Source of the DNA: Aurantiochytrium sp. KH105
Taxonomy: Eukaryota; Sar; Bigyra; Thraustochytrida; Thraustochytriidae
DNA length: 64,000 bases
Assembly (NCBI GenBank): GCA_003116975.1
Contig: BGKB01000015.1
Location: 310,001-374,000 of the forward strand
Reading direction: 5' to 3'
Part shown: piece by piece, positions 1-64,000 of the stretch
Position numbering within the stretch: the first letter of the stretch is position 1
How the letters are laid out: each line of letters opens with the position of its first letter
Made by a program: the position numbers and the translations under genes
The notes under the pieces: model-generated
Told to the model about the DNA's origin: nothing
Seen by the model: only the letters and a program-made list of their open reading frames with translations
Database searches by the model: none

Positions 1-3000
1 GCTCTGCAACTCCACGTCGATCAGCCCAGTTGGTTTCACCTTGCCCTCAATCAGATTCGAACAATACGCGCACATGTCACGCGCTGCGATGGCTCTCCGG
101 CCACGGGTTCGGAGATATACTGGGAGGTGAAACCAACTTCTGCGTTTTTCCACATCGATCCTTCGTCGATGCTCACGCCCACCGTCGACAAGCACGTTGT
201 CCAGCTCATTCCAGCGAATGCTCGACATTTCGGCATTGCGGGGCACACCTTTCAGGTAAAGGTCACTGCCGTAGTTCCCGAGACGCCCACTCCGACGGCG
301 TTGCCAACAGTCTCTCCTCTCGTGGGAAGCACGAGTCGACCTGTTTCATCCGAGCTCTATGTTGAAGTGCGAGCTTCCGACTTGGTTGCCGAGATCGCCG
401 GCGGTAATCGCACTATTGCGGATTTTTCCAAGGAATTTGATCTTAACGCGGTAGCATCGTACGATCCCGACTCTCCTCACTCCAGGCGTCATCTTACATT
501 TGAATGGCATTGCACACCAGCTCGTGTCTGCCTTGCGCTGACGCCCACATTCAAGAATGCGCAAGGCAGGAGGCGGCCAGGCTTCTGGGAGTTCGAGTCG
601 GCGACAGCACAGAGCCACACCAGCGAACACGTTTCTTCTCAGCAAGAATTGCGGACGGTGCGCGCGTTTTCGAATGACCCTATACTTGGATTGCGTGCCA
701 TTGCAGAGGAGCGCCAGAATCTCCGACGAGGCGAGGCCATCATTTTTTCTCTTCGCCTGTCTGCTGAAGACGGGCGCTCTACGCTTGCCCCAGCTCCAAT
801 TCATGTTGACATTGGCGCGGAGTCGTCCTCAAGTGTTTTGCATTCTGCAGTCATCCAGGTGTTTCCGCATTCGCTCTCTGCGGGTTCGCTAGGGCAGTTT
901 GCCGGATCCTGTGGCGATGCGGGTCATCCTTCGTGGGGACTGCGCCATCCATTCGTAGCAAGCTCGGACACGACCCTCTGGTTTCCCAGCGGGAGCCATA
1001 CCGACCACGAGGTCGTTGCAGGTGGCCGCGTGTTCATCGTCAACACTACGGTTCTGATGCAAAACTTTCACAGCGTGGATCGCTTCACCTTTGTCTTACA
1101 CTGTGAGCCCCACGCGCTGCACGAGGTCGCCTCGATTGCCTCGGTCGAGATTCCGTTGAATCTTCCGCCCACAGATGGCACCTTCTCCGCGGATCCGCTT
1201 GTCGGAACGGCTGGCAAAACGGAGTTCACGCTCTCCACGTGGGGGTGGTTAAAGGCCGTGGGCGCCAGTGCCTCGCCCTTGCGCTACCACTTTGAGTTTT
1301 CGTTTGTTGGTGACCATGATATTCCATCGTTGTCCACCCGGTCATCTTTGAATGCCGTGCACAAGCTTTTGCTGCCTAACCTTGGTGGAACTCGTGCGCA
1401 AGTTCATGTCACAGCCGTTGCCATGGACGTTCTGGGCGCAACAAGAAGGTCACCCCGGGCTGTCGAGCTCACCTTGCACCGGGATGATACGCAAAACGAC
1501 AGGCTTCTTGCCGGAACCTCTGGCGAAAGGAGCACCAACGTTTCTGCTCCGGATCTTTTGCCCCCAAGTATGGTTTCCTGGCTTTCGTCAAGCGAGGCCG
1601 ACGACACCTTTGATGAGGTGCTCGAATGGATCAACGTTGTTGGCCGTAACGATATCTTTGGGGCCCTTTTCCAAGATGGTCGCGATGGTCTTGCTTGTGC
1701 CCTTTCTGCGCTTCTCTGGAAGCGTCTCGAAAACATTGTGACGGTCACCTTTGTAGAACGCACCGAGGCGCCCACGCTAGTTCTTCGCGTTTTGAGTGCT
1801 CATTGGGTTCTCATTACGTCTTTGGAATCGGGCATCTGCATTCCTGCCCGGGGCGCAGCCTTGCGCTCTTTGCGCGGTCTCGTGGAAATGTGGAACGCGC
1901 GGACGCTGTATACCATGGACGCAGAAGTCATTTCGAGTGCGACGACTGCGGTGATGTCCACTCTCGATAACATCCTGAGCGCGCCCAATCGATCGTTCAG
2001 TGTTGAGACCCTCGTCAGTGCGTGTTCAAAGCTCAATGCCCGCGGCCGCGCGGCCTCTGATGAAGACCATGAGCTTCTTGTTTTGGCTCCACTTTGCAGG
2101 GCAGCAGGCGTCAAAACGCGTCGGGTTTCCCCGGGCGCTATCGAGGCGGCATCCGCAGCCTTTGAACGGCTCTACTACGGTTCAGCAAAGGCCGTGTTTG
2201 CTTCCCTAGCGGGTCTCACACGATTGCATTTCCGAGACGCTGTTGCACGTTATCGTGAGACCACATTGGAAGCTGGATCGATCTTATGTAGAGCATGGCG
2301 GGCGGTGCGAGTTCCCCCGGACGTCTCGGCGAGCATGGCCGAAAATGGCGTATTGCTTCCGGCTTGGCGCGACTTTGGGCCTGCAATTGGTGTTGACGTT
2401 TCGACGAGACCGTTCGATCTTTTGGTGTGCAGATGGTCTGCGAGCATCTCCGCGCGGCTGCTCGAGAATGTTGGTCCGCTTGTGGCGTTATCTCGAGAGT
2501 TTATCTCGCTTCATGCTGCACCTCTGGACAACCCCCTTGGGGTCGAGCTGGGTGCCATCGTTGCCGCGCATGCGGATGCACAAATTCCCTTGCCTGACGA
2601 CGGGAAAAGCGGAAAGCACGGCGAAAGCAACAAGGGCGTCAAGATTCCCAAAGCCGTCGTGAGTATCCCACTTTCGAACGACAGTTTGTGGGTGCATGCG
2701 GACAGCCAGGGTGAGGCAACGTTTGGCTCGGGAAAGCTTTCGACCTCGTCGTCCATCCGCGTGCGGTCACTGTACTCTACCGAGGAACACATGCTTTTGG
2801 TGTGCGGGATGTGGAATCCCGCAGGAGGGGCGGATGCAGAGCATCGAAAGCGAGCGGGCGACATCCTTTTGGACGCCTGCTCGGTGAGTGCCGTGGTGGA
2901 AGGCCCTGATGCGCACATTACTGCGGTTGCATGCTCGTGCTCTGGTATTGGCATCGTCGGTACATGGCTTCTCGACCCGAGCCTTGTCCCGGCGGACCCG

Positions 3001-5607
3001 GCAACGTCACATTGGTATATTTCCAGCGGACGACTCGTGCTTCTTGGCGTCCTCACCATTACGTTGACGTTCTGGATTGCGCACATGATCTACGCTTGTC
3101 GCAGAGACCTATGGGAACACGAGCTTTATGCACGTGCTCTCTTCGTTTTGGCTGTGCGTGGCGCACAAATGCGTCGTGCAGGGCTGCGTAGTGGACTTTT
3201 GGAGCTCCGCAGGTTGCGTGCGGCACGCTTACGGCTCCGGCGCATGAGCGATCTTCGCGCGCAAGCCCTGGCGGACCAGGGTCAGGAACAGGGAGGCTTG
3301 CAAGTGATTGGCGCGTCATCTTCACGGGAACGATGCCCGACCGGCGAAACTTTGCCAACGAGTTCCGTGGGAAGCGTTTCTGGAAGCGGGAAGTGGTTGT
3401 CCTCATCCTCGGAGTCGACGTCTGGCCGCAGTGGCCTGCGCCAGAGAATGGTAACGCTGGGCCAGTATCACTTGTATCTCTCCGTGTTGCTGCCGCTCGG
3501 GCTCCGTTCATGCTCGCAACGTCAGCCTTTTGAACGATTGCGGCAGAGCCTCGTGGTAGGCTTTTCGCTCTTTGCGATTCTCCTTTTGTCGTTTGCGATC
3601 GCTGTTAATGTGGAAGACCGTGAATTACTTTTTGCGATGATCTTCATACCAGGCATGGGAGCCCTACCCGCGACTCTCGCTATTCAGGCATTGCTGGAAT
3701 CCTTGCCCGTGCCAGATGGTGTGTTGCGACGAATCTCAGCGTGGCGGCAACCGCTTGCACACCGCGCAGGGCGCAACAAACGCGTGACAGAAGCATGCGA
3801 AGCGACGCTGCAAGAAAAGCGCGCCGAGGTGGAGAGACTTCGCGCAGAAATGCAACGCGATGAAGGCGCGTCTCGCTCGCGAGGCTCCTCCTTGCATCAT
3901 GAAGAAGAGGAAGGTGCGAGGACATGGACATTTGCTGCAAATGGCGGCCAGGGTGAGGAAGTGCGTGAGGCGCGGATCAATGTTGCCGATCAAGTGTCAG
4001 GGGAAGTGTCCACTGCCACGCGTCGGCTGTCTTTGAGCGGGGGGATGGCGTCTCTGGAACAAGAGTTGCACAACGCCGAGAATGCTCTGCACCTCGCCAG
4101 CTCTGAGGCAATGGCGCAGGCTCGTCGCGAGCAGCGAGACATCCTTTTGCATGAGTTGCAGAGTATCGCCTTTCGCACTCGGGTAAAAGAGTCCGGTCCA
4201 GACGGAATTTGTCCGGCTCGGTTGGAGCAGACTGACCCGTTCGACAAATCTTTGCATTTGCGGATTTTCGTGGCGAGTCCGCGTGCACAATTTGACGAGA
4301 TTTCACACTCTGCATGCGGTCTGCTCGAGAGTTGTGGACTGTTTTGGGGAGCAGTGGTCGGCTTCGCCCTGGTCATTTGCGCTTGGGCGTATCCGCTCGC
4401 CTCGCCAAAGAGTTCCTCGCAATCTCACATGTGGATTTTTGTGGGCTTTTATGCTGGTGCTCTTGCGGTGGATCTCTTTATTGTTCAGAATATGGCTGCG
4501 CTTGCTCGGCTTTTGTTCAGCGAAAGTGACCTTTCATCTCGAAACGGTTACAGGCGTATCAGCCCCAACGACGGTGACGTGACTGACGATGACGACGACG
4601 ATGATAACGACCATGACGACGACGAGAGTGTCGAGAGCGGCGTCAATGGTCTCACACATGAACGAGGGCATAGCGCACGAAATGGTCCTCAGGGCTGGAT
4701 TCTTGCCAACGGTTATGAACGCGTGTCTCGAGACCAGCAGCAAGTGGAGATGACGACACTGCCGCGCGTGCGCCCGAGCGAGATTTCTGGTGGTCCAGGA
4801 AACGGGTCTCGCGATGCGTCCAGTAGTAGTGTGTTGCCGCGCCCCGATACTGCGGCGCTTGCTTTTGACGTCTCAAGCTCGAGCGGGTCGCTGGTGTTGG
4901 TTCCTGATCGGCACTGCATAAACTTGCAATCACCGCAGGGCCACCACCTACATCAGGTTCACGCAGCGTGCAGCGAGGATAGCGGCGACGAAAGGGGGCT
5001 GGAAGTTCTTGGCGCACAGCCTCTCAAGACACATGGACTCGGAACGGTGGTGGACAGATTGCGGCTCGCTCATTCGGGTCCGCGCGGTCTTGCCTCCGTG
5101 TCGCCTTCGTCAGCGGGTGGTCTGCAAGCTTTTCTGGGATTTCAGGAGGAAGCGTACAATTCAGATCTCGACGGGGAAGAGGAACTTGCCACGAGACAAG
5201 ATCTCTTGACGGATGCTGGGGGCATTGGCGCAGGTGCTCTGATGCCGACTTCGGGGGCGCGAGCCGATTTGCAAGATGATGGTATCAGCTATGATGGGAT
5301 GGAGTCAACTGTTTCATCTTATGCGAAGGTTCCACAGCACCTGCTCGAAGAGGAGTCGTCGTCTTTCTTTGATTCCTTTACTCTGGGCATGCGAGCTAGT
5401 GAGGCATTCCTCAGCGCGACAGTTTCGACGAATCAGTGTCAAAATTGTTCGCACGAGGACGATGCGAGTTACGAAAATGACGACGCGTACGTTCTTGATG
5501 CGGCTAGTGCGGACACTCGTGAGAGATGGCACGAGGCACGGCAAGCTAGTGAAACTGGTCAAGATGTTGTGGACCCGGAGGAAGTTGAGCAAGAAAGCGA
5601 TTTTTGA
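1..5607 (+). CDS. Polycystin-1-like REJ/GPS multi-pass membrane protein (5' partial)
   Basis: The reading frame is open from base 1, so the start lies outside the window; 1868 residues are visible. Residues about 30-900 form an extracellular beta-rich region like the REJ module of polycystin-1 relatives. A GPS-like motif follows: Cys935-x-x-Trp, a further Cys, then Cys978-Ser-Cys980 just before the first membrane span (about 1013-1034). More hydrophobic spans lie near 1183-1204, 1209-1232, 1444-1467 and 1477-1505. Residues 1260-1400 are probably coiled coil. The cytoplasmic tail (about 1510-1868) is long and Ser/acidic-rich, with an Asp run encoded near 4587-4640. The segment before the second span (HLYLSV..., then FERLRQSL) resembles the second-span region of polycystin-1. 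No PLAT domain is recognisable between spans 1 and 2, and no TRP-type channel half follows. Such proteins act as surface receptors or adhesion proteins; the ligand is unknown. Confidence 0.72.
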   Translation, partial: ALQLHVDQPSWFHLALNQIRTIRAHVTRCDGSPATGSEIYWEVKPTSAFFHIDPSSMLTPTVDKHVVQLIPANARHFGIAGHTFQVKVTAVVPETPTPTALPTVSPLVGSTSRPVSSELYVEVRASDLVAEIAGGNRTIADFSKEFDLNAVASYDPDSPHSRRHLTFEWHCTPARVCLALTPTFKNAQGRRRPGFWEFESATAQSHTSEHVSSQQELRTVRAFSNDPILGLRAIAEERQNLRRGEAIIFSLRLSAEDGRSTLAPAPIHVDIGAESSSSVLHSAVIQVFPHSLSAGSLGQFAGSCGDAGHPSWGLRHPFVASSDTTLWFPSGSHTDHEVVAGGRVFIVNTTVLMQNFHSVDRFTFVLHCEPHALHEVASIASVEIPLNLPPTDGTFSADPLVGTAGKTEFTLSTWGWLKAVGASASPLRYHFEFSFVGDHDIPSLSTRSSLNAVHKLLLPNLGGTRAQVHVTAVAMDVLGATRRSPRAVELTLHRDDTQNDRLLAGTSGERSTNVSAPDLLPPSMVSWLSSSEADDTFDEVLEWINVVGRNDIFGALFQDGRDGLACALSALLWKRLENIVTVTFVERTEAPTLVLRVLSAHWVLITSLESGICIPARGAALRSLRGLVEMWNARTLYTMDAEVISSATTAVMSTLDNILSAPNRSFSVETLVSACSKLNARGRAASDEDHELLVLAPLCRAAGVKTRRVSPGAIEAASAAFERLYYGSAKAVFASLAGLTRLHFRDAVARYRETTLEAGSILCRAWRAVRVPPDVSASMAENGVLLPAWRDFGPAIGVDVSTRPFDLLVCRWSASISARLLENVGPLVALSREFISLHAAPLDNPLGVELGAIVAAHADAQIPLPDDGKSGKHGESNKGVKIPKAVVSIPLSNDSLWVHADSQGEATFGSGKLSTSSSIRVRSLYSTEEHMLLVCGMWNPAGGADAEHRKRAGDILLDACSVSAVVEGPDAHITAVACSCSGIGIVGTWLLDPSLVPADPATSHWYISSGRLVLLGVLTITLTFWIAHMIYACRRDLWEHELYARALFVLAVRGAQMRRAGLRSGLLELRRLRAARLRLRRMSDLRAQALADQGQEQGGLQVIGASSSRERCPTGETLPTSSVGSVSGSGKWLSSSSESTSGRSGLRQRMVTLGQYHLYLSVLLPLGLRSCSQRQPFERLRQSLVVGFSLFAILLLSFAIAVNVEDRELLFAMIFIPGMGALPATLAIQALLESLPVPDGVLRRISAWRQPLAHRAGRNKRVTEACEATLQEKRAEVERLRAEMQRDEGASRSRGSSLHHEEEEGARTWTFAANGGQGEEVREARINVADQVSGEVSTATRRLSLSGGMASLEQELHNAENALHLASSEAMAQARREQRDILLHELQSIAFRTRVKESGPDGICPARLEQTDPFDKSLHLRIFVASPRAQFDEISHSACGLLESCGLFWGAVVGFALVICAWAYPLASPKSSSQSHMWIFVGFYAGALAVDLFIVQNMAALARLLFSESDLSSRNGYRRISPNDGDVTDDDDDDDNDHDDDESVESGVNGLTHERGHSARNGPQGWILANGYERVSRDQQQVEMTTLPRVRPSEISGGPGNGSRDASSSSVLPRPDTAALAFDVSSSSGSLVLVPDRHCINLQSPQGHHLHQVHAACSEDSGDERGLEVLGAQPLKTHGLGTVVDRLRLAHSGPRGLASVSPSSAGGLQAFLGFQEEAYNSDLDGEEELATRQDLLTDAGGIGAGALMPTSGARADLQDDGISYDGMESTVSSYAKVPQHLLEEESSSFFDSFTLGMRASEAFLSATVSTNQCQNCSHEDDASYENDDAYVLDAASADTRERWHEARQASETGQDVVDPEEVEQESDF

Positions 5608-5944
5608 AGAAAACGAACAAGTACACCTGAAAGAAGCCGAGAAGCGAATCAAGATTGTGTACGCAATGAAGCCTCTGCGCGAACGTGTGTATTATAGCCT
5701 TTCATTGTAAAATCATCATTCATCATCAAGAACAATGATTACAAAACATCAACATCGTCATCACCATCATCACAACGGGAATACCTTATTTCAATTCCAA
5801 AGAGATCTCAATTGCCAGCCAGCCAGCCAGCCAGCTAGCCAGCCACATGTCGGCGCGGGACGAAAGGTGGTGGACATGACGATCCACTGCACAGTAGACG
5901 TTGCCGCCGCCGCCGCCGCCGACATTAACGCCAACGCTGGGCCC
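5608..5944. other. Convergent intergenic spacer
   Basis: The 3' ends of the REJ protein gene and the minus-strand dehydrogenase gene face each other here. It contains a CAT/ATC-rich run (about 5735-5772), a CCAG tetranucleotide repeat (5814-5845) and a short CCG run (about 5904-5922). No gene or RNA is seen. Confidence 0.6.
5814..5845. repeat. (CCAG)n microsatellite
   Basis: About seven tandem CCAG units with one interruption (CTAG), in the spacer between two convergent genes. Confidence 0.9.
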
Positions 5945-7432
5945 TTAGCGCGATGATGAAGAGACAGAGGAGGAGGAACGAGAGGCAAGTGTCAGGCCAA
6001 TAATAGCCGCGGCAGTTCCAACCGCGACGAGAACGCCAGGGACGAGCGCCGGGGAGGAAAGAGACCAAATAGAGGCGGGCGGAGCATCGAGACGAGGCGC
6101 GCGAGGATCGTCGCCCGTGAGACGGATCTTGCGATGCTTGTACGCGCGCATGCCAGCCCCAATACCATAATCCTTGACGCACTGGCCATGGCCGTGAAGC
6201 CTGTACTTGTAAATGACGAGACCCTCGAGACCAACGGGACCTCTTGCGTGGATGCGATTCGTGCTAACGCCGACTTCAGCGCCAAAGCCAAACCTAAAGC
6301 CGTCGGCAAAGCGCGTCGAGGCGTTGTGGAAGACGCCGGCTGATCCAACGCCCTGCATGAAGAGCTCGGCGGTAGCGCCGTTTTCAGTGACAATGGCATC
6401 GGTGTGCTGTGAGCCGCAGAGATTAATATGCTCAATAGCGGCCTGCACGTCCTGCACGACCTTGACGGCCATCTCGAGGCCCAGATACTCCTTGACGAAA
6501 TCTTCTTCGGTGGCTGGCACCGTGCAGCTCGGGGGCAGAAAGGGAAGACTGTCGGCGTCAGCGTGAAGTTTGACGCCGGCTGCCATGAGCGCCTCTCCGA
6601 TGACAGGAAGCATCGTCTCGACGCAGTCTGCGTGCACCAAGAGCGTTTCTGCAGCATTGCAGGCTGCCGTGTACTGCGTCTTGGAATCTACGACGACGTG
6701 GACGGCGCGCTCGAGATCGGCATCACGGTCAACGTACACGGAGCAGATGCCGTCGGCGTGACCCATGACGGGGATCTTGGTCGAGTCCATGACACTTCGC
6801 ACGAGCTGGTTGCTTCCGCGGGGGATGACGAGGTCAATGTAGCGGTCGAGCTGCAAGAGCTCGTGAATGTCCTCCCTCGTCGACACGAGCTGCACGGCGT
6901 CGGCGGGGAGGCCGGCACGGTCGAGAGCCACTCTGAAGGCGGCCACGAGAGCCATGTTCGAGCGGAGGGCCTCCTTGCCGCCCTTGAGAATCACAGCGTT
7001 GGACGACTTGATTGCGAGCGAAGCAATTTGCACGGCGGCCTCGGGTCTGGACTCGAAGATGATGCAAAGCACCCCGATGGGGCAGGTGACGCGGTACAGG
7101 TCGAGGCCCTCGTCGAGCTCGGTAGCAAGAGTGGCGCGGCCCGCGGGGTCGGCGACCTTGACGACATCGCTGATACCCTGCAAAAGGGTTTCGAATTTGT
7201 CGCCCTCGAGGTTGAGTCGCTTTTGCAGGCTCGAGCTAAGGTTGGCGTCCCGCGCGGCGCGTTTGTCTTCTCGGTTTGCTTCGAGAATGCGGAGTCGCTG
7301 GACCTCGAGTTCGCGAGCAATTTCGACGAGTGCTGCGTCCTTGGCCTCGCGGCTCAACGAGCCAAGGACGTGGGATGCCGCGCGAGCGCGTGCAGCCACA
7401 TCCTCGAGTCCTCGCTTTCCTTGCGCCTCCAT
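5945..7432 (-). CDS. PRO2: Glutamate-5-semialdehyde dehydrogenase (gamma-glutamyl phosphate reductase)
   Basis: 495 residues from an ATG at 7432. It reduces gamma-glutamyl phosphate to glutamate-5-semialdehyde with NADPH, the second step of proline synthesis. The family landmarks are present in order: an N-terminal helical region, CPIGVLCIIFESRPEA, the glycine-rich AVILKGGKEALRSN, and the catalytic cysteine in the context ACNAAETLLVH. Length fits a stand-alone ProA/Pro2 enzyme as in bacteria and fungi, not the kinase-reductase fusion (P5CS) of plants and animals, so glutamate kinase must be encoded elsewhere. The last 35 residues are unusual: a hydrophobic stretch (VPGVLVAVGTAAAIIGLTLA) followed by a Ser/Arg tail, which looks like a C-terminal tail anchor. 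It is transcribed divergently from BRF1. Confidence 0.95.
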   Translation of the reverse strand: MEAQGKRGLEDVAARARAASHVLGSLSREAKDAALVEIARELEVQRLRILEANREDKRAARDANLSSSLQKRLNLEGDKFETLLQGISDVVKVADPAGRATLATELDEGLDLYRVTCPIGVLCIIFESRPEAAVQIASLAIKSSNAVILKGGKEALRSNMALVAAFRVALDRAGLPADAVQLVSTREDIHELLQLDRYIDLVIPRGSNQLVRSVMDSTKIPVMGHADGICSVYVDRDADLERAVHVVVDSKTQYTAACNAAETLLVHADCVETMLPVIGEALMAAGVKLHADADSLPFLPPSCTVPATEEDFVKEYLGLEMAVKVVQDVQAAIEHINLCGSQHTDAIVTENGATAELFMQGVGSAGVFHNASTRFADGFRFGFGAEVGVSTNRIHARGPVGLEGLVIYKYRLHGHGQCVKDYGIGAGMRAYKHRKIRLTGDDPRAPRLDAPPASIWSLSSPALVPGVLVAVGTAAAIIGLTLASRSSSSVSSSSR

Positions 7433-7627
7433 GTCGCCGTCTCCTTTGCGCGCCCGCTCGCTCGCTCGCCCGCTCGCTCGCTCGCCCGCCGCCTGCGTGC
7501 TCGTGCAAAGGAACGTGCTCTGCTGTGCAGCGCAGCGCAGCGCAGCGCAGTGCAGGTCGCACGCGGTGCGCGCGTCGCTCTGCAGCGGACCTCGCTCGCT
7601 CCCGGCCCTCTCCTCCTTCGCGACGCA

Positions 7628-7633
7628 CAGACA

Positions 7634-7670
<37 letters not shown>
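7628..7670. repeat. (GGCA)n / (CAGA)n microsatellite
   Basis: About ten tetranucleotide units starting as ACAG and continuing as GGCA, inside the PRO2/BRF1 divergent promoter. Confidence 0.9.
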
Positions 7671-7834
7671 ACGAGCGGACAGTCTCGCGTCGCGTCGCCT
7701 CGCGTCGCGTCGCGTCGCCGTAGCCCTTTGCTTTTCTGCTCTCTGCGAGCGCTCTCTCTTCTGCTCCGCCAAGCATTCGCTCATTCCATTTCACATGGCT
7801 CATTTCACTTCACGCACTTCATTTTGCCGCCAAA

Positions 7835-7836
7835 CA

Positions 7837-7911
<75 letters not shown>
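7835..7911. repeat. (GAAA)n microsatellite
   Basis: About nineteen uninterrupted AAAG units, purine-only on the + strand (the BRF1 sense strand), roughly 505-580 nt before the BRF1 ATG. Confidence 0.95.
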
Positions 7912-8163
7912 CGAGAAAGAGCAGCGGCGTCGGTCCCGCGCGCGTTCCGCGCAGGGTCCGCAGAGGGTCCGCGGGGGTTCCGGGGCGGTGCCGGCGGGAG
8001 GAAGGGCGGGCAGACGCGCAAGCAAGACGAGCGAGGAGGCCTCGCGGCGCCGAGCGGGCGAGCGAGCGCGCGCGCGCGGGGAAAGGAGAGCAGCGCGGGC
8101 GCCGAGCGCGGCGCGAGCCTCTGTCGCGGGAGCGGACTCGCCCGCCCGCCCGCCCGGCCCAGG

Positions 8164-8194
8164 CAGACAGACAGACAGACAGACAGACAGGCAG
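8164..8194. repeat. (CAGA)n microsatellite
   Basis: About seven CAGA units ending in GGCA, inside the probable 5' region of BRF1. Confidence 0.9.
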
Positions 8195-8416
8195 GCACGC
8201 AATCGGGCGGGCGCTCGGTCAGGCAGACGGGCAGACGCACGCCCGTCCACTCGACCCGACTCGCGAGACCCCGCGGGAGAGCCCGGCGCGGAGCTGGCGC
8301 CGGCAGGGCGGGGCGAGGACAGCGCGAGGAGCCCTGGAGAGCGCACCGTACCGCGGTGCTGCCGCCGACCTGGGCGGGCCCGGGGTCGCTGGAGGGCAGC
8401 GAGCGAGTAGGCGAGC

Positions 8417-10450
8417 ATGAGCGCGACGAACGTGGCGTTTCCGCCGCCGCAGCCGCCGCAGCAGCGCGCGGGGACGCTGGGAGACAATGGGCCCGGCGCG
8501 AGGGCCTCGGGGTCGCGCAGACAGTGCCCCTCGAGCCGCTGCGGGTCGTTCAATACCGAGGCGACGAGCGAAGGCGTCTTTTGCGCGGACTGCGGCACGG
8601 TCATCGAGGAGAGCTCGTTCGACTTGTCCGTGTCTTTCACGGACAACCAGGATGGCTCGAGGTCCATGAACGGCCAGTTCGTGAGCAACATGTGCACGAC
8701 CCCGTACCGCTTCTCTTCGGCCGGCGGCGTAGGCTACAGCCGCGAGTCGCGCGAGGTGACTATCGCCAATGGCAAGAAGCGCATCCAGCATCTCGCTGCG
8801 GCTCTCAAGCTCAATCACTTCGTGGACGCTGCGCATCGCCTGTTTCTTTCTGCAGTCCAGCGTAACTTTGTGCATGGGCGAAAGACAACGACGGTGGTGG
8901 CCGCCTGCCTGTACATTGTCTGCCGCCAGCGGCAGGCTCCGCACTTGCTCATTGATTTTTCCGATGTGCTGCAGACCAACGTGTACGTCCTCGGTAACTG
9001 CTTTCTCAAGTTTCGTCGACTCTTGAATTTGCAGTTGCCTGCTATCGATCCGGCACACTACATTGATCGCTTTGCTGCCAAGCTCGAGTTCGATGACAAG
9101 ACGCACGAGGTTGCCAAGACCGCACACAAGCTTGTAGCTCGCATGAAGCGCGACTGGATCCAAACGGGACGTCGGCCGTCGGGGGTCTGCGGCGCGGCGC
9201 TTATTATCGCTGCACGCATGCATGGCTTTCATCGCACCCAGCGGGAGGTGGTGAATGTGATGAAGATTTGCGAGGAGACGCTACGCAAGCGACTTGTCGA
9301 ATTCGAGGCCACGCCGTCTGGAAATCTGACTGTCGAGGAGTTTCTCCAGGTCGAGCTCCCCGAGGAAGCGAACCCTCCGTCATATACGCGCAATCGAGTG
9401 CGGGAGGAAAAGGCCAAGGAGCTCAAGGACGCCGAGGGTCGCAGACTTGCTCTCCGGAACGCTGCGGACGCGGCAGACGCTGACAAGTCGGATCGCACCG
9501 TACCTCTTTCTTTGCTCGCAGAGGCGTCGACGACACACGATGACGATGATGGTTCTAGCATCACAGGGACTGAGGGCGGCGCGGCGTCGATCAGTGCGAC
9601 GTCGCCCACGTCCGGCCGCAAGCGCACGCGAGCAGAGATTCGCGCAGAACGCGCTCGCGCCCAGGCCCAACTTTATTCATCGTTGGAACGTGAGCTGGCA
9701 CAGAGCCTCAAGAGCTTTGAAGAAGAGGAAGCTGCCGCTGCCGTGGAAGCCGCCGCAAGCGCGGCTTCCGCCGCCGCAGCAGGACCACCACCACCTTCTT
9801 CAGGCGCCAAGCAAGGTGCCGGACCTGGCGTTGATGCTGTTTCTACGTCTAGCTCTACTGACCCCGCACACGTCGAGCGCGAGCAGGGCAATGAAGCTCC
9901 GGGGGACCGTTCGGCTGCCACTGGTGCGGTGTCTGGCGCGGGGGAAAGTGCCAAACAAGAAGGCGATGGGGATACGGCCTCGAAGGGCCATGCGCCAAAC
10001 CTGGACGATTCTCCTGCCGCGGAGAATGGGGAGGACACTACTGCTGAAGATGCTGCTTTGCCGCCGGCACCCCCCATTGCAGGGGTACAGAGCCACGACA
10101 ATGAGGCCACTCTTGTTGGGTCCTCCTCGACGCCTGCGGCCAGCTCTGCACCTTCGACCGAGGCCGAAGACGACCTGCTTTTCGAGAACGATGTGGAATC
10201 GCTCTTGCTAAAGCCGGACGAGTCGCGCATGAAAAAGGTCTTGTGGCAAGTGCAGAATCGAGAGTATCTCGAGAAGGAGCGCCAAGACCGTTTGGAGGGT
10301 AAAGTAAAGCGCAAGCGCAAACGCAAGTCGAAGCAGATGCGCGATGAGGAAGCCAATGCTGCCGATCCCCAGCGCACCATTCCAGAGACGAACAAGCGCA
10401 TGTCCAAGAAGATCAATTACGACGCATGGAAGAAGCTCTTTCAGTCTTGA
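8417..10450 (+). CDS. BRF1: TFIIIB subunit BRF1 (TFIIB-related factor)
   Basis: 677 residues from ATG 8417. BRF1 recruits RNA polymerase III to tRNA and 5S genes as part of TFIIIB in the nucleus. A zinc ribbon lies near the N terminus (Cys37, Cys42, Cys56, Cys59). Two cyclin-like repeats follow, the first containing HLAAALKLNHFVDAAHRLF and the second KTAHKLVARMKRDWI with RRPSGVCGAALIIAARM. A long Ser/Ala/Glu-rich linker (about 350-570) leads to the BRF1-specific C-terminal block (DDLLFENDVESLLLKPDE...), which in other eukaryotes binds TBP and BDP1. A Lys/Arg-rich stretch near 635 could be a nuclear signal. That C-terminal block separates it from plain TFIIB. No introns are needed. Confidence 0.93.
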   Translation: MSATNVAFPPPQPPQQRAGTLGDNGPGARASGSRRQCPSSRCGSFNTEATSEGVFCADCGTVIEESSFDLSVSFTDNQDGSRSMNGQFVSNMCTTPYRFSSAGGVGYSRESREVTIANGKKRIQHLAAALKLNHFVDAAHRLFLSAVQRNFVHGRKTTTVVAACLYIVCRQRQAPHLLIDFSDVLQTNVYVLGNCFLKFRRLLNLQLPAIDPAHYIDRFAAKLEFDDKTHEVAKTAHKLVARMKRDWIQTGRRPSGVCGAALIIAARMHGFHRTQREVVNVMKICEETLRKRLVEFEATPSGNLTVEEFLQVELPEEANPPSYTRNRVREEKAKELKDAEGRRLALRNAADAADADKSDRTVPLSLLAEASTTHDDDDGSSITGTEGGAASISATSPTSGRKRTRAEIRAERARAQAQLYSSLERELAQSLKSFEEEEAAAAVEAAASAASAAAAGPPPPSSGAKQGAGPGVDAVSTSSSTDPAHVEREQGNEAPGDRSAATGAVSGAGESAKQEGDGDTASKGHAPNLDDSPAAENGEDTTAEDAALPPAPPIAGVQSHDNEATLVGSSSTPAASSAPSTEAEDDLLFENDVESLLLKPDESRMKKVLWQVQNREYLEKERQDRLEGKVKRKRKRKSKQMRDEEANAADPQRTIPETNKRMSKKINYDAWKKLFQS

Positions 10451-10870
10451 TTTCACTTTCTCTCTCTCCCTCTCGTTCTCTCTTCCTTATCCTTTTCCCT
10501 TTTTACTTGGGCAAACAAGAAACAGATGATTTGGGCGAGAGAACCCCTTCCTCCAAGCAAGAGTTTTCACTTGTCAGTAAATGACAATGAGTCGTAGGAG
10601 TACTAGAGGCTGCCGATATATGGCACGCGTCGTCGCGCTGCCGTCAAGTGCTGCTCTCTGAAGAGGCGGAAGCACGTTGCGCTGTAAATTTTATGAATCA
10701 ATCGTGTTTTTTTCTTTTGGAACTGTCTGTGCATCATACATTAACATTGGACCCGAGGAGGAGAAGAAATAGACAAACGCTATCGCTGCGAGGTAAAGAG
10801 TCCTCGATACTTTGATTCGTCGTGATTGATCCAAGCCCATCGTCTGGAGAATAGTGTCGAATTGGCATGT
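10451..10870. other. Convergent intergenic spacer
   Basis: The 3' flanks of BRF1 (+) and the ankyrin gene (-) face each other. It holds a pyrimidine-rich stretch just after the BRF1 stop (10450-10510) and nothing else recognisable. Confidence 0.5.
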
Positions 10871-11722
10871 CTATGGCACCCGTTTATATCGCCGTCGCTG
10901 CATCTTGACCTGCTGCGCATTCTCCACCTTTTCGCCAACCACGCGGGCCTTTGCAAGGCCCTTGCGTAGTTTCATGTTGGCGACTGACTTGAGCTTTTCT
11001 GCGTTTTCCTTTTCCTGAGAGATGAGCGCTGTGACTGTTTCGTTGGCTGCAACATCGATCGCGGATCTGCCTCGATTGTTGCGGAGTTCGAGCACATCAC
11101 GGGTGCTGCCAGGCTTGACCTTTTCAGCTGCCCGAAGAAGATGCCGAATCATGCTGCCTCTGCCGCGGCGGGCGCACCAGTGAAAAATGGAGTCTCCATG
11201 CATGTCCTGGCAGTCGACTCGGGCCCCTTCTTCAATGAGTTTCTTGCATATTCGAGGATGGCCTGCACGTCCGGCCTCGAGCAAGGGAGTCACGCGACTC
11301 ACCGTGGAATCGATGGCATTGACGTCTGCTCCGACCTCGAGGAGAAAGTCGACACAGTTTGCAGAGCCCCAGAACGCTGCCGAATGCAAGAGCGTGCGCC
11401 CGCCGTCCTCGGGCGTGTTGCTGCGAAGCGCGAGCATATGCGAGCTTCCGTGCACGAGAAAATTCGCGCGTAGCACATCGATATTATCTCCACGCACAGC
11501 CTTGAACGGCGAAGGGTCTTTGGTGTCTGCGAGCACAGCGCGTGCAAGCTCGCGCTCCTGCTGTTCCTCTAACGAGTCGTCCTTGCTCTCGTCAACGTTT
11601 TCCCGCGCCAAAGAGATGCGCTTTGTGCGCTCGTGAGCTGCTTTCTCGACAGCATCGCGCTTGGCCGCCTCACGCGCCTCGAGGGCTTCCAGACTCGTCG
11701 CTTGCTCGTCCTCTGCCGTCAT
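10871..11722 (-). CDS. Ankyrin-repeat protein
   Basis: 283 residues if translation starts at the ATG at 11722 (MTAEDEQAT). The frame stays open further upstream but that extension looks non-coding. A charged, probably helical N-terminal region (residues 1-75, rich in Glu/Arg/Lys) is followed by ankyrin repeats from about 80 to 230, including GGRTLLHSAAFWGSANCVDF and VTPLLEAGRAGHPRICKKLI. A fourth, degenerate unit contains HWCARRGRGSMIRHLL. The C terminus is basic (ends RRRYKRVP). Ankyrin repeats bind other proteins; nothing in the sequence identifies the partner. No signal peptide or membrane span is seen. Confidence 0.8.
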   Translation of the reverse strand: MTAEDEQATSLEALEAREAAKRDAVEKAAHERTKRISLARENVDESKDDSLEEQQERELARAVLADTKDPSPFKAVRGDNIDVLRANFLVHGSSHMLALRSNTPEDGGRTLLHSAAFWGSANCVDFLLEVGADVNAIDSTVSRVTPLLEAGRAGHPRICKKLIEEGARVDCQDMHGDSIFHWCARRGRGSMIRHLLRAAEKVKPGSTRDVLELRNNRGRSAIDVAANETVTALISQEKENAEKLKSVANMKLRKGLAKARVVGEKVENAQQVKMQRRRYKRVP

Positions 11723-12482
11723 CCTACTTGACTCGATGCAAGTCGCAGCCGCGCGCCGCTTCGACACGTGCTTGCATTCTCCTTTTCCGTGCACAGACGG
11801 TGTGTACTCATCACCCTGCCGCCGCGTGTGCCACAGATGGTGTTCAAACACAAGTTCAAGTTGCGAACTCCCAGAACGGACACTTGCTCGTGCAACTTGA
11901 ACTTGCAAGAGGATAAGAGATCACGAGCCCAAGTGACAGGCGGGAGGAAGAAGGAGGAATGTCGGCGGAGGAGAGACAGAGCGAGAGTGTTGCCAATCTT
12001 GCAAGCTTTTCTCGCTGAAGCGGTATACTCGATGATAGATACTACGAGGGCGTCTCTCTTTGACAATGGCACGAAATTGTCAATGGCGGCGCACACAAGG
12101 CATGAGTATTCGCAACATCGTGTTTACGACATTCTTGTTGTGCAAGATGCAGAAGAAAGGCGAGTGACTTGCCTTTTACATTTTCGAGAAAGAGGTATAC
12201 GAAGCTAAAAATAGTAGTGCTTAGACCAAGATCTATCTGACTGTGAGAAAATTAGAGCAGAATTCTAGCAAAGGCGTTGGACTTCACTGCGCTAAAATCC
12301 TTTCGAACGATCAAGACAAGAGTGAGTAAACAACTCGATGAGTATTGCACTCGCGTCTCTGAGATTCTTCAGTCTCCAAGGGCTTTTTCCATAGTGACTT
12401 GTAAGAATCCTAGCGCATTCGAAATCCAAAAAGTCTGCGAGACATTTTACGGGCGTGTGTACAGGTGAGGGCCCTCGGTATC
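11723..12482. other. Spacer between two minus-strand genes
   Basis: Holds the promoter of the ankyrin gene and the 3' flank of the E2 gene. Small overlapping frames on both strands show no family resemblance. Nothing else seen. Confidence 0.5.
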
Positions 12483-12980
12483 TCAAGCCCAACCGAGTGA
12501 CTTTCGAACGCACTCGTCAGCCTTGGCATCAAAGGCCTCGCGATCGGTCCGCCACATCTTGGCTGCATCAATGTTGGCAGGACTCTCATCGTTGGGCTCT
12601 GCGAGCATACTAATGACGGAAAGGATGATCTTTTCAATACTCTGTACTGGCGACCAGCGCTCGCAGGACTGTTCGTAGCCGAATTTGTCCTCGACAGGCT
12701 CGTGAAGAATACTGATGCAGACCTTGCCATCCGGGTACACGTTCGGGTGCCAGAGGGGCTGCGTGAAGCGCATGACTGGCGGATTGAGCGGGTAGTCTTT
12801 GGGAAAACTCAGCGTGCTGTGAAAGCAGCCGCCATCATACGGCGTGCCTTCGGGTCCGAGAAAGACACACTCCCATTCGAGCATGTTGGTTTCGTCACCG
12901 GCTGGACCTGCCGCAACACCGGCTGGTGGACGCAGCGAGAGCTCTTTGTACTCCACCAGCAGGCGCTTCATGGCCATCAT
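12483..12980 (-). CDS. UBC7: Ubiquitin-conjugating enzyme E2, UBC7/UBE2G2 type
   Basis: 165 residues from ATG 12980, the same length as human UBE2G2. It carries ubiquitin as a thioester and passes it to substrates with ER-membrane E3 ligases during ER-associated degradation. The fold is complete: MKRLLVEYKEL in helix 1, the HPN tripeptide (78-80), catalytic Cys88 in GKVCISILH, and the acidic loop after it (EPVEDKFGYEQ) that defines the UBC7/CDC34/UBE2G group. It then reads SCERWSPVQSIEKIILSVIS and MLAEPNDESPANIDA. The open frame continues 5' of this ATG but that part has no E2 similarity. Calreticulin at 27343 belongs to the same ER quality-control process but is unlinked. Confidence 0.96.
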   Translation of the reverse strand: MMAMKRLLVEYKELSLRPPAGVAAGPAGDETNMLEWECVFLGPEGTPYDGGCFHSTLSFPKDYPLNPPVMRFTQPLWHPNVYPDGKVCISILHEPVEDKFGYEQSCERWSPVQSIEKIILSVISMLAEPNDESPANIDAAKMWRTDREAFDAKADECVRKSLGWA

Positions 12981-14670
12981 CTTGCCTCGGCTGTGCGACC
13001 TCCGCGGCTCCGCGTACGCACGCACAAAAAGACTACGTCGAGAGTGAGTTTTAGCCCGATTCGCGTCGACTTCCCGCGCTAGGTCTACGAGCCCAAGGCC
13101 GCTCGTGTGCGATGAAACACGACGTGGAAGCGCGCAGGCACGTGTCTCCACCTTGTTCGCCCACCGCCTCAATCCCTCGCGCGCGGCACGCCGGCTTGGT
13201 CGCGATTGATGATTGACTGAGCAGAAGCTCCACGTCGTCAACATAAGCCTACGCCGACCTACGCCCTAAAAAAAAAGAAAAGAAAAGGGCATGGGACCAA
13301 GAGGACATGTCGTGCAGCCGGAGCAGCATTCATTCGAGGACGTGCGGTAAGTAGATTGACACCGCACAAAGATTATGATAATGATCAGATGATGGCGATA
13401 GTAAAGATTGTGGTGGTGGTGGTGGTGGTGGTGTTGAAGGAGTCTTTAAGTCAATCCTTCCGGCTTTTTCAAACGTATTTCTTCACCTTGGGTCGAGCAA
13501 CACATAGAACTCTACCTCTTTCACAACGCTGCGCCCTTACACGAATACATTTTATCGCGAAAGCTACGCAGCAACGTACAATTCGATTGACGCCATCTTC
13601 ACCGAAAACCATGTGAATAAAAAACAGCGAACACAGCTGGATTCCCCTTAACAGTAAGGGGTGAAGATGCGTGCATTGAACTTTGCTTGCAGCATTTACA
13701 AAAGCCTTTAGGAGATCAAGAACAGGTCCATGGTGCGAAACCTACTCAGCTGAGTGGGCTCGAAACAAGCGCATGCGTCGCTGAGCTTAGTTCCGCCTTC
13801 AAAAGGCCAAATTCAATACGATTCAGGGCTAGAATTCATTTTTCGAGCCCAAATCTCTCGGCATAGACTCCAACCACACCAATGCTCGTCTCAGGATGCC
13901 TCCTCTACATTTACCGGTGCGGTGTCGACTACTTTCCCCGTGAGCGAACAGCCGTATACCCTCAAATTTCGATGTTGATCGTCGATAATGTGAGGATGAC
14001 ATGGCGTCTTTCTGTTCAATTGCTTTAAAACAAAGCGGATCGCCGGGAATTAGCGCGGAAAGCACGTCCTATTTTCTGTCGCGTCTCTAGAGCCATTTGA
14101 TGAGGCAAGGCAACCTGTATTGCATGAGAAATTCAACATTTACAAGATGCCACAACGTAAGGGTAAGATCCATAGGGTTTACAACTCCGCAAAGTCATCT
14201 TCGAGAGTCAGGAAACTTTGACTCACGGTAGGTCATAAGTCGAGTTCCTCCGTTGAAACGCATGCGAGGGCTTTTAGAGCGGTCAACTGACCCAAGTGGC
14301 CATCGTAAAGACGGACGCAGCATCAAATCAATCTGATCTTCCAATTTTCATTTGTCAAGAAAGCGAGATCTCCGTCTGCTTTGTTTTGTTTTTGGTCGAG
14401 GACACCATACACAGGGTGGGATCAGGTACGTTCCGGTGAACGTCATGCCTGAAAGCGCTGTCAGCTGTCCGCCCGAAATTCATCGATGCAAGAAGGTAGA
14501 TTCCCCAATGGCAAGCAGTAGTCACACTTAGATTCAAGTTCATGCTTAGAATCGAATCGAATGACAAAAAGCCAATGCGTACTACCGCAACTTTTGGCCT
14601 CCTTATGTTCAAGGAAAATTGACGTTCTGTAGTGCTAGAATGAAAGGCCGCATGATACTTTCGAAATAGC
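12981..14670. other. Gene-poor region upstream of the TIR pseudogene
   Basis: The first part (to about 13250) holds the UBC7 promoter and 5' UTR. A GTG run lies near 13409-13432. The rest has higher AT content than neighbouring genes and no convincing frame. It may contain the eroded N-terminal part of the kinase-TIR gene, but I could not recognise a kinase N-lobe on either strand. Confidence 0.4.
13409..13432. repeat. (GTG)n microsatellite
   Basis: About eight GTG units in intergenic DNA. Confidence 0.85.
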
Positions 14671-16567
14671 TTGACGAAGAATGGTTGTTGCTTGCTCCTC
14701 CGCATCAGAAGACGCAAGGACAGAAACGAAGTCAAAGGCGAGAATACTGCCGTAGGAGATGGCCTGCAGGAGGAGAGAAGAGACGACATCGAGACCGCCC
14801 GCGACCTCGTTCGGCTTTGCTTACGGGGGAATCCGTCGGAGCGCATCACTCTAACGCGAATTCTCGAGGATCGTCCCTTCTTCGAATCTTTGCGAGAAGA
14901 CGTCACTTGCGTGGTTCAGGATGACGACGCGAATCTCGCTTCAAGCAAGGCCGCGCGCCAATGCAGCAGCCAAAAAAACAAGAGGTATCGTATTTCGCGT
15001 CAATGGATAGGCCTTCACTTTCGTGTGATCCCGAGGCGCTTTAGTCTTCTTGGTCACACCACTACGACTCCAGAACTCCCACGGAACGCAAGTCTGAGCA
15101 AATTTTTCGCGGACAAGGCGCATCACGAGCTCATCGAGCTGCCAACTTTCCACTTCTTTCTCTCTCATGTGCAGTCACAAGCGGCAAGCATCGCCAAGGA
15201 TCTTGCTTTCGAGCTTGAGCGTCACCAGTTATCGGCTTGGGTTGACATGCGTGCTGCTGATATGACTCTTGAAGGCATGCACCGTGGCATGCTTTCTCGT
15301 GGTTCTTACTCGGGATGATTTCCTCCGGCCCTATTGTCTCGTCGAGCTCAAGTATGCTGTGGATCACTTTCGATGTACCCAAGATGGATTGGAAGAGCAC
15401 ATCTCCTTCATTGTCGAAGAATACCAGAGATTCTATCCTTGGACGGCCGAGATCGGTGGGCCGTGGGAGTCGGAGCCTTGGAAGGTCGGGGATGATGATG
15501 ACCTGGATGCTGGGAAATGGAAATGACGCGAGCAGACAGCAGCGCCAAAGAAGTGGTGAAGTCAACTTGGCACCCATGGGAAGTCTATTATAGACCTGCC
15601 GTGCCAACAACCATCCAATCTCAGCAGCCACTAGCTCGTGCGACATTAAGGTAAGTCTAACATCGCTCAGAGCACGAACTAGCACGGCCGAAGATTTGTG
15701 ATCATCCAACTCTTCACTACATCCTCGAGACGACATTTAAGCTGGGGAGAAACATTGATCTTCACCACCAGACTAATTCGTCTCGGCAGAATCGAAACTC
15801 CCCAGGCACTCCTAGCGTACTTAGGCATACTTGCAATCCATTTGACTCTACTTGTTTCAATACTGGATGAGAACGCCGACGATGCCTACATGTGTGAGGG
15901 GTCTGTCCCCGAGCGCCCAAGGTCGAAACGGAAGGCTGATGCCGTGCGTCAGCTTTGTGATGAGCTCGACAAGCTTAGTTTCAATGACTCAGAGGTTTCC
16001 AGTGCCGCACGGGATGCTTTGTCTGTTTGCAAACGCATCCCGTATCGTCGACGCGAGTTCGAAGAGGACGCCATGATCCGAGCTCTCGCTTCACCCATGC
16101 TGGATTTCAAAAGAGCTCTTCATTTTCGTTTCCGATTGACGCTCCTCCCTCCCTCACCGTCGTCGGAAAAGCAGGCTCGACCATCGCGAAAGAGCTCGTC
16201 GCCAAGCTCAAGGCGAAAAGAAACATTAAAGTGAAGGCAGCCTTATTCCCGAGTCTCGCTCGCGCAACGTCAGTGGTTATCGTCGTTTTGGAGCAGGGTT
16301 GTCGCGACGATGTAGAGCATAAAAGGGACGCTTGCCGAGCTTCCCATATTAGCAGTCGCAGACGACATCACTTGGAATCTGGACGGTGTGCACAAGGAAA
16401 AGTTTAGTGAGGATGTCCGGATCAGGCTCTTTGACCATCTCAAGGTCTTGACGTGGAGACCGAGTAAGCTCGAGAGAGATGGACTGTACATTGTTGAGCA
16501 CGAGCAGCCCGCGCTTATCGATGGGCTTTGCTCTCGCGCGGCGAAGCTGCCACGACAATCGGCTTGA
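14671..16567 (+). pseudogene. Decayed protein kinase-TIR domain gene
   Basis: Pieces of one protein are read successively in different frames. In 14671-15316 a kinase C-lobe end (DLVRLCLRGNPSERITL) leads into a TIR-like start (FHFFLSHVQSQAASIA, then SAWVDMRAADMTLEGM). The TIR continues in another frame at 15269-15526 (CFLVVLTRDDFLRPYCLVEL, which keeps the conserved Glu near the end). After a stretch without an open frame, 15698-16100 holds a downstream block with IPYRRREFEEDAM. Another frame near 16140-16290 reads LTVVGKAGSTIAKELVAKL, and 16340-16567 ends in a terminal block (DDITWNL, LKVLTWRPSKLERDGL). Domain order matches the kinase-plus-TIR signalling proteins of stramenopiles. At least four frame changes and missing segments mean it is not expressed as one protein; short introns could explain at most some of this. 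Confidence 0.7.
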
Positions 16568-16834
16568 GATAAATGTTGTTTGTTTACATTTCTTCAAACC
16601 ACATGTGATCCCCACGGGAATGAATCTCTTCCCTCCAAATCAGACATTGCAAGTGATTTTCGTCCGCGACCCCAACGCCCCCAACAATCGATGGCTATCG
16701 CCGTAATAAAACCCTTGGCCACAACAAATGTAAAAAAAAAAAACGTTGTTCGAGTTTCTGCCGCCGGCCAGGGAAAAAAAAATCCTCATGGGAAAAAAAA
16801 AAAAGAATAGCTATTGAGCAATCAAATGCCCGAT
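16568..16834. other. Spacer between TIR pseudogene and tRNA
   Basis: AT-rich with several A-runs (16733-16743, 16773-16782, 16793-16804). The last of these, read on the minus strand, is the probable pol III terminator of the tRNA. Confidence 0.5.
16793..16804 (-). terminator. Pol III T-run terminator of tRNA-Arg
   Basis: Twelve consecutive T residues on the minus strand, about 31 nt past the 3' end of the tRNA gene. Pol III normally stops within the first run of four or more T's; this is the first such run downstream. Confidence 0.7.
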
Positions 16835-16907
16835 AGTCGCTGAGGAGGGTCGAACTCCTGACTTCTGGATTCGAAGTCCAGCACGCTAACCACTGCGTCA
16901 CAGCGAC
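16835..16907 (-). tRNA. tRNA-Arg (anticodon UCG)
   Basis: Read on the minus strand, a 7-bp acceptor stem (GTCGCTG with CAGCGAC) encloses a D arm, an anticodon arm (CTGGA, loop CTTCGAA, TCCAG) and a T arm (AGGAG, TTCGACC, CTCCT). The loop places TCG as anticodon, which reads CGA and, with wobble modification, other CGN arginine codons. No intron is present after the anticodon. The internal A and B boxes of a pol III promoter are supplied by the D and T arms. CCA is not encoded, as expected in eukaryotes. Confidence 0.93.
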
Positions 16908-17819
16908 GCTATACTGCACATGGCACACCCTTGCTTATAACTCCCTTCTCCCTCCCTCTTCCCCGGACCCACCGTGCGACCCGCGCGTCCCAGCCCGCCC
17001 GGCGCCGCAGCCGCGACGACTGGGACGAGAATGCCGCACCCTCGGAGCCAGAAACTCGGGCTCGCAGACGGACGGCGACGAAGCGAGGGCGCGGCCGAGG
17101 ACGCGCAGCGGTAGGCGCGCGGCACGCGGCGTGCGGCCGGGGCACCCTCGTCACGCCGGCGCAGCCTTGCATGGCACTGCGTGGCGTAGCATGCCGTGGC
17201 ATGGCAGGAGCTGGCGGGACGAGGCGGCGCGTGCAGCACGAGCAACAACCTCAGCGAGAGCAAGCGCATCAGCGAGAGCAAGAGCGAGCAGCTGCGCCGC
17301 GAAAGGCGCGCGACGAACGAGCGCGACGAGGCGCGGGACTTCCGGGCTCGTCCTGAAACGCAAAAGAGTGCAGAGGACCTGCAGCTCGCGGCTGCAGCGC
17401 CCCGAGTTGGAGCACTTTTTGCAAGCTGGCGCGGCCGGCGCGTGTGCTAGAGGAAGGAGCGAGGTGCCTGGCGAACCTGAGAGAGAGGTCGCACGCGCAA
17501 GGGAATGGGGCCGAGGAGATCACGCAAATTAGCCGGGTGTGGTCCGCCAATGAGGGGGGCACGAGTGAGGGGTTGTAATAATTGGGCGCCGGCAGCAGTG
17601 AATCGCAGTCGTCAGCAGGGAGCAGGGTGCGAGATGGCGTGAATGCGCCATTTTTGGTCGCGTCGTTCGGCTCGAGCGGGCGTGCGGCAGCGAGCTGGAG
17701 GCGCGCAAGGCTGCAGCAGCAGCTGCAGCAAACGCGAAACTCTCGACACGAGGAAACGGAACCAGCAACGCCGGGAACAACTGCAAGCAGAGCCTGAAGG
17801 GCGGGAAATAGGAAACAAG
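16908..17819. other. CpG-rich upstream region of the secreted-protein gene
   Basis: A TATAA-like string sits near 16936. The rest is GC-rich and strand-asymmetric with short irregular repeats such as TGGCATGGC (17160-17205). Overlapping frames on both strands are compositional artefacts of high GC. It probably contains the promoter and 5' UTR of the gene starting at 17820. Confidence 0.45.
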
Positions 17820-20357
17820 ATGGCGGCCATGAAAATGGCGGCCATGCGGGTCATTTGCGTGACGCTAGCCCTTGCGAGCGGGGTGATGGCATCGGGAGAA
17901 TGCGCCTTGGACGACGCACGTGCACTTGCGCTCGAGCTCGACGACATAGCGACCGCGTCGGCCACGTGCCAGGCGGACGCGGCGCGCGTCAAGGGCTATG
18001 TGGACCACTTCTTGACCAACCTCGATGATCTGCCCGATATCAATGACAAGGCAGAAACTCTGCAAGCTACGCTCGTCATTCTCGATGGCGTCTTCGATAC
18101 AGTGGGGCCATTCGTGAGCCGGGTCCAGTACCTGGGACCGATCGTCAAGGAGATGGGCAATGTCGCTGGTCGCATTGCGATCATGGTGGGCAACATTCTC
18201 AACACGACCTCTTCGATGGAAGCGCTGCAAGCACCGCTTCAGCAGGCGTCCACCTCGCTTGCGGGCATCGCAACTTCGGGCGAGGTGACGCAGACTGCAG
18301 TTAGCGAGGCGAGCGCCTTGCTGAAAAGCGCAATCGCGTGCAGCGATGCCAACTCGTGCGCGTCGACAAGTGATATCGAAGCGTTTGGCGAAAGCATCGA
18401 CCTGGCTGTCCTCGCATCCGCACGTGCCGAGCTAGTCGCGTGCAACGCTGCGCTTGGATCCGTCTCAGTCGTCTTGGACCAAGACGAGCTGCCAGATTTG
18501 TCTTCGCTTGACGGTATCAATGATTTCCTGGGCAACTTTGTAGCATGGGTAAATGGTATGGTTGACGAGCTCGAGGAATCCGCCGATTACACCATGTGCT
18601 GCAACGATGTGTTGCGTACAATCAAGGAGATCCTGGGAGAGATTGAGGACATTTGGAACTTGGCAACTTGCTGGCTTGATGGCGCAGAGACGGGTCTGGT
18701 GAATGAGCGTCTGGATTTGCAGTTTGGATTGTTCGGCCTGCTCGTTGACAAGATGAATGCCCGCGTCGAAACGCTCAATACGGTTGTGGCTGCCATCGAT
18801 ACCTCGGATCTGAGCATTCCCGAGATTTCCCTTCCGTCCTTCTCGTTTACGCAGGGGGCAAACGCCTCGTGCGCATTTGAGAGTGGCGCTGGGTCGCTTC
18901 AAGTGCAAGATACGACGTTTGACATGGCCATCGCTGGCGTCTCGCCCATTGTGAATGAGTTTGATGGCAGCTTTGACGTTGGTGCGATCGTGGATAGCAT
19001 CAAGCTCGAGTGCAGTTTGGCCAAGGCGGCTCTGGACGACGATGCGGAGGCGGTTGATTGTTGCGACGTCGCACGCACCTGCAAGGCGAGCGACCGTATC
19101 GTGCTTTACGAGAACACAGGATGCAGTGGAACACTTGCTGGCACGCTTTCCGTTCCTGATGCAGGATCTCGCTACGCCCTGCGCACAGACGCGCAGCAGT
19201 GTACTGCCAACGACGAGGCGGCCTCTGTGGAGCTTGTCGGGCCGATCCCGGCAGGTCTCCGCATCGAAGTGGGCAACAACTATGAAGACTTGTGCTCGAC
19301 GGACTTTTACGGGTATGCCTCGATTGTGCTGAGCGCAGAAATCCCCGAGGGCGAGACGTTATGCATTCCGACGTTTGAGCAAAGCGGAGACTTTGGCGCG
19401 TACAAGATGGCACTCATGATGGATGGCAGCTTGAATGGCAAAATCTCTCGCTACGAAGTGTCTCGTGATGACGGCGAGACCGTCGTCAATCGATGCGTGG
19501 ACCCGAGCACCATTGTTATGCACAGCGATAACGCGTGCAATGGTGACAATCTCGGTGCCTTTACTGCTCCGGGCGCAGGAAACTCGAAGACGATCCTTGC
19601 CGATACGTTGTGGACCAGCGGGGAATTCGACACGAACCGCGCCGAGTCCTTGCGTCTGGTTGGTCCGCTCAAGGCTGGTCTTTTGATTGAGCTGTACGAC
19701 GATCGGGACGGAAGTGTTGACGAAGATACCGCAAACCTTGTGCTCAAGGTGGATCTCGCGGCTGGAGAGGAACTCTGCGTGCCCACGCTTGAAGATTCGA
19801 GCGAATGGGCTAGCTACCGGCTCGAGGCCTCGTCCGGAAGCAGCCTCGACAGCGACGTCTCGCGCATGGTCCTTTTTTCGCCGTCAACGGCAGAGGTCAC
19901 GCTGGAGCGTTTCTATGGCCGCGCTTGGACGCCCGAATTTTCCGAGGAGAACGGCGGTCTTTCCAAGTGGAATGGGCCCATTCAGGGCGCCTTTTGCTCG
20001 GGCAACCGGTGCGATAACAAGCATCTTCTCGTGGCCAAGTCAAGCTTGTGCAGGACAACATCAACTTCGAGGTACACGGCATGGTTTTCGGAGGAACAGT
20101 CGAGTGTTACATGGTGCAGTGAGTCCGAATATGTGGCCGGTATGCAGTGCAGCGGCTCCAAGTGTGACAATCTTCGTCTCATTTGCCGCCCACTCGCGGA
20201 TGGATGCCAATGGAATGGTGGCGCAATGACAAAGTACGTTGATGATAACGACACGTACGAGAATTTTGGTACCAAGGCGTTGCGCGGCGTTCGCTGCCAC
20301 CAACGCTATTGCGGCAAGCTCGAGCTCCGATTCGCCACGCTTACGTCAAGCCCATAG
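17820..20357 (+). CDS. Secreted Cys-rich modular protein with duplicated domain
   Basis: 845 residues starting at ATG 17820; three other in-frame ATGs follow within ten codons. An N-terminal signal peptide (MRVICVTLALASGVMASGE) is followed by a long helical region (about 25-400) of no recognised family. Two homologous modules follow, at about 422-545 and 557-690. Both share the pattern IVLYEN/IVMHSD-x-x-C, then ELVGP/RLVGP-x-x-AGL-x-IE, then GE-x-LC-x-PT. The spacing recalls beta-gamma-crystallin-type folds, which is only a suggestion. The C terminus (about 694-845) has three approximately 50-residue Cys repeats (FCSGNRCDN, QCSGSKCDN, RCHQRYCGK), a pattern typical of extracellular carbohydrate- or surface-binding modules. 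There is no C-terminal membrane span, so it is probably secreted. Function unknown. Confidence 0.8.
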   Translation: MAAMKMAAMRVICVTLALASGVMASGECALDDARALALELDDIATASATCQADAARVKGYVDHFLTNLDDLPDINDKAETLQATLVILDGVFDTVGPFVSRVQYLGPIVKEMGNVAGRIAIMVGNILNTTSSMEALQAPLQQASTSLAGIATSGEVTQTAVSEASALLKSAIACSDANSCASTSDIEAFGESIDLAVLASARAELVACNAALGSVSVVLDQDELPDLSSLDGINDFLGNFVAWVNGMVDELEESADYTMCCNDVLRTIKEILGEIEDIWNLATCWLDGAETGLVNERLDLQFGLFGLLVDKMNARVETLNTVVAAIDTSDLSIPEISLPSFSFTQGANASCAFESGAGSLQVQDTTFDMAIAGVSPIVNEFDGSFDVGAIVDSIKLECSLAKAALDDDAEAVDCCDVARTCKASDRIVLYENTGCSGTLAGTLSVPDAGSRYALRTDAQQCTANDEAASVELVGPIPAGLRIEVGNNYEDLCSTDFYGYASIVLSAEIPEGETLCIPTFEQSGDFGAYKMALMMDGSLNGKISRYEVSRDDGETVVNRCVDPSTIVMHSDNACNGDNLGAFTAPGAGNSKTILADTLWTSGEFDTNRAESLRLVGPLKAGLLIELYDDRDGSVDEDTANLVLKVDLAAGEELCVPTLEDSSEWASYRLEASSGSSLDSDVSRMVLFSPSTAEVTLERFYGRAWTPEFSEENGGLSKWNGPIQGAFCSGNRCDNKHLLVAKSSLCRTTSTSRYTAWFSEEQSSVTWCSESEYVAGMQCSGSKCDNLRLICRPLADGCQWNGGAMTKYVDDNDTYENFGTKALRGVRCHQRYCGKLELRFATLTSSP

Positions 20358-22284
20358 TAGTCAGGCATGCACAAAAGTACAATTTTATCGCAAAGAATCA
20401 TCTATTTGTGTGTCTCTGTGTGGTCTTGCATTCGCTAAGCTCGCATGTCGTTAGCGTTGGTGCTGTTACACAAGTCTTGCTTTTCTGCCGCGGCCTTTGT
20501 TGATAAGCTCCGAGACTGGGAAGTTGTTTCGTGTCGACAATCTCGTGCCTTGAATCGACTGTTCGATCGATCGACGGACGGATGAATCGACCCGATCCGA
20601 TCCGATCCGATCTTCCGATCCGATTCAATTTGATCCGATCCGATTCAATTTGATCCGATCGGAGCGACCGACCAACTTGTCTCGCCTGGAGTCCCTGCCC
20701 CCCCCCTGCAGTGCATTGTGCAGCGCAGAGCAGACAGTGCATCGATGCCTTCCTACTCATTTCGTCCAGGTAGTTGAGAAGAAAAGCAGCAGCAGCTCGG
20801 AGACCACCCACCTTCGTCCTCACCCAATCAACAGAAAATTACGTTGTCCATCCATTCCCATGCTGGCTCCACGAAGCCAAAGACCGTTCCGCACGAGATC
20901 GACAGCCCAACTCCCCAAAACTCTCTCTGAGCTTGCGATAATCTACCCATGGCCCGCTAGCCGCAAAGCCTGGTCGCCCACGCCACCCCAGGCAGCCCCA
21001 GTCAAGCTCCGCCTGCGGCTGCGAGCCTCACCTCTAACAACAACTACTACAACGCGCGCAAATAAATCCCAGTGCAGATGAAAAGCTCGAAAAACGCCAA
21101 CCCTCCCTCCCAGACTGGCCCGCGACGACGGACCGACAAACCGACTGACCGTCGTCGTCGCCGCTTGAAGTCGCAGTCGCGCTGTGCTGGGCTGTGTTGT
21201 GCGTGCTGCAGGCAATGCAGCAGCTGCAGCTGTAGCAGTGGCAGGCGCCACCCAATCTCGAGGAAACGACTCGCGCTGCTGCTGGTGGCAGTGGTTGGTC
21301 ATTTTCAGTTTGGGTCGGCTTGGAGCCGCTCCACCGGCACGTGTCGCCGACCACCACCACTATCCCAGCGCCGACACGGCGCCTGCGCGACGCGACGCCG
21401 CGCTGCACATCGACCGCTCCCGGCGGAAGCGTGCTTGTGCACGCAGTGCAGCTGCGGCCTGCACTGCCCGCCCAGCGCGCGCAGGTCAGCTTGCACAGGC
21501 AAGGCGTCGTCGTCCGCGCCGAGCTCGGTGCCGTCCAGCGGCACGTGCGGCCGCAGGCGGCCCGCTGCCGCGGCATGGCATGGCCTGGCCGCAACGGAGA
21601 GAGGCAGCGAGCTCGCACGTGCCGAGCTCGAGACGCAACTGCACTGCACTGCACTGCAGGCCCGGCCCGGCCAGGAGCCAGCAGCACAGCGAGCGCAGGC
21701 AAGCGCGGGTCGCCTCGCCTCGCCTCGTCTCGGCTCGTCTCCCGGGACGGCGCTTCCCCGGCGCCTGTGCAAGTACGTCTTGAACACTGGTTCATTCATC
21801 TGGTTCATTGTCACTCGTTCGTTCGTTCACTTGCCCACACTGCCTTCCTTTTTCCTTTCATGTTTTATCGTTCGGTCGCTCATACATTCTTGGCAAGAGC
21901 TCGCGCCGAAGCCCACGCGCCAGAGCTCGAACTCCTTCGCCTCGGCCGCCGGCAACCGCGCTGCGCTGCGCTGCACTGCGCTGCACGCCCGCGCGAGCCC
22001 AGCCAGCTCCTCCGCTCGCTCGCTCGCTCACCTGGCGCGCGCGCGCGAGCACAAGGGACGGAGAGGGAAACTCGAGTGGACGCAGCGGAATTGGACGGAG
22101 CGCCACTTAAGCTGCGGCCGACCGCGAGAGCCCGCGCGCGCGTGTCAGCGGCAGCGGCAGCAGAGCCGCGAGGACCGCGAGCGGGCAAGGCGACACTAGG
22201 GCAGACCGCTTCTGAAGTCCAAAGCTTTCGAGCGAGCGGAAGAGAGGAGGTGGGTGTCCTCGCGTGGAGTTAGCATAGTTGGTC
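20358..22284. other. 1.9-kb gene-free upstream region of the protease gene
   Basis: Contains a GATCC pentanucleotide cluster (about 20592-20661), short C-runs near 20698, ACTGC repeats (about 21637-21659), TCGCC repeats (21709-21740), a GTTC run (about 21815-21829), a CTGCG block (21957-21986) and GCTC repeats (22013-22030). Long overlapping frames on both strands (20943-22273) are Ala/Arg/Pro-rich and show no family resemblance. Confidence 0.5.
20592..20661. repeat. GATCC pentanucleotide repeat cluster
   Basis: Several GATCC units alternate with two copies of a longer unit containing GATTCAATTT; intergenic. Confidence 0.8.
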
Positions 22285-23235
22285 ATGGTCGTGCGAAACT
22301 TGAGAGCAAGAGGCTCCGGTCATGGCTTTGCGCGCGTGCTCCTGGCGGCCTTCGTCGTAGCTGCTGCGGCGCTCCTGACACACGCCGAGGCAGACGCCGC
22401 GAGATACTTGGACGATGGCGACAACGTCATCACCGCGAAATCGGATGCGCAGCTCGTCTCGGTGGGCAACGTCACGGGGGGGAGCTTTCCGACTGCCTCA
22501 ATCGTGGGAGGCTCATCGGTCATGGGCACGCCGTACCCATGGGTGGTCTCGCTGCAAGTCAAAGTTGGAAAGTACTATGAGCACGCGTGCGCGGGTTTCC
22601 TGATTCACAAAAAGTGGTTGCTTACCTCGGCCCATTGCATTGAAGACAACGAAATCAAGCGGGTCATTCTTGGCGTCTCGTCGCTTGCTCTTTCCAAGGG
22701 CCGCATCAAACGCAAGGTCAAGAAAGAGATTGTGCACGCAGATTTCGCCCGCGACCCCGTCGAAAACGATATTGCTCTCATAAAGCTGAACAAGGCTGTG
22801 CACAAGAAAAAGGTCAAGCCCGTTCAATTGTGCACAGAAGACATGGCATCGACGTTGGAAGTCTCCGGAGAGCTGGCCACCATTGCTGGCTGGGGCGCAA
22901 CGTTTGAGAATGGATGGACCAAGGATGTTTTGCGCACGGCTGAGGTACCCTTGGTGAACCGATCCACGTGCACGGCCAAGGGCGCCATGAACGCAAAGGC
23001 CATCTTTGAGACGTCAATTTGTGCCGGATACGAAGATGGTGGTGTGGATACATGCGTGGGCGACTCTGGAGGTCCTCTTTTTGTTCAAGACGACGAAGAT
23101 ACAAATGTCGTTGTCGGCATCACGAGTTGGGGTGTTGGCTGCGCTCGTCCGGGCAAGTACGGCGTCTACACTAGGGTTTCTTCGTATATTTCTTGGATCG
23201 AAGAGCAAGCTAGCATCAGCATCTCTTCGTCCTAA
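22285..23235 (+). CDS. Trypsin-like serine protease (S1 family), secreted
   Basis: 316 residues from ATG 22285. A hydrophobic N-terminal segment (VLLAAFVVAAAALLTHAEA) serves as signal peptide, and the mature catalytic domain begins at Ile73 (IVGG). The charge-relay triad is complete: His117 in LTSAHC, Asp162 in ENDIALIKL, Ser261 in GDSGGP. Asp255, six residues before the active serine, lies at the bottom of the S1 pocket and predicts cleavage after Lys/Arg. SWGVGC supplies the substrate-binding strand. The residues before IVGG are Thr-Ala-Ser rather than Arg or Lys, so the usual tryptic zymogen activation does not apply. No other domain is attached. Likely used in extracellular or vacuolar protein digestion. 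Confidence 0.95.
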   Translation: MVVRNLRARGSGHGFARVLLAAFVVAAAALLTHAEADAARYLDDGDNVITAKSDAQLVSVGNVTGGSFPTASIVGGSSVMGTPYPWVVSLQVKVGKYYEHACAGFLIHKKWLLTSAHCIEDNEIKRVILGVSSLALSKGRIKRKVKKEIVHADFARDPVENDIALIKLNKAVHKKKVKPVQLCTEDMASTLEVSGELATIAGWGATFENGWTKDVLRTAEVPLVNRSTCTAKGAMNAKAIFETSICAGYEDGGVDTCVGDSGGPLFVQDDEDTNVVVGITSWGVGCARPGKYGVYTRVSSYISWIEEQASISISSS

Positions 23236-23803
23236 TTCCGCACACACAAACACACACTGCTGGGAATGGCTCATTGTTTTTTTTTGTTGACCTGTCGTGC
23301 GATGCGCGATGGTGATGGCGGAGCGGATTTTCTTCTCTTTTTGTCCTCTCCTGCCAGTGCTAGCTAGCTGGCTGTGTTTTGTTCCTTTCGTTTGTACAGG
23401 TACTCTTGCATCACATAGCTATGTCTTGAACAAGTCCGCTTGGCCTAGTTTCCGTTCTTAGAGCCTAACACATTATTATAAATCATCAACCAGTCTTCAA
23501 GGACCATGACCATGACCATGACCGTGACTATTCACGAATTCATGGATGGATGGATGGATGGATGCTTTTTTGATGTAGCCTATTCGTGCCAATGTAGTTC
23601 AAGCGATGTACACTCTGCGAGAACGCGAAACGTCTCGTGGTCGTCTTTTGGCTCATGACATCGCGCTCGGGCGATCCCCCATTATTTTTTCTTCTCATTT
23701 TTGCTCCTTTTGGCGAACGAGGCGAGGCGAGGCGAGGCGAAAACTAAATCATCATCTTCTTCACGGGCGCCGTTTTGCCGCTTGGTGCGGGCGGGCGAGG
23801 GGA
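23236..23803. other. Spacer between protease and MED21 genes
   Basis: Holds an ACCATG hexamer repeat (about 23502-23528), a GGAT tetramer repeat (23542-23564) and a GAGGC pentamer repeat (about 23718-23742) close to the MED21 start. No gene seen. Confidence 0.55.
23542..23564. repeat. (GGAT)n microsatellite
   Basis: Five to six GGAT units in the 3' flank of the protease gene. Confidence 0.9.
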
Positions 23804-24358
23804 ATGTCTGCGGCGGAAGGCGCCGCGGAGGGCGCCGCGGGAGGACCCGCGGGCGCCACGAGCGGCGTCCAAGAGGCCGCGCAGCGACCGACCGATAGTG
23901 TGACGGCACTGCAAGATGAGCTCATCAAGCTCGGGCAGGGCCTGGCAACGACGCTAGAAGACGTGCTGCAAATGCACGCGCCAGAGAATGTGCCAATGCC
24001 TCCTCCGGGAGAGGATCCGGCTGTTTTCTATCAGAACTATTGGCAGCGCCAGCGTGAAAAGTTTGCAACGCGAGGCTTTGAAAATCTCGACGACTCGGCC
24101 GCTGTCGATGGCCCTCGTACTGAGCTCCGGGCCAAGGCGCGTGAAATGGTCGACGTTGTCCGCTCCGTTGGCATGCTCATGGCTGACAATGGTGTCGATC
24201 GCTCCGAAGATGATCAGCTCCGCGAGCTCGAGGCCCTAGGGAAGGAGAATGTTGCTGCGCATGAAGAGCTCGAGCACGCAGTGGAAGAAGCAAACGTCTT
24301 CTTATCGCGTGTTGCCGACATGCAGCGTCGGGTTGCTGCTGGTGCTCTCGATTTCTAG
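23804..24358 (+). CDS. MED21: Mediator subunit 21-like protein
   Basis: 184 residues from ATG 23804. MED21 sits in the middle module of the Mediator complex, paired with MED7 by coiled coils, and links activators to RNA polymerase II. After an Ala/Gly-rich start, the segment TALQDELIKLGQGLATTLEDVLQ corresponds to the first MED21 helix. A central region (FYQNYWQRQREKF...) is longer than in animals. The C-terminal helix (QLRELEALGKENVAAHEELE then EANVFLSRVADMQ) matches the MED21 pattern LxxLExEN...LE...LL.KI. The match rests on heptad-type similarity and length, so another small coiled-coil protein is possible. Confidence 0.6.
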   Translation: MSAAEGAAEGAAGGPAGATSGVQEAAQRPTDSVTALQDELIKLGQGLATTLEDVLQMHAPENVPMPPPGEDPAVFYQNYWQRQREKFATRGFENLDDSAAVDGPRTELRAKAREMVDVVRSVGMLMADNGVDRSEDDQLRELEALGKENVAAHEELEHAVEEANVFLSRVADMQRRVAAGALDF

Positions 24359-24647
24359 AGTTACCGACGTCTATATGCTGACCTTTCTTTGTTATCTCTT
24401 GCTTTCCTCGCTTGCCACCCCCCCCCCAAAAAAAAGGATGTTTCATACAATGTCGAAAGCACATTGACAATGCATTGCAATGCTTGACACCAGAAAAGAG
24501 CGACGAGAGAGGTTTGATTTCACCTATATTATTCCAAGAGATGTAGTAAGCGTTTGCTACGCATGGCATGACATGACATGACATGATTGCTACGCATGAC
24601 ATGATCTTCGATGCAGCAAGCAAGCAAGCAAGCAAGCAAAAAATAAT

Positions 24648-24704
24648 CTCATCGTTCTTCTCCATGCTCATCGTTCTTCTCCATGCTCATCGTTCTTCTC
24701 CATG
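24648..24704. repeat. 19-bp tandem repeat, three exact copies
   Basis: Unit CTCATCGTTCTTCTCCATG occurs three times in direct succession (24648, 24667, 24686). Confidence 0.95.
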
Positions 24705-25243
24705 CTCATTCTATTAGGTTTCCCCTACAAAAGAAAAAAAAATCTGTTCTGCCTTTCTTCATTCCATCTGCTCTGCAGCTGCAGCTGCAGAAAAGAAAAA
24801 AGATCGAAAAAGATTGGCCAAGAAAAAAAAGGGTTGCAGATGATGCCTTGGACGCGTTGACCCGGTTCCCGACTCAACCGCGTGTTACACTTGCCAACAT
24901 CCCCGGCCTGCTTTTCGTTGCTCTGTTGCCAGCCTCACGCGTTCCGCTGCTCATTATCGACCGGGACGCCCCGCTTCCACGAAGCGCCCCTGTCGGGGAA
25001 TGCCTCAGAGTGCGCGCAGTCTCGACGCCGTTCCCACGGCACGTCCAAGGCATCGAACCACTCCCCCTTATCGCACCCGCCCTATTGGGCGTAACAGGAG
25101 TAACCTCCCGGCACCCTCTTCCCCGCGCGCGCCCCTTATATACCCAGCCCCTCCTGCCCCGCCCGCGGAGCCCACCTCGCGGCGCGGCAGCAGCTACAGC
25201 TCCTCCGCTCCGCACCGCTCGCGCCGCCGCCGCCGCCGCTGCG

Positions 25244-25380
25244 CCCGCCGGCCAGCGCCCTGCCTGCCCGCCGCCCGCCCGCCCGCGCGCGGGGCGGCGC
25301 TGCGCGACGCTNCCCGCCGGCCAGCGCCCTGCCTGCCCGCCGCCCGCCCGCCCGCGCGCGGGGCGGCGCTGCGCGACGCT
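25244..25380. repeat. Exact 68-bp direct duplication flanking a single N
   Basis: Bases 25244-25311 and 25313-25380 are identical and are separated only by the ambiguous base at 25312. This is the pattern left when two contig ends that overlap are joined without merging, so the second copy is probably an assembly artefact. Confidence 0.9.
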
Positions 25381-25558
25381 GCGCTGCGGCGGGGGCGGCT
25401 CCGAGCGAGGCTTCGGAGCCGCGCGGCGGCGCTGCAGCAGAACGAGGGAAGAGGGGAGGGAAGGGGAGGAAGGAGCAGGGAAAGAAAAGGAGGAAAGCAG
25501 CACGCCGCGGCGAGACGAGACGAGCCAAGCCGGGAAGCGAGAGCAGCAGAAACCAATC

Positions 25559-25611
25559 CAGGCAGGCAGGCAGGCAGGCAGGGAGGCAGGGAGGCAGGCG
25601 GGCAGGCAGGA
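25559..25611. repeat. (GGCA)n microsatellite
   Basis: About twelve GGCA-type units with GGGA and GGCG variants, in the 5' region of the glutaredoxin gene. Confidence 0.85.
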
Positions 25612-25686
25612 CAAGGCGCAGGCGCAAGCTCCGTCGGTGGGAAGGGCAGGCACAGCCGGCGCAGAGGGCAGGAAGCGGCGAGCAAG

Positions 25687-26455
25687 ATGCAGCACGCGAC
25701 GCGAGCATTGCGCATGGCGGCGACGCGCAGCGCTGGCCGTCTGGCCTGCGCCGAGGCGCGCGGAGGCAGCAGCAGCGTGCTCCGCATGGGCGCGCTCCGC
25801 GCGGCGACCATCCAGGCGCCCGTCATGGGCGCGCGCGCCTTTAGCGGAAGGCTCTCCGGAGAGGACAGCCACTCGGACTTTGCGCCCGAGTCCAAGGTCG
25901 AGATCGAGAGCGTCGAGGAGTTCATTCAGACCGTAAGTTCTTTCTGCACGTGAACGCGCAAATCTTGTTTACACAACACGGATGCTAACCTGCAGCGTGC
26001 GAATCAAACAAACTCAACTGCCATTGATACCAACACAGGCCGTCAAGGAGCACCCCGTGCTGCTCTTCATGAAGGGCAAGCCCACCGCGCCGCAGTGCGG
26101 ATTTAGCGCGCAGACTGTCGGCGTTCTCCAGGCCGAGGGCATCGACTTCGCCAGCGCTGACGTGCTTTCGTCGGCCGAGGTCCGCGAGGGCATCAAGAAG
26201 TTCTCCAGCTGGCCCACGATCCCTCAGCTCTACGTTGGCGGCGAATTCGTTGGTGGCTGCGACATCGTTAGTAAGTGCTGTCTCGCATCTCGCGCAACCA
26301 TCCCCAGTCCATCGTCCTCACTATAGTCGTTATACTCACGCGCATTGCTCTCTGTTTGATTCCCTTTTTGCACAGCCGAGATGCACAAGTCTGGTGAGCT
26401 CAAGGACCTCCTCGCCCCCTACAAGGCCGAGCAGGATGCGAACGACGAAAAGTGA
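25687..26455 (+). CDS. GRX5: Monothiol CGFS glutaredoxin, mitochondrial GRX5 type (three exons)
   Basis: Exons 25687-25932, 26039-26270 and 26376-26455 give 185 residues. Both introns (106 and 105 nt) start GTAAGT and end CAG. GRX5 passes [2Fe-2S] clusters from the ISU scaffold to later targets in the mitochondrial matrix. The first 60 residues are Arg/Ala/Ser-rich without acidic residues until about 55, as in a mitochondrial presequence. The core is canonical: PVLLFMKGKPTAPQCGFS with the CGFS active site, then WPTIPQLYVGGEFVGGCDIV, then TEMHKSGELKDLL across the second splice. The reading frame is continuous through both junctions, and the conserved CDIVTEM motif is split by intron 2. All GSH-binding landmarks (Lys in FMKG, TIPQ, GGCD) are present. 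Confidence 0.96.
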
Positions 26456-27342
26456 GCACCCTCATCAATCACCCCCCTCAATCTCTCTCTTTTCTGATGA
26501 AGCGCCGCGTATAGACGTCGCCTGGCCTTTTGCTGCTCCTCGTTGATGTGAACTTTTTTTTCGCTTTCACAAGGATCGAGGGAGTAATTCGCGATGTCGA
26601 GCTTTTCCTTTTTGCACCACTTGCGTCGAGCGCCACGCCAGTGAAAATTCTCAAAGAGACCTGACCGAATCGGTTCACGCCGCAGTCAGGGTCTTGTTTC
26701 AAGCGCAAGAGACGCAGCGTCCTTAGCCCTATGCGATTTCGAATCAAAGTAAGCGTTCATGCTCAATTTCGTCCCGTCATTCATCCGCCACGTTTTATAA
26801 ACGTGCTTGCTTCTATACTTTCTTGTCACGGTAGGTGCTTTTATTTTGCTTTTATTTCGGGGCATCCGAGGATTTCGTCTTGTCCCCACTTTTGTTCTTG
26901 CTTGCAGTCAAACACGAATGAACGCCTGCTCTCTTTCCTTCTTACTTTGGTCAATCAAATTTACTCTTTAGCGCGCCCGTGGGTGCTTGCATTGCCTATC
27001 CCTCGCCACGCGCTCCTCGAAATTCCGATCGAGCGCGCTAGGTTTGTTCTGCTGCTATACTGTCAGCCTAGGCTTGGTCGCGAGTGCCAGCAAAAAGAAA
27101 GAAATGTAGTCAATCAAGTGCATGCAGTGCACTGCAGTGATCGAATGGCAAAGATTTTTTTCACCCCCCGTGTCTCCATGCCAGGCTGGAAACTTCATCC
27201 ACGGAAACAGATCCGATACGCGAGCTCCACGACCGAAGAGAACTTCTTCATCGCGTCGCCGCACCACCCGTCGCGCAGGGCTTCGTCGCCTCAGAGCTGG
27301 CCTCGCTCGCGTGCTGCGTAAAGAGAGGGAAGAAAAAGCAAG
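26456..27342. other. Spacer between GRX5 and calreticulin
   Basis: Mixed AT-rich sequence. Minor frames on both strands show no family signal. The last 100 nt are the likely calreticulin 5' UTR. Nothing else seen. Confidence 0.5.
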
Positions 27343-28599
27343 ATGGTCAAGACAGCCGCCAAGATGGTGGCCTCGGCCGTTGTAGCCGGCGCCCTCGCGG
27401 GCTCCGCCCACGGCGAGGTCTTCTTCAAGGAAACCTTCGAGGACGAGGCCTGGCGCGATCGCTGGGTAGACTCCACATGGAAGGGCGATAGCATGGGCAC
27501 CTGGGAATGGAGCGCCGGCGAATGGTTCGGAGATGCCGACAAAGACAAGGGCATCCGCACCAAGGACCGCGCTCGCTTCTACGGCATCTCCAGCAAGCTC
27601 GACAAGCCTTTCAGCAACAAAGACCAGGACCTTGTGGTCCAATTCAGCGTCAAGAACGAGGGCCGCACCAACAGCTTTTGCGGCGGCGGCTACATCAAGC
27701 TCATGGGATCCGATATTGACCAGGCCAGCTTTGGCGGCGACACACCCTACAAGGTCATGTTTGGTCCGGATCTCTGCGGCTACGACGTCTCGCGCATCCA
27801 CACTATTTTCAACTACAAGGGTGAGAACCTCCTGAAAAAGGATGACATCAAGCTTGAATACGGTGACAAGAACGAGTTCACGCATCTCTACACTCTTCAC
27901 GTCAAGCCCGACAACACCTACACCGTCTACCTCGACCTCAACGAAAAGAGCTCGGGTTCTCTTCCCGAGGGCTGGGACATGCCCTCAATGACCATCGATG
28001 ACCCGGAGGACTCCAAGCCCAGCGATTGGGTTGAGGAGCCGATGATGCTCGATCCCGATGATGTCAAGCCCGAGGGCTATGATGACATTCCTGCCGAGAT
28101 TGTCGACCCGGAGGCCGCCAAGCCCGAAGACTGGGACGATGAGGACGACGGCGAGTGGGAGGCCCCCATGATTCCCAACCCCGAGTTCAAGGGTCCCTGG
28201 GTGCAAAAGAAGATCTCTAACCCGGACTACAAGGGCCCGTGGAAGCCAAAGCAGCTCCCGAACCCGGATTACGATGCCGAGGCGTACGCCTTTGACGACA
28301 TTGGTGCTGTCGGCTTTGAGCTCTGGGTCGTTGACAATGGCTCCATCTTTGACAACATCTTTGTGGGTAACGATCTCGACGAGGCCTTTGCTTTCGCCAA
28401 GGAGACCTTTGAGGTGACCAAGGACGCCGAAAAGGCTGTCAAGGACGAAATCGATGCCAAAAAGGAGGAGGAGGCCAAGGCCGCCGCCGCCGCCGCGGGC
28501 GAAGACGTCGACGAGGACGATTACGCCGAGGATGATGAGCCTGATGAGGAGGCCGAGTTCATTCCTGACGCCGAGATTGCTGTCGAGAAGGAGCTTTAA
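27343..28599 (+). CDS. CALR: Calreticulin
   Basis: 418 residues from ATG 27343. This ER-lumen Ca2+-binding lectin chaperone helps fold monoglucosylated glycoproteins. A signal peptide ends near residue 24 (GSAHG, then EVFFKETF, the usual mature start). The globular N domain has the paired cysteines (SFCGGGYIKLMG and GPDLCGYD) and HTIFNYKGEN. The P domain carries type 1 repeats (DPEDSKPSDW, DPDDVKPEGY, DPEAAKPEDW) and type 2 repeats (NPEFKGPW, NPDYKGPW, NPDYDAEAY). The C-terminal tail is acidic with an Ala run and no transmembrane span, which excludes calnexin. The last four residues are EKEL instead of KDEL or HDEL, so retention may rely on a variant signal. Codon use is strongly GC-ending, as expected for a highly expressed gene. 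Confidence 0.97.
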   Translation: MVKTAAKMVASAVVAGALAGSAHGEVFFKETFEDEAWRDRWVDSTWKGDSMGTWEWSAGEWFGDADKDKGIRTKDRARFYGISSKLDKPFSNKDQDLVVQFSVKNEGRTNSFCGGGYIKLMGSDIDQASFGGDTPYKVMFGPDLCGYDVSRIHTIFNYKGENLLKKDDIKLEYGDKNEFTHLYTLHVKPDNTYTVYLDLNEKSSGSLPEGWDMPSMTIDDPEDSKPSDWVEEPMMLDPDDVKPEGYDDIPAEIVDPEAAKPEDWDDEDDGEWEAPMIPNPEFKGPWVQKKISNPDYKGPWKPKQLPNPDYDAEAYAFDDIGAVGFELWVVDNGSIFDNIFVGNDLDEAFAFAKETFEVTKDAEKAVKDEIDAKKEEEAKAAAAAAGEDVDEDDYAEDDEPDEEAEFIPDAEIAVEKEL

Positions 28600-28901
28600 T
28601 ATTTTTTAGGAGAAAAGAGAAGAAAAGAGAAGCGGGCTGCTGCTTTGCGCTGCGTACGTTTCCGTAGCAGTCGTTTTACGAAAATAGAAAACAAAACAAG
28701 ACTAAAAAAGAAAAAACACAGGAAAGGTAAAGAAATTTTCATCGAAAACTCTTACTTTCAAATCGGATTTTGCTTGGGAGTGTGAACGAGCAAGCATGCG
28801 ACTTGGACCAAGCTGACTGGCAGTAGTATGAAAACCAGGGTAATCAAGACAAGAGCTTGCGAGCTGAAATGCTTTCGAAGGGTCAATGGGGGATTCACTG
28901 T
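28600..28901. other. Convergent intergenic spacer
   Basis: AT-rich 3' flanks of calreticulin (+) and NDUFAF7 (-), with AGAAA-type runs just after the calreticulin stop (28613-28635). No gene seen. Confidence 0.55.
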
Positions 28902-30706
28902 CTACAACAGATCCGAACCACTTGGCGGGACAAAGCCTGCAATTTTCATTTCCGATGCCGGGGTCGCGCCGCGAGGGGCGCTTGGGGGTACTGCGTACAA
29001 AGCCATGGCCTTGTACGACTCACCCATGCCGCGAATCACTTCTTCCGTGTCTTCGTCAATAAAGTCGCCTTCGACGAGACGCTGAAAAGCCATAAAGATT
29101 TCCATTTGCTTCTCCTCATCTGGCTGCGCATGCAAGAGCGTACCAATGCGCGTCTCAATTCCCATGTTGCGCAAAAAGCTTCCCTGTGTCAGCGTCTCTG
29201 AGATTCTCACGGGATTCGACATTTTCGACGCGACTTGCTGAGCCGCATAACGCAAAAAGTGAAAGTCCACGTCTGCCGAAAGGTCCACCTCACCGGGCTC
29301 GGTGAGCGGATGCACAAACGCGTGCTTTTTGATCCCGCGCAGACTGCTCCGCGCAGCACCGTTATCACCATAGTCAATCACGAGCGCTGCGCCGCCACAC
29401 TGTGACAGACACTCGGTAATGTCTTGCATTAAGGCAGCGCCCACTGCACACACCTCGATGGCATCTCCCTCGACCAGACCCACGTCGTCCTTGCTCGCAG
29501 TCTTCTCGTGTAGTGAAAGAAGCATCTTGGTTGCGGGAGTCGGCTTTGTAGAAAGCACAAAACGAAAGTGATGCAGCTTACGCAGCGGTTTTTCCGGATC
29601 CACGTCAGCCTCTGCCACGGTCGGGGCTAGCGGCTCCACATCCACAAGTCGCTCGACCCATTCTTTCTTCTTGTTCACCTCAAATTGGTGCACAGGCAAG
29701 GCGTCAAATAACTCCTGAGCGACGACCAGCGTTGGTGTGTTGTTGTTTTGCTTGCGCACATCGTTAAACTCGCGCATCCACTCTACCTTGACGCTGCGAC
29801 TTTCAATGTTGCCACGCTTACCCAGCGGCCCAAACAGAGGTGCACGCATGGAAAGACGACCTGCTTTGCGAGCAATCTCCCAAACATCATCCATGTGCTT
29901 GGCCTGCCCCTGCATGTCCATGCGCTCTTCGTCGCCCGAGCCATTCGCTGGGGAGTTCTTGCGCAAATCATCGTCCTCATAGGAAGGCACAGCGGCGCCG
30001 CTCGTGAATGTGCAGCGGAGTTTCTTTTGCTGCAAACGCCGAAGCACTGGACTTGTCTCAACCATACGTACACCGTCGCCCTTTTGCAGGGCGCGGCAAA
30101 AGTCGGGAAAGCTGCTTACCGCGCGCAAAAGGTCGCTCATGAGCGTTCCGCGTCCCGGGCCCAATTCAACGAGGCGTACAGATTCTGGAGAGCCCATGGC
30201 CATCCACTGAGAGACGCACCACACGCCAATCAGCTCTCCAAAGACCTGACTAATCTCCGGCGAGGTTGTAAAGTCGCCAGCCTTGCCAAAGGCGTCACGC
30301 GTCATGTAATAACCGTACTTGGGATGTCCGAGGGCGACCGTCATGAATTCGCTCATGGATACGGGGCCACGGGACGAAATGCGAAGTTTCAATTCGTCGA
30401 CAAGCGGCGTCTTTTCGGACTGTGTTGCTTGTTCTCCCGGCGCCAGGGTCTCGGCTTCCGCGCCGGGCACGGGCTCCGTTGCCACCGACGGCACGTTCAC
30501 AAGGCCGGAGCGGTCGATCTCGATGCTGCGCAGTCGCTCTTCCGCGCCTTGGAAGAGTTCCTCGCGGGCCTTTGCTCGCACCCGGACCTCGAGCTCCTCC
30601 CCATTCTCCTCGCCTGCATCCTCGCGCAGACCCAGCGGCGACGGCGGCAGATCCTTTGTCGACGTCGGCCGCGACGATGACAATGTTGACGGAGGCCTCG
30701 GCGGGA

Positions 30707-30738
<32 letters not shown>

Positions 30739-30824
30739 CACAGAGCGCGTGCACGAATACGCGGCACCCGCGCGTACTTGCCACGAGTCGCCGCCGCCGC
30801 CACGAGTCGCGCTGTTGTGGACAT
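28902..30824 (-). CDS. NDUFAF7: Complex I assembly factor / protein arginine methyltransferase NDUFAF7 (MidA)
   Basis: 640 residues from ATG 30824. NDUFAF7 symmetrically dimethylates an arginine of the NDUFS2 subunit in the mitochondrial matrix, an early step of complex I assembly. The first 60 residues (ARLVAAAATRGKYARVPRIR then a Ser run) look like a mitochondrial presequence. The family block begins with DELKLRISSRGPVSMSEFM, followed by HPKYGYYMTRDAFGKAGDFT and TSPEISQVFGELIG. The S-adenosylmethionine loop is VELGPGRGTLMSDLLR. Further landmarks are VVAQELFDALPVHQF and ALVIDYGDNG. The chain is longer than the human protein (441 aa) through the N-terminal region and an insert near 290-330 (NSPANGSGDEERMD). 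A TATATA element lies 48-55 nt before the ATG. Confidence 0.94.
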
Positions 30825-32049
30825 CGTGATGCGAGGTCTGGCTGGACGAGACGTGATGGCACTAATCACTACTATATAGCCGTGCCATTCTGCCGGGACC
30901 GAGAAATTCGACAACATCGTCAACATTGCTTTCATTCTCACGACGACTTGAAAAGACATGGGCGGATGAACGAAAGCCGTTTGGGTCATGCACGGCACGA
31001 TCTTTGCGGTTGCAGTAAGCCTTTTTGATGGTTTTCAGAATGATGTCGAGCATGTCAGAATTTCGGTTGCAGCGGCCTTTTCGAGTCTCGCCTTCTGAGA
31101 AGCGCACGCACAGGTGGTTGCTGCGGATGTATCTTGGTAATAGATCCTTGCGCGTTGGACGCGAGTTTGCGCACCGACGTTGAGTGCAGTCCTTTGAGCT
31201 AACGCGGGCGAGAATGGAGTGAGGACTTTTTGTTTTGCAGAAATATGCAAGGAGTGCGCAGATTCAATAAAGAGCAACGTGGCTTTGGAGGAGCGAGGAA
31301 TCACAGCGAGGACAAAAAAAAGGTGATTGAATTCTTCTTCCAAAGCTCGATTTAGCAGCAAGCGAGTCGCTCTGGGCAGCTTGCGTGCCTTGACTTTGGT
31401 GGCTGTGCTTCGTGGACAACGGTAGAAGAAGACGAGCGAGCTGTGCAGCGACGAATTCCAAAATGATCGAAGCGAGATACGTGAAGTGAGTGCACCCCCT
31501 TGAGGGCGACGCGAGAATAAGGTGAGTGGTGGCCATGGCGGTGTCAGTATTTCTTTTCACTCCGGCAAAGTGAACAGCTTTCATGGACTTGAAGACTTTA
31601 CGAATTCAATCTCTTTGCTGCTCTACTTCGCAGACGGACAAATTGCTTGCCAAGCGAGAGGACGCATCGGCCAGCGGCAGCCTGGGGGCTTAGGTGATGG
31701 CTTCAAAATTTTGCAGTGCGTGGGCGAGCGTACGTTCGCTCGTAACACTGCTTGGCGCAAGATCTTGCCATTAAGATCGGCTTAAAAGCGAATAACGAAG
31801 ACAAAGAGAGCATCAAGGGTGTCGAGCGCGAGCGCCGGCGGCGTGAGAGGAGCAGAGGTCCAGGGCGTAGCTGTGTCTGGCGACCTGTGGCGAGCCCAGA
31901 AGACTGTTTCACGCTGTTTGACAATAGCAAATAAGGCCAAGAAGACCGCAGCAGCGTCTTGGGCCTCGGCGACCACTTCAGGTCTCAGGATGACACTCTA
32001 TCAAGACAGTGAGATCGATAGATGACGGTAAACATGTTCTCAGCATTTG
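30825..32049. other. Intergenic region holding the 3' flank of the kinase-RING gene
   Basis: From about 31160 this is the downstream flank of the 32050-36154 gene and is duplicated at 36435-37296. A 106-codon frame on the minus strand (31264-31584) has a counterpart in the other copy. No confident gene. Confidence 0.5.
30872..30879 (-). promoter_or_regulatory. Candidate TATA box of NDUFAF7
   Basis: CTATATAG (palindromic) ends 48 nt upstream of the NDUFAF7 ATG, at a distance compatible with a short 5' UTR. Assigned on position and sequence only. Confidence 0.4.
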
Positions 32050-33215
32050 TTATTCAAAACTGAAGTTGTCGCCGACAATGTCCGGCGTTAGGAGAGGACG
32101 CAATTTGTTCTGAACGCTGGCACGTATGCCTGCGTCTTCAATCTTCTCCGCCATGTAGTCGCGAAGACGCTGCGCTCGAAGCTGGCCCCATACTTGCCGC
32201 ACAACGTGCTCTTGGCCAAAAAAACGATCTTCGCCAGCAGGCTTTGACGCACAACTCGCCACATGTTGATGACAAGCTTGGGAGTCGTTGCCCGTGTCCT
32301 GTAGACACCATGCGCAAAAGTAGCATGGGCAGGTGCCACATTTGACAGCACAGCAGTCGCTAAAGTCAACGAAAACTGTCGAGCAACGGGGGCATGAGAC
32401 ATTCAAGACCTCGTTCTGGATTGTGCGAATGTGATTCTGCGTCGTCGGGTCCAGCCCATGTTCGCGGAGTGCGGCGTCAACGCGATCACGGAGCTGACGC
32501 TCTTGTTCAGCTGCGGCGTCTCGCTCAAAATGCTTGCGCACTATACCAAGCAGAGCTGCAAAGTCCTCCTTAGGAACCGCGGACGCAATAGCATGTCCCG
32601 TGATGAGGAGCTCACAGTCTGGAGTGACACAGCACATGCTTCCATCTCGTAATACGTTGACGTGCGCATTAGGCTGAGTAGCCGCACGTACTGACCCGCT
32701 CAGGCACTCTTTGCACGTAAAGTGATCATCAGCGCAAGAGACGCCCTCGCCGATGGGGAAAATGTCGAGGCAAATGGCACACGAGGCCTGCTTTACGGGC
32801 TCAACCTGAAATGCTTCGTGACGCAAGGCCTCGAGCGCAGTGGGCCGCTGTGTTGGATCTGCAGACTGCAGGGACGAAATGAGCGACTGCAAAGCGTCAG
32901 ATACCTCTTTGTTTTCGAAGAGGTCCGCGAGGACCATTCCCGCGGAAAAGAGATCCACGGCAGACTCTACCCTGTCGACATTTTCGCGACGAAGCTCAGG
33001 AGCCATGTACTTGAAGGTGGCTTGCATGTGCTGCGTCATGGTCACATTGTGCATTTGAACACCATCAAAATCCCCTAGCACAGGCGACAGGCCTGGGGCG
33101 AGGAAAACATTCTCTGGCTTGACGTCGCAGTGCACGAAGCCTTGCGAGTGCAAGTCGTGTAGACCAGACAGAAGACCGATCGCAATGCGTCTACGCGTTG
33201 CCAGGTCTGCATGCG
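31160..33215. repeat. Segmental duplication, copy A (3' part of the kinase-RING gene plus flank)
   Basis: Direct repeat of about 2.05 kb matching 36435-38455 in the same orientation. Similarity begins near the shared GAGTGCAGTCCTTTGAGC-like string and ends at AGGTCTGCATGCG on the right (33203-33215). Most of it is roughly 80-90% identical by eye, with one much closer tract at 31814-32183. Confidence 0.85.
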
Positions 33216-36154
33216 GGGTGTCGCGGACCCAGGAGGCAAGATCGCCGCCTGAATAATATGGCATCAGAGTGCATCCCTGGTGGGCATCTTGCATGAACAC
33301 GCCTTGGATGCGCACGATGTAGGCTGATTTGATCTGAGCAAGCGCTGCGACCTGGCGATAGAAACGACTGCTCCACTCTTCGTCGGCGAGATGAAAGGAC
33401 TTGAGCACAAAGTCCTGGCCTTTGAGATCGCGTACTTTAAGCACAGACTTGCCGGGTTTAGATGCAAGCTTTGCGAGGGTCTCAAAGTCACTGCGCTTTG
33501 CATTCGCCAACCAGAGACCCAGCATGCACAGTTCTCGGGGTATGCTATTGTTCACGCCCAGGCTTTTGACCCACTCCTGATCTCGGAGCAACTCAGGGTA
33601 AAATTCTTCCGCGTACCTCAGCACCTGCGTGCGCTCTTTGCGAAGCTCGCTGTCCAGCTTGTAAGCACTCCCAAGCTGAGCAAGCTCTTGCTCGAGACCG
33701 GGAATCCGAGCTCGTGCTTCTGTATCTCCGTCATTGGCATCCTCGCGGGCGTAGCGAAGATCTTGTTCAAGTCTTTCTCGCTTACGCCTGCTCTGGCGAA
33801 GTCTTTGCATTGTATCCGTCACTCGTGATGTGTCCGGTGCCGTGAGCCCAGGAACTTGCTTGGAAAGGGAACCTGACAGGTCTTCTGCGGCTTTTTGTAA
33901 GCGCGAGACCTCGTTTTTCACTGTGCAAGTGTAAAATGAGATGGTGTTTGCTAATGCACGCCGCACCTCCTTCAACGGGGCGTCTGCCATGGGATCGACG
34001 CTTGTTAAGTTGCTGAGCTCTGCTCTCAGTGCTTGTTGTACGTTTTGTAGCTCCATCGCGACATGCCTTGTCTTTTCGGGGTGTCGCAACGTCATAAAGA
34101 ATGTCGCTTGGATACCGAGGCGTTTTGTACTCTCATCTAAAGCATCAATAGCTGCCTCGGTACGCTTTCGCGCAGCGCTCGTGTCGTGCCGAGCCTCCCA
34201 GGCCTTAATAGCCTCTACCGCGTCTCGCGTTGCTTCCTGCACTTGGTCAAAGGTGATTGGCACGACAATAGCGTCAAAGTCCATAGGTTCCTCCAGGACC
34301 TCCTTCCAAAGACTATGACAGGTGTCTATCACGGTTCTGATTCTTGGATCTGAGAGTATGATCTCACATTGACCTTCGATCCCACCTGACAGAGCATCCC
34401 GAATGCCCGTGACAAGGTCGCTTCGACTTTCGTCTCGTTTGGTAATCTTTTTCGAGTCCGTCTTGACAGCTTCTTGAAGCGCAATCAGCTCCACTTCTTT
34501 TCCGCGAAGGATGGCTTGCTGCCTATCAAAGTTTGCCAGAGATGCGACCGGGTCCTTGCGCAACAGCTGCTCAGCAAAGAAGTCGTGCAGCCTCGGATGA
34601 AGAATAGGTTTCTGTTCATTTCGCTTTGTCCTTGCGAGTGAGATCTTTTGCGCGAGTGCCTCGAGATTGACTGTTTGCCCAGAATACGCGAACAATAGGA
34701 GCAACTCACGGCGATCTGGCGCACTTGGTATCCCTAGTTGCTCAAGACGAGCAGAAGTGAGATCGTGCGCGTCACCCAGCGTTCGCACACCCTCATCGAA
34801 GAGCTTGACAACCATCACTCGCAGTTCGTTGTTGTGGAGATGTTCCAGCGGTAACGAGTTTATGAAAGAAAGAAAGGTGGACAGCTCCATGCGGTTCTCG
34901 GAAGAAACATGCGCAAGAGCCATCCCAATCCCGAGGGAGTCGCTCGAAAGACCTGCGCTGTGCTCAAAAAGAAGCTTTGCAAGAAATAGATCGTCTCCAT
35001 CCTCTTTGAATTTGCAAGCGTAGATCATTGGGGTGAGGCCCAGTTTGTCACGCGCATCGAACTGTACCCCGTCCGCCACGAGCTTCTTTGCCCTCGCAAG
35101 GTCGCCGTTCTTGCATGCCTGCATGAAAGGCGTCTGGCTCTTTTCGTACAAATCTTGGGCGCCGTCGAAAATGGCTTCGGGCTCTGTGTCTCCGTTGCTG
35201 AAAGTTTATAAAAGAACGAACGTCAGAACATGAAAGGTGTTGCAAACTCCATCGTTTCTGTGTAACTTACTCTTGCGAAAGCAACGACGCCGCCACGACG
35301 CTCCGCGGCTGCTGCAAGCTGCCCTGTACACCCCGCGCCACCTCCAACATCGTCGCGAACTCCAGGAACGCGACGGCGTCGGCGCGATCCCAGTACTTGG
35401 CCAGCGCCAGCGCGTTCCGCCCGTTCTTATGTTTCAAATGCAGGTTGGCACCCGCCGCGTAGCAGAGCTTGATGCAGCGCAGGAGACCCGACGTGGTGTG
35501 ATGCGATTCAAATGGATGACGACATGCCATCATGAGCGCGGTGTATCCCTCGTTCTGCTGCAGGTCAAGCTTTGCGCCGCGCTTGATGAGCAAGTGGGCC
35601 GTGTCGGGCTGGTCGTAGCGGCACGCGAACATGAGCGTGGTCCATCCCTTGTTGTCCTGTAGGTCAAGCTTTGCGCCGCGCTTGATGAGCAAGTGGGCCG
35701 TGTCGGGCTGGTTCTTCTGGCACGCAATCATGAGCGCGGTCCATCCCTTGTTGTCCTGAAGGTCAAGCTTTGCGCCGCGCTCGATGAGCAAGTGGGCCGT
35801 GTCGGGCTGGTCGTAGCGGCACGCGAACATGAGCGCGGTCCATCCCTTGTTGTCCTGAAGGTTAAGCTTTGCGCCGCGCTCGATGAGCAAGTGGGCCGTG
35901 TCGGGCTGGTCGTAGCGGCACGCCCACATGAGCGAGGTCCATCCGTAGTTGTCCTGTCGGTCAAGCTTTGCGCCGCGCTGGATGAGCAACTGCGCGATGG
36001 CGGGCTGGCCCCCGGAGTCTGGATGAATTGCCCACATGAGCGGCGTGTGCTTATTCGTCGTCACCGTCGCGTCGAGCAGGGCGGGGTCGTCCTGCACGGC
36101 GCGCTGCACGCCGGCTAGGTCGCCGTTCTCGATGAGGACGCGCATGTCCGCCAT
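32050..36154 (-). CDS. Ankyrin / SAM-like / protein kinase / RING-RBR fusion protein (two exons)
   Basis: Exon 1 is 36154-35271, exon 2 is 35197-32050, with a 73-nt GTAAGT..CAG intron between. The splice joins ...SLLSQ to DNGDTEPEA in frame and gives 1343 residues. Seven ankyrin repeats fill about 1-270, another ankyrin pair about 312-390. A SAM-like segment (LTSARLEQLGIPSAPDRREL) lies near 440-460, then a long helical region. The kinase domain spans about 875-1090, with lysine in FVLKSFHL (Lys894), HCDVKPEN (Asp986) and GDFDG (Asp1004). RING1-type ligands follow (Cys1101, Cys1104, Cys1116, His1120, Cys1123, Cys1126, then Cys1151/Cys1156). A RING2/Rcat-like module reads CPRC...DCCAVKCGTCPCYFCAWC. 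RBR modules transfer ubiquitin via a catalytic Cys. No IBR is recognisable between the two. No membrane span or signal peptide. Confidence 0.85.
35564..36000. repeat. 99-bp tandem repeats encoding identical ankyrin units
   Basis: The string GTCAAGCTTTGCGCCGCG (one copy GTTAAGC) recurs at 35564, 35663, 35762, 35861 and 35960, spaced exactly 99 bp. Each unit encodes one 33-residue ankyrin repeat, nearly identical in DNA, inside exon 1 of the kinase-RING gene. Confidence 0.95.
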
Positions 36155-37296
36155 CCTTGCGCACGCGCGCGGTGCCGTGGCGTGGGCGAGGCGCGCGGGT
36201 CTGGCTCGAGGGCGGCGGTCGGGACGGGCTGGGGAGGACGATGAAGACGGAGATGGAGACGGAGATGGAGACGGAGGAAAAGATTATGTAGCCCCGCGGT
36301 GAGCCGACTCCAGTTTGAAAGTAGATCAGTCAGCCCTGACTAAAAGTCCAAGCGAGTCCAAGTCTAAAAAATTGACACGGTCGTCGCGCACGACCCACCG
36401 ACCACTGCCCCGAAGTCTCAAATTTGTGCGCACGAAAATGGACGCAAGCTCGCGCATCGACGGTGAGTGCAGTCCTTCGAGCTAACGCGGGGGAGAATGG
36501 GTGAGAACTTCGTTTTGCAGGAATATGCAAAGAGAGCGACGTGGCTAGGAGCGAGCCGTCACAGCGAAGACAAGAATAAAGGCGATAAACTTTTTTTCTC
36601 GAGCCAAGCTCGAATCAGCAGCAAGCGAGTCGCGCTGGACAGCTTTGTGTGCCTTGACTTGGCGGCCGTGCTTCGTGGACAATGGCAGAAGAAGTAGAGA
36701 GAGCTGTGCAGCGACGAAGTCCACAAAGATCGAAGCGAGATGCGTGAAGTGAGTGTACCCCTTGAGGCGACGTGAGAAGTAGGTGGCGGCCATGGCGGTG
36801 ACAGTGCTTTTTCTACCTCCGGCAAAGTGAACAGCTTTCATGGATGAGTTTACAAATCCAGCCTCTTTGCTGCTCTACTTTGCAGACAATCAAATTGCTT
36901 GCCAAGCGAGATGACGCATCGGCCGCAGCCTGGGGGCTTGATTGATGGCGTTAAAGTTCTGCAGTGCGTGAGCGAGCGTACGTTCGCTCATAACACTGCT
37001 TGGCGCAACGTTATTGACGCTAGGATCAGCTTCAAAGCGAATATCGACGATAAAGAGCACCAAGGGTGTCGAGCGCGAGCGCCGGCGGCGTGAGAGGAGC
37101 AGAGGTCCAGGGCGTAGCTGTGTCTGGCGACCTGTGGCGAGCCCAGAAGACTGTTTAACGCTGTTTGACAATAGCAAATAAGGCCAAGAAGACCGCAGCA
37201 GCGTCTTGGGCCTCGGCGACCACTTCAGGTCTCAGGATGACACTCTATCAAGACAGTGAGATCGATAGATGACGGTAAACATGTTCTCAGCATTTG
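36155..37296. other. Promoter of the kinase-RING gene and 3' flank of its partial copy
   Basis: 36155-36300 holds a GGAGAT hexamer repeat (about 36245-36272) just upstream of the start codon. From about 36435 the sequence repeats the downstream flank of the functional copy, including a 98-codon minus-strand frame (36545-36841). Confidence 0.5.
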
Positions 37297-38455
37297 TTAT
37301 TCAAAACTGAAGTTGTCGCCGACAATGTCCGGCGTTAGGAGAGGACGCAATTTGTTCTGAACGCTGGCACGTATGCCTGCGTCTTCAATCTTCTCCACCA
37401 TGTAGTCGCGAAGACGCTGCGCTCGAAGCTTAGCCCATGCTTGCTGTACAACAGCGAAATCGCTAAAGAATGGGTCCTTTTCGCCAGCAGGCTTTGACAC
37501 ACAACTCGCCACATGTTGATGACAAGATCGTGAGTCGTTGCCCGTGTCCTTCAAGCACCATGCGCAAAAGTAGCACGGGCAGGTGCCACATTTGAGAGCA
37601 CAAAAGCCGCTAAAGTCAACGAAAACTGTCGAGCAACGGGGGCATGAGACACTTGAGATCTCATTCTGGATCGTGCGAATGTGATTCTGCGTCGTCGGGT
37701 CTAACCCATGCTCACGAAGCGCTGCATCGAGACGAAGCTGAAGCTGACGCTCTTGTTCAGCTGCGGTGTCTCGCTCAAAATATGCGTGCACTATGTCGAG
37801 CAGAGCTGTAAAGTCCTCGTCTGGAACCGCGGATGCAATTGCACGTCCAGTGATGAGAAGCTCGCAGTCTGGAGTGACACAGCACATGCTTCCATCTCGT
37901 AGTACGTTGACGTGCGCATTAGGCTGAGTAGCTGCACGTACAAACCCGCTCGGGCAACCTTTGCACGTAAAGTGGACATTAGCGCGAAGGGTGGGAAAAT
38001 TGTCAAGGCAAATGGCACATGAGGCCTGCTTTACGGGCTCAACTTGAAAAGTCTCGCAACGCAAGGCCTGAAGCGCCGTGGGCCGATTTGTTGGATCTGC
38101 AGACTGCAGGGACGAAATGAGCGACTGCAAAGTGACAGATTCTTCTGTGTTCTCGGAGAGGTCCGCGAGGACCTTTCGCGTGGAAAAGAGATCCACAGCA
38201 GCCTCTATCCTTTTGACATTTCTACTGCAAACCTCAAGGGCCATATACCTGTAGGTGGCTTGCATGGGCTGCGTCATGGTCACATTGTGGCTTTAAACAC
38301 CATTAAAATCCCCTAGCACAGGCGACAGGCCTGGGGCGAGAAAGACATTCTCTGGCTTGTCGTCGCAGTGCACGAAGCCTTGCGAGTGCCAGGCGTGGAG
38401 TCCAGAACAAAGACCGATTGCAAAGCGTCTGCGCGTCGCCAGGTCTGCATGCGAG
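36435..38455. repeat. Segmental duplication, copy B (partial)
   Basis: Direct copy of 31160-33215 placed upstream of the parent gene in the same orientation. The right-hand junction is at AGGTCTGCATGCG (38443-38455), after which similarity stops inside the kinase domain. Confidence 0.85.
37297..38455 (-). pseudogene. Truncated copy of the kinase-RING gene
   Basis: Starts abruptly inside the kinase C-lobe (HCDDKPEN in place of HCDVKPEN), reads DFN where the parent has DFD, and then has an in-frame TAA about five codons later. Downstream, 328 codons remain open to the same C terminus as the parent (...LTPDIVGDNFSFE). The RING1 module has lost the Cys/His-spacing segment around parent Cys1116, so zinc binding there is probably broken. 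The RING2-like module (CPRCSTVFVDFSGFCALKCG) keeps its cysteines. It lacks all ankyrin and N-lobe sequence. A shorter RING2-only product is possible in principle, but there is no promoter evidence for it. Confidence 0.82.
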
Positions 38456-39175
38456 TATACAGCGTGGTGATCTGCAAATCGTGCTCCTCTCGGCTTGCAA
38501 GATGCGGCGAGGTCTCAGAATCATCATCATAATCATCATAATCATTATCATAATAATAATGATGAAAAGCTCTTGCTTAACCTCGTACGAAGCTTTCTTC
38601 TTTTTCATACTCGTTGCACACAGAGAGACACAAGCCTAAGCATAGCCACGACGTCCTCCGGTTTCAGATGATGTCTGCTTTGTCTCTCTCTTTTCTTCTC
38701 TTCTCTTGTCTTTCCTTTTCTTTTCTTCCGCATTTGCGAGACGCCATCTTCTGATGTTTAGCTTGCTCCTGCTCTTTTTCCAAAAGGCGTTTGACTTTCC
38801 TCCCTCATCTCCCCCCGTCCAAGAAGACGTTGCTGATTTCCCCCTCTCGTTGCCCGTTCCCGACCCTTCACGAAGGTCGAACCTTTTACACCTCCACCGT
38901 GACGTCGCCACCACTCACAGTCTGCAGGCTCGCAGTGGATGATGGAGGTGACGCTCTCACCTTGCTCCCATCGTGAATTTGAAAATGGTGGCAAAACCAG
39001 AAGCGTCGTCTCTCCCATCGCTACACGGGCACATTTGACGCGTACGAGCGCGACTCGTGGCTGCACGCAAGACACGCCAGCAAGCCGGGCGCTCCCCCCC
39101 CACGCCTCGTGCGACCTCCGCAAAGCCTCGCTCGCTGGAGGTGCGTGCGAACTACAACAACTCGTTGCTGTGGTC
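38456..39175. other. Spacer and upstream region of the Smr-domain gene
   Basis: Begins with an ATC/AAT-rich run (about 38519-38564) just outside the duplication boundary. A TTTTC/TCTTT pyrimidine stretch follows (38675-38730). The open frame upstream of the chosen Smr start shows no conservation. Confidence 0.5.
38519..38564. repeat. AT-rich trinucleotide repeat (CAT/AAT)
   Basis: Interleaved ATC, ATA and AAT units, located about 65 bp beyond the right end of duplication copy B. Confidence 0.8.
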
Positions 39176-40300
39176 ATGGAGGAGGACGCCGACCTCGCGC
39201 TCGCGCGAAAGCTCGCGGAGGAATGGGCTCGGGAAAAAGAGGCGCGCGAGGCCACGGATGCCGAGCTGGCGCGCAAACTGCAACAAGAGTTTGAGAAAGA
39301 CTCGAAAGCAACGAGTGCAACAGATCAAACTGAGACCGTGACAACTTCGACGACCTCCCCCACGACAACCTCGACGAACGAAACCTCAAGCGAAGTGACC
39401 GCAGCCGAAGGCATTTTGCAAGAGGAGCTCTGTGCGCAGCTGCAGCAGGAACTCGAGGATGCCGCTGCGGCTCTGGCACTGCAGCAGGAGGTCTCGGACG
39501 CAGACCTTGCGGCGAAGCTGCATGGCGAGCTCAATGCGGAGGAGACCGAAAATGCAATGCAGACCGACCTTTGGCTCGCGAGACAGCTGCATGAAGAGCT
39601 CAATGTCAGTCGCAGCGAGTCCTTGAGTTTTGCGGCCGCGGTCAAACGCAACGCCACGCCTCCCCAACATCCGGAAGCCATGACATCCACAATCAGTGGC
39701 TCAGGTCTGCCAAGTGCCAAAGCTTCAAGCGCCGGCCAAGTAGCCCCTCGAGCTCGCCGGCGCAGGTCGAGTCTTCGCGCGCGCGTGCCACACAACATGA
39801 CGCCTGCAGACTTGGCAGACGAGCTGCGGTCGTCCAAGACGTCGCTTGCTCACGCGCGTTTTCTACGCACGAGTGCACTTTCAAAACTTAGCCGATTGCA
39901 CTTGATGGAACCTGGCGTCCGTGCGACGCGCGAGGCCGAGGCAAACGAAGCCATGGCACATGCTGCAAGTGTAATTTTCGCCCACAACAATGAGGACTTG
40001 GCGGGCGCGGTTCTGAGCCGTGCGCGGAGGCTGCCGCTTGTCAAGGTCGATTTTCACTACCTGCTCCTCCATGAGGCGCTCGACAGGCTCGAGGCCTTGC
40101 TGCAGCTTGCGAGGTCTCTCTTCTGGGACACGGTGGAGATCATTTGTGGCGCGGGACTCAATTCTGCCAACAAGCAAGCGCGGATTGGACCCAAAATTCG
40201 CCTTCGTCTTGAGCAACTTCGACGCCAACGCATCTATGTACGCAAATTCTGTGATCATGGGAATGGCAATTTCGAAGTTGCCGTCTTGCATGCCTCCTAA
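39176..40300 (+). CDS. Smr-domain protein with DUF1771-like region
   Basis: 374 residues from ATG 39176 (MEEDADLALARKLAEEW). The open frame extends 79 codons further 5' but without recognisable sequence. The N-terminal half has at least four short amphipathic repeats of the type DAELARKLQQEF / DADLAAKLHGELN / DLWLARQLHEELN, separated by Thr/Ser-rich linkers. A basic segment (ARRRRSSLRARVPHN) precedes a DUF1771-like helical region (about 220-275). The C-terminal Smr domain starts VDFHYLLLHEALDRLEALL, where LDLHGL is usual, and contains GAGLNSANKQARIG for the GxGxxS loop. Smr domains are nucleic-acid endonuclease or binding modules, and eukaryotic DUF1771-Smr proteins act in RNA quality control or DNA repair. 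The deviation in LDLHGL leaves activity uncertain. Confidence 0.8.
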   Translation: MEEDADLALARKLAEEWAREKEAREATDAELARKLQQEFEKDSKATSATDQTETVTTSTTSPTTTSTNETSSEVTAAEGILQEELCAQLQQELEDAAAALALQQEVSDADLAAKLHGELNAEETENAMQTDLWLARQLHEELNVSRSESLSFAAAVKRNATPPQHPEAMTSTISGSGLPSAKASSAGQVAPRARRRRSSLRARVPHNMTPADLADELRSSKTSLAHARFLRTSALSKLSRLHLMEPGVRATREAEANEAMAHAASVIFAHNNEDLAGAVLSRARRLPLVKVDFHYLLLHEALDRLEALLQLARSLFWDTVEIICGAGLNSANKQARIGPKIRLRLEQLRRQRIYVRKFCDHGNGNFEVAVLHAS

Positions 40301-40679
40301 ATGGGAGAACATGCCTGACGGCGTTGCAGCGACTCGCAGATCTCCTGTTTCCCTTTCTTCCCTCTTCCTTTTTCTTTGCTTTTCTCCCTGTTCTTGTCGT
40401 TTGTAGGGGCGGTATAGCGCATGAGAGACAACGCACACGTTTGCCGAACATTAGTGTATCATAGCAAAAGAGTGATAACTAGCTTAGCTTTCTTACGAGA
40501 GGACAATATGTCTGGCTTTTGTTGACGAATCAGTCAAAGTGAGGACAAAGAAAAAAGAAAAAGAAAAGGGTCCATGGGAAAGTGCGAGTCGAGTCCGTGT
40601 CGATCAAGAAACACGCACACATACAGACAAAGTGCAGGCAACGCACAGAGCTCTTCTGCTGATCAGCACCTACCTCTTT
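40301..40679. other. Convergent intergenic spacer
   Basis: 3' flanks of the Smr gene (+) and the hydrolase gene (-). Pyrimidine-rich near 40345-40400 and with AAAAGA repeats near 40546-40566. No gene seen. Confidence 0.5.
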
Positions 40680-42758
40680 CTAGCTCCCGAATTCGCCCCG
40701 ACGCGAGTTCGAGGACTCGCTGGCGCTCTTGTCTGTGACCGGAAGAGGAAAGCCATCGAGGGAGGGAAAGTCATTTTCATCATCCCCGTCCTCTCCGTGA
40801 CACCCGCAGGCATCCTTTTCCTCGTTTGCGTCGTCATTAGCCACGTTTCCATCTCCATTGTGTGCGCTGCTGTCTCTACCTGATTGCTGTGTCAATCGAG
40901 GCGCTGGAGGACGACCCTGATGTGCCGCGGCAGTGTTTGCAGCCTCCGGTGCCGAGCCTCGGCTTGCGGCCACAGCTTCATGATTTTCAGTGGGGCCGCG
41001 TGTTGGTGCCGGCGGGCGGGGATTTGCAGGCGGACGAGGACGAGACCCTGCGATCCCTGGCGCAGGTGGTCTCGTTGGCCTTGGGGCAGGCGCTGGAGCT
41101 GGAGCTGGCATGCTGGTCGACAAGTCATTGCCAGCATTCTTGATTGCGGAGCTCTCGCTCTCGATCATTGACGCCTCGAGTGCAGCTTTGAGCGCGGCAT
41201 CCTCGATGTCGCTCTCGTCGCCGTCATTGTCGCTAACATGGCACAATTTAGCATCGTTGCTAAATGCCCCAGTCGTACCCCCCTCGTCCGCCTTTACGTT
41301 TTTTGCATGCGTAGCACTATCACCGTCATCATCCTTTTCGTCATCATCGTCATCGTCGTCCTGGTGACGATCATCCGATTTTTGGTTGTCGCTTGGAAAT
41401 GAACTTTGTTGCAGCGCATCGTGAAACTCCGCATCCAGCTCGTCTGTGCTCACCCCTCCTTGAGCGCCAGCAATTGTCGATTCGCCTGAAGTACCCTGGG
41501 CTTCCGCGAGAGAAAGTTGGATGGCGTGACGCAGCATAGCCTCTTCGTACACGTCCTCTGAAGCGCCAGCAGCGGCTCCGGGTGGGACAGCGCCAGAAAA
41601 GGAGGCTGAGGGCGAGCGTGCGCCCGGCGAAGCCATGGGCGGCGGCATGGTATAGTTGAGCGCAAAGTCAAAATTGCGCGGGTCGGCGTGACCCACAACG
41701 TCAGAGTCTTGCTCCGTGGTCGAGATGAGCGTATTGTAGAGAAATATGCAAACAGAGTCGATAAAGAATTGAGGACGCGACGAAGAGTGGTCGCCGGGGA
41801 AATTTCTCAGGTTTTTGTCCCCGGCGTAGGCGTCATAGAGCTGCTGCGAATGGTGCGGCAGGATAAAATGGTCTTCTTCACCATGTCCAAAGAGTGCCGG
41901 TATAAAGGAGGTTTCTGCGTGCTTGATGGGCTCTAGCTTGAAGATGTCAAAGTGGGCACGCGAGCGCACGCTGTTACGCACCATGCGGAGGGCCATGCCC
42001 ATGAGAAAGTGCGGCACGTTGACTTCGGAACTGAGTTCTTTGGCGAGCTGCTTGAGTGAAGCAAAGGGGCTGTCCAGCACCATGGCGGCAATGCTCGGGT
42101 CACGCTCTGCGAACATGAGCGCGGTCGCTGCGCCCATGCTGCGGCCCCACAGACCAATGCTGCTCGTTTTGCCGGTGGACCGCAGGTGGTCCACAACGGC
42201 CTCGAGGTCCTCGCGCTCGTACCAGCCCAGCGAGATGTACTCGCCTTCAGAGTGGCCCGATCCGGCAAAGTCGAAGGCAAAGAGGGTCATGCCACTGGAG
42301 AGGATGTGCGGTAGGGTCTCGAGGGCCTCTGCGCGGCAGCTCGCGTTGCCATGCAGATAAATGACGCAGGGTTTGGGGTGTGCGCCTTCCTCGCTGAGGG
42401 ACTTTGGTTTCCAATGCGAGCATGCTAGCCGCTGGTCTCTTTTGTTGCGGAGCCATACGTCCTCGCGTTCGAAAATGACGCCGTCCACTGTGAAGGCCGT
42501 CGGCCCGAGCACGGACTCGGAATACTCTGCGCGAGGGGGGCGGATAATGGCATGTACAAGTTCTTCGTAGCCTCCGCGCACCATTTGCCAGTAGCTCATG
42601 CGCGGGGCCTGCTCGAGCAGCGCGGCATCCGACGAGTCATGCTCCGCTTCGCCCGAGCTCGTCGACGCACGCCGCCGCCGCCGTCGCCGCCGCGACCGGA
42701 GGCTTCCCTCGCTGCCGGCCTCGCCGGACCCGTTGTGAGCGCCTTCATTCGCGTTGAG

Positions 42759-42789
<31 letters not shown>

Positions 42790-42881
42790 TTTGCGCGGCT
42801 CGCGCCGCTGCTGCGCGCGCCGCCGGGGTCGTCCTGCGGCGCGCCGCCGCCGCCGCCCTGCTTGCTGCCGCGCGACCCCAT
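40680..42881 (-). CDS. Alpha/beta hydrolase with ubiquitin-interacting motifs
   Basis: 733 residues from ATG 42881. The N terminus MGSRGSK is a potential N-myristoylation signal and leads into a Gly-rich, then Arg-rich, linker. The alpha/beta hydrolase domain spans about 125-385: oxyanion region VIYLHGNA, nucleophile Ser248 in GRSMG, acid Asp337 (HGEEDHFI), base His365 (PGDHSSSRP). This arrangement resembles the ABHD13/17 group (serine hydrolases, some of which are protein depalmitoylases). The tail (385-733) carries two good ubiquitin-interacting motifs, EEAMLRHAIQLSLAEA (446-461) and EDAALKAALEASMIES (560-575), a weaker third near 482-496, an Asp run (508-519) and Pro-rich segments. Hydrolase plus UIMs suggests a membrane-tethered enzyme that recognises ubiquitinated partners; substrate unknown. 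Confidence 0.85.
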
Positions 42882-45800
42882 GGTCGCGTCTGCAGCCCTC
42901 GCTCGTGTGCGTGTGCGTGGGCGTGTGGGCTTCTTCTTACCCTGCTGCGATCGCCCTGCTGGCTACCTATTATTACCATACCTACTAACATCCATCATGA
43001 TGGCAGCCGCAGCAGGGCTGTATACATACGTACGTACGTACTACGTGTTCTGGACAGGGGTCGAGTCTCGTGACATGACAAATTGTGGAATGTTCACGTA
43101 TACGTGTACACTGCCTTGCGGGGCTTTTGTCTTTTTCCTGGCGTTGTACTGCGCGCACATCGGGGACATCTCGCAGTATACATTTTATTTTTTGCCAACG
43201 CAAGAGGGAAAGCATAGCGTGAACTTGCGAGCGCCTTTGCGCGTCGTGCGTGATGTAATCAAGAGTACGTTGCTACATTAATCTGCACTGCCTGACAACC
43301 TGGCCGACAATCAAAGATCCAAGAGGGAATAAAGAGTACCCGTGAAAAAATGGAGTGTTTCGTCGTAGGTACCTGCAGGCCGACATGCGCGCTTTGTCTC
43401 AGCCTGCGTCACCTTGACTAGCGAGTGGGACCTGTTAGGATTGCGCTGGAGACATCGAGCTTTGATTGGGTTTCTCCGGAGCTGTACTACTTTGATCGAC
43501 CGCGAGATAAGAGTATTTCTGTTTTCTGAGTGAGGAAACCTCATTGACTGTTTGTCTTCTGAAAAGGAACGTATGCGCTCACTGCATCATTACGAGATCG
43601 AAACTTGGCCGGTCTCGTAGAAGCAGAGAATGCTTTTGTGAAACGCTTTTCGTGAAACGCTGAAGCTCATTTATCTTCTATTTCTTCGAATGACAAAGCA
43701 TAGTCGACGCGCTGCATGATTGTGACATTGTCGCCGTTTGATTCACTCAAGACGTGATGGCCTACGACAGACAGAGCGAGAGGACATACAAGGGTGAATT
43801 AAGCTCGATGCCACGCGAGATGAAATACACAAACTTTTTCTGAATTTTAAGGCACGATCACCCAATCCAACAGTGGCGGGAGATGATGATTTGGCATGAT
43901 CAGCTCTCGCTGTCACGCTGATCGCAAGCAGTTTCCTCGCTCCGCAAACGTAGAATACTCGCCACAATGGTGCGACCAGCCACGAAAGCAATCACGGGGA
44001 CGCTCGATCTCTTCGTCCCCGACTAGCGAACAATGTGGGGATTCCCGACCGTCAAAACGCCAGCCACCATGGCCACCATGGCCACTGGCCAGTCATTAGT
44101 GGCAGCCGGACGACTCAATGATAGGCGAATCGCGGCGGAAACAGTCGCGATGGCGTTGGCCACGGCGGCTTCGTCGGCTGGCTGGCTGGCCTCCGCAGAC
44201 CAACGTCACGAGAAGAGTCGCGCATCGCCAGTGAGATCAAGGCATCCATTCCAAAGACCATCTTTGGTGTCTTTCGAGCAGCCGCCAGCAGTGGGGCAGA
44301 GGTCAGACTATGGCACGCGCGGTTTCCGCGTCTCTTCCCCTTTTCCCTCTTCACTTGCCCCGCATAGCAGTCCCTGTGGCTAGCTGGCCGTGAAATGAAA
44401 CAGAAGCAGCTTTTCATCACAGAGTTTCCTTCCTCGCCTCGCCAGCTCCTACAAGGGTGTACAGTCGGAGTTTCTACGGACCCAGGTCTTGTATCCGCTG
44501 CATCCACACCGGACCCAGCGCATTACGTCCACGTACTGCACCATTATATGCCAGATTTTGCCGGCGGCTCTAGGAGAAAAGCCTTGAAGACTCCTACACC
44601 ACCCCCCTTGTGTCCTCCGGGAGAGCGCTCTCAGGCGCTTCCCCGCGTCCCCGCCGCGCCCGCGCCGCGCCCTGCGCCACCCTCGCGCGGCGCGGGGGCG
44701 GGCCCGCGCGGGCGCGGCGNGGCGGGGCGCGCTGGCCCGTCCTGGCGGCGCGCGCGCCGCGCGATGCGCGCGGGTCCCGCGCGGCGTCGGCAAAAAGAGC
44801 GCACGCGAGCCCAAGGTCAACGCCGAGCGGGGCCTGGCGGCCGTGCTAATCTTATTCCCGCGCCGCCCGGCCCCGCGCCAGGCCCCGCCCGAGGCCCCGC
44901 GCCCAGAGGCCGCGCGCGAGCGTCCCGGACGCGCCGCCGCGGCGCGCGCGAGCCAGCGCCGGCCAGCCGGGCAGCCGCGACGTGGCCTGGCGTGCCGTGC
45001 CGTGGCGTGCCGCGCGAGGACTGACTCACTCGCTTGGTTATTGACGACGACGACAAACCTCTTCTGCATATGCCGCATCCTCGACGAGAACGAACGGCGG
45101 CGAGCCGAGGCGAGGCGAGCAGCGCAGAGCCGCGGCCGGGCCTCGCGGCAGGTGGCGGGCAGGCCGCTTCGCGCGGCGCCGCACCTCGGGCCTGGAACGA
45201 GTCAGGGGTCCACATGTGCCCGGCGAGGCCTCGGCGCCAGTCCTCGGCTTGTGTTTGTTGCTAGTAAACATGGTAACAGTAACAGTAACCACGCGGAGGG
45301 TGTGTATGGGCCAGGGAGGGCCTACCGGTTCTCGGTAGCTGGGGCTAGGATGGGGTCGGGGGCGTGGTCTGTTTCTGGGGCGCACGGACCTGAGGCCGTG
45401 GCCTTGCGCTGCGATGGACACGGACCGAGGAGCATTGCTTGGGAAGAACGCATGAGAGGAGAAGGAAGAGCGAGGACTCTCTGCGGAGAATGAGATTGAT
45501 AGAGATGGCGACATGTAGTGAAGAAGCTTCATGCATGTATGGGGCACGTTACGCTTGCAAGTTTCGGCATGTCTCGCGCGGTTTTTGCTTTTGCTCTAGA
45601 TGGACGATTGGGGGTTGCTTTTTGCACTCCTCAAATCTCACGTTATAAATCGCAAAGTTTGTCTCGCGATCATGATTTACACAAAAGAACTGACTCTTGT
45701 GTCCACTCCTTTCTCCCTCCACCTGTGATAAGAAGCATGTCATTACCCTTTTCTTGCTTTTTGTCAACAGAATCGGGGCAAGATGGAGAATTTTTTTTTT

Positions 45801-47153
45801 AAAATTACTCATTTTATTGCATTGCTCAAAGACTATTCTCCCCACTCATTCCATCAAGCACATCGCCCTCCCTCCACCTTTTCCGCTCTTCTCTCTTTTC
45901 CTTTTCTTTGATTTCGCTCTTCCCCCCCCCCCTTTGACTGCCAATCGCTCGCTATTGCCCAAGATGCCTGACTCATTCATAGGTCACCAGCTCAATCATC
46001 AACCAGCCAGGCAGGGCAAATGGCACAACCTCCTCCTCCACCGACCAAACAGGTAAAAATCTCCCGCCTCCCTCCGCGTCTCACTCGTCGCTTTCTCTCT
46101 CTTCTGCTAGCCGTGGCGGCGGATTCCCGACCTTTCTCTCCGTGCCGCTGCCGCTGCCGCTGCGCTTGCCGAGCCTTATCTTACGATCTTTCCGCGGCCG
46201 TGTCGTGTCTCCAACCACCAGTGTTGTCACTCTTTCTCTCTCCTTCTTTTCCTTCTTTCCATCAGTAGACCATAGTAGTATACTATACTATCAACGTGTG
46301 TGTGCTCTCCTCTCCTCTCCTTTCCTTTCCTTTCCTTTTTCTGCGCCGGATCTGCCGCCGCCCTGCGCCCCTCCGCCCGGGCCGCGGGGCCCCTGCAGCC
46401 GGCCTGCAGCCGGGCTCTCGGCCTGCGTTCCACCCGCTTCGCGCGAGGGCCTCTCCGCGCGCGGGTTTCGCGCCCGCGCGGCGGTCTGCGCCGTCCTCGC
46501 CCGCGCGAGGAGCAATAGTATCTTGGTTTCTATCTTTCCCTTCCGGCATCCATGCGTGCGCAAGAAGGCCCAGCCAAGCACATCGAAACAAGGCAGTCAA
46601 GAGAGAGAGAGAGAGAGAGCGCGCGATAGATACATAGGAGGAGTATGGCCGGCGCACAAGAAAGATAAGGCGCCGAGACAGACCCGCAAGCCGCCGCGAG
46701 AAGCCGCCGCCCCGCCCGCGGCAGCCAAGGCCGCCAGCAGCGCCGCGAGCGGACCCGGCCGCCGCGGACCCGCGCTCTCCCCTCCTCGCGCCCGCACCCG
46801 CGACGCCGCGCGAGCCGAGCGAGCGAGCGAGCGAGCGAGACGACCCGGAACAAGGACAAGCGCAAGGCCGACGACCCCGACCCGGCTGCTTGGCCTCGCG
46901 CGCTGCGCTGCGCTGCGCTGCGCTGTGCTGTGCCGGGGAAGCGATTCGGCTGCGCGGACAAGGGGGCAAGGAGAGGAGGCCGATCGAGCGCAGCGCCTGC
47001 GCGTGCACGGCTCGGCAGCGCCGCGCCAAGTCCTGCGCGAAACGAAATTGAGGCGAAAACCCTGCACCCCGCGAGACTGAGCTCTTCGGCCTCGCGCTGC
47101 GCGAACCCAGGTCAACAGCGGAGCGACGAAACGACGGGCGCGCGCAAAAGATC
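42882..47153. other. 4.3-kb region without a confident gene
   Basis: Lies between divergent genes. 42882-44640 is mixed-composition DNA with small unrelated frames (including a TACG repeat near 43025-43041 and CCACCATGG repeats near 44066-44082). 44640-45240 is extremely GC-rich with one ambiguous base at 44720. 45690-46340 is pyrimidine-rich. A short ATG frame at 46020-46052 (MAQPPPPPTKQ) ends in CAG then GTAAAA, and a pyrimidine tract plus CAG occurs at 46265, so a 5'-UTR intron of the MAP kinase gene (46053-46265) is possible. GA repeats lie at 46601-46619 and CTGCG repeats at 46901-46925. Confidence 0.4.
46601..46619. repeat. (GA)n microsatellite
   Basis: About nine GA units on the + strand in the upstream region of the MAP kinase gene. 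Confidence 0.85.
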
Positions 47154-49457
47154 ATGGCGAGCACGTCGAGAAGAGAAGATCAGCACCTCGAGCCACATGA
47201 GCCCGTAGGGGGGCTCAAAGGGCACGCCACAGCTACAACTACCTCTACTACTGGTGTTGCGATGACAGGTGCTACTTCAGGTGCTCGTGGCCGCGAAGAC
47301 TCGTACACTACAGATTGCCTCACGGATGAAGGCACGGGCCCGGGATCGGCACGCGCCATTGACGGTGCAGGGAGTAGTAGTAACGGAGGCAGGAGAAGTC
47401 ACCCTCAAAACGGACACGCACAAGCCAATCAGGATGAAGTCGTCACACCGCGACCAGACGAAGTGGATGCCGCCACGATGTCTGCCGGAAATAACGGTGC
47501 CAATGTCAGAAATGAACAGCACGAAAACGATGATGACGACGATGATGATGGTTCGCGTCGCGCCAAATTTAGGAGGAAAAATGCCACCCTAGGACAAGAA
47601 ATGGCGACAGGAGCCAGCTCGGCGCCAGCCGGATCGCAAATGCATGCCACACAGACTACTTCTCAATCTTCCGGCGCTCACTCCGCCGGCAATCCTTTGC
47701 AGCGTCGCGCAGCGGTCACCCCAGACGCAAATCCGCCTCATCATGGCGGCGCTAATCGTCCAGTCTCCAACACATTTGCAGCAGCCTCATCCTCTTCTTC
47801 ATCGTCTTCCACTCCGTCGGGTTTCGCAGAAGTTGTAGGGCCCCGAGCCGCGGCAGTCGCCGCAGCAGCCCTCGCGGGGCGATCCCATGTTGCAGCGGAC
47901 GGCGACGCGCCCGCGACGCCCCTGTCCAATTCATCGCGGAGCGAATCTGCCGTGGCAACGCCTGCACCAAGTGCCTTTGGTCTTCAGCTTGCTTCCTTCA
48001 TGGAAGAGTCATTCGATAACTGGAAAGTCGGCGAAAGATACAGAATTCAAAAGATTCTTGGACACGGGAGCTACGGACAGGTGGCAGAAGCCTTTGACAG
48101 CAAGAAGCAAATGCGCGTCGCCATCAAGTGCATTCACAATGTCTTTGACCAGGAGATCGACACAAAGCGCATTCTGCGCGAGGTCTACATTTTGCGCCAT
48201 CTCAAACACAAGAACGTGATTCAGCTCCTGGACATTGTCACGCCGCCAGACGCCGAAGAGAATTTCAACGAAATCTACCTCGTCTTTGACTTTGTCGACA
48301 CCGATCTGCACAAGCTCATCAACAGCCCACAGTACTTGACCATCGACCACGTTCGTACCTTTTTGTATCAAATGCTCTGCGCGCTCAAGTACATTCACTC
48401 TTCACTCGTCATTCATCGCGACATCAAACCCGCAAATATTCTCATTAGCGAGGACTGCGCGCTGCAAGTCTGCGACTTTGGACTCGCGCGGGTCGTTCCG
48501 CCCAGCAGATTTGTCGGCGACGCTGCCACGGCCATGGCCAAGCACGCAGAGGAGACCGCTCGTGCACGGAGAAAACGCCCCCGGGCGGGTAGCGCCTCTT
48601 CTTCCGCCGCTGGCACGCCCGCCTCGAATGGAAGCGCGCATCAATCCAACCCGAACGATAAACAAAATGCGCACGACGCCCCGACGCCCACCGATACCCC
48701 TGGTCGGCCGACTTCCCGCGCCAAGACCTCGCACTCCCCGGGGACGCCTTCCAGTCCTTGCAGTGGGGACGACGAAGAGGGTGACGACGACGCGGCGGTG
48801 GAGGATGCGGTTGAGGAGCCACGGCGCCTGCAGCGCCAGCTCACCAAGCACGTGGTCACCCGATGGTACAGACCACCCGAGCTGATTCTCCTTCAAGAAT
48901 ACACCAATGCAGTCGACATGTGGTCTGTGGGATGCATCTTCGCGGAGCTTTTAGGTATGGAAAAGGGCAGTGTTGGCTCTTTCAAGGACCGAACGCCGCT
49001 TTTCCCCGGCAAGTCTTGCTTCCCGCTCAGCGCCGAGCACGATAAGACCTACAAGGACAGGCTCGACCAGCTCAACGTGATTTTTCGCACCATTGGCACA
49101 CCGCTCGCGCATGAAATCGAGCATCTCGGGGAGGTCAAGCACTACCTCGGTCGCTTGCCACCGAAAAAGCCCATTGATTTTGCCAAAAAATTCAGAGCGG
49201 CATCGGCCGAGGCACTCGACCTTCTCTCCAAGATGCTCGTCTTCAACCCTGAGAAGCGAATCAGCGTCGACGATGCGCTTACTCATCCTTTTCTAGAACC
49301 TGTGCGCGACATTTCGGCGGAGCGTACAGCGCCAGAGGGGCTGCTCACCAACTTTGATGTTGTTGAACTTTCCCGGCGCCAGCTCAAGGCAAAGCTTATC
49401 GCCGAAATTAACCGCTACCGCTCTGTACCGCTTGCACAAACCGAGTCCAAGTCGTGA
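47154..49457 (+). CDS. Atypical MAP kinase with TKH motif and activation-loop insertion
   Basis: 767 residues from ATG 47154. Residues 1-280 are low-complexity (Ser/Thr/Gly/Asn, with an Asp run). The kinase domain begins near 285: GHGSYG loop, VAIKCIHNVF, LREVYILRHLKHKNVIQLLD, HRDIKPAN (Asp423), DFGLAR (Asp441). The LLDIVTPPD and DTDLHKLI segments, the insert after subdomain IX (PLFPGKSCFPLS) and IGTP are MAP kinase features. Between DFG and the activation lip lies an insert of roughly 100 residues, Arg/Ser/Pro-rich then acidic. The lip reads LTKHVVTRWYRPPEL, so the TxY dual-phosphorylation motif is TKH (Thr564, His566). A MAPK of Plasmodium (Map-2, TSH) has the same Tyr-to-His change. Upstream MAPKK control would have to act on Thr alone, or the kinase autophosphorylates. 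No introns in the coding part. Confidence 0.88.
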   Translation: MASTSRREDQHLEPHEPVGGLKGHATATTTSTTGVAMTGATSGARGREDSYTTDCLTDEGTGPGSARAIDGAGSSSNGGRRSHPQNGHAQANQDEVVTPRPDEVDAATMSAGNNGANVRNEQHENDDDDDDDGSRRAKFRRKNATLGQEMATGASSAPAGSQMHATQTTSQSSGAHSAGNPLQRRAAVTPDANPPHHGGANRPVSNTFAAASSSSSSSSTPSGFAEVVGPRAAAVAAAALAGRSHVAADGDAPATPLSNSSRSESAVATPAPSAFGLQLASFMEESFDNWKVGERYRIQKILGHGSYGQVAEAFDSKKQMRVAIKCIHNVFDQEIDTKRILREVYILRHLKHKNVIQLLDIVTPPDAEENFNEIYLVFDFVDTDLHKLINSPQYLTIDHVRTFLYQMLCALKYIHSSLVIHRDIKPANILISEDCALQVCDFGLARVVPPSRFVGDAATAMAKHAEETARARRKRPRAGSASSSAAGTPASNGSAHQSNPNDKQNAHDAPTPTDTPGRPTSRAKTSHSPGTPSSPCSGDDEEGDDDAAVEDAVEEPRRLQRQLTKHVVTRWYRPPELILLQEYTNAVDMWSVGCIFAELLGMEKGSVGSFKDRTPLFPGKSCFPLSAEHDKTYKDRLDQLNVIFRTIGTPLAHEIEHLGEVKHYLGRLPPKKPIDFAKKFRAASAEALDLLSKMLVFNPEKRISVDDALTHPFLEPVRDISAERTAPEGLLTNFDVVELSRRQLKAKLIAEINRYRSVPLAQTESKS

Positions 49458-49814
49458 TAGGCCTAGTCAAGCTGGCTAGCGAGCGACTCACAGTACCTGT
49501 AGCCGTCCATTGTTGTGATAAACGCCCTTCTTTTGTTTTCCTTTTCATTTTTCCTGGCTTCCTTCTCCCCAATCATAGAGAATCTTGTGCATGATTTGCT
49601 TGGCGTGCAACCGGGAAGCGATGTGGAGAGTCCGCTAGCCGAGCTCATGTCTGTCTTTGCCGACCCTGCCAAGATTGTTCTTTTCCTTGCTGTTCGGTCG
49701 ATCCGTGGCGGGTTGTGCTGCTGTAATGTGTTGCTATAGCCTGGTGTGGATGCTGATGATGCAACAACTTGCACGCGCAACCAAATTCCAATTTCATCGA
49801 GGGAGAGAAGCAAG
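49458..49814. other. Spacer between MAP kinase and ABC transporter genes
   Basis: Moderate AT content, with a TTTTC-rich stretch near 49530-49560. It holds the 3' UTR of one gene and the promoter of the next; nothing else recognised. Confidence 0.5.
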
Positions 49815-52007
49815 ATGATCCTCGGCGCGGGCGCGGGCGCAGGCGCGCGTCGCGCATGGTCGGCGCGCGTCGGGCCACTGGGGCCCGCGCGGTGCCTGAC
49901 GAAGACGCCTCTGCGCGGACCCTCGGCAGGACTCTGGGCAACGAGGACCGCGGTGAGGTTGACATCGACGTCGACCTGCGCCTCGGGGTCCAGGCAGCTT
50001 GGGCAGCGCCGCGCCGCGGCGGCGGGTGCCCTTGCGGTGCTGGCGCTCGGCGGCTACGGCGGTCTGGCTTCGTGCGAGCTGGCCAAGACAAACTCACGCT
50101 CCATCTTTCTCACGCGAAAAGATGTCGACCCGAAATCATTCCCGCACGAAAACCGAGACGCCGATGAGGACAACGAGGAGACCGAGGACAATGAGACCTG
50201 CGCGCTCGTAGAAAAGGAAAAGGAGGCCACGGACAAGGACGCCAAAGCTCGCAACGAGGATCGCCGACGCTGGGCATTGCTCCTCTCGCTCATGGCCAAG
50301 GACAAGTGGTACTACCTCTTGGCTGCTGCGGCTTCCGTGCTTAGCTCGCTCGCAGCATCGGCCCAGGGCCGCATTGTGGGTAAGCTATTTGACGCCATGG
50401 GAAGTGGAGACTTTGCCGTGCTTGTAGAACCTTTGCAGCAGCTGCTTGGGCTCTTTCTCTCGCAGGCTGCTCTCTCCTTTGTGTCCTCCTTTGCACTCGC
50501 TGTGGCAACGACCGAGTTTGGTCGCCGCCTGCGTATCCAGTTCTACGAGGCGACGCTGCGCAAGGACATCGAAAAGTTTGATGAAGCTCGCACGGGCGAA
50601 ATCACCCACCAGCTCACGCAGGACGTGGGCGCGCTGCAGACCTCGGTGCGCACCGCCTTTTCGCGTGGCGTCGAGGGTGTCACGAGCATTATCAGCGGAA
50701 GCATCTACCTGTACATGGCTTCGCCCAAACTGGCTGTGGCCATGTTTTCGATTTTGCCCGTCATGTCAGGAGCAGCGCACGTACTTGGCGTTTTGCTGCG
50801 TGGACTTTCGGAGCGTATTCGCCGTGCCAGCAACCGTGCGACAGGTGTAGCCAACGAGGCGCTGAGCGCCATCCATACGGTGCGTGCTTTCGGTGGCGAG
50901 GACCGCGAGCTCGAGCGCTACAGCGACGAACTTGCAAACGTCTCGGACCTGAAGCGAACCATGGCGCTCACGGCAGGCGGTTTCTACTCGCTGCTGCATC
51001 TCGGCATCAATCTTATTACACTGCTCATTTGCGGCTATGGTGGCCAGCTTGTAACGAGCGGAGAGCTCACGCGCGGTGGCATTGCGGCAATCGTGACACA
51101 GGTACAAATCCTGGAGCGTTCCATGGCTCGCCTCAGCATCGTCTCGGCACAGCTTGTCAAGGCCTTTCGCTCCTCGGAGCACATCTTTGACGCCATTCAC
51201 GACGTCCCCATGGTTAACACTGCCGCTGGCGGTTTGGGCCTCATGCCCAGTCTGGCCGATATGCACGGCAATGTCTCCTTTCGTGGCGTCAGCTTTGCGT
51301 ACCCGTCGCGGCCGGAGATCACGGTGCTCAAGAACTTTAATCTCGATGTGCGAAGCGGCCAGGTTGTTGCGCTCGTGGGTGCGAGCGGTTCGGGAAAGAG
51401 CACGATTGGTGCGCTTTTGAAGCGTTTCTACGATGTCGCAGGAGGCAAAATCACCATTGATGACATTGACTTGCGTGACATGGACCCGGTGGCCCTGCAC
51501 CGCATTGTTGGTGTGGTGTCTCAGGAGCCGACGCTCTTCGGTACAACGATCAAGGAGAACATCATCTATGGCAAGCCGGATGCGACAATGGAGGAGGTTG
51601 AAGCTGCGGCCAAGGCTGCCAACGCGCACGATTTCATTCTTGACTTTCCGAATGGCTACGACACGGAGCTCGGCGAGCGTGGCGTGCTGCTGTCAGGCGG
51701 CCAGAAGCAGCGTATCGCTATTGCGCGCGCGATCATTCAGGACCCTGCGACCCTCATTTTGGACGAGGCCACCTCCGCGCTCGATACCGAGTCCGAGCGC
51801 ATTGTGCAGGCGGCCTTGGACCAGCTGCTCGAGCAGAAGCGCCGCACCACCATCGTCATCGCGCATCGTCTCACGACAATCCGTAATGCGGACGTCATTG
51901 TGGTTTTGGATAAGGGACGTATTGTCGAGATGGGCCGCCATGAGGACCTTCTCGCCAAGGACGGCGCCTATGCCAAGCTGTACCGCGTCCAGAAGCAAAA
52001 GGTGTAG
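49815..52007 (+). CDS. Mitochondrial-type ABC half-transporter (ABCB subfamily)
   Basis: 730 residues from ATG 49815. The first 95 residues are Arg/Ala/Ser/Thr-rich and basic, resembling a mitochondrial presequence; an acidic stretch (about 110-155) follows. The type I ABC exporter membrane domain spans about 165-470 (six spans expected, e.g. YYLLAAAASVLSSLAASA), including EITHQLTQDVGALQTSVRTA and VRAFGGEDRE. The nucleotide-binding domain has Walker A GASGSGKST, Q-loop VVSQEPTLFG, signature LSGGQKQRIA, Walker B TLILDEATSALD and switch His in IVIAHRLTT. One membrane and one ATPase domain make a half-transporter that must dimerise. Similarity in layout is closest to ABCB8/ABCB10 of the inner mitochondrial membrane; which one cannot be decided by eye. 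Confidence 0.92.
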   Translation: MILGAGAGAGARRAWSARVGPLGPARCLTKTPLRGPSAGLWATRTAVRLTSTSTCASGSRQLGQRRAAAAGALAVLALGGYGGLASCELAKTNSRSIFLTRKDVDPKSFPHENRDADEDNEETEDNETCALVEKEKEATDKDAKARNEDRRRWALLLSLMAKDKWYYLLAAAASVLSSLAASAQGRIVGKLFDAMGSGDFAVLVEPLQQLLGLFLSQAALSFVSSFALAVATTEFGRRLRIQFYEATLRKDIEKFDEARTGEITHQLTQDVGALQTSVRTAFSRGVEGVTSIISGSIYLYMASPKLAVAMFSILPVMSGAAHVLGVLLRGLSERIRRASNRATGVANEALSAIHTVRAFGGEDRELERYSDELANVSDLKRTMALTAGGFYSLLHLGINLITLLICGYGGQLVTSGELTRGGIAAIVTQVQILERSMARLSIVSAQLVKAFRSSEHIFDAIHDVPMVNTAAGGLGLMPSLADMHGNVSFRGVSFAYPSRPEITVLKNFNLDVRSGQVVALVGASGSGKSTIGALLKRFYDVAGGKITIDDIDLRDMDPVALHRIVGVVSQEPTLFGTTIKENIIYGKPDATMEEVEAAAKAANAHDFILDFPNGYDTELGERGVLLSGGQKQRIAIARAIIQDPATLILDEATSALDTESERIVQAALDQLLEQKRRTTIVIAHRLTTIRNADVIVVLDKGRIVEMGRHEDLLAKDGAYAKLYRVQKQKV

Positions 52008-53905
52008 TTGCAAGGAATGAGGACAGCCGAACAGGCCCTTGCCAACGGCGTATCAATAGCGTAGCTTTTTTTTTTTTTTTCAAAAAGGGAAAACTCATGA
52101 CCTTGCGGTTGCTCGCTTGACGTCCGGTCACAGTTGGTTGGCAGCTTGTAATTGTTTTCTTGGTTCTTGGTTGGGAGTAGCCATGGCAGGTGGTGGTTGG
52201 TTGGCCGTGGTGGCCAAGGTGTATCATGGCTGGCTGAATGGCTGCGCCATCAAGTTGCCACCGCCACGACTGCTTTTCACATCCAGGCCTCCGACGCTAG
52301 TATCAACCAAGGGCGGATAGAGCAATGGCCAAGAGGAACTCCGAGGAGGGGAGGCAGAAAGAGCAGGCCGAGAGATAATAAAAATCCACACAGTGTCACA
52401 CAGTGGAAACGCGGCGTCACTGCGACACGTGCCCACTTGGCAACCCCCCTCCACACCCCCCTGCCACTGGCACTGTGGCCTTCACTCGTGCCAACCCTCT
52501 CGCGGTCAGCGCGCGGCTAAACGGCCGGCCTATTTGGCAATGACGCCCAGACTGATCATGCTCTTTTGTCCGAGCGCTCTTGTCTCTGGCTCAACCGCGG
52601 AGGCCGCTCTGGCGGAGCACGAGAGAGGCGCGTGCCTCGGCGGTCGGCGAGGGTCGGAGCCCCCACGCGACAGCAAGCCGCTCACGCAGTGCGCCTCTTT
52701 TCGCCGAGGGCCACCGAGGACTTGACCGGCAAGTTGACTCGGTCGCCTTGTGTTCTTCTTCTCTCGCCGTTCAAGTTCCTTCCTGCTGCGGCGGCGCACA
52801 GTGGCGGCCACTGAGGAGGGAGAAGAGGAAAGAGAGGGAGACTCGTAGAGAAACAAGAAAAGAAAGCTTGAGAGAGAAAAAAATGCCACCCTCGTGAGCC
52901 TCCTGACCGTCCGTCCGTCAGAGCGGGTTCCGGGCCGATCGCACGACGGCGTTCGCCACGCCTGGCTGGCCAGATAATGAACGAACGGCCACTGTCCGCA
53001 GCTAGCTAGCAGCTAGCCAGCTTGCTGCACGCCTCGAACGCGTCGCCGCGGAGGTCTTCTCCTGTTCTCTCTCCCTCTCCGTCTCTGTGTCTTCCCAACT
53101 CTCCCTCACTGCGCCTCGACCGTCCGCCGCTGCGGGTGCCGCCCCACCACAGCGGCGGCTGTTGCCCTCGGCGAGGCTAGCTCGGAGGTGATCTCCACTG
53201 TGACACACAGTGGGGCTGTGGAGAGGTCGGGGGGAAGCGGCCGCTGATCTCGCCCCCCCTTTCCCCTCTCGCGCTTCCTCCCCTCAGACTGTCGGGCGCT
53301 AGCAGAGCGGCAGAGCAGATCAGAGCAGAGCCAAAGCCGGAGCTACAACGCGCAGAGCAGAGCCAAAGCAGAGCGGAGCAGAGCAGATCGAGCTCGCGCT
53401 GCCGGCCAGCGGCCACGCGAGCCCGAGCAGCCAGGTCCGCGCCGCGCACGGCTGCCCGGCCCCATCCCCGCGTCGCACAATCTGTCTCGGACAGACTGCC
53501 TGCCTGACTGTCTGGCCACCTTTACTTCGCCCCCGAGAGAGACCTTGATTCCGCGCAGGCGCTGCACAAGCGCGATCTGCGCCGAGAAGCCCGCTTGAGC
53601 GCGCGCGGCGCAGTGCTGCGTCGCGCGCGCGTGCGCGTGCTACCTGCAGTTGCGTTGGCAAGAGTAACCGGGCGCTCGCTTACGCGCGGAAGCCTTTTGC
53701 GTGAGCCAAGACTCATCTTCGTGTTTTCTCGGGCCTGAAGATCTGGTCAGTCGAGGAAGCGAAAAGGACCGGAGAGTATACGAACAAAAGCAAGCAAAAG
53801 CAAGGCTCAGAGGAGCTGCATACTCTAGAACGGAAACGAAACGAAACGAAGGGACAACGAAACGAATCGCTATCCTGCCTGTCGCGCTTCAACGAAAGCG
53901 TGTTC
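52008..53905. other. 1.9-kb gene-free region
   Basis: Starts with a T-run (about 52064-52080) and TGG-rich sequence (52130-52230). The imperfect palindrome GTGTCACACAGTGG near 52394 recurs in related form near 53197. AGCAGAGC-type repeats occur at 53300-53395, and AACGA repeats (53829-53865) lie just before the next gene. No convincing coding frame. Confidence 0.5.
53300..53395. repeat. AGCAGAGC-type repeat cluster
   Basis: Short GCAGA units recur irregularly for about 95 bp, including two related blocks of the form CAGAGCAGAGCCAAAGC. Confidence 0.7.
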
Positions 53906-55483
53906 ATGTACGCGGGAAAGCCTTCCTCATCAAAGACGAGTGGAAAAACAGTTTGGGCAGAAAGCCCGCTGCAACCAGGAACTTTGGTCCAGCCAACGTC
54001 TTCAACACAGGTTGTAGACTCTGTCGTCGGCCAAGCCATGACTGCGAGGAAGTCAAACACCCCCACGCCCGAATCAACGCCAACGACCTCTACGCCCGAG
54101 TCCAAGATGCGGGCATCATCTTCTGCGGCGCAGATGCAGATGCGGAGGCCGCGATCCACACCAAGGGCACCACCGCCACCACCTGGAAGTGTTCACCGAG
54201 GAAATCCAAATCTTAGGACATCGAATGCAGAGCAAAAGGTGTCATTCGCAAGCAACGACGGCCGCGAGATAAACACGCCTCAAGCCTCAGAACAAGAGCG
54301 CCGTTCGATGGTCATATCTGAGCCGGGCACGCAGAACACATCCGGGGACGCTGGTTCCATAAAATCACAAGGCGAAGGCGCTGGCGCCAGCGTCAGTGGG
54401 ACGTCACCATCATTCGATCGCGGAATGACCGCATCCACCACAGCAGTAGCGTCATCGTCTGTTGGTGATGTAGCCTCGATGGCGCATGCAAACGCAGACG
54501 ACAGCGATGAAGATGACGACGGGCACAAACGTACCAAAAGAGCCAATGACACGAACCATGTAAAAACCGAAAAAGGGCGGGCCTCGACAGGTGACCTCGA
54601 CGACGATTATAGCGCTGATGTCCGGACGTTGGGCAGCATTGGCTTCAACGAGTGTGATCGCAAGGTCGCTCGCACTGCGGCTCTTGCAGCGCGGCAACAT
54701 TTGAGAAACAATGGTCGCACCGGCGGCGGCGGCGGCGGCGGCAGCAGCAGCAGCAGCAGTAGCAAGAGCAGCAACGGCAGCATCTCAGGACTCAGCTACT
54801 CTGACCACAGTGCAAGCGCCAACTATATGTATGACGATGGCGAGGGCTCGGGATCTGCACAGGATGTGAATGACTGGCACTCTCGCGCATTCTTGCTACA
54901 CCATCCACAGACGATCGGCCTTGTGGAAGCTTGCAAGCTAGGGCCTGCAGAGGTGCAGCGCGTCCTTTTCACCAAGCTCGAGCTTCACGAAGATGTGGTG
55001 CAGGCTGTCCTGGAGATCATTCTCAGCTGGCCGGAAGAAGCCGTGCAGGACGAAGTTGTTCGCGTGCTGTTGAGAGATCCGCGCGCGGGGCTGAGCGCCA
55101 ACAATTGGTGGATCTTGCGTCACGCGGCCCGTTTTGGACGTGCGCGTTTCGTGCGCCTCGCTCTGCAATCGCTTAATCTCAGTCCCTTTGAGAAATGGGC
55201 CATCGTGACCTCGAATGTCCGCGGGCTCTGCACGCTTACTTGGGCGTGCGTAAACGACAATGTCAATGTGATTGACGCTATTCTCGACGAAGCTGCGGCC
55301 ACACCGAGCACCAAGATCAACGAGGATCTCGCTGCGGCCATTGCTGTTTCGCGTCAGCTTGGCAACTGCGCCATTGTCGATCGCCTCGTCAACTACGTTT
55401 CCCAGCCGGGCCACCGCGACTTTGGGGGCCATGCGCAGAGACCAAATCCTGCTCCCTTGCTGCCGCCCTCGTCGCAGCAATAG
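53906..55483 (+). CDS. Orphan protein with disordered N-terminal half and helical-repeat C terminus
   Basis: 525 residues if ATG 53906 is used (MYAGKPSSSKTSG). Residues 1-220 are Ser/Thr/Pro-rich and probably disordered, with an acidic run (DDSDEDDDGHKRTKR) that may include a nuclear signal. Homopolymeric Gly and Ser runs are encoded at 54722-54762. From about 330 the composition changes to ordered helices: HPQTIGLVEACKLG, EDVVQAVLEIILSWPEEAV, NNWWILRHAARFGRARFVRL, LCTLTWACVNDNVNVIDAI and AIAVSRQLGNCAIVDRL. The A-x-x-G/N-x-x-x-x-V spacing resembles degenerate ankyrin repeats. No catalytic motif, signal peptide or membrane span. A 5' exon upstream cannot be excluded because the chosen ATG has no supporting conservation. 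Confidence 0.65.
   Translation: MYAGKPSSSKTSGKTVWAESPLQPGTLVQPTSSTQVVDSVVGQAMTARKSNTPTPESTPTTSTPESKMRASSSAAQMQMRRPRSTPRAPPPPPGSVHRGNPNLRTSNAEQKVSFASNDGREINTPQASEQERRSMVISEPGTQNTSGDAGSIKSQGEGAGASVSGTSPSFDRGMTASTTAVASSSVGDVASMAHANADDSDEDDDGHKRTKRANDTNHVKTEKGRASTGDLDDDYSADVRTLGSIGFNECDRKVARTAALAARQHLRNNGRTGGGGGGGSSSSSSSKSSNGSISGLSYSDHSASANYMYDDGEGSGSAQDVNDWHSRAFLLHHPQTIGLVEACKLGPAEVQRVLFTKLELHEDVVQAVLEIILSWPEEAVQDEVVRVLLRDPRAGLSANNWWILRHAARFGRARFVRLALQSLNLSPFEKWAIVTSNVRGLCTLTWACVNDNVNVIDAILDEAAATPSTKINEDLAAAIAVSRQLGNCAIVDRLVNYVSQPGHRDFGGHAQRPNPAPLLPPSSQQ
54722..54762. repeat. (GGC)n and (AGC)n trinucleotide runs inside coding sequence
   Basis: Encodes consecutive Gly then Ser runs in the orphan protein; the frame is preserved. 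Confidence 0.85.
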
Positions 55484-56016
55484 TATCTCATGGCATTCCT
55501 TCCTTCCTTCCTTCATTCCTTCATTCGTTCACACCAAGTTCGCCAAACTCGCTAGGCCTAAACTCGCAGGCGAAGCCAGCAAGCTCATTTTGACTCTTCT
55601 ACTACTACGTATGTGCAGTAGGCTTTGTTCGGCCTTCGTCGAGGTATTTCGACGTCTGTTTTCACGGCTAGCCCACCAGTTTTGTGAGTTCCTGACTCTT
55701 CTTGTGACTCCGCCCATGAAATTAGACCGACGGCGCCAAGTAGGCCGGCCACCTGGCTGCTGCAGTTGCTGTCGCTGGCGACGACAACGGCAACGGGCTT
55801 CCTCACCTCCCCCCCTGATCTAATCGTCTTCACCTTCTGCCGATCTCAGATGGGGCTAGGCAGGTCGGATTCTCTCACAGGCGACTGACTCGGAGCCTCC
55901 CCCGCGCCGCGCGCAATTTGGTCCGTCTCGGCCTCGCCCCAAAAGTCCTCCTGGCTCCCGAGGCCTGCGCAGCCCGCCCGCCCGCCCGTCGCACCGCCGC
56001 TGCTGCTCGCACAGCG

Positions 56017-56105
56017 CATCGCATCGCATCGCATCGCATCGCGTCGCGCGCATCTCTCCATCGCATCCCCTCGCATCGCATCCCCTCGCATCGCATCGCC
56101 TCACC
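56017..56105. repeat. (GCATC)n and variants, pentanucleotide repeats
   Basis: Five or more perfect GCATC units, then GCGTC, CCCTC and GCATC variants with five-base periodicity. Confidence 0.85.
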
Positions 56106-56696
56106 TCGCCTCTCACCCGCGCTCGGCCGAGCCCGCAAGGCAGCTCAGCTCAGCTTGCGGTGCTTCGTTCTTGCTCGCCGGCTGGACTGACTGTCGCTCG
56201 CCAGGGTCGCTCTCGCGCCCCCCGATCTGGCCCCGTCAACCCCACCCTCGCAGCCTCGAGTCCGACCTGCGCGCCGGGCCCGCGCGGCCCGTCCGCTCCC
56301 TCGCCGTCTCCGCTCCCCGCCCTCCTCCCTGCCTCCCTCGCGCGGCCTGCCCGCCCGCCCGCCCGCCGCGGCGTGCCCGTCTCGCAGGCGAGCGCACCGG
56401 CGCGGAGCAGCGGGGCACGCTCGCGCGAGGCCCGCCGGCGATGGCCATCGCCGGCGGCCATCCCTCCAGCCCAGCCCAGCCCATCGCAGCTGGCCCTGGC
56501 CCGCCCAGCCAGCCCGTCCCAGCGGCCGTGCGTCCGCCCGGCCAGCCGCGCCGCCGCTAGGCGCGCGGCCCCTCCGTCGCGCTCCCGCGAGCCTGCGCGG
56601 CGCGGCGCGGCTCACGGCCTGCAGGGCGGAGGACGCCGGGGCAGACCAGCAGGCACGCAGAGCAGGCAAGGAAGGCGGGGCAGCAGACCCGCAAAG

Positions 56697-56850
56697 CAAG
56701 GCAAGGCGAGGCAAGGCGAGGCAAGGCAAGGCAAGGCAAGGCAAGGCAAGGCAAGGCGAAGCGAGGCAAGCCCAGAGCAAGAGCAGCGCGGCGCGGCGCG
56801 GCGCAGAGCAGAGCAGAGCAGAGCAGGGCAGGGCAGGGCAGGGCAGAGCG
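56697..56850. repeat. (GGCAA)n then (GCAGA)n/(GCAGG)n pentanucleotide repeats
   Basis: Long purine-rich pentamer arrays on the sense strand, ending about 25 nt before the PEX11 start codon, so they are probably transcribed into the 5' UTR. Confidence 0.85.
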
Positions 56851-56873
56851 GAGCGGCAGCGGCAGCGGGAGCG

Positions 56874-57891
56874 ATGCAGGTGTCACCGGCGACGATGGAG
56901 AAGCTCGGGCGCTTCAACATGCTGAGCATGAACATGTAAGTGGCGATGACGAGGCGGGAAAGGGCGGAAATTGCTTGCACGGCAGGGTGCAGGCGGGAAT
57001 GGAGGCCGTCACAAGAAGGCCGCGAGAGGGGACCGAACGAGCGCCTCGTGCGAGCGCTTGCGAGCGTGCTCGCCGGGAGAGAAAATGCTCGCTATGGGAC
57101 CATAACGGAGCAGAGTTGAGTTGAGCTGCGTCGAGCGGGAATAGGAGGACGCGAGGTGGCCGAAGAAGAAGAAGAAGGGACGAAAAGGGCTGACGCACAC
57201 AACGTGCAACGCTACTCAACGCAACAGCTTTGCTCTGGACAACCTGTTCCGCATCGTGAGCTACACAGGTCTGGGCGTCGCAGATGTCCTGACCGTGATG
57301 AACGGTGGCAAGCCCACGCCTCTGGCGCAGTTCCTCTCGGACTACTACATGAAGATCACCGTGACGCGCTTCTTCAACCGCATGTTCGGACTGCCCCTTG
57401 TCATCCAAGGTCTCCTGCAGTCCTCGCCCAAGGACCTGGCGAGCAAGATCATGGAGTGGTCCATGGTGTTCTACTACCCGGTGGAGCACGTCTGGCTCCT
57501 CAGCATTCTGGAGCCCAACATGATTCCCATCAACTCCCCACTGTGGAGCATGTGGTCGCTTCGGGCATTTGCCGTATATTGCGTTGCCAGCGTGTACCGC
57601 ACCTTCAAGGCCTCGGCCGACCTGCTCAAGCAGATCAACGAGACCAAGGACGCCAAGATGGAGAGCGGCGAGCAGAAGGCCAAGGTCGCAGAGCTCGAGA
57701 AGGAGCGCTTCCTCACCAACCTGACGGCGTCGGCCGCCGTTGGCGACCTCATTCTCGCCCTCCAGTACTCGCGCGCCGAGCCCATTGTGCACGACCGCGT
57801 CATCACCCTCGTGGGCATCTGGGGCGGCATTGCGCCCTTTCTCGTCAAGTGGATCCGCGCTGCCCCGGCGCCCGAGAAAAAGGAGGCCTAA
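56874..57891 (+). CDS. PEX11: Peroxisomal membrane protein PEX11 family (two exons)
   Basis: Exon 1 is 56874-56935 and exon 2 is 57228-57891, with a 292-nt intron (GTAAGT..ACAG). The junction reads MLSMN-IFALDNLFRIVSYTG in frame; total 241 residues. PEX11 proteins bend and elongate the peroxisomal membrane to start division. Amphipathic and hydrophobic segments follow the family layout: an N-terminal amphipathic region with DNLFRIVSYTG, a middle FYYPVEHVWLLSIL (the PEX11 FYPxEH-like motif), a long hydrophilic helix rich in Lys/Glu (residues about 150-180), and a last hydrophobic stretch (ITLVGIWGGIAPFLVKW). Both termini are expected in the cytosol. Length fits the 230-260 aa norm. Assignment rests on pattern rather than one diagnostic motif. 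Confidence 0.8.
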
Positions 57892-58116
57892 TCTGTTCCT
57901 TGTTTTTTATTTCAATTACATTACATCTCTGGGCATTCATTTTCCATCCTTTGTTTGCAACAGAAAGAACCCAAGTACGGAGAGAGAAAGAGAGAGGGAG
58001 AATACGGAAAAGATCAAGAAAGATAATGAAGAACTGGCATTGCATCGTCACCTTCTGCCTGCAATCCATGCACGCAAAAATGTACGCATCCTGCTTGCTC
58101 AACAGTTCTCTCGCTT
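57892..58116. other. Short convergent spacer
   Basis: 3' flanks of PEX11 (+) and the glycosyltransferase (-), with a GAGAGAAAGAGAG-rich stretch near 57979-57999. No gene seen. Confidence 0.55.
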
Positions 58117-59394
58117 TCAAACAATCACTGGCGGATAGCTCAGAAAGTCATCCGCAATGCCCTCGCGGAGCCGCAAAATGTAGTCGAAATGCTCATAGTC
58201 GTCACTCCCGGCACGATTGATGTCGCGCTTGTGTCGGAGTGCGTCTCGGGACAATTCCGTCATATACGACTCCATCTCGAGCATTCGAGAAGGTTGCTTG
58301 TACCCGTGAATGCCCCAGGCGTGCACGGAGCAGCAGTCCCGCATTGTGCCCCTCGTGCGCGTCTTGCCAGCCCAATACCAGCTCGTAGAATTCGCCTTGC
58401 GAAAGTATGTCAGCGAAAACGGGATACCCAGCGGTACCACATGCTCGCGAAAGCCTTCCTCGAGAGTATCCTCGGCGTAAATGCCCATCTCCTCGAGACA
58501 TTTGCTCGTCACACGCTCCTCGGTGGCTCCGTCGCGGTCAACACAGGCGCCGTGCGAATTAGGGAAATTGCTGCGCGGGCCATACTCTGCACGCAAGTTT
58601 AACAGGCGTGCACCGAGGCGTGCCACCGTTTCTCGACTCATGGCTGTGCACACGCCGGAAATGAGTCGGTATGGCGGCCTGTCGATATTTACAACAAAGC
58701 CGAAATAATGCGGATCATGATGCGTCCATTCTCGCTTGCGCACGTAGCGACGAAGATTGCTTGGCACCATGTACGTGTCATCATCGACTTTGACAAACCA
58801 TTCCGCTGATGTCAAATCGTTCATGTACACGTGCACCCAGCTGCGCCACACCTTTTCCCAAATGTGTCTGCAAGGAAGGCCATCTTGACAGAGACCCTTG
58901 CCGTTCATGCGTCGCTTCATCGGCACCACAACAATCTCGGCTTCAACGTTGCTTCCCGTGGCTCGATATTTTGGCGGGATCGAGGCTTCGCCTGGCGCTG
59001 CTGGGTCCACGAAGAATTTGATCACGTCACATCGTGGGCCCCACGACTTGAGAATGGCGTCCCACATGAGCAAGCGGCTTCGCTTGTACATGGTTGGAAC
59101 CATACAATACACGCGGTCTCTTCGTCCTGTGGCTTGAGCATACGAGTCAGCATCACGCACAATGATGCCAGTGTTCTTCTCCGTGGATAGCGCCGTAGAT
59201 TGATCTTGACGACTGTGACCCTGGACGGCAAACGGAGCGACCTCGCGATTTCGAAAGTATTCTTGTTGTCTTTCGCGTGACAAAAACGTTTCGTTGGTCT
59301 TCCATAGCACCACAAGGACGATCAGCAAGGCACTTCCGAGTGCGCACGCGACGAGCTGAGAACCCTTGACGGGCGCGCGAGGAGGAAGTCTCAT
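58117..59394 (-). CDS. Type II membrane beta-1,3-galactosyltransferase-like protein (GT31)
   Basis: 425 residues from ATG 59394 (MRLPPRAPVKG). Upstream codons in the frame lack an ATG. A short basic cytosolic tail precedes a signal anchor (residues about 12-32, LVACALGSALLIVLVVLW) and a stem, placing the catalytic domain in the Golgi lumen. Landmarks of the C1GALT1 branch of family GT31 are visible: YCMVPTMYKRSRLLMWDAIL then SWGPRCDVIKFF, the metal-binding triad in WFVKVDDDTYMVPSNLRRYV, a GVCTAMSRE segment and an EDTLEEG segment late in the domain. Six or more cysteines in the luminal part could form disulfides. It would transfer galactose or a similar sugar to an O-linked glycan; acceptor unknown. 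It is divergent from the WD40 gene. Confidence 0.87.
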   Translation of the reverse strand: MRLPPRAPVKGSQLVACALGSALLIVLVVLWKTNETFLSRERQQEYFRNREVAPFAVQGHSRQDQSTALSTEKNTGIIVRDADSYAQATGRRDRVYCMVPTMYKRSRLLMWDAILKSWGPRCDVIKFFVDPAAPGEASIPPKYRATGSNVEAEIVVVPMKRRMNGKGLCQDGLPCRHIWEKVWRSWVHVYMNDLTSAEWFVKVDDDTYMVPSNLRRYVRKREWTHHDPHYFGFVVNIDRPPYRLISGVCTAMSRETVARLGARLLNLRAEYGPRSNFPNSHGACVDRDGATEERVTSKCLEEMGIYAEDTLEEGFREHVVPLGIPFSLTYFRKANSTSWYWAGKTRTRGTMRDCCSVHAWGIHGYKQPSRMLEMESYMTELSRDALRHKRDINRAGSDDYEHFDYILRLREGIADDFLSYPPVIV

Positions 59395-59959
59395 CGTGGC
59401 CGTAGGGTCTATTTTCTTCTCTTGTCCTCGGAGATGAGATGAGCCCGTTGGTTTGTCTGCCTCTCTACCTTGTTTGTTTTGTTTGTGCAGGAACAAGGAG
59501 CGGCGGAGCGGCCAGCAGCGCTGATGCTTGGCTTGGCTTGGCTAACGCGCCGGCTGACTGGCCGGCCGGCCGGCCGGTCGCTCGGCTATCGAAAAGCAGC
59601 GGCTCTGTTTTCTCTCGGCAAGTTTTGCTGTTTTGCGAGGGCCCGTTGGTGAGAATCTGCGCAACCCATTTTTCGATGATCCGTTCACAACGTGTTTTTT
59701 TTTTTTTTCTTTGGGTAGGCCTATCTATCGCTCACTGGGCAACACAAACAACTTGTACCAACTTGCGATCGTGAGTAACCTATAGCTTTTTCATTTGTCG
59801 TACTAGCTGCACAAGTAAGTAGTTAGAAGAGCGCTGCTTTGCACGCGAATGAAAGCAAAACCCGTATCGCAGCGGCTCGGTTCCTCATGAAATCGCAGTC
59901 CTGGCGCAAATCGGTGCACGACACGCGGGTCTTGTGCGCAAAGTTTGCTTTGCCAAAGC
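59395..59959. other. Divergent promoter between the GT31 and WD40 genes
   Basis: Contains a GGCC repeat (about 59561-59578, a palindromic GGCCGG array) and a T-run (about 59695-59708). No TATA box recognised and no extra gene. Confidence 0.5.
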
Positions 59960-62900
59960 ATGAGCATTAGCGCGCCCGTCGAACTCGTTGCGGTGCGCAG
60001 CAAGGCCGTCAATGTGGAGAAAAACTATGGGTTTCAGTATGCTGCAAGCATGGAGCACATGCACAAAATTAAAAGCGCCTCCGGGAGCCTTATTTCGGCG
60101 GCTACATTGCACGCAAAGTCGCTCGCGCCAGGGCGTGGAGCAGGATCGCAGCAGCATCATCATCTGCGATCGCACGGCACAAATTCCCATGACAGGAACA
60201 GACATATTGATGCAAGCGTCGAGGACACGATGATCGCAGCATTGGATCCTCGGTCGCTTCGACTCTGGCGCGGAGCGCAGGAAAGCCGACGACTCGTCTT
60301 TCCTGGCGGAAAGTCAGAGTTCCTAAGCGCAGTGCTTCTCGTTCCGGAAAAGGGCGTCGTGGTCGCTGCCGCTGCCGATCTCGCCTTCAAGCTGTACGAG
60401 CTGCACACGCTCGAGTACATTGCGTCCATAGCGCTCAATCAACGCGCAGTGTATGAGCTCAGGTTCCTCAGTTCCACCCAGGAGCTCGTGAGCGCTGGAG
60501 TCGACGGCGTGACCATTTGGCAATGGAAAGAGCGCAAGACAGAGGTCTGGGACGCGCAGCGCAAGTTGTGGAAGTCGGTGACTGTTCACGATCTCCACGC
60601 TCGGGCCGTTCTCGAGGACTCTGCATGGGCGCGCAAGATGGAGATCGACGAGGCCGTGCGACGAGTTTACGTCTTGCACGATGAGAGCGTGAGCGTTTAT
60701 GATCTTTTGACGGGAGCCAAGAAGCGCGTTTTGCGCGATTTGCACAAGCAGCCCGTCACGTGCTGTATCTCCTATGAGTCGAGTCACTATCTCGTGACGG
60801 GTAGCGCGGGCGGTGAGATTTGCGTGTGGTCTGACGCTCGGGATGATGCCCTTGTGCATACCTTTCGTGGTCACTCCAAGGCCATTACGGCCCTATGTCA
60901 CCATCCCACCCCACACGAGACGGGTCTTTTAGTGACGAGTTCCATGGACGGCACGATTTCCGTGATCGGTCTGGAACGACTGCAGGAACGGTATAGACTC
61001 AATGTAGGCCATGGCGAGGGCGTTTCGAGTCTCGAGGTGCTGGCCAATCAACAACTCGTCGTGACGATTGGCTGCAAGATGGAACTGTGGAAGTTACAGC
61101 ACATGACTGTGCCCTTTGCGCCGGAACGGGCCCCCGTGCAGTCGCTGCGCTCCGTGACTGAGCTCGGTCGGGTCCTCGTACACACTGCAGACGGCAGCAT
61201 TCGCCTCGTCGATGAAGAAACGGGGGAGTCATGCTGTCGCGTTGTCCCAAACAGCAAGCAGGATGCTGTGGAGCAGGTCGTTTGGGACGCAGCACAGCAG
61301 CAGCTGTTTGTGTTGTTGACGTCGAGCAAGATACTCGTGTACGACGCATCGCAAGACCCCGCGCGGCTTGTTGCGCTTTGGCAGCACATCAAGCCGCACA
61401 AGGATGAAATTCGCGTCATTGCGCTCAGTCCCCTTTATTTGATTGGGGGCTCAACGCGCGGGGCCATTTTCTTTTGGGACCTTCGTGCTGGAGGCGAATT
61501 GGTGCATCGCATTGAGAATGCCCACGAGGCTCCCGTCCGCCATCTTCTCTGGATACCGCGCCATATGGAGGGTGGCAAGGGTGTTGGTTATGGCGGGTCA
61601 ACTTCGACTGACTTGCTCATTTCCGTGGGTGCTGATGCTGACGAGGGTGCAGTTTGCATTTGGAGTATTGTCCGGAAGAATGAAGAAGGCCTTGGTGACT
61701 GTGGCGGCAATCTTCGCGAGGAGCTCCTTGACGTGGTGAGTTTGCTGGCATGGGCGCCTGTCTCGTGCGTGGCGGCAAGCGCGGAGCAGCCGCTAGCGTT
61801 CCTTGGTCTTGACTCAGGGGAGTCCGTCTTTGTGGATTTGACCAAGGCGGCTCTGCTCCCTTTCGTCTCGCAGGACCATGCCCACGAGGGGCGTGTCACG
61901 ACGGCTCTGTTCATTGATCCTCTGCGTCTGCTTGTTACTGTGGGAGAGGATGGCAAACTCAAAGTTTGGGACGAGCATAAGAAGTTGGTCCGTATGTTGG
62001 ACCTGCACGGCGACCCGGTATTCGCCTTGACGGTGCTCGACCGTGGCCTGGGGGATCTACTGATTGGTGAAAAGAACGAAGTCGTACGCATAGCCGCACA
62101 AGACGCACTCCCTGCCCGGTACAACGCGCTTCGGCTGGAATTGCGCGAGCTCATGCAAGACGCCAAAGACCACGCTTTAATGGGACAAGATGCAAAAGGC
62201 AATCAGGAGGACGACAATGTAGGACTTGACAGCGTTTCAGTTGGGCAACGTCAAGTGTTGTACGATCTATTGCAAGATTGTTCGGCAAGTGTTGCCTCGG
62301 AGCTCTTTGAGATGACACGTGAAGAGGCTGATCTTGCGCGCGTTGCAGACTTATATGCGGAGACTGCAGTGAAAAGTACACCAAGAAGGAACTCAATTCG
62401 TTTTGCTCGACGATTAGCGTCGATACAGGAGAACTTTGAAGCACAAGATGGGCCACCACTGGATCCTGGTTCACTGGATTTGGATGCCATGGAAAATGAG
62501 CTTGCGATGGCACTCTCGCGAGCGGGATCCGAGCTCAGTCGCGAGTTTTTAGCAGCAGCTGCGCGCAAGCGGGGCTTCGTTTCGACGCGTGCTCACGCGA
62601 TGGAGCGTCTTGCAGCTGCGAGAGACCTCGCGGCGACTGTGGTCCCCAATGCGGGCGACGACGCTTGTGCACCGGAGCTTCTTGCCCCCGCGGTCCTGCA
62701 AGAGACGGAGGCCAAACTTGCGGCCGTCCGCGCGGCACTTCGTGACCAACAAGTTTGCGGCACAACAACTGGTGTTTCATTGGATGCCCAAGCGAATGGC
62801 AACTGTAGTCAAGGGGTAGCCTTGATTGAGATGATTGACCCAACGACGGGACTTTTACGATGTGGAGGAGAACACGCTGAGGGGACTTTGCGTTCGCGGA

Positions 62901-63199
62901 AGCGTCGCTCCAAGAAGCGTCGTTCGCGACGCAAGCTTGGACTCAAGGTGCACGGTTTGCGCGCGCCGGGTCCGGGAAAAGGCGGTCTTCGCGGGGCCGC
63001 GTCGCTGCATTCCCTCGAGTCTTCGACGTCTTCGACCTCGTCGTGGTCGTCTTCGAGAAGCATTGAGGCGCGGCGCCGCTTCCCGGAGGCACCCAAGAAA
63101 GGTTCTCCTTCGACGGTGCGTCAGAGTCCTCGGCTTTTGCATCTTCAGGCGATGTTGGATGCGAGTATGGAGCATTCGACTCGGCCCAAGCCATGTTGA
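59960..63199 (+). CDS. Large WD40-repeat protein
   Basis: 1079 residues from ATG 59960 (MSISAPVELVAV). A 70-residue N-terminal region is followed by WD40 repeats to about residue 720, enough for two propellers. Clear units include KLYELHTLEYIASI, QELVSAGVDGVTIWQW, HYLVTGSAGGEICVWSDARD, GLLVTSSMDGTISVIGL, YLIGGSTRGAIFFWDLRAGG, DLLISVGADADEGAVCIWSI and RLLVTVGEDGKLKVWDEHK. The C-terminal 350 residues are helical and charged, with a basic cluster (RSRKRRSKKRRSRRKLG) near 980 and a Ser-rich stretch after it. The architecture recalls the long WDR proteins of cilia (WDR49/64/97 type), which would fit a flagellated zoospore stage, but no motif proves this. It serves as a protein scaffold; no enzymatic domain. 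Confidence 0.83.
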   Translation: MSISAPVELVAVRSKAVNVEKNYGFQYAASMEHMHKIKSASGSLISAATLHAKSLAPGRGAGSQQHHHLRSHGTNSHDRNRHIDASVEDTMIAALDPRSLRLWRGAQESRRLVFPGGKSEFLSAVLLVPEKGVVVAAAADLAFKLYELHTLEYIASIALNQRAVYELRFLSSTQELVSAGVDGVTIWQWKERKTEVWDAQRKLWKSVTVHDLHARAVLEDSAWARKMEIDEAVRRVYVLHDESVSVYDLLTGAKKRVLRDLHKQPVTCCISYESSHYLVTGSAGGEICVWSDARDDALVHTFRGHSKAITALCHHPTPHETGLLVTSSMDGTISVIGLERLQERYRLNVGHGEGVSSLEVLANQQLVVTIGCKMELWKLQHMTVPFAPERAPVQSLRSVTELGRVLVHTADGSIRLVDEETGESCCRVVPNSKQDAVEQVVWDAAQQQLFVLLTSSKILVYDASQDPARLVALWQHIKPHKDEIRVIALSPLYLIGGSTRGAIFFWDLRAGGELVHRIENAHEAPVRHLLWIPRHMEGGKGVGYGGSTSTDLLISVGADADEGAVCIWSIVRKNEEGLGDCGGNLREELLDVVSLLAWAPVSCVAASAEQPLAFLGLDSGESVFVDLTKAALLPFVSQDHAHEGRVTTALFIDPLRLLVTVGEDGKLKVWDEHKKLVRMLDLHGDPVFALTVLDRGLGDLLIGEKNEVVRIAAQDALPARYNALRLELRELMQDAKDHALMGQDAKGNQEDDNVGLDSVSVGQRQVLYDLLQDCSASVASELFEMTREEADLARVADLYAETAVKSTPRRNSIRFARRLASIQENFEAQDGPPLDPGSLDLDAMENELAMALSRAGSELSREFLAAAARKRGFVSTRAHAMERLAAARDLAATVVPNAGDDACAPELLAPAVLQETEAKLAAVRAALRDQQVCGTTTGVSLDAQANGNCSQGVALIEMIDPTTGLLRCGGEHAEGTLRSRKRRSKKRRSRRKLGLKVHGLRAPGPGKGGLRGAASLHSLESSTSSTSSWSSSRSIEARRRFPEAPKKGSPSTVRQSPRLLHLQAMLDASMEHSTRPKPC

Positions 63200-64000
63200 G
63201 AGTTTTGTAATGGACTGAAAATAATGAAAGTGTTTGGGAGACAGGAATACGAAACAAGCATGTATGAGTCGATCTAAGTATCCAGATCATCTTGCTCGCG
63301 CAGAACAAAAATGCAGAAACGTAAGCGTGTGGGAAACAGGAAAGTTAGAGAGAGAGTGAGGGGAGCCAGAATTTGTTGCTGTCGCGAAAGCGAAGCATGT
63401 CTCTCTCTGCGGTTGTGATTGTGAATTATTTTGAAGTCCAAAGAACACTCGAGACCGCCGCAAGGACTGACTCATGTGAAAACGAAAGGGAAAAAAGACA
63501 AAAGCTTTGAGTTGAATGGTTTTTCCTTGTAAGACAAAAAGGATGATCACCAACTGATCGAGGAGCCATGCTTGCAGGAGCACGAGCGCGTGCGCGCAGG
63601 ATATGCCTGGGCGAGGTCGCGACAAGCGACCTCGTCTCTTGTGGGCCAAGGTTACTCTACTCTAGATTATTTCGTGCAGAACCTGTCTCTGTCTTTTCGA
63701 GTTTGTTCTCTGCGCATGGTTCTTTGTGGCGTGTTGCGGGCGTGTTTGTTTGTTTTCGTCATGCGTTCTCCTTCATTGATTCATTGAATCATCCATCTCT
63801 CGTTTCCGAGTTGGCCTCATCGATCGCGTGGCCGCCCGGGGGGGGCAAATGTTTTGGTTCCGCCCCGTCCCGACCTAAAAGGTGCGCGAGGGGGCGAATA
63901 AGGGGCTACGAGTTGGCCGAGACGGTAGCGAGCGAGAGAGAGATGAAAGAACGAAAGAAATGGAGAGAGAGAGCGCGCTTTACCAGTTTGGACATGGCCT
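63200..64000. other. 3' flank of the WD40 gene and upstream region of a gene beyond the edge
   Basis: No coding frame with family resemblance. The last 100 nt are purine-rich with GAGA repeats, and an ATG occurs at 63994 at the very edge. This resembles the upstream regions of other genes in the window, so a plus-strand gene may start there. Confidence 0.4.

Follow-up and report, generated by a model that had tools for sequence, protein, structure and literature searches.

The window, a 64,000-nt stretch of DNA, contains two long open reading frames on the minus strand, at 32050–35205 (1051 aa, stop to stop) and 35267–36283, and the locus raises the question of what protein they encode together and what such a protein might do. 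The assembly that contains it is eukaryotic, spans 76 Mb, and holds two haplotypes.

Gene structure and domain order

An earlier note on this DNA had joined the two frames into one gene across a 73-nt GTAAGT..TTTCAG intron, and this junction holds. The donor starts at 35270 and the acceptor extends to 35198. The joined coding sequence, from the ATG at 36154 to the stop at 32050, is 4032 nt long, in frame, and encodes 1343 aa plus the stop codon. In all 10 ankyrin-type copies compared, the exon-1 frame stops at a GT donor, 54–117 nt ahead of the exon-2 similarity. An AG in the same phase was found at the homologous junction in four of eight ankyrin-type paralogues (L009, L010, L012, and L020), and the remaining four have an in-phase AG 4–52 nt upstream of the junction, which is weaker support. 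Because exon 2 is fully open at 36 of 44 family loci (30 unbroken and six with extra in-frame sequence) and the paralogues have these GT/AG junctions, the gene model is real beyond chance. The features of the locus are as follows.

35271..36154, minus strand: exon 1, with the start codon and the array of ankyrin repeats
35198..35270, minus strand: intron, 73 nt, phase 2 (GAC split after GA), with paralogue support
32050..35197, minus strand: exon 2, from the end of the ankyrin array through the SAM-like, helical, and kinase parts to RING1–linker–RING2
34624..34938, minus strand: SAM-like segment, from weak, family-level matches
33487..34623, minus strand: helical/coiled region, its helical nature read from the sequence
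32806..33486, minus strand: protein kinase domain, from a Pkinase match and motifs
32614..32781, minus strand: RING1-type zinc module, C-x2-C-x11-C-x3-H-x2-C-x2-C-x24-C-x4-C
32395..32613, minus strand: Cys-free linker of 73 residues in the IBR/BRcat place, from the ligand spacing alignment
32251..32394, minus strand: RING2/Rcat-like module, from Cys spacing and weak profile matches
32353-32355, minus strand: codon of the catalytic-position Cys, aa 1243, from the RING2 alignment
37297..38292, minus strand: 5'-truncated tandem copy, which runs from the late part of the kinase to the stop codon

The domain order that had been proposed was borne out: ankyrin repeats, a SAM-like segment, a helical region, a kinase, RING1, a linker, and a RING2/Rcat-like block. 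In the domain profile search, the window protein matched Ank_2 (3.3e-44) and Pkinase (1.3e-28); the SAM and RING2 assignments are weaker. The number of ankyrin repeats, counted by eye, is 8–10, and the exon-1 array has a 99-nt period with 198-nt stretches 85–91% identical to a reference copy. The window protein itself gave no SAM match in this search; of 12 family members, eight matched SAM_2, the best at 2.4e-4. The top PDB profile matches of the segment are SAM domains (E 0.05–0.09). A PDB profile search found no solved relative of the helical region (best E 0.24). Neither an NB-ARC/NACHT NTPase nor a Roc-COR GTPase was matched in the window protein up to E 1 in the domain profile search. 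Among the papers listed in searches of open-access literature, none describes the ankyrin–SAM–kinase–RING1–RING2 architecture. The truncated copy at 37297–38292, with a deletion in RING1 and a Phe in place of the catalytic-position Cys, is likely a pseudogene.

Kinase and RING1–linker–RING2 module

The earlier expectation that the product would phosphorylate stands only in part. The core catalytic residues are present in the window kinase (VLK Lys, HCD Asp, Asn, and DFD Asp) and are kept among the family copies (Lys, Asn, and DFD Asp in 13 of 13, and the HRD/HCD Asp in 12 of 13). However, the presumed αC Glu position, assigned by eye, is Gln in all 13 copies, and no GxGxxG loop was found in the kinase domain in this comparison. 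Kinase activity appears less certain than had been implied. A related protein, C33, as judged by eye, has HSF in place of HRD and PFD in place of DFG, and lacks RING1.

RING1 gave a profile match to RING1 of RNF216 (5e-5), with a zinc-ligand spacing that we take to be of the RBR type. No Cys/His module occurs between module residues 69 and 143, and no IBR profile was matched in the window protein. The linker occupying this place is probably helical, the helix appearing only in a low-confidence structure model. The spacing of the RING2 block, C-x2-C-x9-C-x4-C-x2-C-x4-C-x2-C, presumably agrees with that of HOIP and parkin. Ligand spacing and profile search confirm the earlier picture of a RING1 and a RING2-like block separated by a linker in place of an IBR, and the Cys spacing and a conserved extra Cys support the Rcat-like Cys block at the sequence level. 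The CC that had been assigned to the catalytic position reduces to its first Cys, which is found in 21 of 21 RING-bearing copies and both outgroups; in the ligand alignment, it is present in 16 of 17 rows and missing from that of the truncated copy in the window. The best RING2 profile match is the ordinary RING of RNF4 (0.0018), followed by the RBR RING2s of RNF31 (0.26), parkin (2.5–3.4), and cullin-9 (6.7). Because the RNF4 RING outscores every RBR RING2, the assignment of the block as Rcat-like depends mainly on how its Cys residues are spaced and on the additional conserved one. An AlphaFold2 model of the RING part (input, two window copies) was set aside because its mean pLDDT was 37.

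The window protein shares with the RBR ligases (RNF216, HOIP/RNF31, and parkin) the RING1 match and the weak RING2 matches. It differs from them in having the linker where they have IBR/BRcat, a kinase in the same chain, LRR and TIR variants in its family, and an ordinary RING as the best match of its RING2 region. ANKIB1 likewise joins ankyrin repeats to an RBR, according to the available text of PMC3940038.

The protein may be a scaffold and not an enzyme, with a pseudokinase and RINGs that merely bind E2 or zinc on an oligomerizing platform. The invariant Gln and missing glycine loop, the absence of BRcat, and the altered C33 motifs agree with such a platform, whereas the kept catalytic residues, the catalytic-position Cys in every RING-bearing copy, and low dN/dS argue against it. 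Median dN/dS is 0.14 in the kinase, 0.14 in the linker, 0.17 in RING2, and 0.22 in RING1 (L028, with a TAA in exon 2 and 468 aa, was left out here and from the tree described below), and the kinase and RINGs are under constraint. We regard the scaffold as possible but unlikely; it would be compatible with a receptor role.

A family with exchangeable repeat arms

The earlier note had treated the locus as one odd polypeptide. This unit was wrong: judged from sequence comparison, the window gene belongs, as an ankyrin-type copy, to a large and diversifying family with a variable arm of ankyrin or leucine-rich repeats, a kinase, and a predicted parkin-like ubiquitin-ligase end. The family, its LRR variant, the TIR-bearing copies, and the second copy in the window had gone unnoticed. 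In 13 sister copies, the ankyrin exon is replaced by arrays of 84-nt phase-2 exons, each encoding one RI-type LRR, and the spliced LRRs matched RNase inhibitor and NLRP LRRs in the PDB profile search. Both types share the phase-2 junction to exon 2. In a tree of 21 copies, supported branches force at least three ankyrin/LRR changes on the same chassis, although the branches of L020 and L029 are long, and a single gain followed by two losses may account for the three changes. A TIR domain ends two copies (C343 and C229), and at least 150 TIR_2 places lie above the cut-off in the same genome. This genome also encodes a Roc-COR-TIR protein and a TIR-NPHP3_N-WD40 protein.

The variation is concentrated at few repeat positions. 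The 13 LRR loci contain 97 LRR exons, of which 96 are distinct. Codons 2–3 of L-x-x-N, expected on the concave face, have a pN of 0.64, which is near saturation, versus 0.12 at the other codons and an intron distance of 0.106 (the intron counts cover gaps shorter than 220 nt). They differ about 6-fold more than the introns overall, and 4.2- to 17.8-fold more in 10 of 10 loci with at least four LRR exons (L021, L023, and L024 have fewer). Because pS is also raised at these codons (0.48), the excess is not clean proof of selection. Among the 49 ankyrin repeats kept (those fitting the regular expression), the most variable positions are 33, 1, 2, 4, 9, 12, 13, 18, and 24, where pN (0.33) barely exceeds pS (0.29).

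The alleles are divergent at the two loci compared: the genes are about 80–84% identical within flanks of 97–98% identity. The window locus and C6 have 98% identical flanks, 69–93% gene identity in 300-nt bins, and 75% identity of the exon-2 protein. C61 and C129 share a 97% identical flank and 84% identity over the last 961 nt, and five other loci are nearer to the C129 allele than its partner C61 is.

An ordinary signaling family would offer a plainer account, in which an expanded kinase–E3 uses its repeats to bind diverse internal partners and the variation comes from unequal crossing-over or gene conversion with little selection. The raised pS, the many fragments and stop-bearing copies in the family (birth and death), the mosaic allele identity, and the affinity of C129 to other loci fit this account. 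Neutral homogenization alone, however, predicts exons about as alike as introns, and the excess at codons 2–3 runs against it in every testable locus; we consider this account rather improbable. The divergent alleles also bear on an allorecognition or mating-compatibility family, like fungal het/NLR genes, whose arms recognize same-species partners and not pathogens. At the two loci compared, allelic copies differ about as much as paralogues do, which speaks for such a family, and fungal NLR ankyrin repeats are described in the available text of PMC4986451 as conserved, length-polymorphic, positively selected, and linked to non-self recognition. Against this role, the loci are many and dispersed, not one or few, and the large TIR repertoire fits defense as well. 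Allorecognition, which is compatible with a receptor mechanism, seems unlikely to us.

Family copies lie near contig ends (30 kb or less) in 33 of 44 cases versus 19.9 expected, and in 17 of 25 cases versus 4.1 expected on contigs longer than 200 kb. This enrichment is at least partly due to assembly breaks because contig ends cut into LRR arrays (L021, L023, and L024) and, in L017, fall where an ankyrin exon starts. As for a possible subtelomeric location of the family, the exact (CCCTAA)4 is absent from the assembly. Searches with two peptide patterns, which give a weak negative, returned 49 viral and six prokaryotic matches, none confirmed by tblastn. Phage relatives were rejected: 27 records matched, and the best 20 of 27 cover the kinase part only, at 24–29% identity. 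PfaA-like PUFA-synthase pieces in the genome reach 930 bits at best, under the curated cut-off of 1010, and weaker matches occur in 11 of 14 control genomes; these pieces hint that the source may be a labyrinthulomycete.

Proposed function and relation to known receptors

The diverging arms suggest an immune or self-recognition receptor. Here, we propose as the best reading, and a moderately probable one, an NTPase-less family of non-self (immune-type) receptors acting as sensor–kinase–E3. The N-terminal ankyrin array, or the LRR array in sister genes, would form the variable binding surface that senses a ligand. The receptor is probably cytosolic because no hydrophobic leader was seen in exon 1 by inspection. 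The SAM-like and helical parts would probably oligomerize the protein, and the output would come from the kinase and the RING1–linker–RING2 module, plus TIR in two copies, with phosphorylation coupled to RING/HECT-hybrid ubiquitin transfer via Cys1243. Immunity as the role is consistent with the large family, two sensor types on one chassis, variable LRR codons, divergent alleles, and TIR tails. With a variable repeat sensor apparently joined to signaling domains, the family would be NLR-like in the broad sense. The RNF4 match, raised pS, ankyrin pN close to pS, and atypical kinase motifs weigh against the receptor reading. Repeat proteins serve many non-immune tasks, which also counts against immunity.

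Each known system resembles the family in part. In the available text of PMC11378527, each phase-2 exon of the LRR-ROCO genes, candidate immune receptors of brown algae, encodes one LRR; these exons are shuffled, and positions on the concave face are under positive selection. The LRR sisters of the window gene likewise have one LRR per phase-2 exon, but the algal exons are of 72 bp on a Roc-COR chassis, whereas those here are 84-nt RI-type LRR exons on a kinase–RING chassis, and the ankyrin repeats of the window gene itself form one exon. For fungal NLRs with ankyrin, WD, or TPR repeats, the available text of PMC4986451 describes highly conserved repeats, repeat-number polymorphism, position-specific selection, and modular domain combinations, and reports no LRR motifs; these receptors have NACHT/NB-ARC, for which the window protein gave no match. 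Vertebrate NLR RI-type LRRs show strict exon modularity in the available text of PMC6642158. The LRR sisters resemble them in their PDB matches, but NLRP3 has 171-bp exons of two LRRs each, whereas the sister exons are of 84 nt, and the STAND NTPase is absent from the window protein.

A far-reaching extension, which we consider a long shot, is an anticipatory receptor repertoire in a unicellular eukaryote without an NTPase switch. LRR or ankyrin cassettes would be swapped and re-diversified on a kinase and minimal-RBR chassis, and possibly targeted (even somatic) mutation or cassette splicing at concave-face codons would give one locus many specificities ending in ubiquitin signaling.

The RING1–RING2 module lacking BRcat would offer a natural test of the purpose of BRcat. 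If the proposed receptor reading is right, a diversified family of immune-type receptors can use kinase and ubiquitin-ligase output in place of the NLR NTPase switch, and one chassis accepts both ankyrin and LRR arms. If the source is a stramenopile, the principle of one LRR per exon, as in brown algae, would recur there on another chassis.

Gene structure and domain composition

The two long minus-strand frames singled out in the earlier note are both present in the window, and its proposal that they form one gene holds: a 73-nt GTAAGT..TTTCAG intron (35270–35198) joins them into a 1343-aa frame, from the ATG at 36154 to the stop at 32050.

36154–32050, minus strand: gene under study (exon 1, 35271–36154; intron, 35198–35270; exon 2, 32050–35197)
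37297–38292, minus strand: 5′-truncated tandem copy, likely a pseudogene
28902–31034 and 40680–42962, minus strand: frames flanking the gene, one NDUFAF7-like and one hydrolase-like by eye

The 3′ ends and flanks of the gene and the truncated copy (31807–32106 versus 37054–37353) are 99% identical, probably as a result of recent gene conversion, and the remaining common blocks are 85–90% identical. Exon 2 encodes an ankyrin tail, a SAM-like part, a helical part, a kinase, and RING1–linker–RING2 (the chassis). Of the proposed domains, the Pfam search recovered the exon-1 ankyrin repeats and the exon-2 kinase but not the RING-type modules: at E values up to 1, no RING, IBR, or SAM model matched exon 2, and the RING part searched alone gave zf-RING_2 at E 0.11 as its sole match. 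Comparison of relatives fills this gap.

The zinc end was compared among 17 sequences, two of them from outgroup proteins: L051, which also has PDZ, and L052. The RING1 and RING2 ligands are largely kept, part of RING1 being missing from the truncated window copy, and the intervening stretch has no Cys/His module in any of the sequences, in agreement with the lack of an IBR described earlier. The RING1 profile matched RNF216 RING1 at 5e-5. The assignment of the second block as RING2/Rcat-like stands in part. An extra Cys lies nine residues past the second RING2 ligand in all 21 RING-bearing copies, a spacing that we take to be that of RBR RING2s, but the best profile match of the region is the ordinary RING of RNF4 (0.0018), which outscores the RBR RING2s of RNF31 (0.26), parkin (2.5–3.4), and cullin-9 (6.7). 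The zinc end looks like a putative minimal RBR without BRcat. A more distant relative (L053, C33:494800–498600; a similar place lies on C47) has ankyrin repeats, a RING2-like block, a SAM-like part by eye, and a kinase-like part without HRD/DFG, and lacks RING1.

Family copies and their N-terminal arms

Searching the genome (76.0 Mb in 367 contigs, with the window at C15:310001–374000) with exon 2 yielded 50 rows, grouped into 44 loci. Exon 2 is open in one piece (residue ≤16 to ≥1048) at 30 loci and open with extra in-frame sequence at six, and the other eight are partial or stop-bearing. The extra sequence is ~180 nt near residue 369 at five loci and a partly repeated stretch at C15:895774. 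The gap pattern of the search suggests that five copies carry the residue-369 insert, which is possibly an extra intron. In L058 (C6:499600–504500) and the second copy in L012, the in-frame insert there is ~63 residues, mostly hydrophobic and low-complexity. The 256-aa RING part gave at least 150 rows; among the 147 candidates scored, whose counts are lower bounds, at least 59 copies are stop-free over at least residues 14–252 and at least nine are near-complete with stops, beside many fragments. Both haplotypes seem to be present in the assembly: the genes that flank the window gene occur a second time at 98% identity, and PUFA-synthase pieces occur in near-equal pairs. A haploid genome would therefore contain fewer family loci than counted.

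Close reading of 22 stretches (5.7–9.9 kb each) around copies revealed two kinds of arm. A single ankyrin exon precedes exon 2 in ten copies (window, L009–L013, L019, L020, L029, and L030). Thirteen copies (L014–L018 and L021–L028) have instead tandem LRR units upstream, spaced mostly at 231–273 nt, each an AG|84 nt|GTAAG (or GTGAG) exon corresponding to one leucine-rich repeat. These exons total 97, from 1 to 17 per locus, with incomplete counts at L021, L023, and L024, where the arrays end at the contig end. The junction to exon 2 has the same phase for both exon types (GA|C in the window). In L026, 17 LRR exons spliced in order with exon 2 form one continuous frame, which matches LRR_6 at 7e-83 and, by structure, RNase inhibitor, NLRP structures, and 5irl/5irm, which we take to be NOD2. 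A candidate leader exon was found at one (L022) of the eight LRR loci searched. In a tree of 21 exon-2 proteins, a minimum of three switches between ankyrin and LRR follows from the starred branches, although L020 and L029 are long branches and three changes may represent one gain and two losses. Either one arm would have replaced the other on the chassis, or the chassis itself would have undergone conversion between loci.

Distribution of variation

The codons at both x positions of L-x-x-N (codons 2–3), presumably on the exposed concave strand according to the consensus, are the focus of LRR variation. Within loci, pN there is 0.64, with 17 and 15 amino acids observed, respectively, versus 0.12 at the other LRR codons and differences at 0.106 of sites in the introns between LRR exons. 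All 10 loci with at least four LRR exons show this excess over introns, by 4.2- to 17.8-fold. DNA diversity is 0.47–0.70 at exon bases 5–10 and 0.65 and 0.47 at bases 83–84, against an intron mean of 0.116; some further bases, e.g., 16 and 34, also reach 0.63–0.64. Because pS at codons 2–3 is likewise high (0.48), which speaks against the simple reading, the excess may reflect saturation or mutation directed at these bases. In brown-algal ROCO genes, positively selected sites are reported to lie on the concave side (PMC11378527).

Ankyrin repeats (49 from ten loci) vary most at positions 33, 1, 2, 4, 9, 12, 13, 18, and 24, with a slight excess only (pN 0.33 versus pS 0.29); several of these correspond to positions randomized in designed ankyrin proteins. 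The kinase and RINGs are constrained (median dN/dS 0.14–0.22), and the SAM-like part and ankyrin tail are under weaker constraint (0.38).

At both loci compared, allelic divergence is about on a par with that between paralogues. C6 carries the second copy of the stretches on both sides of the window gene (98% identical, in the same order at similar spacing, 10.4 and 10.6 kb), and its allele is an ankyrin-type member. Identity is 88–90% adjoining the gene and 69–93% inside it (300-nt bins), and the C6 exon-2 protein is 75% identical to that of the window and 80% to that of a gene on C57. At C61/C129, identity is 97% in the flank and 83.9% over the gene's last 961 nt; the C129 allele resembles five of the nine other sequences compared more than it does its C61 partner. 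The flank of a third pair, C183/C151, is 97% identical. Such divergence would be expected under balancing selection or interlocus conversion, and also if the assembly mixed strains.

TIR domains and predicted role

One of the 21 RING-bearing copies (L017, on C343) continues into a TIR domain (TIR_2, 6.4e-15), as does a copy on C229 (L056, 3e-13), and TIR_2 places above the cut-off number at least 150 in the genome as a whole, both haplotypes counted. They include a Roc-COR protein with TIR after COR (L055, C16:576700–580000) and a protein (L057, C51:43400–48100) in which TIR is combined with an NPHP3_N NTPase and near-identical WD40 repeats in 11 stretches, reminiscent of fungal NWD NLRs; the stretch around a third place (L054) contained a different gene only. 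The TIR tails and the large TIR repertoire favor an immune or non-self role. Beside an LRR-type copy, L027:8207–8590 is 71–88% identical to many places overlapping TIR_2 matches. The TIR and LRR/ankyrin-kinase families may be neighbors.

The best supported reading, which we consider fairly probable, is a predicted sensor–kinase–E3 receptor family for non-self; the RNF4 match counts against it. Two alternatives overlap with and are compatible with this reading: a non-enzymatic scaffold, which we regard as rather doubtful, and allorecognition, which seems unlikely. The open-access literature searched yielded no description of a sensor–kinase–RING1–RING2 architecture, which does not prove its absence. 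As far as searched, the kinase-RING chassis of the predicted receptors is new, and its logic is similar to that already known from fungal NLRs and brown-algal LRR-ROCO genes.
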